DNA of 61,564 bases from Armatimonadota bacterium (lineage in GTDB: Bacteria; Armatimonadota; Chthonomonadetes; Chthonomonadales; CAJBBX01), in contig JAPLCQ010000012.1 in NCBI GenBank assembly GCA_026392115.1, forward strand, positions 1 to 61,564, given 5' to 3'. This document shows, piece by piece, positions 1 through 61,564 of the stretch (position 1 is its first letter; each line of letters begins with the position of its first letter). The notes under the pieces were generated by a model. The model ran no database searches, was not told the origin of the DNA, and saw only the letters and a list, made by a program, of their open reading frames with translations. A program made the position numbers and the translations under genes.

Positions 1-1975
1 GGCATAGGCCAGGGAGGCCACGCCGGACGCGTTGGTGGTGGCGGAGCCCACGGCGGAGGCGTCGATGCCGAAGGCGATCGACCGACCCGCCAGGAGCGCG
101 TTGTCGGTGGAGCGCTTCAGCGTGGCGGAGAGCGAGACCGAGCCTCCCTGCGTGCCCGAGGCGTTCGCGGCGGTCAGGGCGGTGTCGGCCATGGTCACCG
201 TCAGCGTCGCCGCGGCGGACGAGGCCAGGTAGGCGGCCTCGCCCGCGAAGGCGGCTCCCACCGGGTGGGCGCCCGGTGCGGCGGCTTCGGGCACGGCGTA
301 GCCCAGGCTCGCGGCGCCGGTCGCGCCGGTGACCGCCGTTCCGACGGCCGTGGCGTCCAGCGTGAAGCTGATCGTGCGGCCGGCCAGAGCGGAGCCGTCG
401 CCGCTCTTTGTCAACGTGGCGGTCAGGCTCGCGGTCGCGCCTATGGCCGCCGTCGCATCCGACGCGGCGAGGTTGGTGGCCGACGTTACCGGTACGGTGA
501 CCGCAAGGTTCGCCGAGCCGCTGGACGCCAGATACCGAGTGTCACCGGCGAACGTCGCCGCGACGGGATAGCTGCCTGCCGTCCACGCTGCCGGGATGGT
601 GAAGGCGGTCGTGGCGACGCCCGCGGCGTCGGTGGTGGCCGATCCTGCATCGGTCGACGCCACGGCAAAGCCTACCGTTCGACCGCTGACGGCGGCGGTA
701 TCGGTCGATCGGGTGAGAGTGGCGGTGAGGCTCACGGGGCTTCCCGCCTCACCCGCAGCATCGTGCGCCACTGTGGATGTAGCCGTTCGGACCACCGTCA
801 GCGTTCCCGTGCCGTTGCAGGCAGAGTAGCTTGAGTCGCCAGCGAAGGCAGTTGAGATGGTGTTGGCGCCTGCTACCAGGCTGTCGGTGAGGACGGTGCT
901 GACCGCTGCAACACCGAAGCCGCTGGTGGAGGCCGAACCGACCGACGTACCGCCCAAGGAGAACGATACGGATTTCCCGGGGAGCAGGGAGCCGTCGGCG
1001 CTCTTCGTGAGCGTAGCCGAAAGCGTCACAGCCTGACCGAACGAGCCCGAGGCGGCGGCGACCGACAGGGAGGTGGCCGACGTGGCTCCGGGGTTAATGT
1101 AACCGATACCGTAGCAGCTGAGGTAGGCCACATCGCCGGCAAACTCGGCGCGGATCTCGTGGGTGCCGGAGAACACGGTCGGACTGGTCCAGTACATGAG
1201 GGCGGTGCCGCTGTTGATTGTTGTCGCAGAGCCCACGGTGCTGCCGTCAATCTTGAAAGTGACGGTCCTGCTGCCGAGCCCGGTGTTGTCCACCGCCCGC
1301 TTCAGGTAGGCGCCGAGAGGCACGCTCTGCGAGGGGCCGATGTTGCTGCGGTTGTTGACAACGAGGTAGGTGACGGGCAGGCCCGACTCGGCGATGGTCA
1401 GCGTGCCCGCGCCAGAGGACGCGCCGTAGAGCGCGTCGCCGGCGAACGCCGCTCCCAGCGCGTGCGCTCCGACGGTCGTCACGGCCGGGACCAGGTACGA
1501 CAACGTCGCCGTGCCGCCTGCCGCGGTCGCCGCGGAGCCCACGGCGGTTCCATCCAGCGAGAAGGAGATCAGGCGTCCGATGGCGCCGCCGTTGTCGGTC
1601 GGCCGCGTCAGTGTCGCGGTGAGGTCTACGTTGCCTCCGGCAAACCCATTCACATCGGCCACCGCGAGGCTGCTCGTGGTCGGCGTGATGTCCAGCCTGC
1701 CGATGACACTGGATGCGCCGTAGGTGCCGTCACCCATGAAAGCCGCCCCCGTGCCCACGGTAGGCGACGCGAATGTGTCGACTACGATGTACGGTACGGA
1801 GGCCGCGCCCGCGGCATCGGTTAGCGTCGAACCGACACTGGTGCCGGCCACCGTGAACCCGATGGTCTTGCCGGCGAGCGGCGAGCCGTCCAAGCTCTTG
1901 GTCAGGGTCGCGCTGAGGTTCACCGATGATCCGGGCGCACCCGAGCAGTTGGTGAGCGCCAGGCGGGTCGCCAGG
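1..1975 (-). repeat. Seven tandem Ig-like (Big_3-type) repeats, about 93-100 codons each
   Basis: Within the large secreted protein, units begin with recognisable S-x-x-L/T-A-T-L strands and contain AGRTISFTLDGTAVGSA-like and FAGDxxYxASSG-like segments. Six full copies and one cut by the window edge are visible (approximate starts 1972, 1689, 1401, 1090, 804, 510 and 219 on the minus strand). Copies are clearly related but diverged at codon level, so this is an old protein-domain expansion rather than a recent DNA amplification. More copies may follow outside the window. Confidence 0.8.
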
Positions 1976-4389
1976 CCATTGGGGAGGCCGATCCGCCAGA
2001 TGCCGCGGCCATAGGTGCCCGCGTACAGGTTGCGGGTGCCCGGAACCATCACAAGGTCATTCACCTGCACATTGGGCAGGCCGAGCGGCTGAGTTGCGTT
2101 GGCCCAGTTCAGGCCACCATCCTGCGTTGCCATCACGCCCACGTCAGTGGCGACGTAGAACGTGGTGGACGGGGCGTCGGGATCAAGGGCGATGGCGTTG
2201 ACCGGCACGTCCGGCAGGGCGGTGACGCCGGCGCCGCTCAGGTTGGTCCACGTCCGGGCCGCCCCGGCCTGCGTGTTGGCGCAACGCCACAGGTGACCCG
2301 TACCGGTGCCCGACAGGCCCACCAGGATGTCGCTGGGGTCCGTCGGGCTTACGGAAATGCTGGTGATGGCGCGGTTGGGCAGCGACGGGACGCCGCTACC
2401 GATCAGCTGCCAGTTCGATCCGCCGTTGGCGGTCATCCAGAGCTGGCCGTCATCGGAACCGGTGTAGATGCGGTTGCCGTCGGACGGCGATATGCCGATG
2501 TAGGTGACGTAGTGCTTGACGCCGGCCAGCGCCTGTCCTCCCAGCCGCGCGGCCCAGCTCGCGGTGGTCTCGTCCCAGCGCCACAGGTAGTTGGTGCCGC
2601 CATAGAGGAACCGGGGATTCGACGGACTGATGGCGATGGGCGCAATGAACCCTGTGTAATCGGTGCCGGTCGAGGGCGTCGTCTTGATGGTTGTCGCCCA
2701 CTCGTCCTTGGTGCGGAAGACGCCCAGGAACTGCGCCGTGGCGTACTGCGTCAGCGGGTTCACCGGGTTGATGACGCAGAAGCCGCCGTCGCCCTGGCCC
2801 ACGTTGCTCCAGTTCAGCAGGTCCCCGGTCGACAACGGCGAGGCGTTGTCCTGAGTGCCGCCCAGAATCTTGTCCGGGTTCGTGGGATGCGGAGCGATCC
2901 GGTAGAACTCGGTGACACCCAATGTCGAGCTTAGGGTTGTGTCGAAGCTCCAGGCGTCGGCGCCCGGATCGTACCTGTAGCGGTAGACGCCGCCGTCGTT
3001 GCCCACCAGCGCCTTGTTGGGGTCGGTGGGGTCAAACGCCATGGCGTGGGCGTCATTGTGAGTGAGCGCCGAGTTGGTGTAGGTCAGGCCGACGTCGCGC
3101 CACACGGAGTCGCCTGAGAGCGACTGGGCCAGCGTGATCAGGCCGACGTAGAGTACATCCACCGGACTGCCGGCCACCGTGCGCGTGGTGCAGTGGGCGT
3201 GGATGTCGTACCAGCGCTGGCTCCAGTTGTAGCTGTCGGTGCCGTTGGGGAAGTTGCCGGTGATGTCGGTCCAGCTGCCGGCAGCGCCGTAGTTGGCGCT
3301 CTTGAAGATCTTCTGATCGAAGCCGCTCACCAGGTAGACGGTTCCCGGGTCGGTAGGCGAGGTGGCGCATTCCAGGGAGTTCTGGTCATACTGAGCGCCG
3401 GGCGTGATCGGAGGACTCAAGCGGGTCCATGTGGCGCCCTGGTCGGTGGAGCGCCATAGATGCCCGCCGTTGTAGATGCCGGTGGCGTAGTAGGCTCGCG
3501 CGCCGCCCACGGCCGGCATGGCGCCCACCTTCAGGTCGCTCCACGCGGCAGAGGCCGTCACGACCGGCGACCAGGTAACTCCCGCGTCGGTGGAGCGCCA
3601 GACGTACCCGAGGCCGCTGCGCCCCTTCCCCGCCGCCGCCAGGACGATGTTGGGCGAGTCGGGATCGACCACCAGTGCGCTCACCGCAGTATCGCCCAGG
3701 GCGCCCTGTCCGTAGTTGGTCCAGGTGGCGCCGCCGTCGGTTGACTTCATGATGCCCATGCAGTAGGCGCTGGAGCCGTCGAAGTCGCCCGTGCCCACGT
3801 AGACCGTATTGGTGTTGCTGGGATCCAGTGCGATGCTGCTGGCCTTCAGGTAGGTCCAGTCGTCGCTCAGCGGGGTCCAGTTGGCGCCGCTGTCGGTGCT
3901 CTTCCAGACGCCGCCGCCCGACGAGGCGAGGTAGTAGGTGCCCGGATGACCGGCATCATAGGCGACCGCGTTGATCCGGCCGCTGAGCTTGCCCTCGCCG
4001 TAGAAGAGGCGGTAGGGCGTGGCGAGGTTGCGCGGACCCACGAACTGCCATCGCTCACCCAGACCCATGAACCGGATGCCGCCGCGGCTCGTCCCGATAT
4101 GGGCGGCGGGCATCTTGCTCCGGTGCGCGGTTGCCGCGTCCCATCTCTTCCAGTCCACGGTATCGTTGGGGAAGGCACGCATCCGTAGTTGGTAGAGGTA
4201 GGCCTCCAGGTAACCGCCGGCGCCCTTGGGCCGAGTCCTGCGCAGCTTCTGGATGGTCCGTGTCATCTCCTTGACGGAGTGAAATGCGGTGAGCTTGGGC
4301 TGCGGCCGCGGCTGAACCGGGCCGGCGCCCGCAGGCACAAGGCATGCGGCCAATCCGGCCGCGGTCAGGACGTAGGCATGTACGCGCAT
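1..4389 (-). CDS. Secreted sortilin/BNR-type beta-propeller protein with tandem Ig-like repeats (3' end outside window)
   Basis: The reading frame stays open from the ATG at 4389 to base 1, giving at least 1463 residues; the stop lies beyond the window. Residues 1-23 look like a signal peptide (MRVHAYVLTAAGLAACLVPA). Residues about 120-800 form a propeller of sortilin/VPS10 or exo-xyloglucanase type, with repeated Asp-box motifs S-T-D-x-G-x-x-W (KSTDSGANW near residue 159, then KSTDGGATW, RSTDAGVTW, RSTDQGATW) and recurrent DPxxPNxV-type strands. From about residue 805 there are at least seven Ig-like repeats. Such proteins are exported and often act in adhesion or polysaccharide binding; GH74-like hydrolysis is possible, but I see no catalytic pair I can assign. 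The gene is divergent from the radical SAM operon at 4587. Confidence 0.85.
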   Translation of the reverse strand, partial: MRVHAYVLTAAGLAACLVPAGAGPVQPRPQPKLTAFHSVKEMTRTIQKLRRTRPKGAGGYLEAYLYQLRMRAFPNDTVDWKRWDAATAHRSKMPAAHIGTSRGGIRFMGLGERWQFVGPRNLATPYRLFYGEGKLSGRINAVAYDAGHPGTYYLASSGGGVWKSTDSGANWTPLSDDWTYLKASSIALDPSNTNTVYVGTGDFDGSSAYCMGIMKSTDGGATWTNYGQGALGDTAVSALVVDPDSPNIVLAAAGKGRSGLGYVWRSTDAGVTWSPVVTASAAWSDLKVGAMPAVGGARAYYATGIYNGGHLWRSTDQGATWTRLSPPITPGAQYDQNSLECATSPTDPGTVYLVSGFDQKIFKSANYGAAGSWTDITGNFPNGTDSYNWSQRWYDIHAHCTTRTVAGSPVDVLYVGLITLAQSLSGDSVWRDVGLTYTNSALTHNDAHAMAFDPTDPNKALVGNDGGVYRYRYDPGADAWSFDTTLSSTLGVTEFYRIAPHPTNPDKILGGTQDNASPLSTGDLLNWSNVGQGDGGFCVINPVNPLTQYATAQFLGVFRTKDEWATTIKTTPSTGTDYTGFIAPIAISPSNPRFLYGGTNYLWRWDETTASWAARLGGQALAGVKHYVTYIGISPSDGNRIYTGSDDGQLWMTANGGSNWQLIGSGVPSLPNRAITSISVSPTDPSDILVGLSGTGTGHLWRCANTQAGAARTWTNLSGAGVTALPDVPVNAIALDPDAPSTTFYVATDVGVMATQDGGLNWANATQPLGLPNVQVNDLVMVPGTRNLYAGTYGRGIWRIGLPNGLATRLALTNCSGAPGSSVNLSATLTKSLDGSPLAGKTIGFTVAGTSVGSTLTDAAGAASVPYIVVDTFASPTVGTGAAFMGDGTYGASSVIGRLDITPTTSSLAVADVNGFAGGNVDLTATLTRPTDNGGAIGRLISFSLDGTAVGSAATAAGGTATLSYLVPAVTTVGAHALGAAFAGDALYGASSGAGTLTIAESGLPVTYLVVNNRSNIGPSQSVPLGAYLKRAVDNTGLGSRTVTFKIDGSTVGSATTINSGTALMYWTSPTVFSGTHEIRAEFAGDVAYLSCYGIGYINPGATSATSLSVAAASGSFGQAVTLSATLTKSADGSLLPGKSVSFSLGGTSVGSASTSGFGVAAVSTVLTDSLVAGANTISTAFAGDSSYSACNGTGTLTVVRTATSTVAHDAAGEAGSPVSLTATLTRSTDTAAVSGRTVGFAVASTDAGSATTDAAGVATTAFTIPAAWTAGSYPVAATFAGDTRYLASSGSANLAVTVPVTSATNLAASDATAAIGATASLTATLTKSGDGSALAGRTISFTLDATAVGTAVTGATGAASLGYAVPEAAAPGAHPVGAAFAGEAAYLASSAAATLTVTMADTALTAANASGTQGGSVSLSATLKRSTDNALLAGRSIAFGIDASAVGSATTNASGVASLAYA

Positions 4390-4572
4390 TTCTTTCCTCG
4401 TGTGCCCGGAGGTTGTCCGGGCGCCGTCTGCGCCCAAGTGCCGGGCGTCTTGCAGCCGTCTACCAGACTATTGTGATCCATGATACGTTCCCGCGTCGGC
4501 AGGCGTGGCAGTTCGGTGCAATAGTCCATTGGACCCATGCGCCCAAGGGGAACAGGCCGTACCATAGGTAGT

Positions 4573-4580
4573 GGAGGTGA
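4573..4580 (+). promoter_or_regulatory. Strong Shine-Dalgarno site of the radical SAM operon
   Basis: GGAGGTGA lies 6 nt before the ATG at 4587 and fixes the operon start there. The 197-bp divergent gap 4390-4586 must hold promoters for both directions, but I see no confident -35/-10 pair. Confidence 0.6.
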
Positions 4581-4586
4581 GCGCCG

Positions 4587-6017
4587 ATGCATCACCACGA
4601 ACGAGACTACCGGTTCCACTCCATGACCACCGCGCTGTGTAGCGAGTGCCTTCGCCCAGCCCCTGCCAAGGTGCTGATCCAGGGCGCACGAGTGATCCTT
4701 CGTCGCCAATGCCCGGCCCATGGCCGCAGCGATGAACTCTTGGAGGAGGATGCCGCCTTCTTCCTACGACAGCAAGAGTACGACAAGCCCGGTTCTGAGA
4801 CGCACGCCGAGACGAAGACCCTGACAGGATGCCCATATGACTGCGGTCTCTGCCCGGATCACGAGCAGCACACCTGCATCGGCCTGCTGGAGATCACCCA
4901 GCGCTGCAACCTGGGTTGCCCGGTCTGCTTCGCCGTCGCGGAGGGCGCCGCGGGGCATAGCCCCGACCTGAGCCTCGCCGCGGCGGGCGCCATGCTGGAC
5001 GCCTACCAGAAGGCCGAGGGCGGCGCGGCCGACGTGCTGCAGATCAGCGGCGGCGAACCCACGCTCCATCCGCAATTGCTCGACATCATCCGGCTGGCCC
5101 GCGCCAAGGGCATCCGCTACACGATGCTCAACACCAACGGCCTTCGCCTGGCGGATGACCCATCGCTGGCCGAGGCGCTCTCCGAGTTCTCCGACGGGTT
5201 CGAAATCTACCTGCAGTTCGACGGCTTCGACGACCGGGGCTCACGGGCGCTCCGCGGCCGCCCGCTGATCGAGACCAAGCGGAAGGCGCTGGAGAACCTG
5301 GCGCGCCACAAGGTGACCGCCACGCTGGTCGCCACCGTGCACGGCGGCGTGAACGACCATGAACTGGGGGCCATCGTCGATTTCGGCATGAAGCACCCGG
5401 CAGTTCGTGGCGTCAACTTCCAGCCCCTCGCCTTCTTCGGTCGCACCGACGGTGCGGACCCGGCAGGGCGCATCACCCGCACGGGCATCCTGAAGCGGTT
5501 GCAGGAGCAGACCGGCGGCATGATCACCATGGACGACTTCGTGCCGCTCCCCTGCGATGTGGACCGCGTGGCCTTCTGCCTGCTCTACCGCCGCGACGGT
5601 CGCTTCACGCCCCTTACGCGGCGCGCCGATGTCCGCAAGTACCTGCCGCTGCTGGACAACACCATGGCCTTCTACGGGCAGGATCTCCTGAAGCAGGCGG
5701 CGAAGAGCCTCTGCGGCGGCGGCGCTTGCTCGTGCTTCAGCTTCGCCAAAGACCTGGTCCCGCTGGCGGGGCTGGCGGGCCGGGGAATGGCAGCCAAGGA
5801 CAAGCCGGCATTCGTCACGGAGAACATCTTTCGGATCAGCGCCACGTCGTTCCTGGACAGGTACACGTTCGAGCTGAAGGGGGCCAAGAAGGAGTGCGTC
5901 CATGTCCTGACGGAGGACGGACGCCGGATTCCCTTCTCGGCCTATAACCTCATCCACAGGGAGGCCCACGCCCATGCCGCACTGGATACCGCCGTGGCCG
6001 GCGGCGCTACCAGATAG
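4587..6017 (+). CDS. Tetraether-synthase-like (Tes/MJ0619-type) radical SAM protein
   Basis: 476 residues. An N-terminal zinc-ribbon-like module (C18-x2-C21 ... C42-P-x-H45) is followed by a second cysteine cluster (C82-P-Y-D-C86-G-L-C89 ... C97) and then the radical SAM motif C107-N-L-G-C111-P-V-C114. GGEPT and TNG elements of the SAM barrel follow, and a late C376-x4-C381-x-C383 cluster could bind another FeS centre. This order of clusters is that of archaeal Tes (MJ0619/MA_1486), which joins lipid tails by C-C coupling to give membrane-spanning tetraethers. Function here is inferred from family resemblance; bacterial homologues may act on other lipids or methylate. It opens an operon whose next gene starts inside its 3' end (5974), with membrane-enzyme and Lgt-like partners, which supports a lipid substrate. 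Confidence 0.72.
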   Translation: MHHHERDYRFHSMTTALCSECLRPAPAKVLIQGARVILRRQCPAHGRSDELLEEDAAFFLRQQEYDKPGSETHAETKTLTGCPYDCGLCPDHEQHTCIGLLEITQRCNLGCPVCFAVAEGAAGHSPDLSLAAAGAMLDAYQKAEGGAADVLQISGGEPTLHPQLLDIIRLARAKGIRYTMLNTNGLRLADDPSLAEALSEFSDGFEIYLQFDGFDDRGSRALRGRPLIETKRKALENLARHKVTATLVATVHGGVNDHELGAIVDFGMKHPAVRGVNFQPLAFFGRTDGADPAGRITRTGILKRLQEQTGGMITMDDFVPLPCDVDRVAFCLLYRRDGRFTPLTRRADVRKYLPLLDNTMAFYGQDLLKQAAKSLCGGGACSCFSFAKDLVPLAGLAGRGMAAKDKPAFVTENIFRISATSFLDRYTFELKGAKKECVHVLTEDGRRIPFSAYNLIHREAHAHAALDTAVAGGATR

Positions 6018-6603
6018 GCTGCTGCTCTGCGCGAGCGCCCTCATCGGCCTCTGCGTGGCGGCCGTGCTGGCGGCCGTGGCGGCCAACTTCGCCATGGCCC
6101 GCGCGTCCGGCGCGGTGGCGGAGCGGCGGCGCAGCCCGGTGGCCACGGCCACCATGCTGGGCTTCGCGTACGCCTTCTACGTGCTGATCCACCGGCGGAT
6201 CGGCGTGGCGCCCGTGCCGCATGACGCCGCGTTGGTGGCGCTCACGCTGGTCGGCTGCCTGCTGGTGGTGGCCGGGTCGGCGGTCAACATCGCGGGGCGG
6301 TTGAACCTGGGGCGGAACTGGGCCGACCAGGTGACGCTCTACGACAGCCAGAGCCTCGTGACCACGGGCGTCTTCGGCGTCGTGCGCCATCCGCTCTATG
6401 CGTCGCTTATCTGGATTTTCGTGGGCACGGCGATGGCCTATCATAACCCGGTCGCGCTGGCCGCCGCGCTGCTCGTCTTCACTCCCGCCATGGCGGTTCG
6501 CGCCCGGCAGGAGGAGGCGCTGCTGGGCCAGGCATTCCCCGACTACGCCGCCTACCAGAAGAGGGTGGGCATGCTCTGGCCTCGACTGCCAAGGAGGACC
6601 TGA
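5974..6603 (+). CDS. Isoprenylcysteine carboxyl methyltransferase (ICMT/PEMT)-family membrane protein
   Basis: 209 residues with about five hydrophobic segments. The C-terminal half carries the family signature: R-H-P-L-Y near residue 133, followed by a hydrophobic hairpin and then E-E-A-L-L-G-x-x-F-P-D-Y-x-x-Y. These elements bind S-adenosylmethionine in ICMT and phospholipid N-methyltransferases. The start at 5974 overlaps the radical SAM gene by 44 nt, so the true start could be slightly further in. Its stop TGA shares a base with the next ATG, indicating translational coupling. A membrane-lipid or small-molecule methyl/alkyl transfer role is likely; the substrate is unknown. Confidence 0.72.
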   Translation: MPHWIPPWPAALPDRLLLCASALIGLCVAAVLAAVAANFAMARASGAVAERRRSPVATATMLGFAYAFYVLIHRRIGVAPVPHDAALVALTLVGCLLVVAGSAVNIAGRLNLGRNWADQVTLYDSQSLVTTGVFGVVRHPLYASLIWIFVGTAMAYHNPVALAAALLVFTPAMAVRARQEEALLGQAFPDYAAYQKRVGMLWPRLPRRT

Positions 6604-7067
6604 TGTTCACGTACAAGCCTGTCACGATCTCCCGCGCCGGCTTCGCCTTCTGCCGCTACTCCGTGGCCGTGGCGCTCTGGGTGGGCGTGCTCTGGCGCAT
6701 CGACTGGCTCGTCGGCCTCTGCGCCCTCGTCATGCTGCTCAGCGCGGTCTTCACCGTAAGCCGGGCGCCCATGGTGCTTCTCTACACCTTCACCGTCGAT
6801 CGGCTGGTCCCCAGCGCCAAGGTGGTGGTGGACGAGAGCGGCCTCCGGTTCGCCCAGAGCGTGGCCGCAGTCGTCATTGGCGTGCCGTGGCTGCTGCTCC
6901 AGTTCGGGCCGGTGGGCATGCAGGAGGCCGTCTGGCGCTTCCTGCCCGTCGTGGCGGTCTTCAAGACGCTGGGCGCGCTGGGCTTCTGCGCGGTGTCGCG
7001 GCTCTACACCTGCGCCATCAGCGGCGGCGACTGCTGCGCGTTCCTCAAGGGACGCTCGCGTGGGTGA
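6603..7067 (+). CDS. DUF4395-type integral membrane protein
   Basis: 154 residues with four hydrophobic segments. The central V-D-E-S-G-L-R-F-A-Q stretch, the following long hydrophobic segment and the C-terminal G-F-C-x(6)-Y-x-C motif match what I know of DUF4395. No enzymatic residues can be assigned. The ATG overlaps the preceding TGA by one base, and the gene overlaps the Lgt-like gene by 8 nt, so it belongs to the same translationally coupled operon. In other bacteria DUF4395 proteins sit near redox or lipid genes; the role here is unknown. Confidence 0.6.
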   Translation: MFTYKPVTISRAGFAFCRYSVAVALWVGVLWRIDWLVGLCALVMLLSAVFTVSRAPMVLLYTFTVDRLVPSAKVVVDESGLRFAQSVAAVVIGVPWLLLQFGPVGMQEAVWRFLPVVAVFKTLGALGFCAVSRLYTCAISGGDCCAFLKGRSRG

Positions 7068-7827
7068 CTCGGCTTTGCCGCCGGGCTGGGGTGTGCGGCC
7101 CGTCCTTTGCACCCCGGCAGGCGTCAACGTGCCTTCGTATGAGGTCTTCCTGCTGCTTGGGCTCGCCGTGGGTGCGTGGGCCTTCGTGCGCTCCGCCCGC
7201 GGCCGGTTCGGCGACGGACCGGAGCCCTACCTGTTGCTGGCGGCGGCCGTGGCAGGCGCCGCGCTGGGCGCAAAACTGCCCGTCTGGCTGGCGCAGATCG
7301 CCCACGGCGGCCCCACCACCCTGGCGGAGTGGCTCACCGGCCGGACGGTGCTGGGCGGCATCGCCGGGGGCGCTGTCGCGGTGATCCTGGTCCGCAGGCG
7401 GCTGGGCATCATGGAGCCGCTGGGCAACGCCTTCGCGCCCGGCCTGGCGCTGGGCATGGCCATCGGGCGCGTGGGCTGCCTGCTACGAGGTTGCTGCTAC
7501 GGCAAGCCGACGGGGCTGCCCTGGGCCGTCGACCTCGGCGACCATGTGGCTCGGCATCCGACGCAGGTCTACGAGGCGCTCTTCTGCCTGGCGCTGGCGG
7601 CATGGCTCCACGGGCTCAGCCGCTCGCGGCCCGCTCCGGGAGCGCTCTTTCGGCTGTTGGTGTTGGCCTACGGGTCCTTTCGGTTTTTGGTTGAGTTCCT
7701 GCGCACCGGTACGCCCGCGTTGGGTGGTCTGAGTCTGGCGCAGGTGGCGTGCCTGGCGCTGGTCGCGACCTATGCCGTGCGTCGGACGCCAGGCGTCGCG
7801 GCTTCAGTGGAGGCAGTCCATGAGTGA
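7060..7827 (+). CDS. Prolipoprotein diacylglyceryl transferase (Lgt)-family membrane protein
   Basis: 255 residues from a GTG start at 7060, chosen because AAGGGA sits about 6 nt upstream and because upstream in-frame codons read as non-native sequence. Lgt signatures are visible: G-R-V-G-C-L-L-R-G-C-C-Y-G-K-P-T with P-W-A-V, then R-H-P-T-Q-V-Y-E-A, and near the C-terminus R-F-L-V-E-F-L-R. About seven hydrophobic helices are present. Canonical Lgt moves diacylglyceryl from phosphatidylglycerol onto lipobox cysteines. The GCC variant of the signature and its position in the radical SAM/ICMT operon suggest a specialised paralog handling another lipid acceptor or donor. Its stop overlaps the next gene by 8 nt. 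Confidence 0.78.
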   Translation: MGDSALPPGWGVRPVLCTPAGVNVPSYEVFLLLGLAVGAWAFVRSARGRFGDGPEPYLLLAAAVAGAALGAKLPVWLAQIAHGGPTTLAEWLTGRTVLGGIAGGAVAVILVRRRLGIMEPLGNAFAPGLALGMAIGRVGCLLRGCCYGKPTGLPWAVDLGDHVARHPTQVYEALFCLALAAWLHGLSRSRPAPGALFRLLVLAYGSFRFLVEFLRTGTPALGGLSLAQVACLALVATYAVRRTPGVAASVEAVHE

Positions 7828-8116
7828 ACCAAGGAACAACCTGGCCGAGTTCATGATCGGCCTCATGTGCGGGATCGGATGCTTCATCGCCACGGCCATG
7901 CTGGCGGGACTGGCGGTGGCAGCACTGCCCGCCGCGGGCGCGTTGTTGTGGCTGGCGTTGCTGGTCGGGCTCGTAGCCACCGTCGCCCTCATTGCGCGGT
8001 TTTACCAGCAGGACCGTAGCGCCTGTGCGGCCGGGGCCATCACCGGAGCGGCGCTCCCGTTCCTCGCCCTGGGCGCCTGCGCGGCGTTGGTGGCGGCCAA
8101 CGGCGGCTTCAGCTAA
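7820..8116 (+). CDS. Small hydrophobic membrane protein, copy 1 of a tandem pair
   Basis: 98 residues; begins MSEPRNNLAEFMIGL and has three hydrophobic segments separated by a basic loop (RFYQQDRSAC). No family recognised. The ATG at 7820 is 8 nt inside the Lgt-like gene and follows a GGAGGCAG ribosome site. It is clearly paralogous to the protein at 8159 (same N-terminus and same ACAAGAITGAALPFLALGAC-like third segment). It may be an accessory subunit of the membrane-lipid system. Confidence 0.65.
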   Translation: MSEPRNNLAEFMIGLMCGIGCFIATAMLAGLAVAALPAAGALLWLALLVGLVATVALIARFYQQDRSACAAGAITGAALPFLALGACAALVAANGGFS

Positions 8117-8158
8117 GGACAACGCCGCCATGTGTTGCTGCAATAGCGGAGACATCCC

Positions 8159-8452
8159 ATGAGTGAGCCCCAGAACGGTCTGGCCGAGTTCATGATCGGC
8201 TTCCTGTGCGGGATCGGGTGCGCCATTGCCACGGCCATGCTGGCGGGCCTGGCGTGGTCGACGTTGCCAACGGTCGGTGCGCTGCTGGGGCTGGCCTATC
8301 TCGTCGGCCTCGGAGCCACCGTCGCACTCATCGTCCGGTTCTTCCGGCAGGGGCGAAGCGCCTGCGCGGCCGGGGCGATCACAGGTGCGGCGCTCCCGTT
8401 CCTCGCCCTGGGCGCCTGCGCGGCGGTCGTAGCAGCCAGCGGGTTCGGCTAA
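8159..8452 (+). CDS. Small hydrophobic membrane protein, copy 2 of a tandem pair
   Basis: 97 residues, beginning MSEPQNGLAEFMIGF, roughly three-quarters identical to the protein at 7820 with the same three hydrophobic segments. The two genes are 42 nt apart, so this is a tandem duplication kept in frame with conserved protein sequence, which argues that both are expressed. Function unknown. Confidence 0.65.
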   Translation: MSEPQNGLAEFMIGFLCGIGCAIATAMLAGLAWSTLPTVGALLGLAYLVGLGATVALIVRFFRQGRSACAAGAITGAALPFLALGACAAVVAASGFG

Positions 8453-8500
8453 GCATAGCGCCGGTGGGGCGTGTGCTATCCTTGGCCGGAGGACTGCACT

Positions 8501-10177
8501 ATGTCTGAGCTGACGGCGCTGCCCCAGTGGCGCGCGCTTTCCGACCATGCCCGCGGGATGGCCGGCTTCAACCTGCGCCAGGCGTTTGACACCGATCCCG
8601 GCCGCGCCGGCCGCTTCTCGGTGGAGCTGGGCGACCTGTTCCTGGACTACTCCAAGAACCTGATCACCGACGAGACGCTGAAGCTGCTCCTCGCGCTGGC
8701 CGAGGTGCGCAACGTAGAGGGCTTCCGCGACCGGATGTTCGCGGGCGAGCTCATCAACAACACCGAGCGCCGGGCCGTGCTGCATACCGCCCTGCGCTAC
8801 CAGGGCGACGAGCCTCTGAAGCTGACGCGCCCCGACGGGAGCGAGGAGGATGTCCGCGCCGAGGTCGCCGATGTCCTGGGTCGCATGAAGGCGTTCACCG
8901 AGGATGTGCGCTCGGGTGAGCGCCGCGGCAGCACGGGCCTGCCCTTCACCGATGTGGTGAACATCGGCATCGGCGGCTCGGACCTTGGCCCGGCCATGGC
9001 CGTGCGAGCGCTGACGCCCTACACGCACGACCGGCTCCGCTTCCACTTCGTCTCGAACGTTGACCCCACGCACATCGCGGAAACCGTCCGCCAGTTGGAC
9101 CTCGCAACGACGCTCTTCATCGTGGTGTCAAAGACATTCGGCACCCAGGAGACGCTGGCCAACGCGCGGGTCGTGCGCGACCTGTACCTCACCACACAGC
9201 TCCCCCGCAACGCGCTGGCCAAGCACGTCGTCGCGGTGAGTTCGGAGCCGAAGCCGGTCCAGGATTTCGGGATCGAGCTGGAGAACATGTTCGAGTTCTG
9301 GGACTGGGTGGGCGGCCGCTACTCGGTCTGGTCCGCGGTGGGGCTCAGCCTGGCCATCGCCATAGGTTTCGACAACTTCGTGCAGTTCCATCGCGGCGCC
9401 CACGCGATGGACAAGCACTTCCAGACGGCGCCGGCGGGCAAGAACATGCCCATCCTGCTGGCATTGCTGGGCGTCTGGTACCGCAACTTCATGGGCGCCG
9501 CCACCCACGCCGTGCTCCCGTATGACCAGTACCTGGCCCGCTTCCCCGCCTACCTGCAGCAGGCCGACATGGAGTCCAACGGCAAGCGCGTGGACCGCAA
9601 CGGCGTCGAGGTCGATTACCAGACCGGCCCCATCATCTGGGGCGAACCCGGCACCAACGGCCAGCACGCCTTCTACCAGCTGATCCACCAGGGGACGCAA
9701 CTCATACCGGCGGACCTGATCGCCTGCATCAAGACGCACAACCCGGTGGCCAACCTCCACGACCTGTTGCTGGCGAACTGCCTTGCCCAGGGCGAGGCGC
9801 TCATGACCGGCAAGACCACCGTTGAGGCGGGGAAGGATGTCACGCCGACCGAGACCGCGAAGCTCGAGTCGCTTGGCATGCCGGCCGACGAGATCGCACG
9901 CATGCCCAACCACCGCACGTTCCCTGGGAACCGGCCCACCAACACCTTGCTGATCCACAAGCTGACGCCCGGCAACCTCGGCGCCCTCATCGCCCTGTAC
10001 GAGCACAAGATCCACGTGCAGGGGGCGATCTGGGGCATCAACTCCTACGACCAGTGGGGTGTTGAGCTGGGCAAGAAGCTGGCGGGCCGCGTCCACTTGG
10101 ACCTGCAGGGTGTGGAGCCGGCAGGCAAACACAACAGCAGCACGCGCGGCCTGATCGAGCGCATCCGCAAGCACTGA
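8501..10177 (+). CDS. pgi: Glucose-6-phosphate isomerase
   Basis: 558 residues, the usual length for E. coli-type Pgi. It interconverts glucose-6-phosphate and fructose-6-phosphate in the cytoplasm. Both family signatures are present: D-W-V-G-G-R-Y-S-V-W-S-A-V-G-L near residue 270 and G-A-I-W-G-I-N-S-Y-D-Q-W-G-V-E-L-G-K near residue 510, plus the phosphate-binding G-I-G-G-S-D-L-G-P and the catalytic-Glu region M-E-S-N-G-K. The start MSELTALPQWRAL follows a GGAGG site; an upstream in-frame ATG at 8471 has no ribosome site. It lies 48 nt after the small membrane gene, possibly in the same transcript. Confidence 0.95.
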   Translation: MSELTALPQWRALSDHARGMAGFNLRQAFDTDPGRAGRFSVELGDLFLDYSKNLITDETLKLLLALAEVRNVEGFRDRMFAGELINNTERRAVLHTALRYQGDEPLKLTRPDGSEEDVRAEVADVLGRMKAFTEDVRSGERRGSTGLPFTDVVNIGIGGSDLGPAMAVRALTPYTHDRLRFHFVSNVDPTHIAETVRQLDLATTLFIVVSKTFGTQETLANARVVRDLYLTTQLPRNALAKHVVAVSSEPKPVQDFGIELENMFEFWDWVGGRYSVWSAVGLSLAIAIGFDNFVQFHRGAHAMDKHFQTAPAGKNMPILLALLGVWYRNFMGAATHAVLPYDQYLARFPAYLQQADMESNGKRVDRNGVEVDYQTGPIIWGEPGTNGQHAFYQLIHQGTQLIPADLIACIKTHNPVANLHDLLLANCLAQGEALMTGKTTVEAGKDVTPTETAKLESLGMPADEIARMPNHRTFPGNRPTNTLLIHKLTPGNLGALIALYEHKIHVQGAIWGINSYDQWGVELGKKLAGRVHLDLQGVEPAGKHNSSTRGLIERIRKH

Positions 10178-10228
10178 GAGGGTTCGGGTCGGGCGCACCG
10201 TCCTCGGCACGCCCGGCCCGCCGCCGCC

Positions 10229-10963
10229 ATGCACGACATCCCCCGCCTGCTGGACCAACTGGAGGCCCTCCACGGTCGCGCCGCGCCCAGGCCTGCCGTC
10301 GCTCCGCTGGACGAGCTGGTGGCGTGCATCCTTTCGCAGCACACGTCAGACACCAACACGGCGCGCGCCTTCGAGGGGCTGCGCCGGGCCTTCACCTCGT
10401 GGGAGGCTGTGGCCGAGGCGCCGGCCGGGCGCGTGGCCGACGCCATACGATGCGGCGGGCTGGCGGATACGAAGGCGCCGCGTATTCAGGCCGTGCTGCG
10501 GGCAGTGGAGGCGCGATTCGGCCGCATGGACCTGGACGATCTCGACGCCTGGCCCACACCGGAGGTCCGGGCGTTTCTCATGGGGCTGCCCGGCGTGGGT
10601 CCCAAGACGGCAGCCATCGTGCTCTGCGTCGCCATGGGGCGGCCCGTGCTGCCGGTCGACACGCACGTCTTTCGCGTCTCGTGGCGGCTGGGGCTCGTGC
10701 CGAGGCAGGCAGGCGAGGCCAGGGCGCACGACCTGCTGCAGCCGCTGGTGCCCGACGATGCCCGCTGGCGGCGGAGTGTCCGGCCCGCAACGCGGCGGAG
10801 TGAGGGCGGCGGCGCGCCCCCTGGCCCGCCTACTGCCGGAAGAGGATCAGGTGCGCCTCGGTCATGTGGAACGGCGCCCAGGTCTTCCCGCGCCCCTCGT
10901 TCACGTAGGGGTCCAGATCGTAGCGCAACGTGGCCGGCTCGCCTCGTCGCACCGCCTCGGTGA
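10229..10963 (+). CDS. Endonuclease III-like DNA glycosylase with damaged C-terminus
   Basis: Residues 1-181 match the HhH-GPD family: the helix-hairpin-helix L-P-G-V-G-P-K126-T-A with catalytic Lys and V-D144-T-H-V-F-R with the catalytic Asp. Intact members continue with an H-G-R helix and a C-x6-C-x2-C-x5-C iron-sulfur loop. Here the frame instead runs into a low-complexity Arg/Gly/Pro tail to 10963, overlapping the convergent gene by 134 bp. In the +1 frame the residues ECPARNAAE followed by a stop at 10801-10803 look like the true end. I infer a deletion or frameshift near 10770 that removed the FeS loop; sequencing error is the alternative. The gene may be non-functional. Confidence 0.6.
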   Translation: MHDIPRLLDQLEALHGRAAPRPAVAPLDELVACILSQHTSDTNTARAFEGLRRAFTSWEAVAEAPAGRVADAIRCGGLADTKAPRIQAVLRAVEARFGRMDLDDLDAWPTPEVRAFLMGLPGVGPKTAAIVLCVAMGRPVLPVDTHVFRVSWRLGLVPRQAGEARAHDLLQPLVPDDARWRRSVRPATRRSEGGGAPPGPPTAGRGSGAPRSCGTAPRSSRAPRSRRGPDRSATWPARLVAPPR

Positions 10964-12431
10964 TGTCGATCTCCCATGGCCGCACCACGTCGCCCGGGGC
11001 CCATCCGGCTCGGTCATACTTCCATGTGCCGCCTTGCGGCCGCACGGGGTTCAGGTAGTTGTCGGTCTTCCAGAGCCGGCTCCGGTAGCTCTTGCCGCCC
11101 ACCGTGACCGTGCGGCCGATGGGCATGAACTCCGCGGCGTTCTTGCTGTTGGGCGACATGCCGTGGCCCGTGACGGTGATACGCAGCTTGGCGCGCGAGG
11201 CGGACCTCGGAATCGGCACGGTGATCGGCTGGTAGAACTCGGAGACCGGCTTGTCCGGGTTGCCCACCTCGGGCGAGCCGACCCAGAGTTTCCGCACCTC
11301 GACTGCCCGTTCGCCGGGCTTGCCCGGGTAGAAGGTGAACTGCACGCTGATGAGCCATCCCGTGCCGTAGGTGCCGCAGTCCAGCAGCACCTTCTTGCGA
11401 CCGGTGAGCAGCGGGCGGTAGTCGGTGAGGTCCACGCGCCAGGTATGGCCCTTGCGGTAGGGCGTAATGAAGCGGATCAGCTCAAACTTCTCGCCCTTGT
11501 CGTCCAAGATGGAGACCGCCGCCGACCGGTCCCAGGGATCGTAGCCGCCCGGCGGCTCGGCCAGCGTGAGGGTGCCGATGATGCGACCGAACCGGCCATC
11601 GGGGAACTGCGCCTCGGCGGTCTGGCTCGTGTGGCCCGCATTGATGTGGACCTTGTCGATGGCCGTCACCACGACGGGTGCGGCGGGCGGCTTGATGGGT
11701 CCGCGCCAGTCGGCCCGCAGGTCGCTGACATCGGCCGTGTTGGTGATCTTCCCCGTGCAGGCGCCCAGTGCAAGCCTCGACGTGAAGGGCTCCATGCCCG
11801 CGATGAAGATGCGCTCGAAGACGGCCTGGTTGTCGATGGTGACCCCCGCCTCGGCGCCCCCGCAGACGAACCGAAGCTGGATGCGCACGGTGTGCCACTG
11901 CTCGCCTCGGAACTCCACGGGTGAGACCTTGCGCATGATCTCCAGGCCGTCCCATGTCAGGGCCACCTCGCGCTGCGGCCGGTTGTAGATGTTGCCCTGG
12001 GCGTTGAAGGGGTCTGATGAGGGCGGGTTGTAGACGTCGAAGCAGACCGCGAAGGCCCGGGGCAGGCGCGGGTCGTCCCAGACGCCGTCGCGCGGGGCCT
12101 CGCCGTCGATCCCGTACTTCGCCGTATCCAGTAGCGCCGCCGTGAGGCCGCCGCCGCCATACAGGAGCCGCATGCGGAAGGTGATGTCGACCTCTCGCCG
12201 CAGGCCGCGGGCCACCGTCGGGAAGGCCGCGGCGTTGCTCAAGTCCTGCTCGTCGTCCAGCAGGCGGAGGGCCCCCTGCTGCAGCGCGGGGCCCGGCTCC
12301 TGCCCGGCGCGGGCCAGGGCGGCGCGCGCGTCGCCGCGCTTGCCGGCGAATGAGCAGCGGAGCGTCTGCGCGGGCAGCGCCGAGGGGATCGTCAGGAGGG
12401 CCGCAAGGGCCAGTGCGGTGAGGTGTCTCAT
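10830..12431 (-). CDS. Secreted PNGase F-like glycan amidase family protein
   Basis: 533 residues from the ATG at 12431, chosen because it begins a clear signal peptide (MRHLTALALAALLTIPSALPA) and because longer starts would run into the divergent FAH gene. The C-terminal third resembles the peptide-N-glycosidase F C-terminal domain: G-H-G, then N-A-A-E-F-M, R-T-V-T-V-G-G and G-T-W-x-x-D-R-A-G-W-x-P-G with W-E-I-D-I-T. The N-terminal part looks like a concanavalin/lectin-type sandwich. PNGase F removes N-glycans from glycoproteins. Activity here is inferred from family resemblance; it could also be a binding protein. Confidence 0.68.
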   Translation of the reverse strand: MRHLTALALAALLTIPSALPAQTLRCSFAGKRGDARAALARAGQEPGPALQQGALRLLDDEQDLSNAAAFPTVARGLRREVDITFRMRLLYGGGGLTAALLDTAKYGIDGEAPRDGVWDDPRLPRAFAVCFDVYNPPSSDPFNAQGNIYNRPQREVALTWDGLEIMRKVSPVEFRGEQWHTVRIQLRFVCGGAEAGVTIDNQAVFERIFIAGMEPFTSRLALGACTGKITNTADVSDLRADWRGPIKPPAAPVVVTAIDKVHINAGHTSQTAEAQFPDGRFGRIIGTLTLAEPPGGYDPWDRSAAVSILDDKGEKFELIRFITPYRKGHTWRVDLTDYRPLLTGRKKVLLDCGTYGTGWLISVQFTFYPGKPGERAVEVRKLWVGSPEVGNPDKPVSEFYQPITVPIPRSASRAKLRITVTGHGMSPNSKNAAEFMPIGRTVTVGGKSYRSRLWKTDNYLNPVRPQGGTWKYDRAGWAPGDVVRPWEIDITEAVRRGEPATLRYDLDPYVNEGRGKTWAPFHMTEAHLILFRQ

Positions 12432-12522
12432 GGCGCCGAGTCTACCCCGGCGAGGCAGGGAAGTCCGGCCCGCGCGGTGAACTAGCCGCCGACACCAGAC
12501 CGGTCGAGGGGAGTGCATCGCC

Positions 12523-13329
12523 ATGCGCATCGTCAGGTACCAGACGCATCAGGGGCGGGAGGGCTACGCCGCCGTGGACGCCTCCGCCGTGCCGCGCGAG
12601 ATCGAGGGCGACCTGTTCGGCGGCTTCCGGGTGACCGATCGCGTCGCCTCGGTGGACCGCCTGCTGGCCCCCGTGCGGCCCGCGGCGATCCTCTGCATCG
12701 GGCTCAACTACCGCAAGCACGCGGAGGAGGGCGGTGCGCCGATCCCCCAGTGGCCGGTGCTCTTCATGAAGTCGCCCGGCGCGGTGAACGATCCCGGTCA
12801 ACCCATCGTCCTGCCGCGCGCGCTCCGCAGCGACCAGGTGGACTTCGAGGCGGAGCTGGCCGTCGTCATCGGTAAGCCCTGTCGCAACGCCACCCACGAG
12901 AACGCGCTGGACACCGTGCTCGGCTATACCTGCGGCAACGATGTCAGCGCCCGAGACTGGCAGAAGCAGAAGGGCGGCGGCCAGTGGTGCCGGGGCAAGA
13001 CGTTCGACACCTTCGCGCCGCTGGGCCCCGCGCTGGTGACGGCCGACGAGATCCCCGACCCGAACAGCCTGGGCATCCGCTGCGTGGTCTCCGGCGAGGT
13101 CATGCAGGACTGGAACACGCGCGACATGATCTTCTCGGTGCGCGACCTCATCGTCTTCCTCAGCGGCAGCACCACGCTCCTGCCGGGCACGGTGATCATG
13201 ACCGGCACGCCGCACGGCGTCGGAATGGCCCGCAAGCCCCCGCGCTGGCTATCCCCCGGCGACTCGGTGAGCGTGGAGATCGAGAAGATCGGCCTGCTCC
13301 AGAACCCGGTGGTGGAGGAGGCGGAGTAG
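12523..13329 (+). CDS. Fumarylacetoacetate hydrolase (FAH) family protein
   Basis: 268 residues, the typical length of 2-keto-acid hydratase/isomerase-type FAH proteins. Metal ligands of the family are visible as E109-A-E111 and the Asp of G-N-D140-V-S-A-R-D-W-Q, together with L-C-I-G-L-N-Y near residue 60 and a G-T-P-H-G-V-G loop. Likely role: cleavage or isomerisation of a 2-keto or acylpyruvate intermediate in sugar-acid or aromatic breakdown; substrate unknown. The last 86 bp of the gene belong to a 93-bp perfect direct repeat that recurs at 15856, marking the insertion site of the restriction-modification island. The left copy keeps this gene intact. Confidence 0.88.
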   Translation: MRIVRYQTHQGREGYAAVDASAVPREIEGDLFGGFRVTDRVASVDRLLAPVRPAAILCIGLNYRKHAEEGGAPIPQWPVLFMKSPGAVNDPGQPIVLPRALRSDQVDFEAELAVVIGKPCRNATHENALDTVLGYTCGNDVSARDWQKQKGGGQWCRGKTFDTFAPLGPALVTADEIPDPNSLGIRCVVSGEVMQDWNTRDMIFSVRDLIVFLSGSTTLLPGTVIMTGTPHGVGMARKPPRWLSPGDSVSVEIEKIGLLQNPVVEEAE

Positions 13330-13336
13330 AGGAGGC
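13244..13336 (+). repeat. Left 93-bp direct repeat flanking the R-M island
   Basis: Bases 13244-13336 and 15856-15948 are identical across all 93 positions. The flanking bases differ (c before versus a; g after versus c), so the repeat boundaries are exact. This copy supplies the last 28 codons and stop of the FAH gene plus 7 bp. Confidence 0.95.
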
Positions 13337-13562
13337 GGGCGCTGAACCTCTCGTCGGGCAGGTTGGCGTGGGCCCACGGAAACGTCAGGGCGACGGACAC
13401 GGGCGATAGACTGGTCGGTCCTGTGCAGTGGTCCGCGTCACTACCGACAAGGCCGGACGGTCTGGTGGGCAACGGAGCCAATCGCGATCGCCCTGGTGCC
13501 AGACGGTCGATCTAGGCATTGCGGGGATGGCAACGCAACTGGCAGCCTGGCGCGGCACATGG

Positions 13563-13587
13563 GTGCGTACGCACGTTTCGGTATACT
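13563..13587 (+). promoter_or_regulatory. Palindrome and -10-like box upstream of the methyltransferase
   Basis: GTGCGTACGCAC (13563-13574) is a perfect 12-bp palindrome located 8 bp before TATACT (13582-13587), a good -10 hexamer about 50 bp from the methyltransferase ATG. No clear -35 is seen. It could be an operator for autoregulation. The rest of 13337-13635 (about 300 bp) contains no gene I can support. Confidence 0.35.
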
Positions 13588-13635
13588 GATAGGGCCTCGT
13601 GATCTCCCGTTCTGTGGCTCGCCTGGAGGGTCCAT

Positions 13636-14631
13636 ATGGTTGTTCGGTTCATTGACCTGTTCTGCGGAATCGGTGGGTTCCGAATCGGTACCGAGCAGGC
13701 CTGTGCCAACAGAGGGATAGAGGCAGCCTGCGTGTTTTCATCGGACATTGATGAGGCTGCCAAGACGGCTTACGCCGCCAATTTCGGCGAGATACCAGCA
13801 GGCGATATTCGCGAGGTAACGGTCACTCAGGTGCCTGACCACGACCTGCTCTTGGCCGGCTTCCCATGCCAACCGTTCAGTATTATCGGTGCATCGCGCG
13901 GCTTCGAGGACACGAGGGGCACACTGTTCTTTGAGATTGCACGCATCTTAGAGAGCAAGCGGCCATCTGTTTTCGTGTTAGAAAACGTCAAGCAACTAGC
14001 TGGACATGACGGAGGACGTACGCTAGACCGGATACTCCGTGTCTTGTCCGACCTCAACTACAACGTTGACTATCGGGTTCTCAACGCGTTGGACTTCGGC
14101 CTGCCACAGAAGCGCGAACGCGTGGTTATTGTGGGGTTCCGTGAGCCGCACTTCATGCAATGGCCAGTGACGCCGCACCGAATGCAGCCATTGGAGGCAA
14201 TACTAGAGCAGGATGTCCCCGAACGGTTCTATGCCTCCGAGCGTATACGTAGCCAACGCACAGCGAAATGTGAGAGGGCCAACCATCGAACTATCTGGCA
14301 CGAGAACAAGTCGGGGCACGTGAGTGCGTATCCGTTCAGTTGTGCCTTACGTGCCGGTGCGAGTTACAACTACCTGCTGGTGGACGGCGAGCGCAGACTA
14401 ACGCCACGGGAGATGCTTCGCCTCCAGGGCTTCCCTGACACCTTCCAGATCGTGGTTCCTGACCACGCAGTCCGGCGTCAAGCTGGAAACGCGGTGCCCG
14501 TACCGATGGTTTGTTCCGTTGTAGAGCGTGTGATCGACGCACTCAGGTGGGCTGACCACGTTCCGCACTACGTTGACAAAGCGCGCCAGCAACTCGTCTT
14601 TGCCATGGAGCCCGCCCGTGCTTACGAATGA
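13636..14631 (+). CDS. DNA (cytosine-5) methyltransferase
   Basis: 331 residues with the ordered C5-methyltransferase motifs: I F-C-G-I-G-G-F-R-I-G (residues 9-18), IV G-F-P-C78-Q-P-F-S with the catalytic Cys, VI E116-N-V-K, VIII Q-K-R-E-R-V-V-I-V-G, IX R-L-T-P-R-E-M-L-R-L-Q-G-F-P and X Q-A-G-N-A-V-P-V. It transfers a methyl group from SAM to cytosine in a specific site, protecting host DNA from the companion nuclease. The short variable region before motif IX (about 60 residues) sets specificity, which I cannot read. GGAGGG lies 5 nt before the ATG. The 3' end overlaps the nuclease gene by 14 nt. Confidence 0.95.
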   Translation: MVVRFIDLFCGIGGFRIGTEQACANRGIEAACVFSSDIDEAAKTAYAANFGEIPAGDIREVTVTQVPDHDLLLAGFPCQPFSIIGASRGFEDTRGTLFFEIARILESKRPSVFVLENVKQLAGHDGGRTLDRILRVLSDLNYNVDYRVLNALDFGLPQKRERVVIVGFREPHFMQWPVTPHRMQPLEAILEQDVPERFYASERIRSQRTAKCERANHRTIWHENKSGHVSAYPFSCALRAGASYNYLLVDGERRLTPREMLRLQGFPDTFQIVVPDHAVRRQAGNAVPVPMVCSVVERVIDALRWADHVPHYVDKARQQLVFAMEPARAYE

Positions 14632-15355
14632 TCCCCGTCTGCGAACCGCCGAGCGATGGAGCCCACCATACCGGCTCAACTGCTTTCCGGAAGGCACCGC
14701 GCTGGCCATAGGGCGGGAGATCGTGTACTTGCTCTTCACGCGAGGAGAGGCCCGACTGGAAGGCTCTGACTGGGAGCGCATTTTTGCCGATGCCATTGGC
14801 GCTCGATGGGAGCCAAGCAATGTGGGGCTAGACGACATCAAGAGAGATGGCTGTTGCTGGGGGGCCAAGACAGTTAAGAACGCCAACCCGCATAAGGCTT
14901 CTCGCGTCAGGCTGATCTCTGGCCGCAACTCGCTCGACTACTCATTTGGCGATAGCGATCCCCGAGCAATGCCTGTAGACACCGTAGGTGCCAAGGTCTT
15001 GGGCATCTGGAATGCACGCGTCACCGATATCCGCGCCAGGTATGGACATGCGCGAACCGTCGTGCTCGTTAAATCTGAGACCCTAGCTGAGTGCATAGTG
15101 TTTGAAGCTGAACTGGTCAAATTTGAGCACGTCGACTACACATGGAATTGGAACAATAGGGGCAATCTGCAGGGCATTGATAGGCAAGGTGTTCTTCGTT
15201 TTACGTGGCAGCCATCGGGTTCGCAGTTCACTATCCACGAGGACGTGCCCCCGCGCCGTCTTGCATTTCGGCTACGTACCCCGCAAGCCGCCGACAAGGA
15301 CCAGTTACTAACAGCGATAGGGTTTGATCCGTCATGGGTTGAGATCGTGAAATAA
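14618..15355 (+). CDS. Putative type II restriction endonuclease of the island
   Basis: 245 residues from a GTG at 14618, preferred over the upstream in-frame start at 14573 because GGAG lies 7 nt before it and the methyltransferase overlap shrinks to 14 nt. I do not recognise the family with certainty. A D-D-I-K-R-D-G-C-C-W-G-A-K-T-V-K segment resembles the spaced acidic/Lys pattern of PD-(D/E)XK nucleases, and the mixed alpha/beta protein of this size between a C5-methyltransferase and Vsr is expected to be the matching nuclease. It would cut unmethylated foreign DNA. Codon use is A+T-rich like the methyltransferase. Confidence 0.6.
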   Translation: MLTNDPRLRTAERWSPPYRLNCFPEGTALAIGREIVYLLFTRGEARLEGSDWERIFADAIGARWEPSNVGLDDIKRDGCCWGAKTVKNANPHKASRVRLISGRNSLDYSFGDSDPRAMPVDTVGAKVLGIWNARVTDIRARYGHARTVVLVKSETLAECIVFEAELVKFEHVDYTWNWNNRGNLQGIDRQGVLRFTWQPSGSQFTIHEDVPPRRLAFRLRTPQAADKDQLLTAIGFDPSWVEIVK

Positions 15356-15413
15356 TGAACAAGAAGTGTAATACCCCACAATGTGCTCGAGGTGACCCGG
15401 AAACGGATGTTGC

Positions 15414-15941
15414 GTGGACACAATCGATCGTGATGCACGGAGCCGCGTGATGCGGCAGGTCAAGGGAAAGAACACCTCTGCGGAAGTGCGCGTAAGGCGC
15501 GCGCTGTTTGCCGTTGGTTACCGGTTTCGTGTAGACGCAAGGGCGTTCCCAGGCAGGCCCGATATTGCCTTCACCAGGCGACGTATGGCTGTGTTTGTCC
15601 ACGGTTGCTTCTGGCACCAGCATCCCGGTTGTGCGGCGGCACGACGGCCTACATCGAACGAGGACTACTGGCACCGCAAGCTTGACCGGAACGTTTCGAG
15701 GGATCGCGCCGTCACCGAACAGCTTCGAAGCGCAGGCTGGGCTGTATGTGTGGTCTGGGAGTGCGCAACTCACGATGTTGGCTCATTGACGCATAGCCTC
15801 GCTTCGTTACTTGGCCCCACTCGTTGGCACTCCGCCGGTGATCTGGTGGAGGCAAGCTGGCTATCCCCCGGCGACTCGGTGAGCGTGGAGATCGAGAAGA
15901 TCGGCCTGCTCCAGAACCCGGTGGTGGAGGAGGCGGAGTAG
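15414..15941 (+). CDS. vsr: Very short patch repair (Vsr) endonuclease fused to a duplicated FAH tail
   Basis: 175 residues from GTG at 15414. Vsr hallmarks: R-S-x-V-M-R-x-V-K-G-K-N-T-S-A-E, then F-P-G-R-P-D-I-A-F with the catalytic Asp, A-V-F-V-H-G-C-F-W-H-x-H and a C-terminal G-W-A-V-C-V-V-W-E-C. It nicks T:G mismatches arising from deamination of 5-methylcytosine at the site modified by the companion methyltransferase. Family members are usually about 130-150 residues. Here the last 28 residues are encoded by the right copy of the 93-bp repeat and are identical to the FAH C-terminus, so the natural stop was lost or lay exactly at the junction. The core appears intact. Confidence 0.88.
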   Translation: MDTIDRDARSRVMRQVKGKNTSAEVRVRRALFAVGYRFRVDARAFPGRPDIAFTRRRMAVFVHGCFWHQHPGCAAARRPTSNEDYWHRKLDRNVSRDRAVTEQLRSAGWAVCVVWECATHDVGSLTHSLASLLGPTRWHSAGDLVEASWLSPGDSVSVEIEKIGLLQNPVVEEAE

Positions 15942-15948
15942 AGGAGGC
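15856..15948 (+). repeat. Right 93-bp direct repeat flanking the R-M island
   Basis: Perfect copy of 13244-13336 at an offset of 2612 bp. It is read in the same frame as in the FAH gene, so it adds the FAH C-terminal peptide and its TAG stop to Vsr. Perfect identity suggests a recent event. Confidence 0.95.
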
Positions 15949-15962
15949 CGCGCCGGGGGCGG

Positions 15963-17315
15963 TCAGGGCTTGACGGCGTCCGCTTCCTTCGGCGCGGGCA
16001 GCAGGCGGCACTGATGCTCGGTCGCGAGCCATTTGGCCGTGCCGCTCCAGTACCAGTTGGGAACCTGCAGGTGGCCGTAGGCGTGGGCGGGCGTGGTGTT
16101 GGTTGCCGCCACCGTCACCGAGCAGCGGCTGTTGGCGTTGGGCACGTACCCGAACTGGTAGGCATATAGGCCGTCCGGGCTCTCCTGGTCGCCGACGGTC
16201 GGGTCCGCCACGATCCATCCGCCGCCGGGCAGGTAGAGCTCGACCCACATGTGCCACTGGTTGGTCCCTTCCCACCAACCCGCCGTGGGCCGCGCGGGGA
16301 TGCCGATGTTGCGCAAGCAGGCGATGAGCAGGTACGAGTAGTACCCGCAGTCGCCCCACCCGTTCCGTAGCGCCCCGAGGGCCCCGTCGCCCGGGTGCTT
16401 GAGCGTGTAGGTCAAGCGCTTCATGACGGCCTGGTGGAGAGCCCGGGCGGCGTCATAGGGCGTCATGGCGTTGCGGTGGCCGGCCGGGAGCGACGCGGCC
16501 ACGAACGCGGCGATCTCGGCGTGTGCGCTCTGGATCTCGGCCTCGGATTGCGTCCACTTGGCGATCTCCGGCTTCAGCTTGCGGAGGTCGGCCCAGCCCG
16601 CGCGGCGCAGCTTGCCGGGGTTCACCCGTACGTTCCAGAGCCGCACCGTGAACGACTGGGCATCTTGGAAGGCGCCGGGGCTCGGGTTCCTTCGGGCGAT
16701 CTCCGAGGCCGGCAAGCTGAACGGCGAGGTGGTGACCGCTGCGCCTCCGGCGGGGCCCGGCGCCTCCAGCGCCTCCTGCGTCGTGTGCGTGGTGGGGAGG
16801 CCGAAGCAGAAGTCCAGCCATCCGATAGCGCCTGAACCGGGGGCGAAGCGGACCGCTATCTCCTCCCACCCTCGCATGATGCGCGGCTCGTAGTTCTCCA
16901 TTGCGGCCTTGGGCGGCGTGGGGGTGAGCGTCCCGGCGGCGGCGTTGTTGGACCAGTCCGTATCGCCGGAAACGTGCCCGGGGTCGATGCTGACGCTCCA
17001 CGGCATGGGTCCGTCCAGCGCTACCTGCCGCTTGAAGGTCCACGTGAAGTCGCCGGCGCCGACGCTGATGTCCGCGAAGTCGTGCGTGGAGGCCGCGATC
17101 TTCCAGCGGATGCGGAACGGGGCTGACGGCGCTCCTGTCACCCGCAGGTTCACCCGCAGGGCGTAGGGTTCGCCCACCCTCGGGTTGCCCGCGGCGCCGT
17201 CGGGCCGGCAGGGACCGGCGCTGGTGATCCGCAGGTCGCAGGCGGCGACGGCGGGTGCGGAGGCGGACAGCACGGCCAGGGCCGCGACGAAAGCCAACGT
17301 TGCGGCCCAGTTCAT
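15963..17315 (-). CDS. Secreted transglutaminase-like domain protein
   Basis: 450 residues starting at 17315, where GGGAG precedes the ATG and a signal peptide begins (MNWAATLAFVAALAVLSASA); an in-frame ATG 9 codons upstream is less likely. The N-terminal part (residues about 35-150) resembles a beta-sandwich of the CARDB/APHP type. The C-terminal transglutaminase/papain-like core carries the triad C323 (G-W-G-D-C-G-Y-Y), H355 (H-M-W-V-E-L) and D371 (A-D-P-T). Related bacterial enzymes act as proteases or amide transferases on the cell surface; the substrate is unknown. It lies 39 bp downstream of the PIG-L deacetylase gene on the same strand, probably co-transcribed. Confidence 0.82.
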   Translation of the reverse strand: MNWAATLAFVAALAVLSASAPAVAACDLRITSAGPCRPDGAAGNPRVGEPYALRVNLRVTGAPSAPFRIRWKIAASTHDFADISVGAGDFTWTFKRQVALDGPMPWSVSIDPGHVSGDTDWSNNAAAGTLTPTPPKAAMENYEPRIMRGWEEIAVRFAPGSGAIGWLDFCFGLPTTHTTQEALEAPGPAGGAAVTTSPFSLPASEIARRNPSPGAFQDAQSFTVRLWNVRVNPGKLRRAGWADLRKLKPEIAKWTQSEAEIQSAHAEIAAFVAASLPAGHRNAMTPYDAARALHQAVMKRLTYTLKHPGDGALGALRNGWGDCGYYSYLLIACLRNIGIPARPTAGWWEGTNQWHMWVELYLPGGGWIVADPTVGDQESPDGLYAYQFGYVPNANSRCSVTVAATNTTPAHAYGHLQVPNWYWSGTAKWLATEHQCRLLPAPKEADAVKP

Positions 17316-17354
17316 GTGGCGCTCCCCGATCACAGTCGTCATCAGGCCGGCCCG

Positions 17355-18179
17355 TCAGGCGACGGGGAAGAGCTCCCGGAGCCGCGCCTCGTCGGGCGTG
17401 TCGCCGTACTCGCTGATCTGGAACGCCTCGGCGTAAAGGCCGTCGCGTTGCATGAGCGTTCGGTAGCGGCGGTCCGTTGCGGCGCTCATCTCGCGGAGGA
17501 TGCCGTCCATACGGGCGTAGCGCTCGCCCTCGGCCTCGGGCCAGTCGGCGAAGCTCGGGTGCGAGGCGGAGTTGTACGGGATCCACTCGTAGAACTGGCT
17601 CTTGTGGGCGCAGACCATGGCGACCTTTTCCGCCATGCCTGCGTCTATGGTTACAACAGCATCGGGCCGGAAGGCGCCACCTTCGGTGAAGCCGTCCTGC
17701 CAGTAGGCGATGACGGGCATCCGGCGCAGAGCTGGCACGTCCGGGCACATGGGCGGCACGGTGAGCATGTAGACGGCGTCCAGCACCAGCCGGGCGGTGT
17801 AGCGGTGGTCGCGATGGTAATCGCCGGGGCGGTTGGTGAGGATCAGGTCCGGCCCGCGGCCCGGCTCGCCGAAGGAGCGGATGGCGCGGATCATCGCCTC
17901 GGTGCTGTCGGGCGTGACGTAGACCTCGCCGTCGTTGATGCCGAGGCAGGCGTAATCGGCGCGGGCGATGCGCGCGGCCTCGAGCGACTCCAGGCGCCGG
18001 CGCTCGGCGAGCAGGCCGATGTCGGACACGTACTCGGGGAAGTAGTGGCCGCGGCAGCCGTTGGTCACCGTGAGCATACGCACCCGGTGGCCGCGGGCGG
18101 TCAGCAGCGCGATCGTGCCGCCGATTGAGAACTCGTTGTCGTCGGGGTGGGCCCCGATACAGAGGATGTCTAGCGCCAT
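17355..18179 (-). CDS. PIG-L/LmbE-family deacetylase
   Basis: 274 residues. The start at 18179 is chosen because the family N-terminus (MALDILCIGAHPDDNE) begins there after an AAAGGCGG ribosome site. The zinc motif A-H-P-D-D-N-E and the downstream N-R-P-G-D-Y-H-R-D-H-R-Y are both present, so the catalytic site is intact. Family members remove N-acetyl groups from GlcNAc-containing lipids, thiols or glycans. In saccharolytic bacteria such enzymes often sit among glycan-processing genes; the substrate here is unknown. Confidence 0.88.
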   Translation of the reverse strand: MALDILCIGAHPDDNEFSIGGTIALLTARGHRVRMLTVTNGCRGHYFPEYVSDIGLLAERRRLESLEAARIARADYACLGINDGEVYVTPDSTEAMIRAIRSFGEPGRGPDLILTNRPGDYHRDHRYTARLVLDAVYMLTVPPMCPDVPALRRMPVIAYWQDGFTEGGAFRPDAVVTIDAGMAEKVAMVCAHKSQFYEWIPYNSASHPSFADWPEAEGERYARMDGILREMSAATDRRYRTLMQRDGLYAEAFQISEYGDTPDEARLRELFPVA

Positions 18180-18333
18180 GTTGCCGCCTTTCGCATGCCG
18201 GCCCGATGCAGCGTCCGAGCCGCCGCCCGCCGGTCCCGGTTCAGGGTACCTCGCTGGGCGCAGCGGGTATAACGCATGCGCGGCCGGGGCGATCAATGTG
18301 GGCAGGCTCGGGCCCTATGGAGTGGGGTGCTTT

Positions 18334-19368
18334 ATGATCGTGCTGATGCACGCGGAGGCGAAGGACGAGCAGGTCGACGTGGTGGTCGGGCGCATCGCGT
18401 CGCGCGGGCTGGAGGCCTTGCGCCTGCCCGGCGGCGAGCATGTGGCCATCGGCATCGCCAGCGCGATCCGGCCCGAGGAGCGCCCGGAGCTGGAGAGCGC
18501 CCTCCGCGCCCTCCCCGGCGTGGCGCATGTGGCCCACGTCAGCCGCCCCTACAAGCTCGCCTCGCGCGAGTTCCACGCGGCCTCGTCAGTGGTCGAGGTG
18601 GCTGGCGCCGCGTTCGGAGGCCCCGGCTGCGTCGTCATCGCCGGCCCCTGCGCCGTGGAGAGCTACGACCAGATTCTTGCGTCGGCGCAGGCCGTGAAGT
18701 CCGCCGGAGCGTCCCTGCTCCGCGGCGGCGCCTTCAAGCCGCGCACCTCGCCCTACTCGTTCCAGGGCCTGCACCTCGAAGGGCTTGAGATCATGAAGGC
18801 CGCGGGCTCCGATGCGGGTATCGGCACCGTGACGGAGGTGATCGACGCCCACGACGTGGAGACCGTCTGCGCATACGTCGATATGCTCCAGATCGGCGCC
18901 CGGAACATGCAGAACTTCCCGCTCCTTATCGCCGCGGGCCGCTCGGGCCACCCCGTGTTGCTGAAGCGCGGCCCCGGAGCCACGCTGGACGAGTTCCTCT
19001 TCGCCGCGGAGTACGTCCTGAGCCAGGGCAACGGTCGCGTGGTGCTCTGCGAACGCGGCGTCCATCCGCTGGACCGCACCTACATGCGGAACACACTGGA
19101 CCTGAACGCCGTGCCGATACTGAAGGACATCTCGCACCTGCCCGTGATCGTGGACCCGAGCCACGGCATCGGCCAGGCCCGCTACGTGCCCGCCATGGCC
19201 CTGGCAGCCGTGGCCGCGGGCGCCGACGGCCTCATCGTCGAGGTCCATCCCAACCCCGCCGAGGCGCTTTCTGACGGCAGCCAGAGCCTGACCCCCGCCG
19301 CCTTCGCCGACCTGATGCGGCGCCTGCCCGCCGTGGCGCATGCCGTCGGGCGCGTCTCGACGCGGTAG
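18334..19368 (+). CDS. aroF: 3-deoxy-7-phosphoheptulonate (DAHP) synthase, type I-beta
   Basis: 344 residues from ATG 18334. An N-terminal regulatory ferredoxin-like segment of about 75 residues (starting [18 protein letters not shown]) precedes the KDO8P-like TIM barrel: G-P-C-A-V-E-S near residue 107, [29 protein letters not shown] and D-P-S-H-G-I-G-Q. It condenses phosphoenolpyruvate and erythrose-4-phosphate in the first step of aromatic amino acid synthesis. This I-beta architecture is common outside Proteobacteria and is usually feedback-inhibited through the N-terminal domain. It is monocistronic and divergent from the PIG-L gene. Confidence 0.94.
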
Positions 19369-19459
19369 CCTGAGGAGGAGTCCAAGGGCCGCCCCCCGCC
19401 GCTTGCGTGCCGGCGTGTCGCGATATGTCTCCCCCCGTCGCGGCTTGCGCGAACCGACG

Positions 19460-19534
19460 CTGCGACTAAGTCGCAATTGACTTGGCAGGTCGCACTGGGG
19501 TAGACTCTGCACTGTGAATGCAACTGAGTCGCAA
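19460..19534 (+). promoter_or_regulatory. Promoter of the Fur-family gene with two flanking operators
   Basis: TTGACT (19477-19482) and TAGACT (19501-19506) are separated by 18 bp. A 17-bp palindrome of consensus TTGCGACTnAGTCGCAA abuts the -35 on its upstream side (19460-19476, one mismatch). A second copy covers the region just after the likely start site (19518-19534, two mismatches). A repressor bound to both would block polymerase, so autoregulation by the encoded Fur homologue is likely. Confidence 0.72.
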
Positions 19535-19548
19535 CTACGAGTCCATCC

Positions 19549-19998
19549 GTGCCTGTAGCTGCCCGGGGATCCCTGGCCGAGGCGCTGAGCCTTCGCGGCA
19601 TCCGCCTGACGCGCCAGCGGCGGCTGCTGTTGGAGGTGCTCGACAACGCCCCGGGCCACCTGAACGCGCGGGAGCTCCTCCAGGCTGCGCGTCGCACCGA
19701 TCCCACCATTGACCGCGCCACTGTCTACCGCACCCTCCACCTGCTGAAGACCAGCGGCCTCGTCGATGAACTGGACCTCCTCCACCTGGAGGGCGAGGAG
19801 CACTACTACGAGCGCCGCCGCACGGGCGACCATGTGCACCTCGGTTGCCCCCAATGCGGAACCATCAGCGAGTTCGAAACGGACCTTGTCACAAAGCTCG
19901 CGCAGGAAGTGCATCGGCGCGAGGGCTTCACGGCCACGGGCGTCCGCATCGAGGTCCGCGGCACCTGCAAGGCGTGCGGCGAGGCGCAGGCCCGATGA
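19549..19998 (+). CDS. Fur-family metalloregulator
   Basis: 149 residues from GTG 19549. The N-terminal winged helix includes the family pattern L-T-x-Q-R-x-x-L-L and T-I-D-R-A-T-V-Y-R-T-L. The C-terminal dimer/metal domain has H-Y-Y-E near residue 84, D-H-V-H-L-G-C-P-Q-C-G with a zinc CxxC, and a second C-K-A-C. This fits a Fur/PerR/Zur-type sensor. Adjacency to feoB 61 bp downstream and shared palindromes upstream of both genes support iron (Fe2+) sensing, but the operator sequence differs from classical Fur boxes, so the metal is not certain. Confidence 0.9.
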   Translation: MPVAARGSLAEALSLRGIRLTRQRRLLLEVLDNAPGHLNARELLQAARRTDPTIDRATVYRTLHLLKTSGLVDELDLLHLEGEEHYYERRRTGDHVHLGCPQCGTISEFETDLVTKLAQEVHRREGFTATGVRIEVRGTCKACGEAQAR

Positions 19999-20025
19999 GC
20001 GCGGGGCGTTGCCTTGTGTTTGCAC

Positions 20026-20042
20026 TTGCGACTCAGTCGCAA
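20026..20042 (+). promoter_or_regulatory. Operator palindrome before feoB
   Basis: TTGCGACTCAGTCGCAA is a perfect 8-1-8 palindrome 17 bp before the feoB ATG (20060). It is the same motif found twice at the promoter of the preceding Fur-family gene, so feoB is probably controlled by that regulator. Confidence 0.7.
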
Positions 20043-20059
20043 CGAAAGGGCGGTCGTCC

Positions 20060-22123
20060 ATGGCGGTGACGCGAACACAGGAGGCGCAGGTGCCACGCCG
20101 GGACCTTCTGGCACGGGCGGGGAACTGGGTAGCCAACACCCTCCGCTCGGCCGGCCGCACCGGCATCCGCGAAGAGAAGGAGGCCGATCCCGGCGCCCGC
20201 AAGCGCGTCCTCATCGTCGGTAGCCCCAACGTGGGCAAGAGCGTCCTCTTCAACCGCCTGACGGGCCGGTACGTCGTCGTCTCCAACTATCCCGGCACCA
20301 CGGTCGAGGTCTCCCGTAGCCGCATGACGCTGGACGGCGAGGAAGTCGATGTCGTCGATACACCGGGCATGTACTCCCTCCGCCCCATCTCCGACGAGGA
20401 GCGCGTTGGGCGAAGGCTCCTCCTCAACGAGCACGCCGACGTAGTCCTGCACGTCGTCGATGCCAAGAACCTGACTCGAATGCTCCCCTTCACGCTGCAG
20501 CTCATCGAGTGCGGCCTGCCCGTGGCGCTCGTGGTGAACATGCTCGACGAAGCGCAGCGGCTGGGCATCACCGTTGACCTGAAGCGCCTGAGGGAGGCTC
20601 TCGGCATCCCGGTGGCGGGCATCTCGGCCCTGCGCAACGCGGGGATGGACCAGGTGCGCGCCCTCATCCGCGCGCCTCGCGCCTCGCCCACGCAGACCGC
20701 GCCGGTGACCTACGACGACACCGTCGAAGCGGCCGTGGGCGCGGTCGCCGGCGCGCTTCCGGGGGGAGACCCCGTCGCGCCGCGAGGCCTTGCGCTGCTC
20801 CTGCTGCAGGACGACCCCGAGCTGGCGCAGAACCGAGCGACCGACGGCGATGCCGGGCGCGCGCTGGCCGCGGGCCGGGATGCGCTGGGCGACGGCGTGG
20901 AGACCACGGTGGCGCTGCGCCGCCACGCCACGGCCAGGGAGCTGGCCGAGGCCGCCATGCACGTCGCGGGATCGGGCAAGCTGGGCCTCGCCGAGCGGCT
21001 CAGCCGGCTCTGCACCTCGCCCGTGACCGGCGTGCCCGTGCTGGCGCTGGTGATCTGGTTCGGGCTCTACCAGTTCGTCGGCGTCTTCGGCGGCGGCACG
21101 CTGGTAGGGTTGCTGGAGAAGGGGCTCTTCCACGGCATCATCAACCCGTGGGTCGAGGCGCACGTCCGGCAGTGCGTGCCCTGGCCCTGGCTGGCGAGCC
21201 TCTTCGTGGGCGACTACGGGATCTGGACGCTGGGCGTGACGTACGCGGTCGCGCTGGTCTTCCCCATCGTCGGCACCTTCTTCTTGGCCTTCTCCGTGCT
21301 GGAGGACAGCGGCTATCTGCCGCGTCTGGCCATGCTGGTGGACCGGCTCTTCAAGTCCATCGGCATGAGCGGCAAGGCTGTGATCCCGATCGTGCTCGGC
21401 TTCGGGTGCGACACCATGGCCACGCTCGTGACGCGCATCCTGGAGACGCGGCGCGAGCGCATCATCGCCACGTTCCTGCTCTCACTGGCGATCCCCTGCT
21501 CCGCGCAGCTCGGCGTGATGACGGCACTGCTGGCGGGGCACTCGCTGGCGTTCGGCCTCTGGACCGGCATCATGGTGGGCATCTTCCTGCTGGTAGGCTA
21601 CCTGTCGGCGCGGCTCATGCCCGGCGATGCCGCCCAGTTCGCCATCGAGCTGCCTCCGCTCCGCCTCCCGAGTCCCGGCAACGTGGCGATCAAGACCCTC
21701 TCGCGGATGCACTGGTACTTCCTGGAGGTGCTGCCGCTCTTCGTGCTGGCCAGCGTCGGCATCTGGTTGGCGCAGATGGCCGGCCTGTTCGCAGTCGCCA
21801 TCCGGGCGCTGGAGCCGGTGGTCCACCTGTTGGGTCTTCCTTCGGCCTCCGCCGAGGCGTTCCTGTTCGGCTTCTTCCGCCGCGACTACGGCGCCGCGGG
21901 CCTCTACCGCCTCCACCAGTCCGGCGTCCTGGACGGCCGGCAGTTGCTGGTGAGCGTGGTGGCGCTGACGATCTTCCTACCGTGCGTTGCCCAGTTCCTC
22001 ATGGTGAAGAAGGAGCGGGGCGCGCGTGCGGCGTTGGGGATGTCGGCCTTCATCTTCCCGTTCGCCGTCGGCATCGGGGCGCTGCTGAACTGGGCGCTGA
22101 CGACTCTGAGGATCGCGCTATGA
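20060..22123 (+). CDS. feoB: Ferrous iron transport protein B
   Basis: 687 residues, slightly shorter than the usual 700-770. After about 45 extra residues the G domain appears: G1 G-S-P-N-V-G-K-S, G2 Y-P-G-T-T-V-E, G3 D-T-P-G-M-Y-S-L and G4 N-M-L-D. A variable linker follows (to residue about 320), then the membrane domain with two gate repeats, ending L-P-C-V-A-Q-F and a final hydrophobic helix. It imports Fe2+ across the inner membrane under GTP control. The start at 20060 follows the Fur-type palindrome. The stop overlaps the next ATG (ATGA), coupling it to a zinc-ribbon protein; no FeoA gene is visible beside it. Confidence 0.93.
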   Translation: MAVTRTQEAQVPRRDLLARAGNWVANTLRSAGRTGIREEKEADPGARKRVLIVGSPNVGKSVLFNRLTGRYVVVSNYPGTTVEVSRSRMTLDGEEVDVVDTPGMYSLRPISDEERVGRRLLLNEHADVVLHVVDAKNLTRMLPFTLQLIECGLPVALVVNMLDEAQRLGITVDLKRLREALGIPVAGISALRNAGMDQVRALIRAPRASPTQTAPVTYDDTVEAAVGAVAGALPGGDPVAPRGLALLLLQDDPELAQNRATDGDAGRALAAGRDALGDGVETTVALRRHATARELAEAAMHVAGSGKLGLAERLSRLCTSPVTGVPVLALVIWFGLYQFVGVFGGGTLVGLLEKGLFHGIINPWVEAHVRQCVPWPWLASLFVGDYGIWTLGVTYAVALVFPIVGTFFLAFSVLEDSGYLPRLAMLVDRLFKSIGMSGKAVIPIVLGFGCDTMATLVTRILETRRERIIATFLLSLAIPCSAQLGVMTALLAGHSLAFGLWTGIMVGIFLLVGYLSARLMPGDAAQFAIELPPLRLPSPGNVAIKTLSRMHWYFLEVLPLFVLASVGIWLAQMAGLFAVAIRALEPVVHLLGLPSASAEAFLFGFFRRDYGAAGLYRLHQSGVLDGRQLLVSVVALTIFLPCVAQFLMVKKERGARAALGMSAFIFPFAVGIGALLNWALTTLRIAL

Positions 22124-22317
22124 CACCAGTGATGACCACCTGCGCCTTCTGCGGACACTCCTTCTCGGAGGAGGAGGGCGCCACCTCCTGCGGTGCCTGC
22201 GCCGCGTTCGGCGGTTGCCGCAAGGTGAAGTGCCCCGGTTGCGGCTACGAGACGCCCCAGACCTCGCCGCTGGTGCGGTGGCTGATGGCGCTCAAGGCGG
22301 GACGGAAGGTGGCGTAG
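22120..22317 (+). CDS. Small cysteine-rich zinc-ribbon protein coupled to feoB
   Basis: 65 residues with four cysteine pairs or near pairs: C-A-F-C, C-G-A-C, C-x4-C and C-P-G-C-G-Y-E. The ATG overlaps the feoB stop by 4 bp, so it is translationally coupled. It could bind zinc or iron and act as a small FeoC- or FeoA-like accessory; that role is inference from position only. Confidence 0.7.
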   Translation: MTPVMTTCAFCGHSFSEEEGATSCGACAAFGGCRKVKCPGCGYETPQTSPLVRWLMALKAGRKVA

Positions 22318-22408
22318 GGCGGGGCGGGGCGGGCCGCCCACGCCGCGCCTCTGACGCCTGCCCGCCGCTCCAGGGGTAGCATAACTTCATCCCACCATGG
22401 AGGCGGTG

Positions 22409-24907
22409 ATGATGCGTGTGGCATGGCTGGCCGGGTTGGCGGTTCTGGTCGCGGCGGGGCAGGCGTCGGCTCGTCCCTTGACCCCCGAGCGCATGGCCGG
22501 GTGGTCCATCGTCTGTGGCCCGTCCGCATCGCCGGCCGAGCGGCATGCGGCGGAGGAGTTCCAGACCCACTTCCGGGGCCTCGCCGGCCTGACGCTGCCG
22601 ATCCGAGCCGAGGCGAAGACACGCGCCGTCTTCATCGGCCCCGACGCAGTGGCCGCTGCGGGCATCGCGCCGGAAGCCGGCGCCATGGGCGACGAGGAGC
22701 TCCGCATCACGGTCCGCGCCGATGTGATCGGCATCGACGGCGGGCGGCCGCGCGGGACGCTCTACGGCGTCTACGAGTTCCTCGAAGAGCTCTGCGGCGC
22801 CCGCTTCATCACCTTCGACCACACCTACTACCCGCCCGATGGCCGGGCGCGCGTCCTGCCGCCCGGTACGCGACGCTTCAAGCCGGCCTTCGACTTCCGG
22901 TGGTCCTACTACGGCGAGACGAGCCGCAGGCCGGAGTTCGCGGCGCGGCTGCGGACCAACACCGTATCCGACGACCCGGCTCTGGGCGGACGCACGGGCT
23001 ACCGGCTGGTCATGCACAACGCGGCCAACCTGGTTCCGCCTTCGGTCTACGGCGCCGCGCATCCCGAGTACTTCGCGCTGGTGGGCGGCGAACGCAAGCT
23101 CGGGCCCGAGGGCGGCGGCCCGCAGCTCTGCCTGACCAACCCGGCGGTGCTCGACATCGTAACGCAGGCCGTGCGCGCCGAGATCCGCCGGAACCCGACC
23201 GCGCGGAACATCAACATCGCCCAGATGGACAATGGCAACTACTGCACCTGCCCGGCCTGCGCGGAGCTGGACCGGCGCGAGGGCTCACACGCCGGCGCCA
23301 TGCTGGCCTTCGTCAATGCCGTGGCCGAGCGGATCGAAAAGGAGTACCCCGACGTGCTGCTCAGCACGTTCGCGTACTGGTACACCCGGAAGCCGCCAAG
23401 AACGCTGCGCGCCCGCCGGAACGTGCTGATCCAGCTCTGCAGCATCGAGTGCTGCGACCTGCATGCCATCGACGACCCTTCTTGCGCACTCAACCGTACC
23501 TTCTGCCACGACATGGCGGTCTGGAAGACGCGGTGCGACCAGCTCCTCATCTGGCACTACAACACCAACTTCTCGTGTTACATGCTCCCCTTCCCGAACC
23601 TGAAGGGCATCGGCCGGAGCGTGGCCTTCTTCGCGCGCAACAACGGCCGCGGCGTCTTCATGCAGGCAGCTGGCAACGGCTTCTCCACCGAGATGAGCGA
23701 CCTGCGGAACTACGTGATGTCGCGATGCCTCTGGAAGCCCGGCCGCGACAGCTGGATGGAGTCCGAGGAGTTCTGCCGCCTGCACTACGCCGAGGCCGCC
23801 GGGCCCATCCTGATGTACCTTCGCGGCTATCACCGTAGCGTCGAGGCGGCGGGCGTCCATCCGACCTGCTTCGCCACCGAGTCGGCGCTGGGCGTCACGC
23901 CGGAGACGGCCCGTGCCGCGTTCGGCGCCTTCCGCGAGGCCCTGCGACTGGCCCGCTCCGACGCCGTCCGCGCCCGCGTGGAGAAGGCCTCGCTCTGCGC
24001 CTACCGCGCCGCCCTGAGCGCCTCCAGCACCCGGTTGAGCGTGCAGGATGGCGTCTGCCGGCCCGACCTGTCGGGGTTCGAGCCGAACCTGCTGGACCGT
24101 TACGCGGAACTGGCAATCCGCTACGGCGTCACCATGGAGAGCGAGATGACCCCTGCGGCCGCCTACGTTGAGACGCTGCGGCGGCTCTTCCGGGGCCTGC
24201 CGGCGATCACGCTGGAGGACGACACCTGGCGCGTGGTTGTCCTGCCCGAGAGCAACGGCAAGGTGGTTGAGATGCGCCACAAGCCCTCGGGCCGCAACGT
24301 CATCCAGCAGCATCGGGCCTTCAACCGGTTCCGGTACGAGGACTGGGTGCGGAGTGGGCCCGGTCCAGGCGCCAACAGCATCCTCGCCTACCGCGTCATA
24401 AGCGCCCGGTCGGACCGACTGGAGATGGCGCTGACCGCATCCGATGGCGCCGAGTTCACCCGGACCGTCTCGCTGGCAGGAGGGGCGGTCCGGTTCGACG
24501 CATCGGTCACCGCCGCAGGGGCCCGGCCGCTGGACCTGTGGCTCCACCCCGAGTACGACGCCGCGACCACCTCGGGCGACCCGCGCACGCTGGGCATCTA
24601 CGTCAAGGCGCCGGGCTGGGTGCAGGCCAACAGGGGCTGGCGCGACGGCAAGCCGGCTTCGGGCCATGCCGACGTCGTCGCGGCTGGCGCACCGGGCGGC
24701 GCCTTCGCCTACTACAACCACGTGGAGCGCTTCGGCGTGGAGCAGAGCTACGACCCGGCCCAGATCGGCGGCCTGGGCCTCTACTGGGAGCCGTCGCGGC
24801 TACAGGTGAACCTGGAAATGACGCCCAGGGCAACCGCGTTGCGAGGCGGCGAGACCGTCCGGTACGGCTACGAGGTCCGGTACCTCGCCGAGCCGCCGGT
24901 GAGGTAG
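22409..24907 (+). CDS. Secreted DUF4838-domain glycan-active protein
   Basis: 832 residues. The start at 22409 is preferred over 22397 because GGAGGCGG lies just before it. Signal peptide: MMRVAWLAGLAVLVAAGQASA. Residues about 30-130 form an alpha-glucuronidase/GH20 N-terminal-like domain (P-A-E-R-H-A-A-E-E-F and R-G-T-L-Y-G-V-Y-E-F-L-E). The central DUF4838 TIM-barrel-like region has the family block M-D-N-G-N-Y-C-T-C-P-A-C and F-A-Y-W-Y-T. The C-terminal beta-rich part (from about 590) is unassigned. DUF4838 proteins are common in Planctomycetes, Lentisphaerae and Bacteroidetes glycan loci. Catalysis is unproven. Confidence 0.75.
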   Translation: MMRVAWLAGLAVLVAAGQASARPLTPERMAGWSIVCGPSASPAERHAAEEFQTHFRGLAGLTLPIRAEAKTRAVFIGPDAVAAAGIAPEAGAMGDEELRITVRADVIGIDGGRPRGTLYGVYEFLEELCGARFITFDHTYYPPDGRARVLPPGTRRFKPAFDFRWSYYGETSRRPEFAARLRTNTVSDDPALGGRTGYRLVMHNAANLVPPSVYGAAHPEYFALVGGERKLGPEGGGPQLCLTNPAVLDIVTQAVRAEIRRNPTARNINIAQMDNGNYCTCPACAELDRREGSHAGAMLAFVNAVAERIEKEYPDVLLSTFAYWYTRKPPRTLRARRNVLIQLCSIECCDLHAIDDPSCALNRTFCHDMAVWKTRCDQLLIWHYNTNFSCYMLPFPNLKGIGRSVAFFARNNGRGVFMQAAGNGFSTEMSDLRNYVMSRCLWKPGRDSWMESEEFCRLHYAEAAGPILMYLRGYHRSVEAAGVHPTCFATESALGVTPETARAAFGAFREALRLARSDAVRARVEKASLCAYRAALSASSTRLSVQDGVCRPDLSGFEPNLLDRYAELAIRYGVTMESEMTPAAAYVETLRRLFRGLPAITLEDDTWRVVVLPESNGKVVEMRHKPSGRNVIQQHRAFNRFRYEDWVRSGPGPGANSILAYRVISARSDRLEMALTASDGAEFTRTVSLAGGAVRFDASVTAAGARPLDLWLHPEYDAATTSGDPRTLGIYVKAPGWVQANRGWRDGKPASGHADVVAAGAPGGAFAYYNHVERFGVEQSYDPAQIGGLGLYWEPSRLQVNLEMTPRATALRGGETVRYGYEVRYLAEPPVR

Positions 24908-25045
24908 GCGAGCGGCGCGTTGCCTCGATCGACCCAGTGCTAGACTACGGCTGTTGCGCAGGGAGTAAGCGGTCGAGAGCGGTTCGCACGTGGAGCGCCA
25001 TCGGGTCGGGACTGGCCTCGGGAGCCTCACGAACTCAGGAGGGGC

Positions 25046-25342
25046 ATGGTGTTCTTAATCGCCTTCACTGCCTCTGCGGTGGCCGATATCGCGTGGTTCA
25101 GCGCCACCGAAAGGCAGGAAGTCATGGACGGCATCGCTGACCGCCTGGCTCACCAACCCGATGTCGAGACCCGGAACCGGAAGCGACTGAGGCCGAATGC
25201 AACGGCGGAGTGGGAGCTCCGACTGGGTCCGTTTCGCGTGTTCTATGATGTGAGCGCCGCCGGTTGCGCAGTCAGCGTCTTGATGGTCGGGCGCAAGCAC
25301 GGGAGCGTGCTCCGTGTGCGTGGTAAGGAGTTCATGATATGA
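25046..25342 (+). CDS. RelE/ParE-superfamily toxin
   Basis: 98 residues; ATG 25046 follows AGGAGGGG. The C-terminal half carries the RelE/ParE-like strand pattern: W-E-L-R-L-G-P-F-R-V-F-Y-D-V, then V-S-V-L-M-V-G-R-K-H-G-S-V-L-R-V-R-G-K-E-F. Such toxins cleave ribosome-bound mRNA or inhibit gyrase. The gene precedes its antitoxin (overlap ATGA), the reverse of classical relBE order. Confidence 0.75.
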   Translation: MVFLIAFTASAVADIAWFSATERQEVMDGIADRLAHQPDVETRNRKRLRPNATAEWELRLGPFRVFYDVSAAGCAVSVLMVGRKHGSVLRVRGKEFMI

Positions 25343-25584
25343 GAAGCGTTACGGTTCAACGATCAGAGCGGAAGCTAACGTCGCTGTTGAAGTTGGCTCA
25401 CGGCGAGAATATCCTCCTTACTGCTCCCGATGGCCGCGAGTATCTGCTCGCGGAACTGGACGCTTTTGATCAAGAGATCGATCTTCTGCGCGGGAACGAC
25501 GAGTTCATGCAGCTACTCAGCACCCGGTCGAGGGAACCGGCGACGGTATCGCTCGACGATGCGAGGCGGCAACTCGGGCTGTAG
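25339..25584 (+). CDS. Antitoxin partner of the RelE-type toxin
   Basis: 81 residues, starting inside the toxin stop codon (ATGA). The N-terminal half resembles Phd/YefM-like antitoxins of the type with E-x-K-L-T-S-L-L-K-L-A and E-N-I-L-L-T-A-P-D-G-R-E-Y. The C-terminal acidic part (T-V-S-L-D-D-A-R-R-Q-L-G-L) would wrap the toxin. Called from size, position and pattern. Confidence 0.7.
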   Translation: MRSVTVQRSERKLTSLLKLAHGENILLTAPDGREYLLAELDAFDQEIDLLRGNDEFMQLLSTRSREPATVSLDDARRQLGL

Positions 25585-25842
25585 CCGATCACGAAGCCCG
25601 AGTCGCCGTGCGCGCGCCCGGGTCCGATGCCGTCTTCCGCACTTGCCCGTCGTGCCTACCTGATGACCGCCGGCTCGCGCCCCGCCGTGGTCACCACGGT
25701 CACGCTGCAGTCCGGTGTGCGGGCCATCATGCCATCCGGCCAGTGGATGTGGACGTTGGCCGGTCGGGTTGCGGGGCCTTCCTGTCGCCTCGCGGTAGAC
25801 TCACGCCGGCGCGGCCGATCGGCTCGGCGCCGGGAGGTGGCG

Positions 25843-27213
25843 ATGTCCCTGACGAACCTGGGTCTGGCGCTGGCGGCGCTTGTGGTCGCATCGGCCGTGG
25901 GCCCGGACCGCGACGGGTGCTTCAGCGGCGGCGCGTTCCTCAGCAAGGAGGGCGTGCCCACCTTCGTCTACCACGGCGTGCCCGATGGGACGTGCTTGGC
26001 CACGAGCACGGACGACCTGCTGATCCGCTGGACCAAGAACCCGGCCAACCCGGTCATCCGGGTTCCGCGCCCCGGCGACCCGGGGTTCGGCCTCTACAGC
26101 GTCTTCGACCCCTGTGCGTGGTGGAGCGACGGGCGCTACTACGCCGTGGAGGCCAACACTCCGTTCGCCACGCCGCAATTCGGGCTCACCTCGACCAGCG
26201 AGCACCGGGACCCGCTGGGGCGGATCCTGAAGCCTGAGGAGCTGGGCGACACGCTCTACCTGTTCCGCTCGGATGACCTGGTCCACTGGAGCTACGTCGC
26301 GCCGTTCTACCGGGCCCAGCCCAGGCCCACGGAGGACGACGAGGACTGCGCTGTGCCCGACTTCTTCCCGCTCGGAGACAAGCACATGCTCCTGTTCGCC
26401 GGCCACCTCGCTGGCACGCAGTACTACCTGGGCCGTCTGGAGGGCGAGCGCTTCATCCCCGAGACGCACGGGCGCATGAACTGGCAGGGCGGCCTCCTCT
26501 CCGGCGCGCGGACGCTGCTCGATCCGCGGGGCCGCCGCGTGCTGTTCGACTGGATCGGTGAGCACCGAGGCGTGCCGTGGGAGCGCGAGTCGGGCTGGTC
26601 GGGCGTGATGACCCTGCCCAAGCTCCTCTCGCTGAGCCCCCGCGGCGATCTCCGCATCGAGCCCGCGCCGGAGCTGAACGCACTACGGAACAACCACCGG
26701 CGCCTTCAGGGCATAACCGCCGCCGATGCCGAGACCGTACTGAAGCAGGTGCGGGGCGACAGCCTGGAGCTCAGCCTCACCATCGACACAGGCAGCGCCG
26801 GGCAGTGCGGGCTGAAGCTGCGCCGCTCGCCCGACGGGTCCGAGCAGACGGAGGTTGTCTTCGACCGGGCCGCCGCCACGCTCACCGTTGTGACGCGGAG
26901 GTCGGGCAGCGACCCGCGCGTGACCTATCCGGCCTACCGGTTCGACGGCGCACTGGCCAGGCTCCCGGAGGAGAAGCGCTTCCCCGGCGCCCAGGTTGCC
27001 CCGCTCAAGCTGGCACGTGGCGAGGCGCTGAGGCTGCGGGTCTACCTCGACCGCTCCGTGCTGGAGGTCTTCGCCAACGGCCGCCAGTGCATCACCCAGC
27101 GCATCTACCCAACCCGCCCCGACAGCCTCGGCGTGGCCTTCTTCGCCACCGGCGGCACGGCCCGCATTCGGACGATGGACGCCTGGGACATGGGACCGAC
27201 GAATAGCGAGTGA
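25843..27213 (+). CDS. GH32-like secreted protein lacking the N-terminal nucleophile region
   Basis: 456 residues from ATG 25843 (GGGAGGTGG upstream) with a signal peptide (MSLTNLGLALAALVVASAVG). Five-bladed propeller elements of GH32 (invertase/levanase) follow: F-S-G-G-A-F-L, W-T-K-N-P-A-N-P-V-I, F-D-P-C-A-W-W where RDP is normal, and D-C-A-V-P-D-F-F-P-L-G where ECPD is normal. The C-terminal sandwich ends with D-R-S-V-L-E-V-F-A-N-G-R, a strong GH32 signature. The usual first motif W-M-N-D-P-N-G, which carries the nucleophile, is absent. It is therefore either a divergent subfamily using other residues or a non-catalytic fructan-binding protein. Confidence 0.75.
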   Translation: MSLTNLGLALAALVVASAVGPDRDGCFSGGAFLSKEGVPTFVYHGVPDGTCLATSTDDLLIRWTKNPANPVIRVPRPGDPGFGLYSVFDPCAWWSDGRYYAVEANTPFATPQFGLTSTSEHRDPLGRILKPEELGDTLYLFRSDDLVHWSYVAPFYRAQPRPTEDDEDCAVPDFFPLGDKHMLLFAGHLAGTQYYLGRLEGERFIPETHGRMNWQGGLLSGARTLLDPRGRRVLFDWIGEHRGVPWERESGWSGVMTLPKLLSLSPRGDLRIEPAPELNALRNNHRRLQGITAADAETVLKQVRGDSLELSLTIDTGSAGQCGLKLRRSPDGSEQTEVVFDRAAATLTVVTRRSGSDPRVTYPAYRFDGALARLPEEKRFPGAQVAPLKLARGEALRLRVYLDRSVLEVFANGRQCITQRIYPTRPDSLGVAFFATGGTARIRTMDAWDMGPTNSE

Positions 27214-27289
27214 ACCGGATGCCGCCACGGTCGCCGCACGCTGGAGTACACTCGATGCACGCACCCATCCCAGCGCCCCTGGAGCACCT

Positions 27290-29614
27290 ATGAGACACGT
27301 CGTCTGCCTCGCCGCCTTCGCCCTTGCTTGCCTGCCCGCCTTGGGAGGCGTTGAGACCGGCGTGAATGGGCACCCGTTGTCGCAGGAGGGCTACCTGCAG
27401 GCGCCCCTCGCCGCGCAGCTTGACCTGGTGAAACGGCTCGGCGCACGCTGGTATCGGACCGACTGGGGCTCCGACGCGGCCGCAAGCGGGGCCGGCCGGG
27501 CCGAAGCTCTGGTGCGCGAAGCGGCAAAGCGCGGCCTGCAGGTACTGCCTGTGATCTTCCCGCCGGTGGACATGGCCAAGGACTCCGAGGCGTCGATCCG
27601 GCAGGCGGCCCGCGACTATGCCCGCGCACTGGCGCTCCGCTTCAAGGGCCGCGTCAGCGTCTGGGAACTGCACAACGAACTGGATAGCTACGCCATGATC
27701 CGCAAGGGCGAGCAGAACGCCCGCGGCGAGGTCTGGCAGTGGGGCGACGCCGACGGGCAGCTGGCCGAGCACTTCGAGGAGGGGCGCTACGCACGGGCGC
27801 GGGCCGTACTGCTCGGCCTGGCCGAGGGCATTCGCGAGGGCGATCCGACCGCACGGCGGCTCATCAACAGCTCGGGCTGGCTCCACTTCGGGTTCATCAA
27901 GCGGCTGATCGCCGACGGTGTTCCGTTCGAGATTCTTGGCTGGCACTGGTACTCGGAGATGGGCGACATCACGTCGGCCGCGGGCGTCAACGCGCTGGCG
28001 AGGATCACCGCGTTCGGCAAGCCGATCTGGATCAACGAGTACAACCGGCGCGGCGGGAACGGCGGCGACAAGGGCGAGGCCGAACAGGCGATCGTGCTCG
28101 CGGCCATGACGCGGCAGTTCGCGGCGCTCTCGGCCACGTACCCGATCCGCGCGCTGATGGCCTACGAACTGCTCGACGAACCCTACTTCGGGCCTGATAA
28201 CCCCGAGTCGCACTACGGCCTCGTGGACCTTCGCAAGGACGCCGCCGGCCGGTGGGAGCCCGCAGAAGAGCATCCGGCGTTCGGCGCGCTGCGCGCCGAG
28301 TTCGCATCGATGCGGCGCAATCGCGGCGCGGCACCCTCGCGGCCGCGCATCGAAGTGCCCCTACGCCGTAGCTCCAACGCCATCCCTGCATCGCCGTTCG
28401 CCACGCTCGCCTCCTTCGAGGTGCACGGCGAGGACGAGGACGCGGGCGTGGTGGCATCCATGCGCGCGCTGGGCGTGAAGTGGGTGATGATGCACAACAT
28501 CCACGGCAGCCTGCCCGACCCGGCCGACCGTCGGCTCAACAACTGGCTACGCCTGTGCAAGGAGGCCGGCATCGGCGTCCGCTGCATCCTGGCGTCGCGC
28601 GATCTGGAGCTCTGGCGCAAGGCGGTACGGAACTACGGCGACCGGATCGCCTCGTGGCACTTCCTCAACGAGCCGAACGCGCCCACGGACAACGACCACA
28701 CGAAGCCGGCCGTGGCTCCTGAGGCCTACGTGACCGAGGCGCGCGCGGTGCGGGACATCCTGCGCGCCGAGCGTCCGGGCGCGCGCCTCTTCGGACCCGA
28801 GACGGCCATGCTCCAGTGCATGGAGGAACAGCCCTATCCCTGGCTCCGGCTGGCCTTCAGCGCGGGACTGGCCAACGCGGTCGACGGCCTCTCGATCCAC
28901 CCCTACCGGCAGGCCTACAGCCCATCCAACATCCCCGAGAACCCCAGCACCTTCGAGGGGCGGCCGGGCGCGGGCTACCGAACCTACGAGGAGCAGGTGG
29001 CGGCCCTGCGCCGCATGGCGCCCGGCAAACCCGTCGCGGTGACCGAGGTGGGGTGGTCCACCGCGCCGCTCGGCCCGTTGAACGGCTCCACCCGCGAGCG
29101 AATCTCCGAGCTCACGCAGGCCAAGTTCGCGCTGCGGCAGCAGGTCCAGGACTTCGCTCTGGGCGTGGAGGTCGCCACCTTCTTTCTGCTCCGCGAGCGG
29201 CACGACAACGCTCCGTTCCAGCCCGGCCACATCGAGAACCAGTTCGGCATCGTCCACCCGGACAACAGGCCCAAGCCCGCCTACACGGCCCTCCAGACGC
29301 TCTACGCCCAGCTCGACGGCGGCTGCAAGCGGGACACCCGGACGCCGGTGGCCTTCGCCGCGCCGGGCGTGCAGTGGCGCCTGTTCGATGATCGATCTGG
29401 CCGCATCCCGACGCGCAAGCTGGTCTACTGGCAGCCCATCGCAGCCAAAGACGACTGCCCAGTGCTCCGCACGAGCGTGACGCTGGCCGGCGTTCAGGTG
29501 CGAGGCGTGCCGTTGAGCGACGCCCCGCGCATCCTCCGACTGCACCAGATCAAGGGCCGCTGGACGGGCGCATGCGTAGTGGACCTGATGGCGCACAGGG
29601 TGGAGTGGCTATAA
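27290..29614 (+). CDS. Secreted protein with two tandem glycoside-hydrolase TIM barrels
   Basis: 774 residues with an N-terminal signal peptide (MRHVVCLAAFALACLPALGG). Two barrel domains of clan GH-A type (GH5/GH39-like) occur in succession. Domain 1 (about 22-345) has acid/base E130 in W-E-L-H-N-E-L and nucleophile E250 in W-I-N-E-Y-N. Domain 2 (about 370-660) has E461 in H-F-L-N-E-P-N and E586 in V-T-E-V-G-W-S. Both active sites look complete. A beta-rich C-terminus follows. Likely extracellular hydrolysis of a beta-linked glycan, with the two domains possibly differing in specificity. It sits 76 bp after the GH32-like gene on the same strand. Confidence 0.8.
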   Translation: MRHVVCLAAFALACLPALGGVETGVNGHPLSQEGYLQAPLAAQLDLVKRLGARWYRTDWGSDAAASGAGRAEALVREAAKRGLQVLPVIFPPVDMAKDSEASIRQAARDYARALALRFKGRVSVWELHNELDSYAMIRKGEQNARGEVWQWGDADGQLAEHFEEGRYARARAVLLGLAEGIREGDPTARRLINSSGWLHFGFIKRLIADGVPFEILGWHWYSEMGDITSAAGVNALARITAFGKPIWINEYNRRGGNGGDKGEAEQAIVLAAMTRQFAALSATYPIRALMAYELLDEPYFGPDNPESHYGLVDLRKDAAGRWEPAEEHPAFGALRAEFASMRRNRGAAPSRPRIEVPLRRSSNAIPASPFATLASFEVHGEDEDAGVVASMRALGVKWVMMHNIHGSLPDPADRRLNNWLRLCKEAGIGVRCILASRDLELWRKAVRNYGDRIASWHFLNEPNAPTDNDHTKPAVAPEAYVTEARAVRDILRAERPGARLFGPETAMLQCMEEQPYPWLRLAFSAGLANAVDGLSIHPYRQAYSPSNIPENPSTFEGRPGAGYRTYEEQVAALRRMAPGKPVAVTEVGWSTAPLGPLNGSTRERISELTQAKFALRQQVQDFALGVEVATFFLLRERHDNAPFQPGHIENQFGIVHPDNRPKPAYTALQTLYAQLDGGCKRDTRTPVAFAAPGVQWRLFDDRSGRIPTRKLVYWQPIAAKDDCPVLRTSVTLAGVQVRGVPLSDAPRILRLHQIKGRWTGACVVDLMAHRVEWL

Positions 29615-29704
29615 CGGACAGAAGCCGGGCGACGGTAGGCGAGGCCGGGCGCGGTTCGCAAGCCTGCTTCGGGCACGCCACAGGGGGTGTGGGGGCGGCG
29701 TCGG

Positions 29705-30448
29705 TCAGGCTCGCCGCACCTGATCTGTCTGGCTGCTCGTTATATCCGAGCGCCTGCCGTCGCGCAGTTGGTACCGGTCGCTCGGATCGACACGCATCGC
29801 TGTCAGGCACCAGTCGACCAGGGTCCGAAGGCTTGCGCAGGTAGACGCGTCGGCCAGGATGCGATCCAGGCAAAGGGCCTTCACGAGCTCCTTGCCGTCG
29901 GCGACCTCATCGAACCCGGGATACAGCTGCTTCATGCGGCCTTTGGGGTTCCTGATCCGCTCCACGTCACCAGTGTGTTTCGCCAGGCTGGTTCCGAGAG
30001 TGGCGTTGACGGCCTCCGGATCGGCGAGGTAGTAGGCCTCAAGCATGATCACGAGGAAGTGGACCGATGCATGAGCGGTGAGGCCCGTCGAGCCGCTGCC
30101 GAGGACCGAGTCCAAGGCTGCGCGGTACCGACCGTAGACCTCCGCAGCCTGGTCGCAACGTCCATACTCCAGGTCATCGACCAGGATTACGTAGTCGCCG
30201 CCCTCTTGCTGGAGAAACCGGTACGCCGCCAGGCCGATCTGCTCTGTGTCCTTGTCCGGCACCCGCCCTTGACTGCCGACGACTCGTAGCTCCACGCGAT
30301 GGCCCTTGCGTGGGCTCCGTTGGCCGACTTGTCGTATGACGGTGAACTCACACAGTGCGTCCGTGTGCAGGGAGCGGAAGAGGTCCACCAGGAAGCCACG
30401 CTCGCCTTCGCCGGTGACGATCAGCCCAAACCTCCATGGGGTCTGCAT
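29705..30448 (-). CDS. DUF4276 protein, partner of an AAA ATPase (putative defence)
   Basis: 247 residues. DUF4276 features are L-I-V-T-G-E-G-E-R-G-F near the N-terminus and Y-V-I-L-V-D-D-L-E-Y-G in the middle, an acidic arrangement reminiscent of TOPRIM nucleases, followed by H-F-L-V-I-M-L-E-A-Y-Y-L-A-D. The gene starts 15 nt after the ATPase stop, forming a two-gene operon. ATPase/DUF4276 pairs are known in phage-resistance settings such as AbiL-like and OLD/PARIS-like systems. The effector function is inferred, not shown. Confidence 0.72.
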   Translation of the reverse strand: MQTPWRFGLIVTGEGERGFLVDLFRSLHTDALCEFTVIRQVGQRSPRKGHRVELRVVGSQGRVPDKDTEQIGLAAYRFLQQEGGDYVILVDDLEYGRCDQAAEVYGRYRAALDSVLGSGSTGLTAHASVHFLVIMLEAYYLADPEAVNATLGTSLAKHTGDVERIRNPKGRMKQLYPGFDEVADGKELVKALCLDRILADASTCASLRTLVDWCLTAMRVDPSDRYQLRDGRRSDITSSQTDQVRRA

Positions 30449-30463
30449 CGGTCTGTCGGCTTG

Positions 30464-31666
30464 TCAGATGACCGACGTCGCCGGTGCGCCCAGGCCGGCT
30501 CCTGCGCTCTGGGGCCCGAGGACTTCAGCCATATAGAGGGAGCCTGCCGCGTAGTCGGCCAGCAGGCCGGCGACCTCGGGGATCTCACTTACCCTTGTAA
30601 GGGCTGTCCGGCCATCGCGGAGTTCCGTTACCACCGACTCCTCCGGTGCGAACTGGCTGATCAGCACGGGCGAATGGGTTGCCAGCAGCACCTGCCGCCC
30701 GAAGTCATGCGTTGCATACCGCACGGCCTCGGCCAGGACCGCCAGCGCCCACGGGTGGAGGGAGGTCTCCGGCTCGTCAAGCAGGAGGAGCGGCTCGCGG
30801 TCCCTGGGTTCCGCGAACAGGCTCGTCAGCAGCAGGAGCATCTGCAGATGTCCATCTGAGACCCCGGATGCACGGATGGGGTCCCGTCTCATGGTGTCGA
30901 TGAAGCTGCAATAGACGGTGGTTGGACTGGTCTGCTCCATCTCAAGTCCATCAAAGCAGGGGAACGCACGCCGCATCAACCTGTCGATCATGCCATACCT
31001 GTCGTCACGCCCCGAGCGGTCCTTCAGGTTCCTCAGCACCGAGAAGAGGTTCTCGCCTCGGTCATACAGCCATGTCTCATGGCCCACCTCGGAGCCGAAC
31101 TGCCCCAGGCGATGCAAGAGGAAGCCGCGGCAGTTGTACCTATGCACCGCGCGCAGTGCATGGTCCATACCGAGGGCAACGGCAGGGGGCGTCCCCATGT
31201 CCAGGTAGCGTTCCAAGCTCAGCCTTGTCGGGTCGCGCAGGTCAACGTCAATCCGCTTGCCCTGATCCGCCGACCAGACCGACGCGTTGGCACGACCGAC
31301 AGGGCGCTGCAACAGCGGGGTTGGCCACCCGACCGCAGTCAGTCTCTCGCCGGGGTAGCTCTCGATGCGCCCGGATGATAGGCCGAACTCCAACCGGTAC
31401 TCGGCGTCGACCGTAGCCAGAGTGATCTCCAGATTGTCTTCAGCTCCGGCTCCATCGAATAGAAGCCCTATGCCGTGGCTTCGTTGGCTGGAGGCCACGT
31501 CGACGCCGCGAATCGCACAGTCGCGCACGAACCAGACGGTGTCGAGGATTGATGACTTACCGGAACCATTCGGGCCAAACAGAGCCGTGATCGGGCCAAG
31601 CGGCAATGAGACATCCGCCAAAGCCCGGTAGTTGCGTATTCGGATGCTCGTGAACCCGGCGGACAT
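30464..31666 (-). CDS. AAA15/OLD-like ATPase of a two-gene defence-type operon
   Basis: 400 residues from ATG 31666, fixed by GGAGGTGAG just upstream. Walker A is G-P-N-G-S-G-K-S (31-38) after the typical R-I-R-N-Y-R-A-L-A-D-V start of SMC/RecF-like AAA15 proteins. The ABC-signature-like region S-G-V-S-D-G-H-L-Q-M is followed by Walker B L-L-L-L-D-E-P-E-T-S-L-H-P and a sensor T-H-S-P-V-L-I-S-Q-F. It likely detects invasion and licenses the DUF4276 partner. The pair interrupts two glycan loci and is on the opposite strand from the GH genes to its left, consistent with an acquired module. Confidence 0.85.
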   Translation of the reverse strand: MSAGFTSIRIRNYRALADVSLPLGPITALFGPNGSGKSSILDTVWFVRDCAIRGVDVASSQRSHGIGLLFDGAGAEDNLEITLATVDAEYRLEFGLSSGRIESYPGERLTAVGWPTPLLQRPVGRANASVWSADQGKRIDVDLRDPTRLSLERYLDMGTPPAVALGMDHALRAVHRYNCRGFLLHRLGQFGSEVGHETWLYDRGENLFSVLRNLKDRSGRDDRYGMIDRLMRRAFPCFDGLEMEQTSPTTVYCSFIDTMRRDPIRASGVSDGHLQMLLLLTSLFAEPRDREPLLLLDEPETSLHPWALAVLAEAVRYATHDFGRQVLLATHSPVLISQFAPEESVVTELRDGRTALTRVSEIPEVAGLLADYAAGSLYMAEVLGPQSAGAGLGAPATSVI

Positions 31667-31741
31667 ACTCACCTCCGGCCCGGCGTCGCGCTCTGCGGCC
31701 GCCGGCCGCACACCAAGCAGTGTACCAGTGTGCCGTCAGCC

Positions 31742-33883
31742 CTACTCGATCGCCTCGTACACCAGCAACTCGCTGGTCAGCGCGCCGTCGAGCCGCACCG
31801 TGAGGCCCTGGTCGGCCAAGTGCAAGCCCTCCACCTCGCACGCCTGGCCGCTGTTGTCGAAGGTGACCCGGTAGCGCTTGGACCGGTCGATGCCACGGAG
31901 GCGGAGGAGGTACTCGGGCGGGGCCTGGCCCGCGAGGCGGAAAACGCCGCAGATGCCCCGCAGGCCGTCGGCCGCGTCGATTTCCAGCACGCCCCAGCCG
32001 CGGGGCTCGGGGTCGAGCACCTCGGGCGTGTGGTGGTAGATGCGCCCCGTGGCCATGAAGGGCCGGACGAAGCCCTTGTAGAGGCCGATCCAGTGCTTCA
32101 TGCGGGCCAGCATGTGCGGGTTCCACTGTGCGCCGCGGGGCTTGGGGAAGCCGATGGTGGGCCGCACGAAGAGCAGCTGGCGCGCCTGGAAGTCGAAGTC
32201 CGCCGCCAGGTAGCCGCTCTGCCCGCCGATCAGCCGATCCACGTATTCAGGCGGCAGCGCCATGGTCATGCCGTTGGTGATGGCGAAGGAGCGCGGCGCG
32301 ATCTGCCAGTCGGTCACCCAGGTGTGGCTGAACCGGCTCACCATGCCCACGTCGGTGCGGCCGCCGCCCCCGGCGCAGCTCTCGAAGATGACCTCCGGGA
32401 AGCGGGCCCGCAGCCGGTCGTAGATGCCGTAGAGCGCGTCGTAGTATCGCCAGAAGCCGTTCTCCGCGAAGCCGTCGCGCAGCGTCCGGGCGCCCATGCC
32501 CATGCCGCCCACGTTGTAGTCGAGGCGGAAGAACTCCAGCTCGTTCTGCTCGATCACGAGGGCGATCTGCGCCTCCATCCAAGCGGCGACCTCGGGGTCG
32601 GTCAGGTCGAGCTGCCCGCCGAAGCTCCGCCGTCCGTCGTACGCGGTGGCCTCCCAGTCGGGATGGGCTTTGGCGGCCCCGCTCTCGGAGCCGATCCTCT
32701 CGGCGTCCATCCAGAGCCCGAAGAGCATGCCGCGGTCATGGGCGCGCCGCCGGAACGGCTCCAGGCCCTCGGGGAAGCGCGTCAGGTCCACCGTCCACTC
32801 GCCGACGGTGGACCACCAGTTGCTCTTCGGCGGGGCGTACCAGCTTGCGTCGATGAAGAAGACCTCGCAGCCGATGTCGGCGGCGCAGTCGATGGCGTGG
32901 ACCACCTCGGCGGCGGTGATCTCGATCTCCGGTCCGATGCCCGACTCGACCCAGCCGCCGCGCCCGCGGGCCTGGGGCTTCATCACGCTGCGGCGAAGAT
33001 GGTCATGCATGGCCTGGACGCCGGCGTCGAGGTCGCCGAAGGTGAGGCCCAGGTGCATCTCGGGCGAGTTGACCGTCTCGCCGGGCGCGAGCACGCGCTG
33101 CGGGGCGGGTGCGTCGGGGCCGGCCCGTAAGAAGAGGCGGGCGTCGGCATCGGAGGCGTCGGCGCTCAGGTCGAACTCGAAGGCGTAGCCGCCCGACCAG
33201 GCCAGCTGGCCTACGAACATCTCACCCGTGGCGTTGTTTCGGAGCGCAAACCAGGGGTGGCGGTGCCGATCGCGGCGGTACCGTCCGTCGACGCGGTAGC
33301 CCGCCGCCGGCAGATCGTGCCATCGGAAGCTCCCCTCGTGGCCCCAGTGCGGGTTCTCGGCATAGCCCAGCGAGTAGAGCGGCCCGGCTTCCTCGGGCAG
33401 CACGTCCCGCCAGCGGCGCACGGTCTGCAGCACACCGCTCCATGAGCCGCACGCCGCCAGCGCGGCCGGGCGGTCACTGGTGTTGGTGATCTCAAGCCAC
33501 CGGGTGATGACCGGCGTGCCGTCGAGCAGCGTGTGCGCCTTCAGGCTCACGGGCCGCACGGTATGCCGCAGGCTCACGATGGCGTGCTTGCCTCGGGCCT
33601 CGTCGGCGACCTCGGCGCCCATCCACTCCCAGTCCGAGGCGAGGAGCTGGCCGTCGATCTCCAGCCAGAAGGCCTGCGGCATGGGATGCACTGCGGGGTC
33701 CATGCGGCCGTCGTAGTAGCTGACATAGCCCGAGCCATTCCATGCCCGACCCACGTAGCGGCCCAGTGTCAGCGACTCCTCGTAGACCACCATGCCGGTG
33801 CGGTAGACGACGACGGGCTCCGCGCCTTCGGTGATGAGTACGTCGGACCAGTTGCGATCGACGGCTTCGGGTTGCGCTTGCAT
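31742..33883 (-). CDS. GH36-type alpha-galactosidase, no signal peptide
   Basis: 713 residues from ATG 33883; an apparent upstream extension lies in the wrong frame of the preceding gene and is not native. Layout: N-terminal beta-sandwich, TIM barrel, C-terminal beta domain. The nucleophile Asp is in F-F-R-L-D-Y-N. The GH36 block E-S-C-A-G-G-G-G-R-T-D-V-G-M and the acid/base Asp in W-V-T-D-W are present. It releases alpha-linked galactose (or a related alpha-sugar) from oligosaccharides, here probably in the cytoplasm because no signal is visible. It is separated by 20 nt from the secreted GH36 upstream, so they form an operon. Confidence 0.85.
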   Translation of the reverse strand: MQAQPEAVDRNWSDVLITEGAEPVVVYRTGMVVYEESLTLGRYVGRAWNGSGYVSYYDGRMDPAVHPMPQAFWLEIDGQLLASDWEWMGAEVADEARGKHAIVSLRHTVRPVSLKAHTLLDGTPVITRWLEITNTSDRPAALAACGSWSGVLQTVRRWRDVLPEEAGPLYSLGYAENPHWGHEGSFRWHDLPAAGYRVDGRYRRDRHRHPWFALRNNATGEMFVGQLAWSGGYAFEFDLSADASDADARLFLRAGPDAPAPQRVLAPGETVNSPEMHLGLTFGDLDAGVQAMHDHLRRSVMKPQARGRGGWVESGIGPEIEITAAEVVHAIDCAADIGCEVFFIDASWYAPPKSNWWSTVGEWTVDLTRFPEGLEPFRRRAHDRGMLFGLWMDAERIGSESGAAKAHPDWEATAYDGRRSFGGQLDLTDPEVAAWMEAQIALVIEQNELEFFRLDYNVGGMGMGARTLRDGFAENGFWRYYDALYGIYDRLRARFPEVIFESCAGGGGRTDVGMVSRFSHTWVTDWQIAPRSFAITNGMTMALPPEYVDRLIGGQSGYLAADFDFQARQLLFVRPTIGFPKPRGAQWNPHMLARMKHWIGLYKGFVRPFMATGRIYHHTPEVLDPEPRGWGVLEIDAADGLRGICGVFRLAGQAPPEYLLRLRGIDRSKRYRVTFDNSGQACEVEGLHLADQGLTVRLDGALTSELLVYEAIE

Positions 33884-33903
33884 ATCCCTCTCCTGCGGCT
33901 TGC

Positions 33904-36402
33904 CTATCTGGCTCTTCGATAGCAGATGACGACGGCGCCCGGCTGTCCCGTGATGGTGACCAGCAGGCCCTTCTCCATGAGCTGCTTGCCCGTGAACCGC
34001 CGGGCCTTGCCCTGGTCCAGGTCGGTCACCTCGTAGCGCGCGGCGGGTTCCAGCCCGCGGAGCTTCAGGCGGCCGGTCTCGAAGATGCACTTCTCGCGGC
34101 GGAAGGCCTGGACCATCCCCTCGCCGGTGTCCGGGCGGTCGAACTGCCACGCCATCCACGTATCCGTGGCGGTGCTGTAGCTGGTCAGCGGGTAGTAGTC
34201 GCCGGTGTAGCATGGGGTGATCTTGCGCCACTGGCCCACGAGCTTGCGCAGCAGGTTGTAATCCAGCTTGGTGTTCCGGATGTCGAACAGGGCGTTGGTG
34301 AACGGGACCATGTTGCTGCGGAAGGTGTAGGGGTCCACGTCGGCGGCGCCGGTGCCCGATAGCGGGATCCAGAGCGAGATGCCGTAGCTGGCCGACTGCG
34401 TGCCGATGGCGTCGCAGCGCCAGTCGGTGCGCCAGAGCGGGATGGCCCGGCGCATGGTCTCCAGGTCGTTCCGGCGGCCGCCGGACGCGCAGGAGTCGAT
34501 GAACATGTCCGGGTGGCGCTTGAGAAGCTCGTCCCAGTAGGCCAGGTAGCCCTCGACGTGGCGGATCTCGGTGATGCCCTGGCGGTCCGGCGCGTCGGCC
34601 TTGCGCCAGTAGTCGAGCGGGTCCATGTTGAAGTCCTGGCGGTAGAGGTCGATGCCCTGGGCCGTCATCAGCCGGTCGACGTGGTCGGTGAGCCACTCAC
34701 GCGCCTCGGAGTTGCCCAGGTCCAGCAGACCGCCGGCCGCGCCGCCGTGGATCCACTCGGGGTGGTTCTTGGTGAGCCAGGTATCGGGGTGGACGCGCTC
34801 GGGCTCGAACCAGAGGATGGTCTTGACGCCCTTGTCGTGTGCGTGGTCGCTGATGGCGCGGAGGCCGTTGGGGAAGCGCTTGGCATCCACCTCCCATGTG
34901 CCGGTCTTGGGCCAGCCGACCGGAGCGAAGGGGTACCAGCCCGCGTCCATCCACCACCTATCGATGCGGATGCCCTCGGCCAGGTAGCGGTCGATGCACG
35001 CCTTCTGGTTCTCCTCGTTGGCCTGCTCCATCTCACTGAAGAGGTGCGAGCTACAGCCGAACATCTCGGGCTCGGGTAGCTTGCCGCCGGGCCGCGGGAC
35101 GTTGTGGGCCAGCATCCAACTGCGCCAGACGTTCTGCGCGCCGATCCAGTCGCCGTTCCAGAACTGCAGGACCACCAGCGGCGAGCGCACCTCCTCGCCG
35201 GGAAGCAGCCGGAAATGCGTCAGCTCCTGGCCAGCCTGCACGTGCAGTCCCGTGCCCGCGTCGCGGGTCCACGTGGAGGACCACTGCCCCGGCCAGCCGA
35301 CCACCATGATGACCCCGTGGCCCGTCGCCGTCTCCAGGTTGAAGTAGGACATATCGGAGTTGGTGGGTCGCCCGCCGGTGGCGCCGATCCGTTTCACCGT
35401 GGATGGCGCCAGCGCGGTCTCCAGCGGGCCGTAGTCGTTCTGGGCGCAGGGGCTCCCCACGGCGTGGTGCAGCAGGAACTCGCCGTAGTGGCCGCGCTGC
35501 AGCCGCAGGTCCAGCGCCTGGATGCCCTCGATGATGGGTGTCGCCGCCGAACCGGTGTTGCGGAAATGAAGCGTCCACTCCAAGGTCGGGTAGTCCTTGT
35601 AGGCGATGCCGTCCATTCGGACCACCAAGCCCGTCGCCGGGTCCGTCCAGGTCAGAACGTGCTCGGTCCGTTGATCATCGAGCCGCCGCGACGAGCGCGC
35701 CTGTTTCCACGACGGGAGTAGTTCCGACGACGGCCTGCCGTCGTAGGTGAACGAGACCGGCGGGCTCGCGGGCTCAGCGATGGCTGGGCCGCCGGCGCTG
35801 GGCAGGTCGGAGAGCTGGATGCGCTTGCCGTCGGCCAGGGTGATACGCGCGTCGGCCCAGTCCGCCTGGTCGCAGGAGATGCCGTCGCCGCCGTCGCCGA
35901 CGATGAGCTCGAACTCGGTGGCGCCCGCCAGGTCCGCCTTCACGGCCATCGGGTCCATGCCCTCGGACAGCGTGCCGGACCGGAACACGTCGCGCAGGCC
36001 GACCTTCACGGTGAAGGTTACACTGCCTCGGCCGCCCACGGTCTGGTCGTTGCTGTCGACGCCGATCAGCGCCTCGAACCGCTTGGCCGGGCCGGGCAAC
36101 CGGACGATGAGCCGGCTGGGCGCATGGCAGAAGAGGCCCTTGGCGAAGGTGGTGCCGGCCAGCTTGAGCGGCTTGCCGAAGCGGCCATCCTTCTGCACCA
36201 TGTCGTAGTTCGTCGCCACCTCGATGCCGGGATTGGGCGCCGTTGCGGAAATGCCCTCGAACAGTGCGGCGGCAAACCGGCGCGCCTCGGCCATCGAATC
36301 GGGGGAGGGGGTCATGGCTCGCACTCCTTGGCCGGCGATCAGGATGCCCAGGCCCGCCAGGGCGCAGAGGCTTCGCATTGGGCTTCGGCTCGATTGGCGC
36401 AT
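33904..36402 (-). CDS. Secreted NPCBM-GH36 family glycosidase
   Basis: 832 residues with a signal peptide (MRQSSRSPMRSLCALAGLGIL); GAGGT precedes the ATG. Residues about 60-190 form an NPCBM-type module (F-A-K-G-L-F-C-H-A-P-S-R-L and G-V-D-S-N-D-Q-T). The GH36 barrel follows with W-W-M-D-A-G-W-Y, nucleophile Asp in Y-R-Q-D-F-N, D-S-C-A-S-G-G-R-R-N-D-L and acid/base Asp in L-W-R-T-D-W. It likely starts depolymerisation outside the cytoplasm while the downstream GH36 finishes inside. Substrate linkage is inferred from the family only. Confidence 0.86.
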   Translation of the reverse strand: MRQSSRSPMRSLCALAGLGILIAGQGVRAMTPSPDSMAEARRFAAALFEGISATAPNPGIEVATNYDMVQKDGRFGKPLKLAGTTFAKGLFCHAPSRLIVRLPGPAKRFEALIGVDSNDQTVGGRGSVTFTVKVGLRDVFRSGTLSEGMDPMAVKADLAGATEFELIVGDGGDGISCDQADWADARITLADGKRIQLSDLPSAGGPAIAEPASPPVSFTYDGRPSSELLPSWKQARSSRRLDDQRTEHVLTWTDPATGLVVRMDGIAYKDYPTLEWTLHFRNTGSAATPIIEGIQALDLRLQRGHYGEFLLHHAVGSPCAQNDYGPLETALAPSTVKRIGATGGRPTNSDMSYFNLETATGHGVIMVVGWPGQWSSTWTRDAGTGLHVQAGQELTHFRLLPGEEVRSPLVVLQFWNGDWIGAQNVWRSWMLAHNVPRPGGKLPEPEMFGCSSHLFSEMEQANEENQKACIDRYLAEGIRIDRWWMDAGWYPFAPVGWPKTGTWEVDAKRFPNGLRAISDHAHDKGVKTILWFEPERVHPDTWLTKNHPEWIHGGAAGGLLDLGNSEAREWLTDHVDRLMTAQGIDLYRQDFNMDPLDYWRKADAPDRQGITEIRHVEGYLAYWDELLKRHPDMFIDSCASGGRRNDLETMRRAIPLWRTDWRCDAIGTQSASYGISLWIPLSGTGAADVDPYTFRSNMVPFTNALFDIRNTKLDYNLLRKLVGQWRKITPCYTGDYYPLTSYSTATDTWMAWQFDRPDTGEGMVQAFRREKCIFETGRLKLRGLEPAARYEVTDLDQGKARRFTGKQLMEKGLLVTITGQPGAVVICYRRAR

Positions 36403-36558
36403 GGGTGGGTACCTCGCTCAACGCCGCCCGAGCGACAAGGCCGGTTCGGCCCCCTCACCTTCGACGGCGCGGCGGCAGATACCTGCCCGGTCGCCGAATC
36501 CCGCATTCGGGGTCAACGCCGTCGCCGGATACCCGGCGGTAGACCGACGGAGAGCGGC

Positions 36559-36963
36559 TCAGCGGCAGGCCGGCCCGACCCGCACCCGCATGGCCACCAG
36601 CAGATGGGTGAGGAGCGCCGCGTGGTCGGGCAGGCGCCGTGCTATCTGCTCCGCGATGGCCTCCACGTAGGTGTGGGAGGTCAGGTTGCGGTCTCGGCTC
36701 AGGTCCAGGAGGCGCTCGGCTTCTTCTGGTGACACGAGGTCCACCCGTAACGCCTCGCGGAAGCACTGGTTGGGCGATGCGGCGGCGACCCCCTCCATAT
36801 CGGCGAGGTAGACCTTGAGCGCCTTCCAGCACACTTCGTACGTGTACTCGAACCGCTGAATCGAGGCATCGCGGACCACGACGCTCGAGGGCATGGCCAG
36901 CGCTTCATGGAGAGTGGCCAGGGCCTTCTCGGCCGAGGCCAACTGGGTCGCTACTCGGTCCAT
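36559..36963 (-). CDS. hepT: HEPN-domain toxin of an MNT-HEPN pair
   Basis: 134 residues of HI0074-like, all-alpha type. The HEPN RNase motif R-x4-H is present as R-N-L-T-S-H. The gene overlaps the nucleotidyltransferase upstream by 13 nt. In characterised type VII systems HepT is an RNase neutralised by AMPylation by MntA. Whether this one is toxic is untested. Confidence 0.8.
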   Translation of the reverse strand: MDRVATQLASAEKALATLHEALAMPSSVVVRDASIQRFEYTYEVCWKALKVYLADMEGVAAASPNQCFREALRVDLVSPEEAERLLDLSRDRNLTSHTYVEAIAEQIARRLPDHAALLTHLLVAMRVRVGPACR

Positions 36964-37268
36964 AGGGCGATGCCTTCCCGAAGCGCCCTGGCGCGAAACT
37001 CGGCGTCGGTCACCGTCAGGTCGACCAGGTCCACCATGAACGGGATGGTGGATGCCTCAAGCGCCTCCATGGCTCTGCGGATCGGCCTCTCGAGGCCCTG
37101 CTCGGAATCGAGCGCGATATCGTAGTCAGACCCTGTCCGCGCCCTGCCCGTGGCGCGCGAACCGAAGAGGAACGCGCGCGACGGCGTGCCGCCCATGGCC
37201 TCCCGCACCGTGGCGACGATGCGCGGGAGGTAGGTATCCGATGCAAGATGGGGTGGCAGGTCGATCAT
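36951..37268 (-). CDS. mntA: Minimal nucleotidyltransferase (MntA-type) antitoxin
   Basis: 105 residues from ATG 37268; the longer frame upstream has no ribosome site and looks non-native. The nucleotidyltransferase signature G-S-R-A-T-G-R-A-R-T-G-S-D-Y-D-I-A-L-D carries the GS and the paired Asp residues, with a further acidic V-D-L-V-D-L. It would AMPylate the HEPN partner encoded immediately downstream. Confidence 0.82.
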   Translation of the reverse strand: MIDLPPHLASDTYLPRIVATVREAMGGTPSRAFLFGSRATGRARTGSDYDIALDSEQGLERPIRRAMEALEASTIPFMVDLVDLTVTDAEFRARALREGIALWTE

Positions 37269-37324
37269 GCCGTCATTATGCGCCCGGACGCGGCGGGCGT
37301 CAACGGCGCGGCGTGCCGCATGCG

Positions 37325-37717
37325 CTACCCCGGCTGCTTGGCCGATGCCTTGGGTTTGGCGGCTCGGGCTTCGTTCTCGGCCAGCCGGGCCAGCACGATG
37401 GAACGGATCACCTCCGGGGGCAGCGGCTTCTCCGGCGTGAACCGGATCGTACCGGGGCTGCACTCGAAGCCCGCCAGCTCGGCCTCATGCTGGGCTACGG
37501 TGCGCGCGCTCATGGGATAGAGGGCGCAGTGGTTGGCCCAGGCGGCGAAGCCCACCAGCAGCTTACCGCGGCGGAACGCGGGCATCTGCCATGCGATGCA
37601 CTCCACGCCGTCCGGCGCCGCCGCAAGGATGGCCTCGCGCAGGGCCTGGAGCGCTGCGCGCTGCTCCGGGCCGACGCCGTCGAGGTACTCGTCAATCGTC
37701 GTGAACGTTGCCGGCAT
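37325..37717 (-). CDS. DUF1801 (YdhG/YjhX-like) protein
   Basis: 130 residues from ATG 37717. The start F-T-T-I-D-E-Y-L-D, the middle I-A-W-Q-M-P-A-F-R-R-G-K and the late G-T-I-R-F-T-P-E-K-P-L-P motif are typical of DUF1801. Family members are called iron chaperone-like, but the function is poorly known. A basic Lys/Ala tail ends the protein. Confidence 0.82.
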   Translation of the reverse strand: MPATFTTIDEYLDGVGPEQRAALQALREAILAAAPDGVECIAWQMPAFRRGKLLVGFAAWANHCALYPMSARTVAQHEAELAGFECSPGTIRFTPEKPLPPEVIRSIVLARLAENEARAAKPKASAKQPG

Positions 37718-38150
37718 GGCGCTCCTCCCATGGGTACGGTAGCCCATTATGGCCGACTCGCCGACCCCGCGATGCTGTCCCCGCGCCGCATCGCGGGCCG
37801 GCACGCGCCATCCGGCAGCGACGACCCAGCAGACATGCTCTGCTGATTGATGAAGCGGGAGGCACGGCTCAACCTGCTCGGCAACGAACCCGTGTTCCAC
37901 TCCTCGCTCCCGCTTGCAGACAGGGCGCCGGCCGCCCAGAAGCGTGTGCAGCTTTCGAGGCGGACGGCATCGACCCGGCCATCGCTGATCCGGCGCGGCC
38001 CAAACGCTCGGGCCTCGCTCGGACCCAATGGCCGGACCCGCCAATGGAAAGCGCCAACCGGCGGCAGGAGCTGCTCCGTCGTCTGGCCGTGGTCGTGTTC
38101 GGGGCACGCGCCCGGGCACGCTATTCACCGACGTCTGATCGTCGGGCGGC
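37718..38150. other. 433-bp gap with no supported gene
   Basis: Lies between the DUF1801 start and the stop of the SWIM gene. It is open in several frames because of high G+C, including the frame that joins the SWIM N-terminus to DUF1801, but none of the translations has recognisable protein character. It may contain eroded gene remains. Confidence 0.5.
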
Positions 38151-38887
38151 TTACTCGTCCGCGCCTGCCTCGCCGGACCAGATGGCCTGTGCCGTGACTG
38201 CCGCATCAGCGCACATGCGATCCGTGAAGTCCGCCGGGGTCTCCTGGCCGCGCCAAAGCGGGAACGGTCCGAGGCTGTGCGCCGCGCAGAGGAGCCCCTT
38301 GGGGAGCGGCCTGGAGGCGAGCAGGCCGGGCGGTATGTGCCCTGCCGGTCCATGCCGCGTAGCTGCAGCAGGACGAAGGGGTCGCGGTGGAGCTCCTCGG
38401 CGATCAGGTAGCAGACCGCCGCCGAGTGCTTGCAGGGGTTCTCCCAGTCGGGGCAGGAGCACGCGGTGGCCAGGTCGTTTGCCGCGGGAAAGAGCGCGGC
38501 GCCCTCCTGGGCGAACAGGGGCTCCAGGCTGTCGGGGAGGTCGCCGGCCATCATGCGGGCCACGATGCCGATGTCGCCCTCCAGTCGTGCGAGGAGGCGG
38601 TCCCACATCTCCGGCGGGTTCACCTTCAGGCGGAGCGTAACCCGGTACGGCGTGGGACGACTGCCCTGGACTTCGGACTCCACCTGCCCGGATGCCACAA
38701 GGATGGAGAGCACCTGGCCGCTCCGGGCGTAGGTTCGGCCGCGCGCGAGCCGAGAGCCCAGTCCGACCTGCTGGAGCGCCTCCAGCCAGCGCTTCGCCCA
38801 CCAGTTCATTCGGTGTACCGTCGTCTGGGACTTGATCCCATCGGCCACGCGGATTCTATTGCGTTTCTCGAATCCCCAGTAGCTCAT
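38151..38887 (-). pseudogene. SWIM zinc-finger protein with apparent frameshift
   Basis: Residues 1-180 from ATG 38887 match SNF2-associated SWIM proteins: W-W-A-K-R-W-L-E-A-L near the start, Y-A-R-S-G-Q-V-L, and the zinc motif C-S-C-P-D-W-E-N-P-C-K-H-S-A-A-V-C-Y. After L-Q-L-R-G-M-D-R (about 38345) the frame degenerates. In the +2 frame the expected C-terminus resumes (F-P-L-W-R-G-Q then A-D-A-A-V-T-A-Q-A-I-W) and ends at TAA 38151-38153. I infer an indel near 38330-38350, or a sequencing error at a G/C run. Intact partners of SNF2 helicases probably aid DNA binding. It begins 13 nt after the SNF2 stop. Confidence 0.65.
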
Positions 38888-38900
38888 CGCAGCAGCCCTC

Positions 38901-41900
38901 TCACTCCACGACCGCCTTCGGGTCCAGCGCGATGAGCGTACGCAGCTCGTTGCCGGACAGCTCGGTCAGCCACTGCTCGCCCGTGCCGACCACCGCGCCC
39001 GCGATCTCGAGCTTGGACTCGATCAGCCCGTCGATGCGCTCCTCAACCGTGCCGGAGCAGATCATCTTGTGCACCTGCACGTTCTTCGTCTGGCCTATCC
39101 GGAACGCACGGTCGGTCGCCTGGTTCTCGACGGCCGGGTTCCACCAGCGGTCGAAATGGAACACATGGTTGGCCGCAGTGAGGTTAAGGCCAACGCCCCC
39201 GGCCTTGAGGGAGAGCACGAACACGGCGGCGTCGGGGTCTTCCTGGAACTGCTGAACCATGGCGTCGCGGCGCGCCTTGGGCACGCCTCCGTGCAGTAGT
39301 AGCACGTCGCGGCCGATGACGGATCGAAGGTGGCCCTGCAGCATTTCGCCCATCTCGGCGAACTGGGTGAAGACCAACGCCTTGTCGCCGGCCGCGACCG
39401 CCTCTGCCAGCATCTCGCAGAGCCGCTCGGTCTTCCCGGATCGGTTGGGCATTTCGGAGTTGTCGCCGAGGTAGTGCGCGGGATGGTTGCAGACCTGCTT
39501 CAGCCGGGTCAGGGCGGCCAGCACAGCGCCGCGCCGTTCGATTCCGTCAGACTTGTCGATGATCTGCGTCGAATCGCGGACCACCGCCTCGTAGAGCGTG
39601 GCCTGCTCTCGGGTCAGATTGCAGTAGACCTTCATCTCCAGCTTGTCGGGGAGGTCATCGATGATGGACCTGTCTGTCTTGAGCCTGCGCATGATGAAGG
39701 GCGCGGTGACCTTCCGCAGCCCCTCGGCGGCCTCCATGCTCCGGTCGAGCTGGATGGGGAGGTAGTACTGCTTTCGGAAGCGGTCCCGCGTGCCGAGGAA
39801 GCCGGGGTTCAGGAACTGCATGAGCGACCAGAGCTCGCCGATGTGGTTCTCCACGGGTGTGCCCGTCATGGCCACACGCGAACGGGTCTGGAGGGCTCGC
39901 GCGGCGAGCGCCTGCCGGGTCGCCGCGTTCTTGATGTTCTGCGCCTCGTCCAGGGCGACCACCGCCCACTCGATGCCCGTGAGGAGATCGGCGTCCCGCT
40001 GCAGCAGCGAATAGCTGGTGACCACGAGGTCGTGCCGGTCGGCGGCAAACGCCAGGGCGTCGCCCCTCGCCCTGCCCGGGCCGTGGTGCACCAAGACGCG
40101 AAGCTCCGGCGCGAAGCGGGCCGCCTCGCGCTGCCAGTTCCCGACGACCGAGGTCGGGCATACCACCAGCGCCGGACCCTCGCTGCGGCGGGCATGGACC
40201 GAAGCAAGGAACTGGACGGTCTTCCCGAGGCCCATGTCGTCGGCCAGGCACGCGCCAAGGCCGATGGAGCGCATGAAGTCGAGCCAGGCGAAGCCCCGGT
40301 GCTGGTAGGGACGCAGGTCGCACACGAATCCCGGTCCGAGATCGGGCTCCACCACGGGCTCCTTGCCGAGGAGACGGGCGAGAGCGGCGCCCAACTCGCC
40401 GTCGGCGTCGATCCTGTCGACCGGTAGCCCGCCGGGCCCGCTTCCCAGGCCGATCGCCAGGCGCATCAGCTCATCGGTCGCCACCTTCGGGGGCTTGCGC
40501 GTCTTCCAGAACTTCACCGCGGCGGCAATCTCGTCGGGGGTCAGGTGGACCCACTGCCCGCGGATGCGCACCAGCGCCGACTTCTCGCCGGCCAGCCGCT
40601 CGAGCTCCGCCCTGTCCAAGGCTGTGTCGCCCAAGACGACCGACCACTCCACCGATGCCAGCACGTCCAGCCCCGGCGCGCCGGTCGGGCCGGAGGTGGA
40701 CTTCACGCTGCCGAGCAGCGCCAGCTTGGCGCGCGGTCCTTTCCGAGCCCACCAGGCCGGCAGGAGTACATGGAAACCCATCTGCCGGAGCGCCCCGGCG
40801 TGCTCAGACAGGAACTCGAGGGCCTGAGGCGTCGCCAGTGAATGCCCCTCGGTTGCGGCGGACACTCGGAGCGCCCCATCGATCTCCGGGCACACGCGGG
40901 CGGCGCGACCCAGCGAAGTGAGCACATGCTGCCTCGGTTGGTAGCCGGGCCTCGCCAGGAGCCGGGCGTCCACCTGCCGGTCCGACCACGCCCGGGAAGC
41001 CTCGATAAGCAGGCTCGGGTCCGCGACGGATCGGAGTAGGTAGCGCACGAACCACCGCGCGTCCTCGCCGTCACCGACCGGGTCCTCCAGGCGGAACGTG
41101 AGCCGGAAGGGCGCCCCGGAGGTCGTCGCCATCGGTCGCTGCCATTCGCGCACGCTGGAAACCAACTCGCCGGCCTCGATCGCCGTGGCGTTGAAGGCGA
41201 CCTCCGGTGTACGGAGTGCGGTCAGCCACCGATCCGCGATGGGCAGCCGAACTCGTCGGCGCGAAGCCGGTTCCAGGTTCGGGAGGCGCACCAGCAGGTC
41301 GGTCAGCGCCGCTACGAACTCGGTCAGCACGGTTGCGGGCTGGCGTGCGGGACATGCCGCATCGATGTCGCCAACCGCCCGGCAGGCTGCCGGCATGCAC
41401 TCCGCCAGGTCCATCAGGACATCGGCGTCGTCGCCCGCGATCACAGGCCTCCACCGCGCGAGGAGGCCGGTCTCGCCCGGCTCCGCCGACGGGACCACTA
41501 GCCTCCTGGCCACCAGGGACGCGGCCAGTCTGGCTGCGCTCGCCCAAAACGCCAGCGTGGCCCCGCATCGGCGCTCGCCGGCCTGCTCGCCTTCGGCCAG
41601 CGCCGCGGACAGGCATGCGACCAGAGCGGCGCCGTCCGCGCATACGGCAGCGATCCGGTAGGGCGCAAGCGCCGCCTCGCCGCTCGGCTTCGGTGGCGCC
41701 GCAAGGAGAGGGGCTCCCGCGACCGTGGGCAGCCAGACAGCGAGGTCACGGCGAACAACCGCCGAACTCCTGCCTGCCGGGATGCCGGGCATCTCGGGGC
41801 AGGCGGCGATGGCCTTGGTTAGGTCAGCGCCCGAGGCCGCGTCCGGAAGGCGCGGAATCTGTGATGTATTGGATGCCCGCCGGCGCGACGGGGCGGGCGC

Positions 41901-42032
41901 GTCACTGCGGGCGATCCCCCAGAACCAGAGCGAACCGCCGTGCAGGCTTGCGTGCAGGATCACAATAGGCCTCTGCTCGAGCGCCGCGGCAGGCACAGTC
42001 GTGCCGGCCAAGCGTGCGCGGTGTGGGTGCAT
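38901..42032 (-). CDS. SNF2-family DNA helicase/translocase
   Basis: 1043 residues. The N-terminal 520 residues are the bacterial SNF2-specific region (unassigned except an S-N-F-2-associated W-V-H-L-T-P-D-E-I block). The helicase core begins L-R-P-Y-Q-H-R-G-F-A-W with motif I D-D-M-G-L-G-K-T, motif II D-E-A-Q, motif III A-M-T-G-T-P-V-E-N and motif VI D-R-A-F-R-I-G-Q. It couples ATP hydrolysis to double-strand DNA translocation and may remodel protein-DNA complexes. The downstream SWIM gene is its usual partner. The start could be a GTG slightly downstream of 42032. Confidence 0.9.
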   Translation of the reverse strand: MHPHRARLAGTTVPAAALEQRPIVILHASLHGGSLWFWGIARSDAPAPSRRRASNTSQIPRLPDAASGADLTKAIAACPEMPGIPAGRSSAVVRRDLAVWLPTVAGAPLLAAPPKPSGEAALAPYRIAAVCADGAALVACLSAALAEGEQAGERRCGATLAFWASAARLAASLVARRLVVPSAEPGETGLLARWRPVIAGDDADVLMDLAECMPAACRAVGDIDAACPARQPATVLTEFVAALTDLLVRLPNLEPASRRRVRLPIADRWLTALRTPEVAFNATAIEAGELVSSVREWQRPMATTSGAPFRLTFRLEDPVGDGEDARWFVRYLLRSVADPSLLIEASRAWSDRQVDARLLARPGYQPRQHVLTSLGRAARVCPEIDGALRVSAATEGHSLATPQALEFLSEHAGALRQMGFHVLLPAWWARKGPRAKLALLGSVKSTSGPTGAPGLDVLASVEWSVVLGDTALDRAELERLAGEKSALVRIRGQWVHLTPDEIAAAVKFWKTRKPPKVATDELMRLAIGLGSGPGGLPVDRIDADGELGAALARLLGKEPVVEPDLGPGFVCDLRPYQHRGFAWLDFMRSIGLGACLADDMGLGKTVQFLASVHARRSEGPALVVCPTSVVGNWQREAARFAPELRVLVHHGPGRARGDALAFAADRHDLVVTSYSLLQRDADLLTGIEWAVVALDEAQNIKNAATRQALAARALQTRSRVAMTGTPVENHIGELWSLMQFLNPGFLGTRDRFRKQYYLPIQLDRSMEAAEGLRKVTAPFIMRRLKTDRSIIDDLPDKLEMKVYCNLTREQATLYEAVVRDSTQIIDKSDGIERRGAVLAALTRLKQVCNHPAHYLGDNSEMPNRSGKTERLCEMLAEAVAAGDKALVFTQFAEMGEMLQGHLRSVIGRDVLLLHGGVPKARRDAMVQQFQEDPDAAVFVLSLKAGGVGLNLTAANHVFHFDRWWNPAVENQATDRAFRIGQTKNVQVHKMICSGTVEERIDGLIESKLEIAGAVVGTGEQWLTELSGNELRTLIALDPKAVVE

Positions 42033-42163
42033 TATATCAGACGGGGCGCACAGGCTGGGACGGGCCAGTCACGCTGAGGGGGCCTCTGCGGCCATCCACT
42101 TGACCGTGCCGGCGGGTCAACGAGTATGCTGAACCGATCCACCATCCTCACCGAGGTGCGCCC

Positions 42164-42739
42164 ATGGACCAGCCAGTTGCGGATCCGCCGGAGCAGCCCC
42201 GCCCGGCAACGCTGGATGTGATCATCACCGATCAGGACATCGTCGAACGACGAGCCAACGACCTGGCCGATCAGACCATGCGCTTTCGGGCATGGGTCAA
42301 GTGCGAGTGTCTCATGCCGGACGATGAACTGGACGCGCTCGTGGCCGCCACTGCGCGGCATATGGCAGGCGTGATCGACTGCCGCAAGTGCGGCCGGTGC
42401 TGCACGCTGCCCTCGATCGGCGTGAACGAAGCCGACTGCGCAAGGCTGGCCCGGCGGCTCGGGATGAGCCAGGCCGCCTTCGGCCGGAAGTACGTCAGCG
42501 TCTACGAGGCCGAAGAGGGCATCACCGGACCGTGCCCCTTCCTCAAGGAGCTGAGCTGCACGGTCTACGAAGACCGGCCCGACACCTGCCGCGGCTTCCC
42601 CTACCTCGAGGCGCCGGGCTTCCGCCAGCGGATGTTGATGCTCCTGAGCGCCTCGTTCTACTGCCCGCTCGTCTTCAACACGCTGGAGGCCCTGAAGCGG
42701 AGGCTCCCCTGGCGGAACAAGCGAAGGCGCGGCAGGTAG
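42164..42739 (+). CDS. YkgJ-like CxxCxxCC cysteine-cluster protein
   Basis: 191 residues. The family core C-R-K-C-G-R-C-C is followed by a second cluster F-L-K-E-L-S-C-T-V-Y-E-D-R-P-D-T-C-R-G-F-P and a final S-F-Y-C-P. Such proteins bind zinc or an FeS cluster; biochemical role unknown. Divergent from the SNF2 gene. Confidence 0.82.
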   Translation: MDQPVADPPEQPRPATLDVIITDQDIVERRANDLADQTMRFRAWVKCECLMPDDELDALVAATARHMAGVIDCRKCGRCCTLPSIGVNEADCARLARRLGMSQAAFGRKYVSVYEAEEGITGPCPFLKELSCTVYEDRPDTCRGFPYLEAPGFRQRMLMLLSASFYCPLVFNTLEALKRRLPWRNKRRRGR

Positions 42740-42790
42740 CGGCGGCAGAGCAACGGATCAGAGCGGGAGCCGGGCTGGGGCCGGAGGCGG

Positions 42791-42850
42791 GAGCCGGGCG
42801 GTTGAAACCGCGGCAACGAACGTCGGGAAGTCGCCCGTCGGCGACTCGGG
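42791..42850 (+). repeat. REP-like double-hairpin element, copy A
   Basis: Contains hairpin GCGGTTGAAACCGC, a spacer GGCAACGAA and a second hairpin around AGTCGCC-cgtc-GGCGACT. A near-identical direct copy lies at 42969-43028 and an inverted, covarying copy at 42894-42949. Confidence 0.75.
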
Positions 42851-42893
42851 GTTTGGGTGCCGGCCTGACGGTACCGATGATCGGCGCGCCGTC

Positions 42894-42949
42894 GAGTGCC
42901 CGAAGGGGCACTTCCCGCCTTTCGTTGCAGCGACTTCAGTCGCCGGGCC
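42894..42949 (-). repeat. REP-like double-hairpin element, copy B (inverted)
   Basis: Read on the minus strand it has stem GCGACTGAAGTCGC in place of GCGGTTGAAACCGC and AGTGCCC-ctt-GGGCACT in place of the other stem. The bases changed in both arms together, so pairing is conserved. The unpaired spacer GCAACGAAAGGCGGGA is nearly unchanged. Confidence 0.75.
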
Positions 42950-42968
42950 GGAGGGGGGAGCCGGGCGG

Positions 42969-43028
42969 GAGCCGGGCGGTTGAAACCGCGGCAACGAAAG
43001 GCGGGAAGTCGCCCTTCGGCGACTCGGG
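42969..43028 (+). repeat. REP-like double-hairpin element, copy C
   Basis: Direct repeat of copy A with spacer GGCAACGAAAGGCGGGA and second stem AGTCGCC-cttc-GGCGACT. With A and B it makes up most of the 413-bp gap 42740-43152, which contains no gene I can support. Confidence 0.75.
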
Positions 43029-43098
43029 ATCGGGGGGCGGTCTGACGGCCGACTTCGTCCTGCTCGACGGCGAGCTTCAGCGTGGTGCAGTAAGGGCG

Positions 43099-43157
43099 GT
43101 AGGGACCGATGGGACGCATGGGGCTCAAGCATGGGTCCCATCCGTCCCATCCCTACC
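43099..43157. repeat. Imperfect long hairpin (GGTAGGGA...TCCCTACC)
   Basis: Outer arms GGTAGGGA and TCCCTACC are perfect. Inner segments repeat GATGGGAC-type words on both arms with mispairing. It overlaps the stop codon of the GH127-like gene (43153-43155) but has no T-tract on either strand, so a terminator role is possible rather than shown. Confidence 0.5.
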
Positions 43158-45618
43158 ACGGCAGCGGGCTCACTTTGCCTCTGGGCGTGATCTGGAGGAT
43201 CTGCGCGCCTGCCCAGACCGTGCGGTAGGTCACGTGGTCGACCCGCTCGCGCTCGATGCGGACAGGGACCGGGAAGAGGACCTCGGCCTGGTCTCCGGGC
43301 CGCAGGCGGCCGAGCTCGGCGTAGCCGCCCTTCAGCTTGAGCTCAACGGCCTCGCGGTTGACGCGGATGGCCAGCCGCTTGGCGTCGACCCACCGCGGGA
43401 TGCGGACGCGCACGGCCCGGTCCAGCCTCGCCACGAAGGTGATGCGCCCCTCCAGAGGCAGTTCGGAGCGGACCACGCCCAGCGGCGTGTCGGCCGAGAG
43501 GTGGAGGTTCAGGCTCACCGTGGCGCCGTCGTCGGTGAGGATGTGGGCCTGGCACTCGGCCATGGCATGGAGCGTGCCGGAGGTGATGTCCAGCGTGGAG
43601 AGGGGCCAGTCGCCCTCCTTCATCCGGTCGTTCGGCAGTTGCATGGCCCAGCCGCCCACGGTGCGGAGCAGCACGTTCCGCTCGGCGTCGGAGGCGGGCT
43701 TCGGTGCGTCGTGGAGGTAGGCGCGCATCTCGCCCTCGCGGTGCTGCGTGGGCATAACCATGCTCAGCAGGTACCGCTCGGCCATCTCGTATCGGTCCGC
43801 CTGCCCGGCGGCGCCCAGCGTGAGGCAGGTGCGGATGACGTCGCCGGTCTGGTTCATCTCCCCGCGCGAGGGTTCGTCGGCCGGGTGCTCGGGCGTCACC
43901 TCGTCGCCCCATCCCCAACTGCTGAAGTAGCTGGGCACGCCCTTGTCCAGGATGCGGACACAGGTCTCCAGCATGGCCTTGTCGCCGGTGAGCAGGGCGT
44001 ACTCGGTGATGCCGCTGAGCGATGAGGTGATGCTGTGGACGTGACCCGACGAGCGGTCCATGGGCGCGAACCGGCCGTCCGGCTCGAAGCCCGTGCGCAG
44101 CGATGCCTTCGCGTAGAGCCCGGCCAACTTCAGGGCCAGCGGGTCGCCGCCGGCGCGGTGCAGCGCCAACAGGGGATCGACCATGCGCGAGGCGTTCATG
44201 ACCGAGATGCCCGAGCAGCGGTCTGCCATGCCGCGCTTGCGGAGCAGTTCCACGGACCACTCGCCCTTCTCGTCCGTGACGGCGTCCAGCGTCCGGAGCA
44301 TGAGGCCGGCCTTCTCGCGGGCCCAGTCGGACTTGCGGTCCTGGATCAGCATCACCAGCCCGTAGAGCCCCTCGCGCATGTTGTGGAACTCCACGAAGCG
44401 CTGGTTGCCCTTCTCCCGGTCGTAGTAGGAGTTGAGGTGGTCCTCGTTGTCGAACGAACTTTGCAGGTAGCGCTCCAGCGTGGCCAGCCCCGCTGGCGGG
44501 AAGGGCGTCCCGGCCAGCCGTTCGGCCATCATGGAGCCCAGCAGGCAGCGGCCCACGACGTGCGGGATGCCGATGACCACCGAGTGGAGCATGACGCCCG
44601 TGTTGTCGGCCTTGTGGTTGGCGTAGAAGTAGGGCTCGCCGTCCTTGTCGCGGTTGAAGAGGCTGTTCAGATGCATGCTCGCCAGCGCGATGGCCTCCTG
44701 CAGATCGGCGCGGACGGGCGCCTTGCGCGCCGCCGTCAGCACCGCCTTGCCGCCGGTTGTGGCCGCGTAGGTCTCCAGGTCGGGCCAGCTCTCCAGCGTC
44801 ACGGGCGCCGCCATCCGGTTGGCCATCCGCTCCTGCACCTGCCTCATGGTCCCCTCCTCGTCCGCCCGCCTCACGGCCGCGGGCACGGCCCAACGGGCCT
44901 CGATGCGGCTGATCTCGTCCGGCGTCAGCAATCGGTCGTAGAGCAGCACCCCGGCGATGCGTCCGTTCAGGTACTCGCGCTCCGACCCGGCGAAGTAGCG
45001 GGCGCCGACGCGTAGCTCGTCCATGATCGTCACGGCCGGGGATGCGGGGCGCGGCGTCTGCGGCACGCCGTCCACGCGGAGGCGTATCTGGTCGGGGGCG
45101 CGCTCCACCACGATGACGTGGAACCCGCCCGCCGGGTGGCCGCCCTTCATCTGGTTGAGCTGCCCTGCCATGCGTCCCGCGCCCTCGACGCTGATCTCGT
45201 CCAGCCGACCTCGCGAGTGGAAGAGGTCCACAGTGAAGCCGGGGTCGTAGTCGTTGCCCTTCCGGTTGCAGGCGCTGACGAGCCCGCCGCCGCGCGCGTC
45301 GCTCCCGGCCGAGGCCAGCACCGCCAGCGTCCATGTCCTCGCCTTGCGTCCGAAGCCCAGTGCGCGGAGGGCGTTGGCGCGGCCATCGAACCGCACGGAG
45401 GCGGGGTTGCCGCCAGATGCGGGCAGGTACTCGGGGCGCGACGCGACCGCATCGGCCGTGAGGACCGCGCTTCCCGGCGCCTTGCTTCGCCAGGCGGAGA
45501 CGCGGCCCGCGGCAAGCGTGAGCGTGGCGCGGTCCGACGCGTCGAGTTGGAGGATGGGGCCGCCGTCAGCCGGCGTTGAGGCGGGCGTGAGCCCGAGAAG
45601 GCAAGCGAGTGCGAACAT
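43153..45618 (-). CDS. Secreted GH127-like (beta-L-arabinofuranosidase fold) protein with N-terminal LamG-type domain
   Basis: 821 residues from ATG 45618, where a signal peptide begins (MFALACLLGLTPASTPADG); upstream in-frame codons are Arg/Pro-rich and non-native. Residues about 25-260 form a concanavalin/LamG-like module (I-L-Q-L-D-A-S-D start and R-I-A-G-V-L-L-Y-D-R-L-L). The (alpha/alpha)6 barrel follows. The C-terminal beta-sandwich shows the DUF1680/GH127 style L-N-L-H-L-S-A, V-R-I-P-R-W-V-D and G-Y-A-E-L-G-R-L-R-P-G-D. The catalytic Cys pair of GH127 is replaced by T-S-G-T-L-H-A-M-A-E-C, so activity is uncertain. Confidence 0.7.
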   Translation of the reverse strand: MFALACLLGLTPASTPADGGPILQLDASDRATLTLAAGRVSAWRSKAPGSAVLTADAVASRPEYLPASGGNPASVRFDGRANALRALGFGRKARTWTLAVLASAGSDARGGGLVSACNRKGNDYDPGFTVDLFHSRGRLDEISVEGAGRMAGQLNQMKGGHPAGGFHVIVVERAPDQIRLRVDGVPQTPRPASPAVTIMDELRVGARYFAGSEREYLNGRIAGVLLYDRLLTPDEISRIEARWAVPAAVRRADEEGTMRQVQERMANRMAAPVTLESWPDLETYAATTGGKAVLTAARKAPVRADLQEAIALASMHLNSLFNRDKDGEPYFYANHKADNTGVMLHSVVIGIPHVVGRCLLGSMMAERLAGTPFPPAGLATLERYLQSSFDNEDHLNSYYDREKGNQRFVEFHNMREGLYGLVMLIQDRKSDWAREKAGLMLRTLDAVTDEKGEWSVELLRKRGMADRCSGISVMNASRMVDPLLALHRAGGDPLALKLAGLYAKASLRTGFEPDGRFAPMDRSSGHVHSITSSLSGITEYALLTGDKAMLETCVRILDKGVPSYFSSWGWGDEVTPEHPADEPSRGEMNQTGDVIRTCLTLGAAGQADRYEMAERYLLSMVMPTQHREGEMRAYLHDAPKPASDAERNVLLRTVGGWAMQLPNDRMKEGDWPLSTLDITSGTLHAMAECQAHILTDDGATVSLNLHLSADTPLGVVRSELPLEGRITFVARLDRAVRVRIPRWVDAKRLAIRVNREAVELKLKGGYAELGRLRPGDQAEVLFPVPVRIERERVDHVTYRTVWAGAQILQITPRGKVSPLPW

Positions 45619-45772
45619 GCAGCAGAGTTGGCCGCGGCCGGTCTGGATTCCTGCGTAGCGGCGGCGGCATGGTCGAGGCGGCCCGAATGCAGGAGGGTGC
45701 GCCTCCCGCGGTGAACAGGTAGGCGGGACCGGGCGCCGCGGCGATGGCGGCCGACCACGGGGAGGTGCGCGG

Positions 45773-48700
45773 ATGTGGACGCGACTGGCTGCGGCGGCGC
45801 TGGCGGTGGTCACGGCGTGCGGCGCGGCGGCGCAGGTCTCGGCAAAGCCACACTACTACGCCCACGATGCCGTGCTCGACCGGCATGGCGTCATCGCGCC
45901 CTGGTACACCGGCCTCAACGGACAGCTCGACTGGCGTGCACGAATAGCTGCCGAGACGCTGAAGCGCTACCCCTGGACCGACAAGCCCGCCGTCGCCCCG
46001 TACTTCGTCTTCAACGGCACGTGGGCCATCGCGGCTGACGGCGCGATCACCATCCCCAAGCTGAACGACTGGGACAACGGCGATCTGGGTCAGCGAGCGG
46101 CCTACATCCTCTCGGGCCTCGTGGATTACTACCGCTACAGCGGCGACGCCTCTGCCATCGGGCTCATAACCGTCCAGGCGGACGCGCTGCTGGACCACGG
46201 CGTCACCTCCGCCTCGCACCCGTGGCCCCGCTTCCTGGTCAGCGTGCCCAACCGCGGGAAGCCGTACGGCGCTCCCGACCCGCGCGGGTTCATCCAGCTG
46301 GACATCACGGCCGAAGCCGGGCTGGGGCTCGTGCGCGCCTACGAGATGCTGGGGAACCGGCGCTGGCTCGATGCCGCCACCCACTGGGCGCTGCTTCTGG
46401 CCCGCAACCGGCGGCAGGGCGACATGCCCTGGGGACGCTACGCCAACCCGCAGGACGTGCCGTGGGAGGACCTCCAGACGGGCGGCGTGGTCTTCCTGCT
46501 GGAGTTCTTCGACGAGCTGATCCGGGCCGGCGCCCATGACCCCAGGGGCGAGATCGCCGCGGCCCGCGATGCCGGACGGCGGCGCCTCCGCGACGCGCTG
46601 CTGCCGCGCTGGATTGCCCACGATACGTGGGGCCGCAACTACTGGGACTGGAACGACCCGGTGCAGGCCGAGAACGTCACCGAGTTCGCGGCGCGCTACC
46701 TGATGGCCAACCCGGCCCTCTTCCCCAACTGGCGCAACGACGCGCGGAACATCCTGGGCCTCTTCCTGAACCGCACGTCGGTGGCCCCCGAGTCGGGCGG
46801 CGGCGTCTTCTCCGGCGCCTGGGCCTACCCCGAGTCGTCGGGTTGCTGCGGCCGGTCGAACTGGTACGGGCCCATGGAGCTGGCGCCGGTCTGGCTGGAA
46901 CTGGGCGTCCGCACCGGCGACCCATGGGCCACGGAGGTGGGTCGCAGGCAGGCGATCCTGGCGACCTATGACGGCCATGCTACGGGCGTGGTGGAGGACA
47001 ACATCGACGGCGGCCAGATCGTGGCCGGGGCATGGTTCAAGATCGCCCACCCCATGGCCCTGAAGCACACGCTGAACGCCATCGCCTGGCTCCCGGACCG
47101 GCTGGGCGCGAACCGCGAGAGCCACATCGTCCGCTCGACCTCGGTGCTGACGCAGGTGCGCTACGGGGCGGGCTCCGTGCGGTACACGGCCTTCGACGCG
47201 CCTGCCCGCTCGACCGAGGTGCTACGGCTCGCCTTCCGCCCCGCTGCCGTGCTGGCCGATGGGCGGGCCCTGCGGCTGCGGTCCGACCTGACTGCGCCGG
47301 GCTATACCGTGAGGGCGCTGGCGAATGGCGACACGATCGTCACGGTGCGCCGCGACGGGTGCCGGTCGGTGGAGGTCCAAGCCGCAACCCCGGAGCCCTC
47401 GCTGGCGCTGGCCGCCCTGCCCGCGGGCGGCGTGACCGAGCGCCGGATCGAGTTCCGGGGCAACCGCGTCCGGCTGATCGGCGGCGTCGGCCCCGACGGC
47501 GGCCGGGCGGAGGTCATCCTCGACGGCGTGAAGCAGCTCTGCGGCATCGACGCCTGGTCGCCCGTGCGCAGGGAGGGGCAGACGCTCTGGTTCACCAACG
47601 GCCTGTCCGATGGCCGCCACCAACTCCGCATCGTCGCTACCGGGCGCGGCGGTCCGATCTCCAAGGGGAGGCGTGTGGCCCTCTCGCAGGCGGTCTGGTC
47701 CGCCGCCGTCGGCTCGGCGGGGTTCGGCGAGGGCGGCGGCCCGCGAGGCGTCCAGCGGGTGGTCTTCGGTTACGCGGGCCGGCGCGACCTGACCGACGCT
47801 CGGGGAGCGGCCTGGCGGCCCGCCACCGAGTGGATCGTCCGCAGCGGCGCCATGACCGATTCGGTGGCGCAGGCCTGGTGGACCGATCCGCGGCGCTGGT
47901 CCGTGGCCGGGTCGGACTCGCCGCAGATCTACCGCTACGGCGCCCACGCCCGCGAGTTCACGCACGTCTTCACCGTGGGTCCGGGCCTCTACCACCTCCG
48001 CATCAAGCTCATGGAGAGCCGGTCGCTGCCCGTGGGCGAGCGCCTCATGGATGTCGTTGTCGAGGGCGGACCCAGGCTGGAGCGGCTCGATGCGGCCGCC
48101 ACAGCCGGCGGCGTGGGACGGGCGGCTGATCTGGTGTTCAACGGCCTGCGCCCCACTGCCGGGACCATCACGGTGACGCTCCGCGGATGGGGCGGCGCCG
48201 AGGCCATCGTCCAGGCCATGGAGGTCGGACCAGGTGAGGCCCGTGGCGGCGTGCGGCCGGTCTGCGTTCCCGAGGCGCGCGCCCAGGGAGCCGGCAACCT
48301 GCTGCGCAACCCCGGCTTCGAGCAGACGGCGGCGGGCGTGGTGGGCGACCTGGGGACGAAGCAGGCGGCAGCCGACTGGACCTACCTCTTCCTCTCGCCG
48401 ATCCGCAGCTACATCTGGGGCGAGAGCGACTATGCCGAACACCCGGACTGGGGCATGCCTGAGATCGCCGAAGGGAAGCAGGCGCTACGCACCCATACGG
48501 AGTCCCACGGCCACACGCTCGTCTACCAGGAGGTGGGCGTCGTGCCGGGCCGGGAGTACGAGGCGAGCGTCATGGTCCGCGCCGCCGACCTGCGCGGCAA
48601 GGGCTTCGGGCAAGGGGCAGGGGATCGCGCCCTCCTGGCCATCGAGGAAGTCGCGGCGAGCGGCCAGTGCACGGCGCGTCACCTCTCCGAGGCAGTGACC

Positions 48701-48844
48701 GTGGCGGGACCGTACCGCAGGCTCCAGGTGCGGTTCAAGCCGGCCGCCGCCAAGCTGCGGTTCGTGCTGGAGGCCGAGTTGCATGTGACCTACGACCAGG
48801 GGCACGTGACGTGGGATGCGTGTGAGCTTCGGGCGGCGCCGTAG
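45773..48844 (+). CDS. Large secreted protein with helical barrel and beta-sandwich modules (unknown family)
   Basis: 1023 residues with a signal peptide (MWTRLAAAALAVVTACGAAAQ). The first ~430 residues read as an (alpha/alpha)6 toroid like six-hairpin glycosidases or epimerases (repeated W-x-x-A/D helices, A-G-L-G-L-V-R-A-Y-E-M-L, S-G-C-C-G-R-S-N-W-Y). A malectin-like domain appears around 640-800 (F-T-V-G-P-G-L-Y-H-L-R-I-K-L-M-E) and a carbohydrate-binding-type sandwich at the end (N-L-L-R-N-P-G-F-E). I do not recognise a named family. It begins a co-directional run of five genes, divergent from the GH127-like gene. Confidence 0.65.
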   Translation: MWTRLAAAALAVVTACGAAAQVSAKPHYYAHDAVLDRHGVIAPWYTGLNGQLDWRARIAAETLKRYPWTDKPAVAPYFVFNGTWAIAADGAITIPKLNDWDNGDLGQRAAYILSGLVDYYRYSGDASAIGLITVQADALLDHGVTSASHPWPRFLVSVPNRGKPYGAPDPRGFIQLDITAEAGLGLVRAYEMLGNRRWLDAATHWALLLARNRRQGDMPWGRYANPQDVPWEDLQTGGVVFLLEFFDELIRAGAHDPRGEIAAARDAGRRRLRDALLPRWIAHDTWGRNYWDWNDPVQAENVTEFAARYLMANPALFPNWRNDARNILGLFLNRTSVAPESGGGVFSGAWAYPESSGCCGRSNWYGPMELAPVWLELGVRTGDPWATEVGRRQAILATYDGHATGVVEDNIDGGQIVAGAWFKIAHPMALKHTLNAIAWLPDRLGANRESHIVRSTSVLTQVRYGAGSVRYTAFDAPARSTEVLRLAFRPAAVLADGRALRLRSDLTAPGYTVRALANGDTIVTVRRDGCRSVEVQAATPEPSLALAALPAGGVTERRIEFRGNRVRLIGGVGPDGGRAEVILDGVKQLCGIDAWSPVRREGQTLWFTNGLSDGRHQLRIVATGRGGPISKGRRVALSQAVWSAAVGSAGFGEGGGPRGVQRVVFGYAGRRDLTDARGAAWRPATEWIVRSGAMTDSVAQAWWTDPRRWSVAGSDSPQIYRYGAHAREFTHVFTVGPGLYHLRIKLMESRSLPVGERLMDVVVEGGPRLERLDAAATAGGVGRAADLVFNGLRPTAGTITVTLRGWGGAEAIVQAMEVGPGEARGGVRPVCVPEARAQGAGNLLRNPGFEQTAAGVVGDLGTKQAAADWTYLFLSPIRSYIWGESDYAEHPDWGMPEIAEGKQALRTHTESHGHTLVYQEVGVVPGREYEASVMVRAADLRGKGFGQGAGDRALLAIEEVAASGQCTARHLSEAVTVAGPYRRLQVRFKPAAAKLRFVLEAELHVTYDQGHVTWDACELRAAP

Positions 48845-48866
48845 GGCATGGCCCAGAGGAGATAGG

Positions 48867-51800
48867 ATGACGAGACTGGCTTGGCTTACGGCTGTGGCGG
48901 CGCTGCTCTGCGCGACGGGTGCGGGCGCACAGGTGCGGGTGACGGCCCCGGGGCTCACGGCGCAGTTCGACCGGGGCGCCGTCACGCGCCTGGAGGCCGG
49001 CGGCAAGCTCCTGGCAACAGGCGGGACGGCCTCGGCGGGCATCCTGCGCGTCGGCGCGGAGCACGGCGTTACGAGCAACCCGCGAGGCGCCGCCACGCCC
49101 GGCAAGCCCGCCTCCGTGGCCTACCCGTCGCTGCAAGGGCTGTCCGGCGGCGCGGTGCGGGCGGGCTACTCGGTCGTGGGCGGCGAGATCGCCGTCACGC
49201 AGGAGGCCTCCTCCCCGCAGCCGGGCGTCATCGGCGTGCGGTGGGCCATCGACGGCATTCCCTTCACCTACAACATACTGGTGCCCGGGGGCGGCGGGGT
49301 GCGCATCAGCAAGCGCTCTCCGGGAACGGCGTGGGGCTACGACTACCCCATAACCTGGGAGGCGCAGTGCGTGCTCGTGGAGGGACCCGGGCACGGCCTC
49401 CGCGTCTGGGCCGAGGACGCCCTGGGCCGCTACAAGCGCCTGCGCGTCGAGCGCGGACCTGCGGGCTGGCGCCTCACCTTCACCACCGAGAACAACGCGC
49501 CCTGGGCGCCGCTGAAGGCCTGCACCTCGGTGCGCTGGCGCATGGCCGCCTACAAGGGCGACTGGCGCGCGGGCGTCAGGCCCTACCGGGACTGGATGGC
49601 CCGTACCTGGACTACACCGCCGCTCGCCAAGCAGACCCCGGCCTGGGCCCGCGACACGCGCCTTGTGGTCACCATGGACCACGACCTGCCCACGCTGGAA
49701 GCCCTGGCCACCCGTTGCGACGCCTCGCGCACCATGCTCTACCTCCCTCAGTGGCGCGCCGCGGGCTACGACCGCATGTACCCGAACTACGACGCCGCGC
49801 CGGGCTTCGAGGCCTTCGTGCGTCGGGCGCACGAGCTGGGCTTCATGGTGATGGTTCACGCCAACTACTTCGGCATCGATCCCAAGAGCCCCGAGTACGC
49901 CCGCTTCGAGCGGTACCAGGTGCGCAACCCCAACACCCACGCGCTGGAGTGGTGGACCTGGGATGCCGACCCGCCCATCAAGTTTGCCTACATCAACCCC
50001 GCCTCGTCCGAGTTTCGGAAGCTGCTGGTAAGCCGCATGAAGGAGATGGTGGAGCGATACTCCATCGACGCCATCCATATCGACCAGACGCTCTGCATCT
50101 TCAACGATGAGAACGGCCTGATCGACGGCATGACGATGATCGAGGGCAACGTCGCCATCCACCGCGAGCTGCGCGAGGCGCTGCCGCAGGTGGCCCTCTC
50201 CGGCGAGGGGCTTGACGAGGTCACCATGCGTTACGAGGCCTTCGCCCAGCGCCACTCGCAGGGCCTGGACTTCGTGCAGGGCGTCTGGGACCGGCCGGGG
50301 CTGGCCATGGCGCATCCCATCTCGTCGTACCTCTTCCACGCCCGGACGCAGCCCTACGGCTACCTGGGGATGACCGGGCCCGCCAACGGGCAACTCTACA
50401 GCGCCTGGCGCGAGAACTACAAGCGATGGGCCGTGCTGCCCACCATCTGCTGGCCCACCGCCAAGCAGCTGCTGGAACCCACGGGTTTCCTGCGGAACGC
50501 GCTGGACGAGGCCCGCGCCTTCGCGCGGCATGACCTGAAGCCCGATCCCGACGGCCCATGGCCCGCCGCCGTCTGCTTCCCCTACATTGGTCGTCAGGGC
50601 GTGCGGGCCGCCTATCGCGAGGATGCAACAGGCACCCTCTTTACGCTGGACGCCGACGGGCTCAGCCGCACGCTGACGCGCGTGATTACGGGTGTCAGCG
50701 AGGTGGCCGCTCCCGGTTCGCTGGCAGGCTGGCGCTGCTACGACAGCCGGAAGCTGCTGGGGCTCGATCCCGAGGCCTGGTACGCCTACGACGAGACGCC
50801 GCGCGACCTGACGGTCCCGCATATCGATCAGCTACCCGAAGGCGTGAGCGTGGGTCGAATGCAGCGAACCGCCCTGGGCGTCGTGGCCGAGGTGCGGGCC
50901 CGCGCGGTGGAGGTTGGCCGCGTGGCCGAGCGGCTGATGGACGGTCGCTGTGGATGGACCAGGCCCGGCGGCGCGGAGCAGGCGTTCCGCGGCCCGCTCA
51001 ACGAGAGCGAGTCGGGTGCCTTCTTCATGCCCATGGGCGCCAACCTTCACGCGCACCCGCCGTGGAAGAGCGGCGCCGGCGGCTCCGCCTTCGCCGAGTT
51101 CACCGTGGCCGTGCCCGCGGGCGAGGGGCCCATCCGGTTCGTCACCGATGTGGCTATGGACAAGAACGCGTTGGGCCCTGGCAAGTCCGACGGCGCCCTC
51201 TTCACCGCCCGCGTCGTGCGGCCGGGCGGCGCCGAGGTGCGCGTCTTCAACGCCACATCCGAGACGCTGCCGATGGCCATCGACCTGGCGCCCTATCGCG
51301 GCAGGAGCGTGACCCTGCGGCTGGAGGTCGGCCCCGGGCCCGCGGGCAACGTCTCGTTCGACTGGGCGCGCTGGTACCGGCCTCGCGTGGAGACCTCTAG
51401 CCCGGCTTCCCAGCGTATAGGCCTTGCCGGACTGCCCGCCTACGCCGCCGTGCTCTCCGGCGCCGACTCGCCGGAACCCGAGGTCACCGCCGACGGCATC
51501 CTGGCACGCGTCGACGCGCCGGGCTCGGTCTACGTCTTGACGCAAAAGCCCCCGGTAGTCGGGTTGCCCCTGGCGCTCAGGGCCGAGGGGGCCGCCGTGA
51601 GCGTCGTCGATGACGCGGGGCGCGTGATGCAGGACGCGCAGTTCGCCTCGTTCGTGCCCGGCGGAGGCGCCGCCGAGGGCGTGGAGCGGCAGGGCGTCTC
51701 GGCACACCCACCGGACCACGGCCGCACCATCGGCGAGTTCGCGGTGACGCTTCCTGCCGAGCCCGCCCGGTTCAGCGCGTGGGTGGCGCTGCGCGACGGG

Positions 51801-52019
51801 AGCAAGTCGGACGGTTGCGTTTTCATTGTGCAGGCCAACGGACGCGAGGTGGCCCGCCTGCGCCGCGCCGCCGGGCCGTGGCAACGGCTGGAAGCCGACC
51901 TGAGCCCGTGGGCAGGCAAGCCCGTCGTGCTGGCGCTCATCACGGACGCCGACGGCGGGTTCAACTTCGACTGGGCGGTCTGGGCAGATCCCCGGATCGA
52001 GGCCGCCGCGGGCCGCTGA
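48867..52019 (+). CDS. Large secreted putative glycoside hydrolase (DUF6259-like TIM barrel)
   Basis: 1050 residues. The start at 48867 is chosen because a signal peptide begins there (MTRLAWLTAVAALLCATGAGA) after AGGAGATAGG. Residues about 20-230 are a beta-sandwich. The barrel around 260-560 has V-V-T-M-D-H-D, M-L-Y-L-P-Q-W, M-V-M-V-H-A-N-Y-F-G, A-I-H-I-D-Q-T-L and S-G-E-G-L-D-E, a layout seen in DUF6259/GH-clan proteins; Asp of H-I-D and Glu of G-E-G are candidate catalytic residues. Two C-terminal beta-sandwich modules end with similar N-F-D-W-A motifs, suggesting a duplicated binding domain. Function is inferred. Confidence 0.68.
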   Translation: MTRLAWLTAVAALLCATGAGAQVRVTAPGLTAQFDRGAVTRLEAGGKLLATGGTASAGILRVGAEHGVTSNPRGAATPGKPASVAYPSLQGLSGGAVRAGYSVVGGEIAVTQEASSPQPGVIGVRWAIDGIPFTYNILVPGGGGVRISKRSPGTAWGYDYPITWEAQCVLVEGPGHGLRVWAEDALGRYKRLRVERGPAGWRLTFTTENNAPWAPLKACTSVRWRMAAYKGDWRAGVRPYRDWMARTWTTPPLAKQTPAWARDTRLVVTMDHDLPTLEALATRCDASRTMLYLPQWRAAGYDRMYPNYDAAPGFEAFVRRAHELGFMVMVHANYFGIDPKSPEYARFERYQVRNPNTHALEWWTWDADPPIKFAYINPASSEFRKLLVSRMKEMVERYSIDAIHIDQTLCIFNDENGLIDGMTMIEGNVAIHRELREALPQVALSGEGLDEVTMRYEAFAQRHSQGLDFVQGVWDRPGLAMAHPISSYLFHARTQPYGYLGMTGPANGQLYSAWRENYKRWAVLPTICWPTAKQLLEPTGFLRNALDEARAFARHDLKPDPDGPWPAAVCFPYIGRQGVRAAYREDATGTLFTLDADGLSRTLTRVITGVSEVAAPGSLAGWRCYDSRKLLGLDPEAWYAYDETPRDLTVPHIDQLPEGVSVGRMQRTALGVVAEVRARAVEVGRVAERLMDGRCGWTRPGGAEQAFRGPLNESESGAFFMPMGANLHAHPPWKSGAGGSAFAEFTVAVPAGEGPIRFVTDVAMDKNALGPGKSDGALFTARVVRPGGAEVRVFNATSETLPMAIDLAPYRGRSVTLRLEVGPGPAGNVSFDWARWYRPRVETSSPASQRIGLAGLPAYAAVLSGADSPEPEVTADGILARVDAPGSVYVLTQKPPVVGLPLALRAEGAAVSVVDDAGRVMQDAQFASFVPGGGAAEGVERQGVSAHPPDHGRTIGEFAVTLPAEPARFSAWVALRDGSKSDGCVFIVQANGREVARLRRAAGPWQRLEADLSPWAGKPVVLALITDADGGFNFDWAVWADPRIEAAAGR

Positions 52020-52037
52020 GGGAGGGGAGGGACCACC

Positions 52038-52898
52038 ATGAACTGCATCAAGATCGGCATGATCGGGCTGGACACCAGCCACTCCATCGAGTTCACGCGA
52101 CGGCTCCAGGCCCCGGATTGCGCCCCGGCGCAGCGCGTGGCCGGCGCCCGCGTGACGACATGCCTCCGCTTCGAGACGCCGTTCCAGGACGCCGCGGGCC
52201 TCGACGCCCGTCAGGCCCAAATGGAGGCGTGGGGCGTGCGCGTCACGGAGGACTTCGACGAGGCCGTCTCCAGCTGCGACGCCCTGATGCTGGAGATCAA
52301 CGACCCCGCGCGGCACCTGGAGTACGTGCGGGCCTGCGCGGGCCTCGGCCTGCCGATCTTCCTCGACAAGCCCATGGCCGATACGCTGGAGTCCGCCGAG
52401 GCCATCGCCGACCTCGTCCGCACCCGCGGACTGAGGCTATGGACCGGCTCGTCGCTCCGCTTCGCCGACGCCCTGCTGGAGGCCTGCGATGCCGTGCCGC
52501 GGCCCGACGTGGCGGTGGTCCACGGTCCGCTGGGCGTCGCGCCTGCGGGTAGCTCGGTGGTCTGGTACGGCGTCCACGCCTGCGAGATGCTCCAACGGGC
52601 CATGGGGCGCGGCCTGGCGCGGGTCACCGCCCACACCGATCCGCAGGGGCGCGTGATGGTCGCCGAGTACGCCGACGGCAGGCGTGGCGTGGTGATGCTC
52701 ACCGAGGGGATGTACCACTACGGTGGTCGCCTCATGTCGAAGCAGGCTTCGGTGGCCTTCGATGTCGATGCCGGGACGATCTACACGCGGCAACTGGAGC
52801 AGGTGGTGCGCTTCTTCGTCGGCGGGCCCGCGCCCGCGGAGCTCGACGACGCCCTGGAGGTGATGCGCGTGCTCACCGCGCCTGGAGCCGAGGCATGA
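52038..52898 (+). CDS. Short Gfo/Idh/MocA-family oxidoreductase
   Basis: 286 residues, shorter than the usual 330-400. The Rossmann start I-G-M-I-G-L-D-T-S-H-S lacks the full G-x-G-x-x-G. The family E-K-P region is present as F-L-D-K-P-M-A-D-T with the catalytic-type Lys, and a late V-W-Y-G-V-H-A-C-E-M matches the substrate H-x-x-D/E region. It would oxidise or epimerise a sugar or cyclitol with NAD(P). It overlaps the next gene by 4 bp (ATGA), so they are coupled. Confidence 0.78.
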   Translation: MNCIKIGMIGLDTSHSIEFTRRLQAPDCAPAQRVAGARVTTCLRFETPFQDAAGLDARQAQMEAWGVRVTEDFDEAVSSCDALMLEINDPARHLEYVRACAGLGLPIFLDKPMADTLESAEAIADLVRTRGLRLWTGSSLRFADALLEACDAVPRPDVAVVHGPLGVAPAGSSVVWYGVHACEMLQRAMGRGLARVTAHTDPQGRVMVAEYADGRRGVVMLTEGMYHYGGRLMSKQASVAFDVDAGTIYTRQLEQVVRFFVGGPAPAELDDALEVMRVLTAPGAEA

Positions 52899-53767
52899 GC
52901 GGCGCACCGCGCATCATCGACGCGCACAACCACACTGATTGGCTGGGCCACGACCTGGCGCATACGCTGGCCAACATGGACCGGTACGGCATCGAACAGG
53001 CATGGCTCCTCTCCTGGGAGTGCCCCGAGGACGAGTATCCGCCCACCCCCAGCCTCTTCCATCGCGAGCCCGGCGGACCCATCCCCTTCGCTCGCGCCGT
53101 CAGCTACCGCGAGCGTGCGCCGGGCCGCTTCGTGCTGGGCTACTGCCCCGATCCGCGCCGCCCCGACGCCGTTACCCGACTGCAGGCGGCTCGGGAGATC
53201 TACGGCGCGCGAGTCTGCGGCGAGCTGAAGCTGCGGATGATGCTGGATAACCCCGACGCCCTGCGCCTCTTCCGCTACTGCGGCTCCGTGGGAATGCCCG
53301 TAACGGTTCACATCGACTACGAGCATCCCGCGGGCCACTCGTCGCCTCGCCCGAGCTGGTGGTACGGCGGCGGCGTGGAGGCGCTGGAGCGCGCGCTGAT
53401 CGCCTGCCCCGAGACCATCTTCCTGGGTCACGCGCCGGGCTTCTGGGCGCACATATCGGGCAGCGGCGTGGAGGTCGACAATCCTTACCCCACGGGGCCC
53501 GTGACGCCGGGCGGCCGGGTGCCGCGCCTGCTCCGCAGCTACCCGAACCTCTGGTGCGACCTCTCCGCCGGATCGGCCCACAACGCGCTCTCGCGGGATA
53601 TGGTCTTCGGTCGCGAGTTCGTGCTGGAGTTCCAGGACCGGCTGCTCTACGCCCGCGACCAGTTCGACAACATCCATCAGGAGCTGCTCGCCGCCTTCGA
53701 CCTGCCGTCGAAAGTACTCGCCAAAGTGATGGCCGGCAACGCGCTCCGGCTGGCGCCGGTGTCGTAG
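52895..53767 (+). CDS. Amidohydrolase family 2 (metal-dependent hydrolase)
   Basis: 290 residues. The N-terminal I-I-D-A-H-N-H-T metal motif, V-H-I-D-Y-E-H in the middle and F-L-G-H-A-P-G-F-W, then Y-A-R-D-Q-F-D-N late, form the expected metal/catalytic set. Family members act as decarboxylases or lactonases on sugar acids and aromatics. The ATGA overlap with the oxidoreductase suggests consecutive steps, such as lactone hydrolysis after sugar oxidation; that is inference. Confidence 0.82.
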   Translation: MSGAPRIIDAHNHTDWLGHDLAHTLANMDRYGIEQAWLLSWECPEDEYPPTPSLFHREPGGPIPFARAVSYRERAPGRFVLGYCPDPRRPDAVTRLQAAREIYGARVCGELKLRMMLDNPDALRLFRYCGSVGMPVTVHIDYEHPAGHSSPRPSWWYGGGVEALERALIACPETIFLGHAPGFWAHISGSGVEVDNPYPTGPVTPGGRVPRLLRSYPNLWCDLSAGSAHNALSRDMVFGREFVLEFQDRLLYARDQFDNIHQELLAAFDLPSKVLAKVMAGNALRLAPVS

Positions 53768-53780
53768 GGGAGGAGCAGAC

Positions 53781-56720
53781 ATGGCGGGCAGTATGATCGC
53801 GTGGCAGTCTCGGGCCGCCCTGCTGGCCGCGCCCCTCCTGGCGCTGGCCCTCTACGGTCCGCCGAATCCGCAGCCGCGTCAGCCCGTCGCCGTCTGGCCC
53901 GACCTGGGCGGGAAACCCTTCACCGTCTCGGCATGGGTCAGCACGCGGTCGGGTGGGACCATCGTGGCGCGTTGCCCGCCGCAGGGCCTCTGGGCGCCGC
54001 AATCCAAGGCGCTCTTCGTGCGCGAGGGGAAGCTCTGCTTCGACGTGGGCTGGGTGGGCGTCGTCGCCTCGCGGGCCGAGGTGGCCGACGGCCGCCTCCA
54101 CCATGTCGCGCTGACAGGCCCCAAGCCCTACACGCTCTGGATCGACGGCCGCCGGGACGCCGAGGCCGCGCTGGCGTCGGAGCCAGACCCGCCCGGCTGC
54201 CTGCTCCGCGTGGGGGCTGCGTGCCCCAACTTCCCCGAGCCCACCGCCCTCGACGGCGAGGTGGCCGACCTGCGCCTCTACCGCCAGACGCTGGTTGCGT
54301 CCGCCATTGCGGCGCTGGCTGCTGGGCCACCTGCAGCCGGCGAGGCGACCGCACCGGCCAGCCTACAGCGCGTGACCGTCGATGGCGGCCTGGCGATCCG
54401 CCCCCTGCGCCTCCGCTTCTCGGGCCGACAGGGGGTCGACCTGCCCGGCTCAGCCGTGGCGCTCCCGCTGCCCGACACCGTCGCCTCGGCGGTTTCGTTG
54501 AGGCGGGCGATCGTGGCGCTGCAATCCGAGGCCGGCGCTGCCTATCCGGCTCGTGCGCTCTTGAACCGGCTGGCCTCGCTCGAGGCCGCCGCGCGGCGCG
54601 ATCCGGCCTCGCCGCGCCTGCTCTCGGCACTGGATGCGCTTCGCCGCGAGGCGCTGGTCGCCCGCAACCCGCTGCTCGGCTTCCGCAAGCTCCTGGTGGT
54701 CAAGCGCAAGACCTACCAGTCATCGCACTACTACACAGACTACATTGACGGCTGCCGGGACTACGGCGGGTCGCTGGCCGAGGTCGACCTGGTCACCGGC
54801 CGATCCCGCGACCTGGCGCCCAGCCTCGCTCGGGGCATTTTTGGCCGATTCGACCTCTCGTTCGACGCCACGCGGGTCGTCTTCGACTGGAAGGCCTCGC
54901 CCGACGAGGGCTTCCGCATCTGGGAGGTGGGCGTCGACGGCAAGGGGCTGCGGCAGCTCACCTTCCCGGAGCCGACCGAGGCCGAGCTGGTTCGCGCCTA
55001 TCGCAACGTCGGCACGCCTACGGGCATCCCGTACCGCACGGGTACGGACGACATGCACCCCTGCTACCTGCCGTGCGGCGACATCGTATTCGTCACCACC
55101 CGGTGCCGCAAGGGCATCCTCTGCGACGAGCCGGATGTCCTCACGACCACGGTGCTGTACCGCATGGACCGCAACGGCAAGGGGATGCGCCCCCTCTCGT
55201 TCAACTCCGTGAGCGAGGCCACGCCTGTCGTCACCGCCGATGGGCGCATCCTGTACACGCGGTGGGAATACGTCGACAAGGGCGGCTCGGCCTGCAAGTG
55301 CCTCTGGAGCATGAACCCCGACGGCAGCGGCTCGGCCGAGGTCTACGCCAACAGCATCTCGCACCCGACGACGTTCATTGACGCTCGCGACATCCCCGGC
55401 CATCCGGGCCTCTACCTGGCCACCGGCGCGCCGCACATGCCGCTCTGCGTCGGCGCGATCCTCGAACTGAACACGGCCTACCCTCTCACCACGCTGTCGC
55501 CGCTCACCTACCGTACGCCCGACATCCGCACGCCGGACGAGCACGGCTACCGGCACCTGCGCAACGGGGCGTGGACGCTGGACTACGCTGGCCCGCTCTA
55601 TCGCGAGCCATTCCCGTTGAGCCGGAGCTTCTGCCTGGCGGCCGGCAATCCCGACCGGGCCTACAACCAGCCCAACGCCTACGCCGTCACGCTCATGGAT
55701 GCCTTCGGCAACCGCGTGGAGGTCTACCGAGACCCGTCTACCTCCTGCTGGGAGCCCTTCCCGCTCAGGCCGCGCCGCACGCCGCCGGTGATCCCCGACC
55801 GCAGCGGCCCCGACGCGCAGGGCTCGCTCGTCCTGTCGGATGTCTATGAGGGAATGCAGGGCATCGCCCTGGGCCGCGTGAAGTACCTCCGGATCATGGA
55901 GGATGTGCCCCGGCCCTGGGCCGCCCGGCGCACATGGCCCGGCGACGGCCGGAAGCAGCAGCACGTCGTCGTGAGCAAGGACGGCCACCTGGCGCCCAAG
56001 ATCGTCCACGGCATCGTCGATGTGGCGGCTGACGGCTCGGCTGCCTTCCGCGTGCCCGCCAACCGCAACATCTTCCTCCAGGCCCTCGATGCCAACCATA
56101 TGGAGTTGCAGAGGATGCGCACCTTCGTCAACGTGCGGCCCGGCGAGGTTCGGGGTTGCGTGGGGTGCCACGAGGAGAAGAAGCGCACGCCGAACTGGGG
56201 CGCCATGCCCGCGGCCCTGCGCCGCCCGTTCCAGTCGCCCCGCCCCGAGGCGGGGCAGACCACACCGCGCACGGTCCACTACGCCACCGACGTGCAGCCC
56301 GTCCTGGACCGCCACTGCGTCGGCTGCCACGGCTCCAAGGCGCCCGCGGCGGGTCTGGATCTGACCGGCGTCGAGACCGAGCAGTTCTGCCGATCCTACG
56401 AGGCCCTGATCGACCGGAAACTGGCCGGCAACGTGGTGGACGAGATCGGCGCCAAGCACGGCAATATCGAGGCCGCGCCGCCCCTCACCTACGGTTCGCA
56501 CACCAGCAAGCTGGCCAAGCTGCTGCTGGCGGGCCACGGCGCCACGGGCATGACGCAGGCCGAGATGATCCGCATGCTCACCTGGATCGACGCCAACGCG
56601 CCCTACTACGGCTCCTACGACGGCCGCCGCAACATCCGCTACGCCGGGATGCCCGACTACCGGCCCAAACCGCCCGAGGGCCCGGCCTGCACAGCGTGGA
56701 GCGGCCCGCCGGGGCCATGA
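53781..56720 (+). CDS. Hydrazine-synthase-alpha-like c-type cytochrome protein with N-terminal LamG domain
   Basis: 979 residues with an N-terminal hydrophobic segment. Residues about 40-185 are LamG-like (F-T-V-S-A-W-V and G-E-V-A-D-L-R-L-Y-R-Q). The middle is a beta-propeller of HZS-alpha type with WD40/TolB-like strands. Two haem c motifs are present, C793-V-G-C-H797 and C846-V-G-C-H850. It is homologous in fold only to HzsA of anammox bacteria; no other hydrazine synthase genes are nearby. Similar proteins are common in Planctomycetes and Verrucomicrobia. Likely periplasmic electron transfer linked to oxidation of glycan-derived products. Confidence 0.82.
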   Translation: MAGSMIAWQSRAALLAAPLLALALYGPPNPQPRQPVAVWPDLGGKPFTVSAWVSTRSGGTIVARCPPQGLWAPQSKALFVREGKLCFDVGWVGVVASRAEVADGRLHHVALTGPKPYTLWIDGRRDAEAALASEPDPPGCLLRVGAACPNFPEPTALDGEVADLRLYRQTLVASAIAALAAGPPAAGEATAPASLQRVTVDGGLAIRPLRLRFSGRQGVDLPGSAVALPLPDTVASAVSLRRAIVALQSEAGAAYPARALLNRLASLEAAARRDPASPRLLSALDALRREALVARNPLLGFRKLLVVKRKTYQSSHYYTDYIDGCRDYGGSLAEVDLVTGRSRDLAPSLARGIFGRFDLSFDATRVVFDWKASPDEGFRIWEVGVDGKGLRQLTFPEPTEAELVRAYRNVGTPTGIPYRTGTDDMHPCYLPCGDIVFVTTRCRKGILCDEPDVLTTTVLYRMDRNGKGMRPLSFNSVSEATPVVTADGRILYTRWEYVDKGGSACKCLWSMNPDGSGSAEVYANSISHPTTFIDARDIPGHPGLYLATGAPHMPLCVGAILELNTAYPLTTLSPLTYRTPDIRTPDEHGYRHLRNGAWTLDYAGPLYREPFPLSRSFCLAAGNPDRAYNQPNAYAVTLMDAFGNRVEVYRDPSTSCWEPFPLRPRRTPPVIPDRSGPDAQGSLVLSDVYEGMQGIALGRVKYLRIMEDVPRPWAARRTWPGDGRKQQHVVVSKDGHLAPKIVHGIVDVAADGSAAFRVPANRNIFLQALDANHMELQRMRTFVNVRPGEVRGCVGCHEEKKRTPNWGAMPAALRRPFQSPRPEAGQTTPRTVHYATDVQPVLDRHCVGCHGSKAPAAGLDLTGVETEQFCRSYEALIDRKLAGNVVDEIGAKHGNIEAAPPLTYGSHTSKLAKLLLAGHGATGMTQAEMIRMLTWIDANAPYYGSYDGRRNIRYAGMPDYRPKPPEGPACTAWSGPPGP

Positions 56721-56742
56721 GGACGTAAGAACGCACCGACCC

Positions 56743-56795
56743 TTGCAGCGTCGGTGCGGTCGGGGGTATGATATTCACCACTCGGGTGGTGAATA
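56743..56795 (+). promoter_or_regulatory. Promoter and operator of the TrmB-type regulator
   Basis: -35 TTGCAG (56743-56748), 18-bp spacer, -10 TATGAT (56767-56772). Overlapping and following the -10 is a perfect inverted repeat with 10-bp arms TATTCACCAC and GTGGTGAATA separated by TCGG (56772-56795), ending 4 bp before the start codon. It is probably the regulator's own operator. A separate hairpin GCACCGAC/GTCGGTGC at 56733-56757 could terminate the previous operon. Confidence 0.72.
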
Positions 56796-56799
56796 GCGC

Positions 56800-57516
56800 A
56801 TGGATCACGAACTACTGGGACTGACAGCCTACGAAGCCAAGGTCTACCGCGCGTTGCTGGCGCAGGGGCCCCTAACCGCATACGCCGCCGGCAAGGCAGC
56901 GGCGGTGCCGCTTTCGCGCGTCTACGAGGTCGTGGCCCGGTTGGCCGAGAAGGGCTTTGCCCGCTGTCTGGAGGGTGAGCCGGCCCGCTACGAGGCCGCA
57001 CCGCACCAACAGGTGGTCGACGATGCGCGCCGCCGCCTGCGGCAGGACCTCGACGCCCTGGCCTCCGAGTTGGCCTCCGTGGCCCAGCCCGACGCCCAAC
57101 CCGAGCGGCGTAGCCTGCGGGGGATGGATCAGGTGCTGCAGGCGGTTCGGACCGCCTCGTCGCCGGGAGCCGTCATCATCGCGGGAATGGGAGCCCGACA
57201 GGTCGCGGCTGCCGCAACCGGGGCGGGAGCCTCCGTGCTGCCCGGCGCCGAGCCGGATGCCGCAGGCGACGATGGCTTCGTGCTCATCTGCCCTGACGGG
57301 CTGCTGGTCGCCGGAAGCGTGGCGGCCGGCGGATCGGCCGTGGCGCTCCAGCACCCGCTACTCCACGCCCTGACCGCCCGGGGGCTGGCCCGGCCCGCGC
57401 GCCGCGCCGCCCAGGGCACCGTAGTGACCCCCAGGAGGCCCGACACGGGCCGCGCCTGGATCGATTGGGAGGCACAAAAGCAGCACCGCCTCCTCGCCGG
57501 CCGGCGACCTTCGTAG
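56800..57516 (+). CDS. TrmB-family transcriptional regulator
   Basis: 238 residues. The N-terminal winged helix reads L-G-L-T-A-Y-E-A-K-V-Y-R-A-L-L with P-L-S-R-V-Y-E-V-V-A-R-L as the recognition helix. A coiled region follows, then a C-terminal effector domain with L-R-G-M-D-Q-V-L-Q-A-V. TrmB proteins often sense sugars. It lies 48 nt before ahcY on the same strand, so it may control that gene and itself. Confidence 0.82.
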   Translation: MDHELLGLTAYEAKVYRALLAQGPLTAYAAGKAAAVPLSRVYEVVARLAEKGFARCLEGEPARYEAAPHQQVVDDARRRLRQDLDALASELASVAQPDAQPERRSLRGMDQVLQAVRTASSPGAVIIAGMGARQVAAAATGAGASVLPGAEPDAAGDDGFVLICPDGLLVAGSVAAGGSAVALQHPLLHALTARGLARPARRAAQGTVVTPRRPDTGRAWIDWEAQKQHRLLAGRRPS

Positions 57517-57564
57517 CCGGTCGCATCCCTCAGTCAACGACAACGAAAGGATAGCCAAACCTAG

Positions 57565-58821
<1,257 letters not shown>

Positions 58822-58839
58822 GTTGCGGCCGGCCCCGGG

Positions 58840-60558
58840 CTAGCCTTCGCGCTTGGGGTCGACGTGCAGCGTTCGTTCGTTGCGATAGGTCACGAGGCCC
58901 GGTGCGCCGCCTCGTGGCCTTCGCACATGCTTCTTCTGCGTAACGTCCACCGCCACCACCGACGAGTGCTTCGAGGCGCTGTTGCGCGCCGCCCAGACCG
59001 CCGCCTCCTGCAGTACTGCCGCCGGCACCGCCTCGGGGTGGCCCTTGCTCCGCACCACAACATGGGCGCCCGTTCCGCCTCGGACGTGCAGCCACCAGTC
59101 CGTCGGGGCTGCCACGCGGGTGGTCAGGTGGTCATTCGCTTCGGCTGAGAGCCCGATCAGGATTTCGTAGCCATCCACCGTCCGGACCGTGCTGATGCGA
59201 CCGCCGTGTGGCTCAGCGGCCTTCTTGGCGGCCACCGAGACCGGTGCCGGTCCCGGCTCGGGAGCCAGCAGCCCCGCCTCGCGCAAATCGGCGCAGAGGG
59301 TTCCGGGATCGGCCTCCGGGTCGTTGCGGAGCGACTGCAGCGCCGCCGATAGCGTTGCGATCTCGGCCTCCAGGCGTTCGCGGTACTCGGCCAGCCGTGC
59401 AGCTCCGCTCCGGGCCTTGCGCGCCTTGGCGAAGAGCCGCTCGGCGTTCTCCGGGATCGTCATGTCCGGGTCCAGCGTGATGGCGACCTCGGGCATATCG
59501 GCCTCGAAGAGGTCCGCCACCCGGGCTTCGGCTGAACCGGCGGCGATGACCGACTGGTGCGCCAGAAGCAGCTCGCCCCGGCGCTGGTGCGTCTCGGCTG
59601 AACCCAGCTTCCGCGCCTGTTGCGTCAGCTCCGTCATCGACGACTGGCGGCTCTTGAGCGCACGCTGCATCTGCCCTTCGGCCTGCCGCGAAAGGTTGGC
59701 TACATGGGCGTGGGTCTCCAACTCGGTGTACGCCGCATCAGCCGCCAGCGAGAAAGTACCCATGGCATGCGCGGCTACGCCGGGCAGGCAGACCGGTTCG
59801 ACCGGGTACGCGCCCAGGGCCACGCCCGCGGCGTCCCGGACCATGAAACCGTGACCCGCCGGCGCTCCGAACACGCTGCGCCACGCCTGCTCGACCGATT
59901 CCTCGGCGCATCGGGCGAGTAGTTCTTGCGCCAGGAAGGGCGATAGGCCCTGGAGCGTAGCCATGGCCCTGGCGGCTGCCGCCTCGGTGTCCGGTAGCGC
60001 CGCTGCCTCGGCCAGCGAACGCTGCGCGCCGTCCAGGCGGGGATCGACCGTTCCGGCGGCGATCGGCGCCATCACATAGGGGCGGCCGGGCAGGACCTCG
60101 CGCGTGCGGCTCAGGCGCGCCGAGATGTGCTTCATCGAGTCGAGAATCCGGCCGTCCGGGTCCACAAGGATGATGTTGGCGTGCTTGCCCATCATCTCCA
60201 CGACCAGGTCGCCGGCCGCCGTGCCCGCCCGCGAGAAGCGGAGCGTCACCACGCGATCGAACTCCGGCTGCTGGACGGCTGCCAGCGTGGCGCCGTCCAG
60301 GTGCTTGCGGCAGGCCATGCAGAAGACCGGCGGCTCCGGCGGGTTGGGTCGCTTCACCCAGGTCTCGTGGAGGCGCGCCCAGGTGGCATCGGCCGACAGC
60401 AGCAGGTATCGCCTCCGCCCGCCCGCGTAGATACCCAGCACGAGCTGCAGGGGCGCCGGTTGCGTGATGGACTGCACCAGCCCGCCCTGGAGCGTCCGGG
60501 CGATTTCATGCGTCGCCGCCTGCACGCACAGACTATCAAACGGTATCCGAGTAGCCAT
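58840..60558 (-). CDS. rqcH: Rqc2 homologue RqcH (NFACT protein) of ribosome-associated quality control
   Basis: 572 residues from ATG 60558 (an upstream in-frame start at 60630 lacks support). NFACT-N region with F-D-R-V-V-T-L-R-F near residue 100, a helical middle including a coiled coil, and the NFACT-R domain near the C-terminus: D-W-W-L-H-V-R-G-G-T-G-A-H-V-V-V. In bacteria RqcH binds stalled 50S subunits with tRNA-Ala and adds Ala tails that mark nascent chains for ClpXP. Convergent with ahcY (18-bp gap). Confidence 0.93.
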   Translation of the reverse strand: MATRIPFDSLCVQAATHEIARTLQGGLVQSITQPAPLQLVLGIYAGGRRRYLLLSADATWARLHETWVKRPNPPEPPVFCMACRKHLDGATLAAVQQPEFDRVVTLRFSRAGTAAGDLVVEMMGKHANIILVDPDGRILDSMKHISARLSRTREVLPGRPYVMAPIAAGTVDPRLDGAQRSLAEAAALPDTEAAAARAMATLQGLSPFLAQELLARCAEESVEQAWRSVFGAPAGHGFMVRDAAGVALGAYPVEPVCLPGVAAHAMGTFSLAADAAYTELETHAHVANLSRQAEGQMQRALKSRQSSMTELTQQARKLGSAETHQRRGELLLAHQSVIAAGSAEARVADLFEADMPEVAITLDPDMTIPENAERLFAKARKARSGAARLAEYRERLEAEIATLSAALQSLRNDPEADPGTLCADLREAGLLAPEPGPAPVSVAAKKAAEPHGGRISTVRTVDGYEILIGLSAEANDHLTTRVAAPTDWWLHVRGGTGAHVVVRSKGHPEAVPAAVLQEAAVWAARNSASKHSSVVAVDVTQKKHVRRPRGGAPGLVTYRNERTLHVDPKREG

Positions 60559-60650
60559 ACCGAGAGTGTACGCCACAAGCGTTGTGCGCGACCAGCATCG
60601 GGCTTCGCGGACCCATGGGGCATAATCCATGCGAAGACGGGAGCTGAGCG

Positions 60651-61403
60651 ATGCGCACGATCTGGTTGGGACGGGTGGACTACCAAGACGCGTGGGAACT
60701 CCAGCGTGAGCTGGCGGCGCTCCGCGCCGACGGGGGCATCGATGACCTGCTGATCCTGCTGGAGCACCCGCCCACTATCACGTTGGGACGCGGCTTCCAT
60801 GCCGAAAACCTCCTGCGGAGCCCCGAGAGCCTGGCAACGGCGGGTGTGGCTCTGGTCGAAACCGATCGAGGCGGCGATGTCACCTACCACGCGCCGGGGC
60901 AGTTAGTAGGCTATCCCATCGTCGGCCTCGCCGACCGCGCGAAGGATGTGCACGCCTACCTGCGCGACGTGGAGGGCTGCATCATCGCGGCGCTAGGCGA
61001 CCTGGGGCTCGAGGCCCGGCGACTGCCTCCCCATACCGGCGTCTGGGTGGGGGACAGGAAGGTCTGCGCCATTGGGATCAAGGTGAGCCGCTGGGTGACG
61101 CTGCATGGCTTCGCGCTGAACGCCTCCGCGGACCTGGCCGGCTTCGGGATGATCATCCCGTGCGGGATTCGCGACAAGGGCGTAACATCGCTGACAATCG
61201 AGCTGGGGAGGCTTGTATCCCCGCGTGATCTGGTACACTTCATGTCCGCGCGGTTCACTGAGCAGTTCTCGCAGCCGTCTTCTGCAGCCTTCCCGCCGCG
61301 GGCCGGACTATCCGACAAGATGCGAAAACTCCTGGTCTCAGGGGTTGACTCTGGTGGAGAGCCGGTGCTATCCTGTTTAGCCGTTGCGCCCCCCGGTGCT
61401 TAG
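60651..61403 (+). CDS. lipB: Octanoyl transferase LipB with C-terminal extension
   Basis: 250 residues. Cytoplasmic enzyme that moves octanoyl from ACP to lipoyl domains, the first step of lipoate synthesis. The catalytic Cys is C171 in I-I-P-C-G-I and Lys is K144 in C-A-I-G-I-K-V; the family block R-G-G-D-V-T-Y-H-A-P-G-Q is present. Homology ends near residue 215. The last ~35 residues are encoded by DNA that also contains the apparent rRNA promoter (61345-61374), so the tail may be a by-product of overlap. Confidence 0.94.
   Translation: MRTIWLGRVDYQDAWELQRELAALRADGGIDDLLILLEHPPTITLGRGFHAENLLRSPESLATAGVALVETDRGGDVTYHAPGQLVGYPIVGLADRAKDVHAYLRDVEGCIIAALGDLGLEARRLPPHTGVWVGDRKVCAIGIKVSRWVTLHGFALNASADLAGFGMIIPCGIRDKGVTSLTIELGRLVSPRDLVHFMSARFTEQFSQPSSAAFPPRAGLSDKMRKLLVSGVDSGGEPVLSCLAVAPPGA
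61345..61374 (+). promoter_or_regulatory. Putative rRNA operon promoter
   Basis: -35 TTGACT (61345-61350), 18-bp spacer, -10 TATCCT (61369-61374), inside the 3' end of lipB and about 50 bp before a boxA-like sequence. Confidence 0.55.
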
Positions 61404-61564
61404 TTTCCCGGGAAGTTGGCGTGGTTCTTTGACAATCGCATAGGGTCTGGGTAAATGCGTGCGACAATCTGTTCGCATGTTAGGGTTGTGTGAGTGAGTG
61501 TTGAGGGTTTGTTTGATTTGAGGGCTCGTGGCGTTGTCGTGAGTTCTTGAGTTTAGCAAGCTAC
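61404..61564 (+). other. Leader of a ribosomal RNA operon with boxA-like element
   Basis: No reading frame of interest. GGTTCTTTGACA (61423-61434) resembles the boxA antitermination motif found in rRNA leaders. The following T/G-rich, A+T-raised sequence is unlike the coding DNA around it. The 16S gene is expected just beyond the window. Confidence 0.6.

Follow-up and report, generated by a model that had tools for sequence, protein, structure and literature searches.

Three parts were found to recur together across bacteria: a distinct clade of Lgt paralogs, a radical SAM enzyme that has the Tes fold but auxiliary-cluster ligands of its own, and between one and four small membrane proteins bearing a conserved cysteine. 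This module of Lgt paralog, Tes-like radical SAM and small cysteine protein is a new result of our analysis. It is widespread, and the papers and family libraries that we searched gave neither a description nor a function for it; the preliminary description of this DNA had likewise known of no described pathway with the exact gene set of the operon. A literature search for a system joining Lgt or a lipobox with a radical SAM enzyme gave nothing relevant. We tentatively interpret the operon studied here as one version of an undescribed membrane-modification module whose small proteins would be lipidated and then tailored, a reading to which we give somewhat less than an even chance.

Operon structure and distribution of the module

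In the window (the whole stretch of DNA that was analysed, 61,564 nucleotides from an Armatimonadota bacterium), six consecutive genes lie on the + strand at 4587-8452. Overlaps of 1-44 bases join the first five, and a gap of 42 bases precedes the sixth (Table 1). The six-gene operon was confirmed as real. Its first four genes matched Pfam families (Radical_SAM with Zn_ribbon_HMPTM, ICMT/PEMT, DUF4395 and LGT, respectively), and small proteins 1 and 2 had no Pfam match. The host is a soil or lake bacterium.

Table 1. Genes and conserved cysteine codons of the operon
Feature	Position	Strand	Basis
Tes-like radical SAM protein, 476 aa	4587..6017	+	Pfam, NCBIfam, PDB, column analysis, AF2 model, Foldseek
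ICMT/PEMT-type integral membrane methyltransferase, 209 aa	5974..6603	+	Pfam; synteny in core clade
DUF4395 membrane protein, C-terminal Cys cluster YTCAISGGDCC	6603..7067	+	Pfam; presence pattern in relatives
Lgt paralog, GTG start probable	about 7060..7827	+	Pfam, tree, residue table
Small three-helix membrane protein 1, last-helix motif ALGAC	7820..8116	+	Sequence, AF2
Codon of the conserved last-helix Cys, small protein 1	8078..8080	+	Invariant in ten-sequence alignment
Small membrane protein 2, tandem paralog of protein 1, last-helix motif ALGAC	8159..8452	+	Sequence, alignment
Codon of the conserved last-helix Cys, small protein 2	8417..8419	+	Alignment

The four-gene set of radical SAM, ICMT, DUF4395 and LGT recurred in Armatimonadota, Elusimicrobiota, Bacillota, Actinomycetota and Thermodesulfobacteriota, and since it is found across these five phyla, the grouping is not due to chance. 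The earlier proposal that the six touching or overlapping genes act together was thus upheld, as a conserved functional unit; a loss of gene order, which would have spoken against it, was not seen, and the order is conserved in other genomes.

When we examined 91 non-redundant radical SAM loci, 79 of them had an Lgt homolog on the same strand, and in 55 it lay within 500 bp. The pairing of the Lgt-paralog clade with the Tes-like radical SAM extends over at least ten phyla, and most of the paired loci also carry small membrane proteins of 1-3 helices. The carriers include Flavobacterium, Chitinophaga, Pedobacter, Paenibacillus, cyanobacteria and mycobacterial plasmids. Plasmids of M. avium, M. 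branderi and Persicobacter have the same trio, with the motifs AGYC, AGIC, GGLC, VGVC and GTGIC.

The ICMT and DUF4395 genes were added to the module in some branches only. The ICMT-like protein matched Pfam ICMT (E 2.5e-12, 47.5 bits against a cut-off of 24) and PEMT (E 7.2e-12), and scored 65.7 bits, below the cut-off of 160, against the NCBIfam isoprenylcysteine methyltransferase equivalog. DUF4395 exceeded its cut-off in six of the 41 relatives, the very six in which the core radical SAM cluster is present; a literature search for this family gave two passing mentions.

A Tes-fold enzyme that is not Tes

The preliminary description had likened the radical SAM protein to archaeal Tes in the order of its cysteine clusters. 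This likeness held for the sequence, for the full-length fold and for the zinc-ribbon, N-cluster and radical SAM motifs. Archaeal Tes (GDGT-MAS; MJ0619, PDB 7tol/7tom) is 32% identical to the window protein, and MjTes (7tol) was its sole strong relative in the PDB (E 1.5e-72). Foldseek comparison of its AF2 model indicated that the whole Tes fold is common to both (TMq 0.79-0.82 to 7tol/7tom, about 500 columns), over the full length and with the C-terminal domain included. The Tes rubredoxin ligands C9/C12/C33/H36, the N-cluster C73/C77/C80/H83 and the radical SAM CxxxCxxC all aligned and were conserved, corresponding to C18, C21, C42 and H45 (a rubredoxin-type CxxC...CxxH), C82/C86/C89/H92 and C107/C111/C114. 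The Tes rubredoxin and N-cluster ligands are taken from PMC9433317, except that H83 was assigned as an N-cluster ligand by us.

The likeness did not extend to the late CxxxxCxC, to the C-cluster ligands or to placement in the Tes clade. Tes has no CxC at the site of the late CxxxxCxC of the window protein. The Tes C-cluster ligands C338, M439, C455 and C470 are replaced by R327, T420, E436 and S451, and column analysis indicated that the three Cys are missing, and the Met is T or S, in 12/12 core members. Met439 is stated to be a ligand of the C-terminal cluster (PMC9433317), and C338, C455 and C470 were assigned here from conservation. Tyr459 of Tes, near the substrate carbon, is Val in the window protein and Val or Ile in all 12 core members. 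Three cysteines of the window protein (C97, C323 and C437) are family-specific and C381xC383 is clade-specific; judging from the sequence, C323, C381xC383 and C437 are a candidate replacement set for the Tes C-cluster ligands.

In the tree, Tes (100/100) stood on a branch of 1.63, and the window protein fell in a separate clade, also 100/100. The tree analysis proposed earlier therefore placed it outside the Tes clade, and did not arrive at a family of known other function. The protein scored 286.2 bits against the NCBIfam Tes equivalog NF045702, below the cut-off of 450. Unlike Tes, it is genetically linked both to an Lgt paralog and to small membrane proteins. From the score, the tree and the loss of the C-cluster ligands and Tyr459, we rejected membership of Tes and conclude that this is a Tes-fold enzyme but not Tes.

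The best NCBIfam match was the TrsS radical SAM (seleno)protein NF045646 (344.6 bits, cut-off 490), which belongs to the same wider family. However, the TrsS-type loci seen here (L029, L030 and an M. vanbaalenii plasmid) have a soluble methyltransferase partner and no Lgt paralog, whereas the neighbour in the window is an ICMT-type membrane methyltransferase; the cut-off and the gene context rule out TrsS membership. A viperin or defence assignment was also rejected, since the PADLOC pVip matches span the radical SAM core only.

The Lgt paralog and the small membrane proteins

The Lgt paralog matched Pfam LGT (E 2.7e-34, 119 bits against a cut-off of 24.9) and scored 56 bits, below the cut-off of 118.9, against the NCBIfam lgt equivalog TIGR00544. 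It has the same fold family as E. coli Lgt (5azb) and belongs to a separate clade: in the tree, the module Lgts formed a clade apart from the housekeeping Lgts (99/89), and a separate housekeeping Lgt was present in every genome tested. The E. coli residues R143 (R137 in the paralog), G154, Y235 (Y204), R239 (R208) and Y26 (Y27) are kept, and H103 is replaced by Leu and both N146 and E151 by Cys. In E. coli Lgt, R143 and R239 have PG-binding roles, and H103A and N146A abolish function (PMC13251419); of its essential residues Y26, H103, R143, N146, G154 and R239, the paralog thus keeps four. The housekeeping Lgt beside lspA in the same organism also has N146C and lacks H103; N146C is found too in housekeeping Lgts of Armatimonadota. 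The second mycobacterial Lgt, MSMEG_5408, is Y26H/N146C (cited in PMC13251419), and the window paralog resembles it in N146C only; Y26 is kept in the window's clade of paralogs. An altered GCC signature had been noted earlier. As the housekeeping Lgt beside lspA shares this signature (GRIGCFLNGCCYG), it is not diagnostic, and we rejected it as a mark of new chemistry.

Small proteins 1 and 2 are tandem paralogs of 79% identity, and these twin genes are two members of the module small-protein set. AF2 predicted helices 4-36, 41-64 and 68-94 for protein 1 (numbered from window base 7817; mean pLDDT 77.8), and a fold search in the PDB gave no match. The small membrane proteins of the module have 1-3 helices, are often in tandem, and carry a conserved G-x-C-like Cys close to where the last helix ends on the outside; by sequence, this is an in-to-out transmembrane helix whose end there is probably extracytoplasmic. 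At 63 of the 68 loci having a small hydrophobic ORF within 120 bp, a Cys was present in the last 16 residues; counted per ORF, this was so for 66/74 module-adjacent ORFs versus 20/78 distant ones (p 3.6e-16). A median of 19 uncharged residues separates the Cys from a positively charged loop, and a near-neutral tail follows it. Because the positive loop precedes, the positive-inside rule suggests that the Cys faces the outer leaflet, where Lgt works. The N-termini of tandem copies diverge and the Cys segment is constant, a pattern which may point to substrates. One of the four small paralogs in G126 lacks the Cys (L206), and 18 of the 91 loci had no small protein by the filter used here. Some of the small proteins have zinc ribbons, judged by reading the sequence.

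The series of a positive loop, about 19 uncharged residues and [L/F]G[A/S/T]C, the last placed where an in-to-out helix ends on the outside, resembles a bacterial lipoprotein signal peptide with its lipobox. However, in most clades the motif lies at the C-terminus of a small polytopic protein and not in an N-terminal signal peptide; in the window, LGAC is in the last helix, and the N-terminal signal peptide with a lipobox that marks a lipoprotein substrate is absent. Compared with the lipobox consensus [LV][ASTVI][GAS]C (PMC8689077), the motif usually has G/S/A at -2 with A/V/I at -1, and the residues after the Cys are hydrophobic.

Possible roles of the module

Since the module pairs lipid-attaching and radical enzymes with conserved-Cys small proteins, we consider the modification of these proteins likelier than the building of exotic membrane lipids. 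The small membrane proteins would be the substrates. Acting as Lgt does at a lipobox, the Lgt paralog would move a diacylglyceryl (or related) group from phospholipid to the Cys thiol. The radical SAM enzyme would then remove hydrogen from an unactivated carbon, either in the attached lipid or in a residue close by, and build a C-C or C-S bond. The ICMT/PEMT-type methyltransferase and DUF4395 of the window's clade may contribute methylation together with a step of thiol or redox chemistry. The outcome would be a lipid-anchored and tailored small membrane protein, and not bulk tetraether lipid. An unusual lipid anchor, the alternative offered in the preliminary description, comes near to this. 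Because the small proteins carry the Cys, the idea is open to direct test by mass spectrometry.

The co-occurrence of the three parts, the separate clade of module Lgts, the enrichment of the Cys and its place towards the outer leaflet, the tandem copies, and the PG-binding R143 and R239 kept by the module Lgt count for the substrate reading. Against lipidation count the difference from the lipobox, the lack of H103 and the N146C of the module Lgt, the Cys loss in one paralog and the loci with no small protein, and the presumably cytosolic radical SAM enzyme when the Cys points outward. It is quite unlikely that the operon encodes a new protein-modification pathway in which a dedicated Lgt paralog lipidates an intramembrane Cys of a small membrane protein and the Tes-fold enzyme forms a C-C or C-S bond on the lipid, giving a lipid-crosslinked, possibly membrane-spanning protein anchor.

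The small proteins could also be subunits that dock the radical SAM enzyme at the membrane beside the Lgt paralog, with a redox or structural Cys, the complex modifying another lipid, a quinone or a thiol. We regard this as possible but doubtful. Many loci have one small gene per cluster, and the membrane partners in this clade are all Cys-rich (Lgt paralog GC...GCC, DUF4395 C...CC, and the small-protein Cys), as subunits would have it; however, three or four divergent tandem copies fit substrates better, and the Cys sits at the place expected of an Lgt substrate Cys.

Bulk membrane lipid synthesis, in which the Tes-like enzyme would couple lipid tails to give membrane-spanning lipids and head groups would be modified by the Lgt paralog and the methyltransferase, is unlikely. 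The full-length fold and the kept rubredoxin, N-cluster and radical SAM motifs are in its favour, and Zeng et al. propose brGDGT synthesis by bacterial Tes homologs (PMC8941075), an activity stated elsewhere to be unconfirmed (PMC11868695). However, the enzyme lies outside the Tes clade and has lost all four C-cluster ligands and Tyr459, and DUF2229 (PlsA/Ger-type) reductases were absent from this genome and from 5 of the 6 relatives with the cluster. The conserved-Cys small proteins would also be left unexplained. No membrane-spanning lipids are known from the sister-clade hosts, which are ordinary mesophiles (Flavobacterium, Chitinophaga, Paenibacillus), and this counts against it as well. 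The membrane-spanning or ether-lipid role put forward earlier was thus not borne out; such bulk lipids are a possible but unsupported product of the module.

A RiPP-like maturation, in which the radical SAM enzyme would crosslink the small protein internally by a thioether or C-C bond and the product would be anchored by way of the Lgt paralog, is improbable: the small genes in tandem, whose C-terminal segment is conserved, and the remote structural matches to the peptide maturases SkfB, SuiB and ChlB fit it, but these Foldseek matches are limited to the radical SAM core (TMq about 0.35-0.38 versus 0.79-0.82 for Tes), the neighbour-family survey found no protease, exporter or leader-binding domain conserved near the module loci, and the substrate would be membrane-embedded.

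The module also bears on geochemistry, where bacterial 'Tes homologs', taken at cut-offs of ~30% identity and E 1e-30, have been read as possible brGDGT makers (PMC8941075, PMC11868695). With MjTes as our reference (the Black Sea study used M. aeolicus Tes as its query), 53 of the 62 module enzymes with a match pass such a cut-off. Since they pass although the Tes catalytic-cluster ligands are missing from the window's clade and Lgt paralogs accompany the whole group, counts of bacterial Tes homologs may mislead.

Gene neighbourhood of the radical SAM protein

We examined 91 non-redundant loci picked solely by radical SAM similarity (many are MAG contigs, as is the window, from an Armatimonadota MAG), and observed a same-strand Lgt homolog in 79 of them, less than 500 bp away in 55. 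A radical SAM relative (E <= 1e-40) was present in 34 of 201 sampled Armatimonadota genomes, seven being of the window type, and a comparison of coordinates indicated that an Lgt copy adjoins it in at least 25 of the 34. The core order radical SAM-ICMT-DUF4395-Lgt, including variants, was seen at eleven loci from several phyla (two of them, L028 and L041, are one contig). DUF4395 exceeded the cut-off in 6/41 relatives, precisely the carriers of the core cluster. In a distant Armatimonadota branch the ICMT and DUF4395 genes lie upstream of the radical SAM gene. The six-gene order of the window is kept in congeners G001 and G002, the former with three small-protein matches. A glucose-6-phosphate isomerase gene follows 18-50 bp past the last small-protein gene, also in G001, and probably lies outside the module.

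A search of plasmid records placed the trio of Lgt paralog, radical SAM enzyme and small membrane protein also on M. avium, M. branderi and Persicobacter plasmids; the small proteins of the two mycobacterial plasmids have a conserved C-terminal segment, GxCTGLNP. Two module copies, L043 and L105, belong to contigs that carry archaeal labels (Woesearchaeota and Thalassarchaeaceae). A second Lgt is also present in the former MAG, which is unusual for archaea, and therefore these contigs may be misbinned or reflect transfer.

Coordinates of the module and of related genes
Feature	Source	Positions	Content
Operon	window, + strand	4587-8452	six genes: radical SAM, ICMT/PEMT-type membrane methyltransferase, DUF4395, Lgt-family, two small membrane proteins
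Glucose-6-phosphate isomerase gene	window, + strand	8471-10177	
Housekeeping Lgt	L166, genome of the window	G000:C55:113251-114006	beside lspA
Plasmid modules	Mycobacterium avium and M. branderi plasmids	L219 3213-6533, L220 3343-6536	Lgt-family gene, two small genes, radical SAM
Small-protein paralog	L206, genome G126	4759-5203	one of four tandem paralogs; lacks the conserved Cys (LLWGLWM)
TrsS-type radical SAM gene	L030, another Armatimonadota genome	3013-4335	in-frame TGA; then methyltransferase gene

Radical SAM protein and a possible role in membrane-spanning lipids

In NCBIfam the window protein scored highest with TrsS (344.6 bits, cut-off 490) and next with Tes (286 bits, cut-off 450); since both scores are below the cut-offs, it was assigned to neither family. 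The in-frame TGA of the TrsS-type gene at L030 is probably selenocysteine. The sole strong PDB sequence relative was MjTes, whose structures (7tol/7tom) matched nearly the full length of the AF2 model (mean pLDDT 82.8; TM 0.79-0.82), while the remaining top matches covered the radical SAM core only. In the maximum-likelihood tree the protein and other ICMT/DUF4395-linked proteins formed a clade (100/100), whose sister group (89/93) is large and draws its members from Bacteroidota, Bacillota, Cyanobacteriota, Pseudomonadota and Planctomycetota. Archaeal Tes was on a separate long branch.

The window protein and core members were compared with thirteen Tes sequences. Common to Tes and the window protein are three sites: the rubredoxin site, the radical SAM cluster, and the N-terminal cluster including its His. 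Met439 is a ligand of the Tes C-terminal cluster (PMC9433317), and C338, C455 and C470 were taken as ligands from their conservation in this analysis. At these putative ligand positions (C338, Met439, C455, C470) the window protein has R, T, E and S, and every core member lacks the three cysteines as well as Met439. The Tyr459 position is V/I in core members. New cysteines 323 and 437 are kept throughout the bacterial family, and C381xC383 is present in most core members; as this stretch has low confidence in the AF2 model, we can only infer that C381 and C383 together bind a cluster.

Synthesis of membrane-spanning lipids, a still possible role among those raised in the preliminary description, is weakened by this loss of the cluster ligands and Tyr459. 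DUF2229 (which we take to be PlsA/Ger-type) was found neither in this genome nor in 5/6 relatives with the cluster, in a search that gave a match for the T. maritima control, and the sister-clade hosts are ordinary; both further weaken this reading.

Lgt paralog and small membrane proteins

Module Lgts formed their own clade (99/89); L056, one long, unsure row in the tree, grouped among housekeeping Lgts. A second, higher-scoring Lgt was present in 15/15 genomes examined. The paralog retains R143, R239, Y235 and G154 (E. coli numbering), and Y26 in the window clade. At the H103 position the window clade has V/L/I and the sister clade mostly V/L/M, and N146 is replaced by Cys throughout; both residues are essential in E. 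coli Lgt (PMC13251419). The housekeeping Lgt of the same genome has GRIGCFLNGCCYG as well, with N146C and E151C, and lacks H103. N146C was seen in 5/5 Armatimonadota housekeeping Lgts examined, and N146C and E151C are listed among distant Lgts (PMC13251419). Since these share its changes, Lgt chemistry by the paralog is possible, judging from sequence.

No Pfam or NCBIfam family matched the small proteins above cut-off, and by the filter used they were absent from 18/91 loci. The window pair could be aligned with core-clade small proteins, only G73, G86 and C88 being invariant in ten sequences; the AF2 model predicts three helices, with C88 within the last. Of the 68 loci where a hydrophobic small ORF lay no more than 120 bp away, 63 had a Cys among its last 16 residues. 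Per ORF, this was 66/74 versus 20/78 distant control ORFs (p 3.6e-16), many of which may be no genes. Among 88 small proteins, the Cys stands a median of 19 residues after the last charged residue, the loop before it carries a net positive charge in 74 and a negative one in 5, and the tail is near neutral; because only proteins with a Cys among their last 26 residues entered this set, what is informative here is the charge pattern.

With the gene association, clades, residue changes and conserved Cys established, and the membrane side of the Cys likely, we propose that the small proteins would be the substrates, that a lipid would be transferred onto their Cys, and that radical modification would follow; ICMT and DUF4395 may have roles in the same process.

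Tandem small-protein copies with divergent N-termini are common, and some look from their sequences to carry zinc ribbons. In distant Armatimonadota small proteins the Cys (G-S-C, G-T-C or G-G-C) ends the first in-to-out helix after the ribbon, and thus the constant feature may be the outer membrane face rather than the C-terminus.
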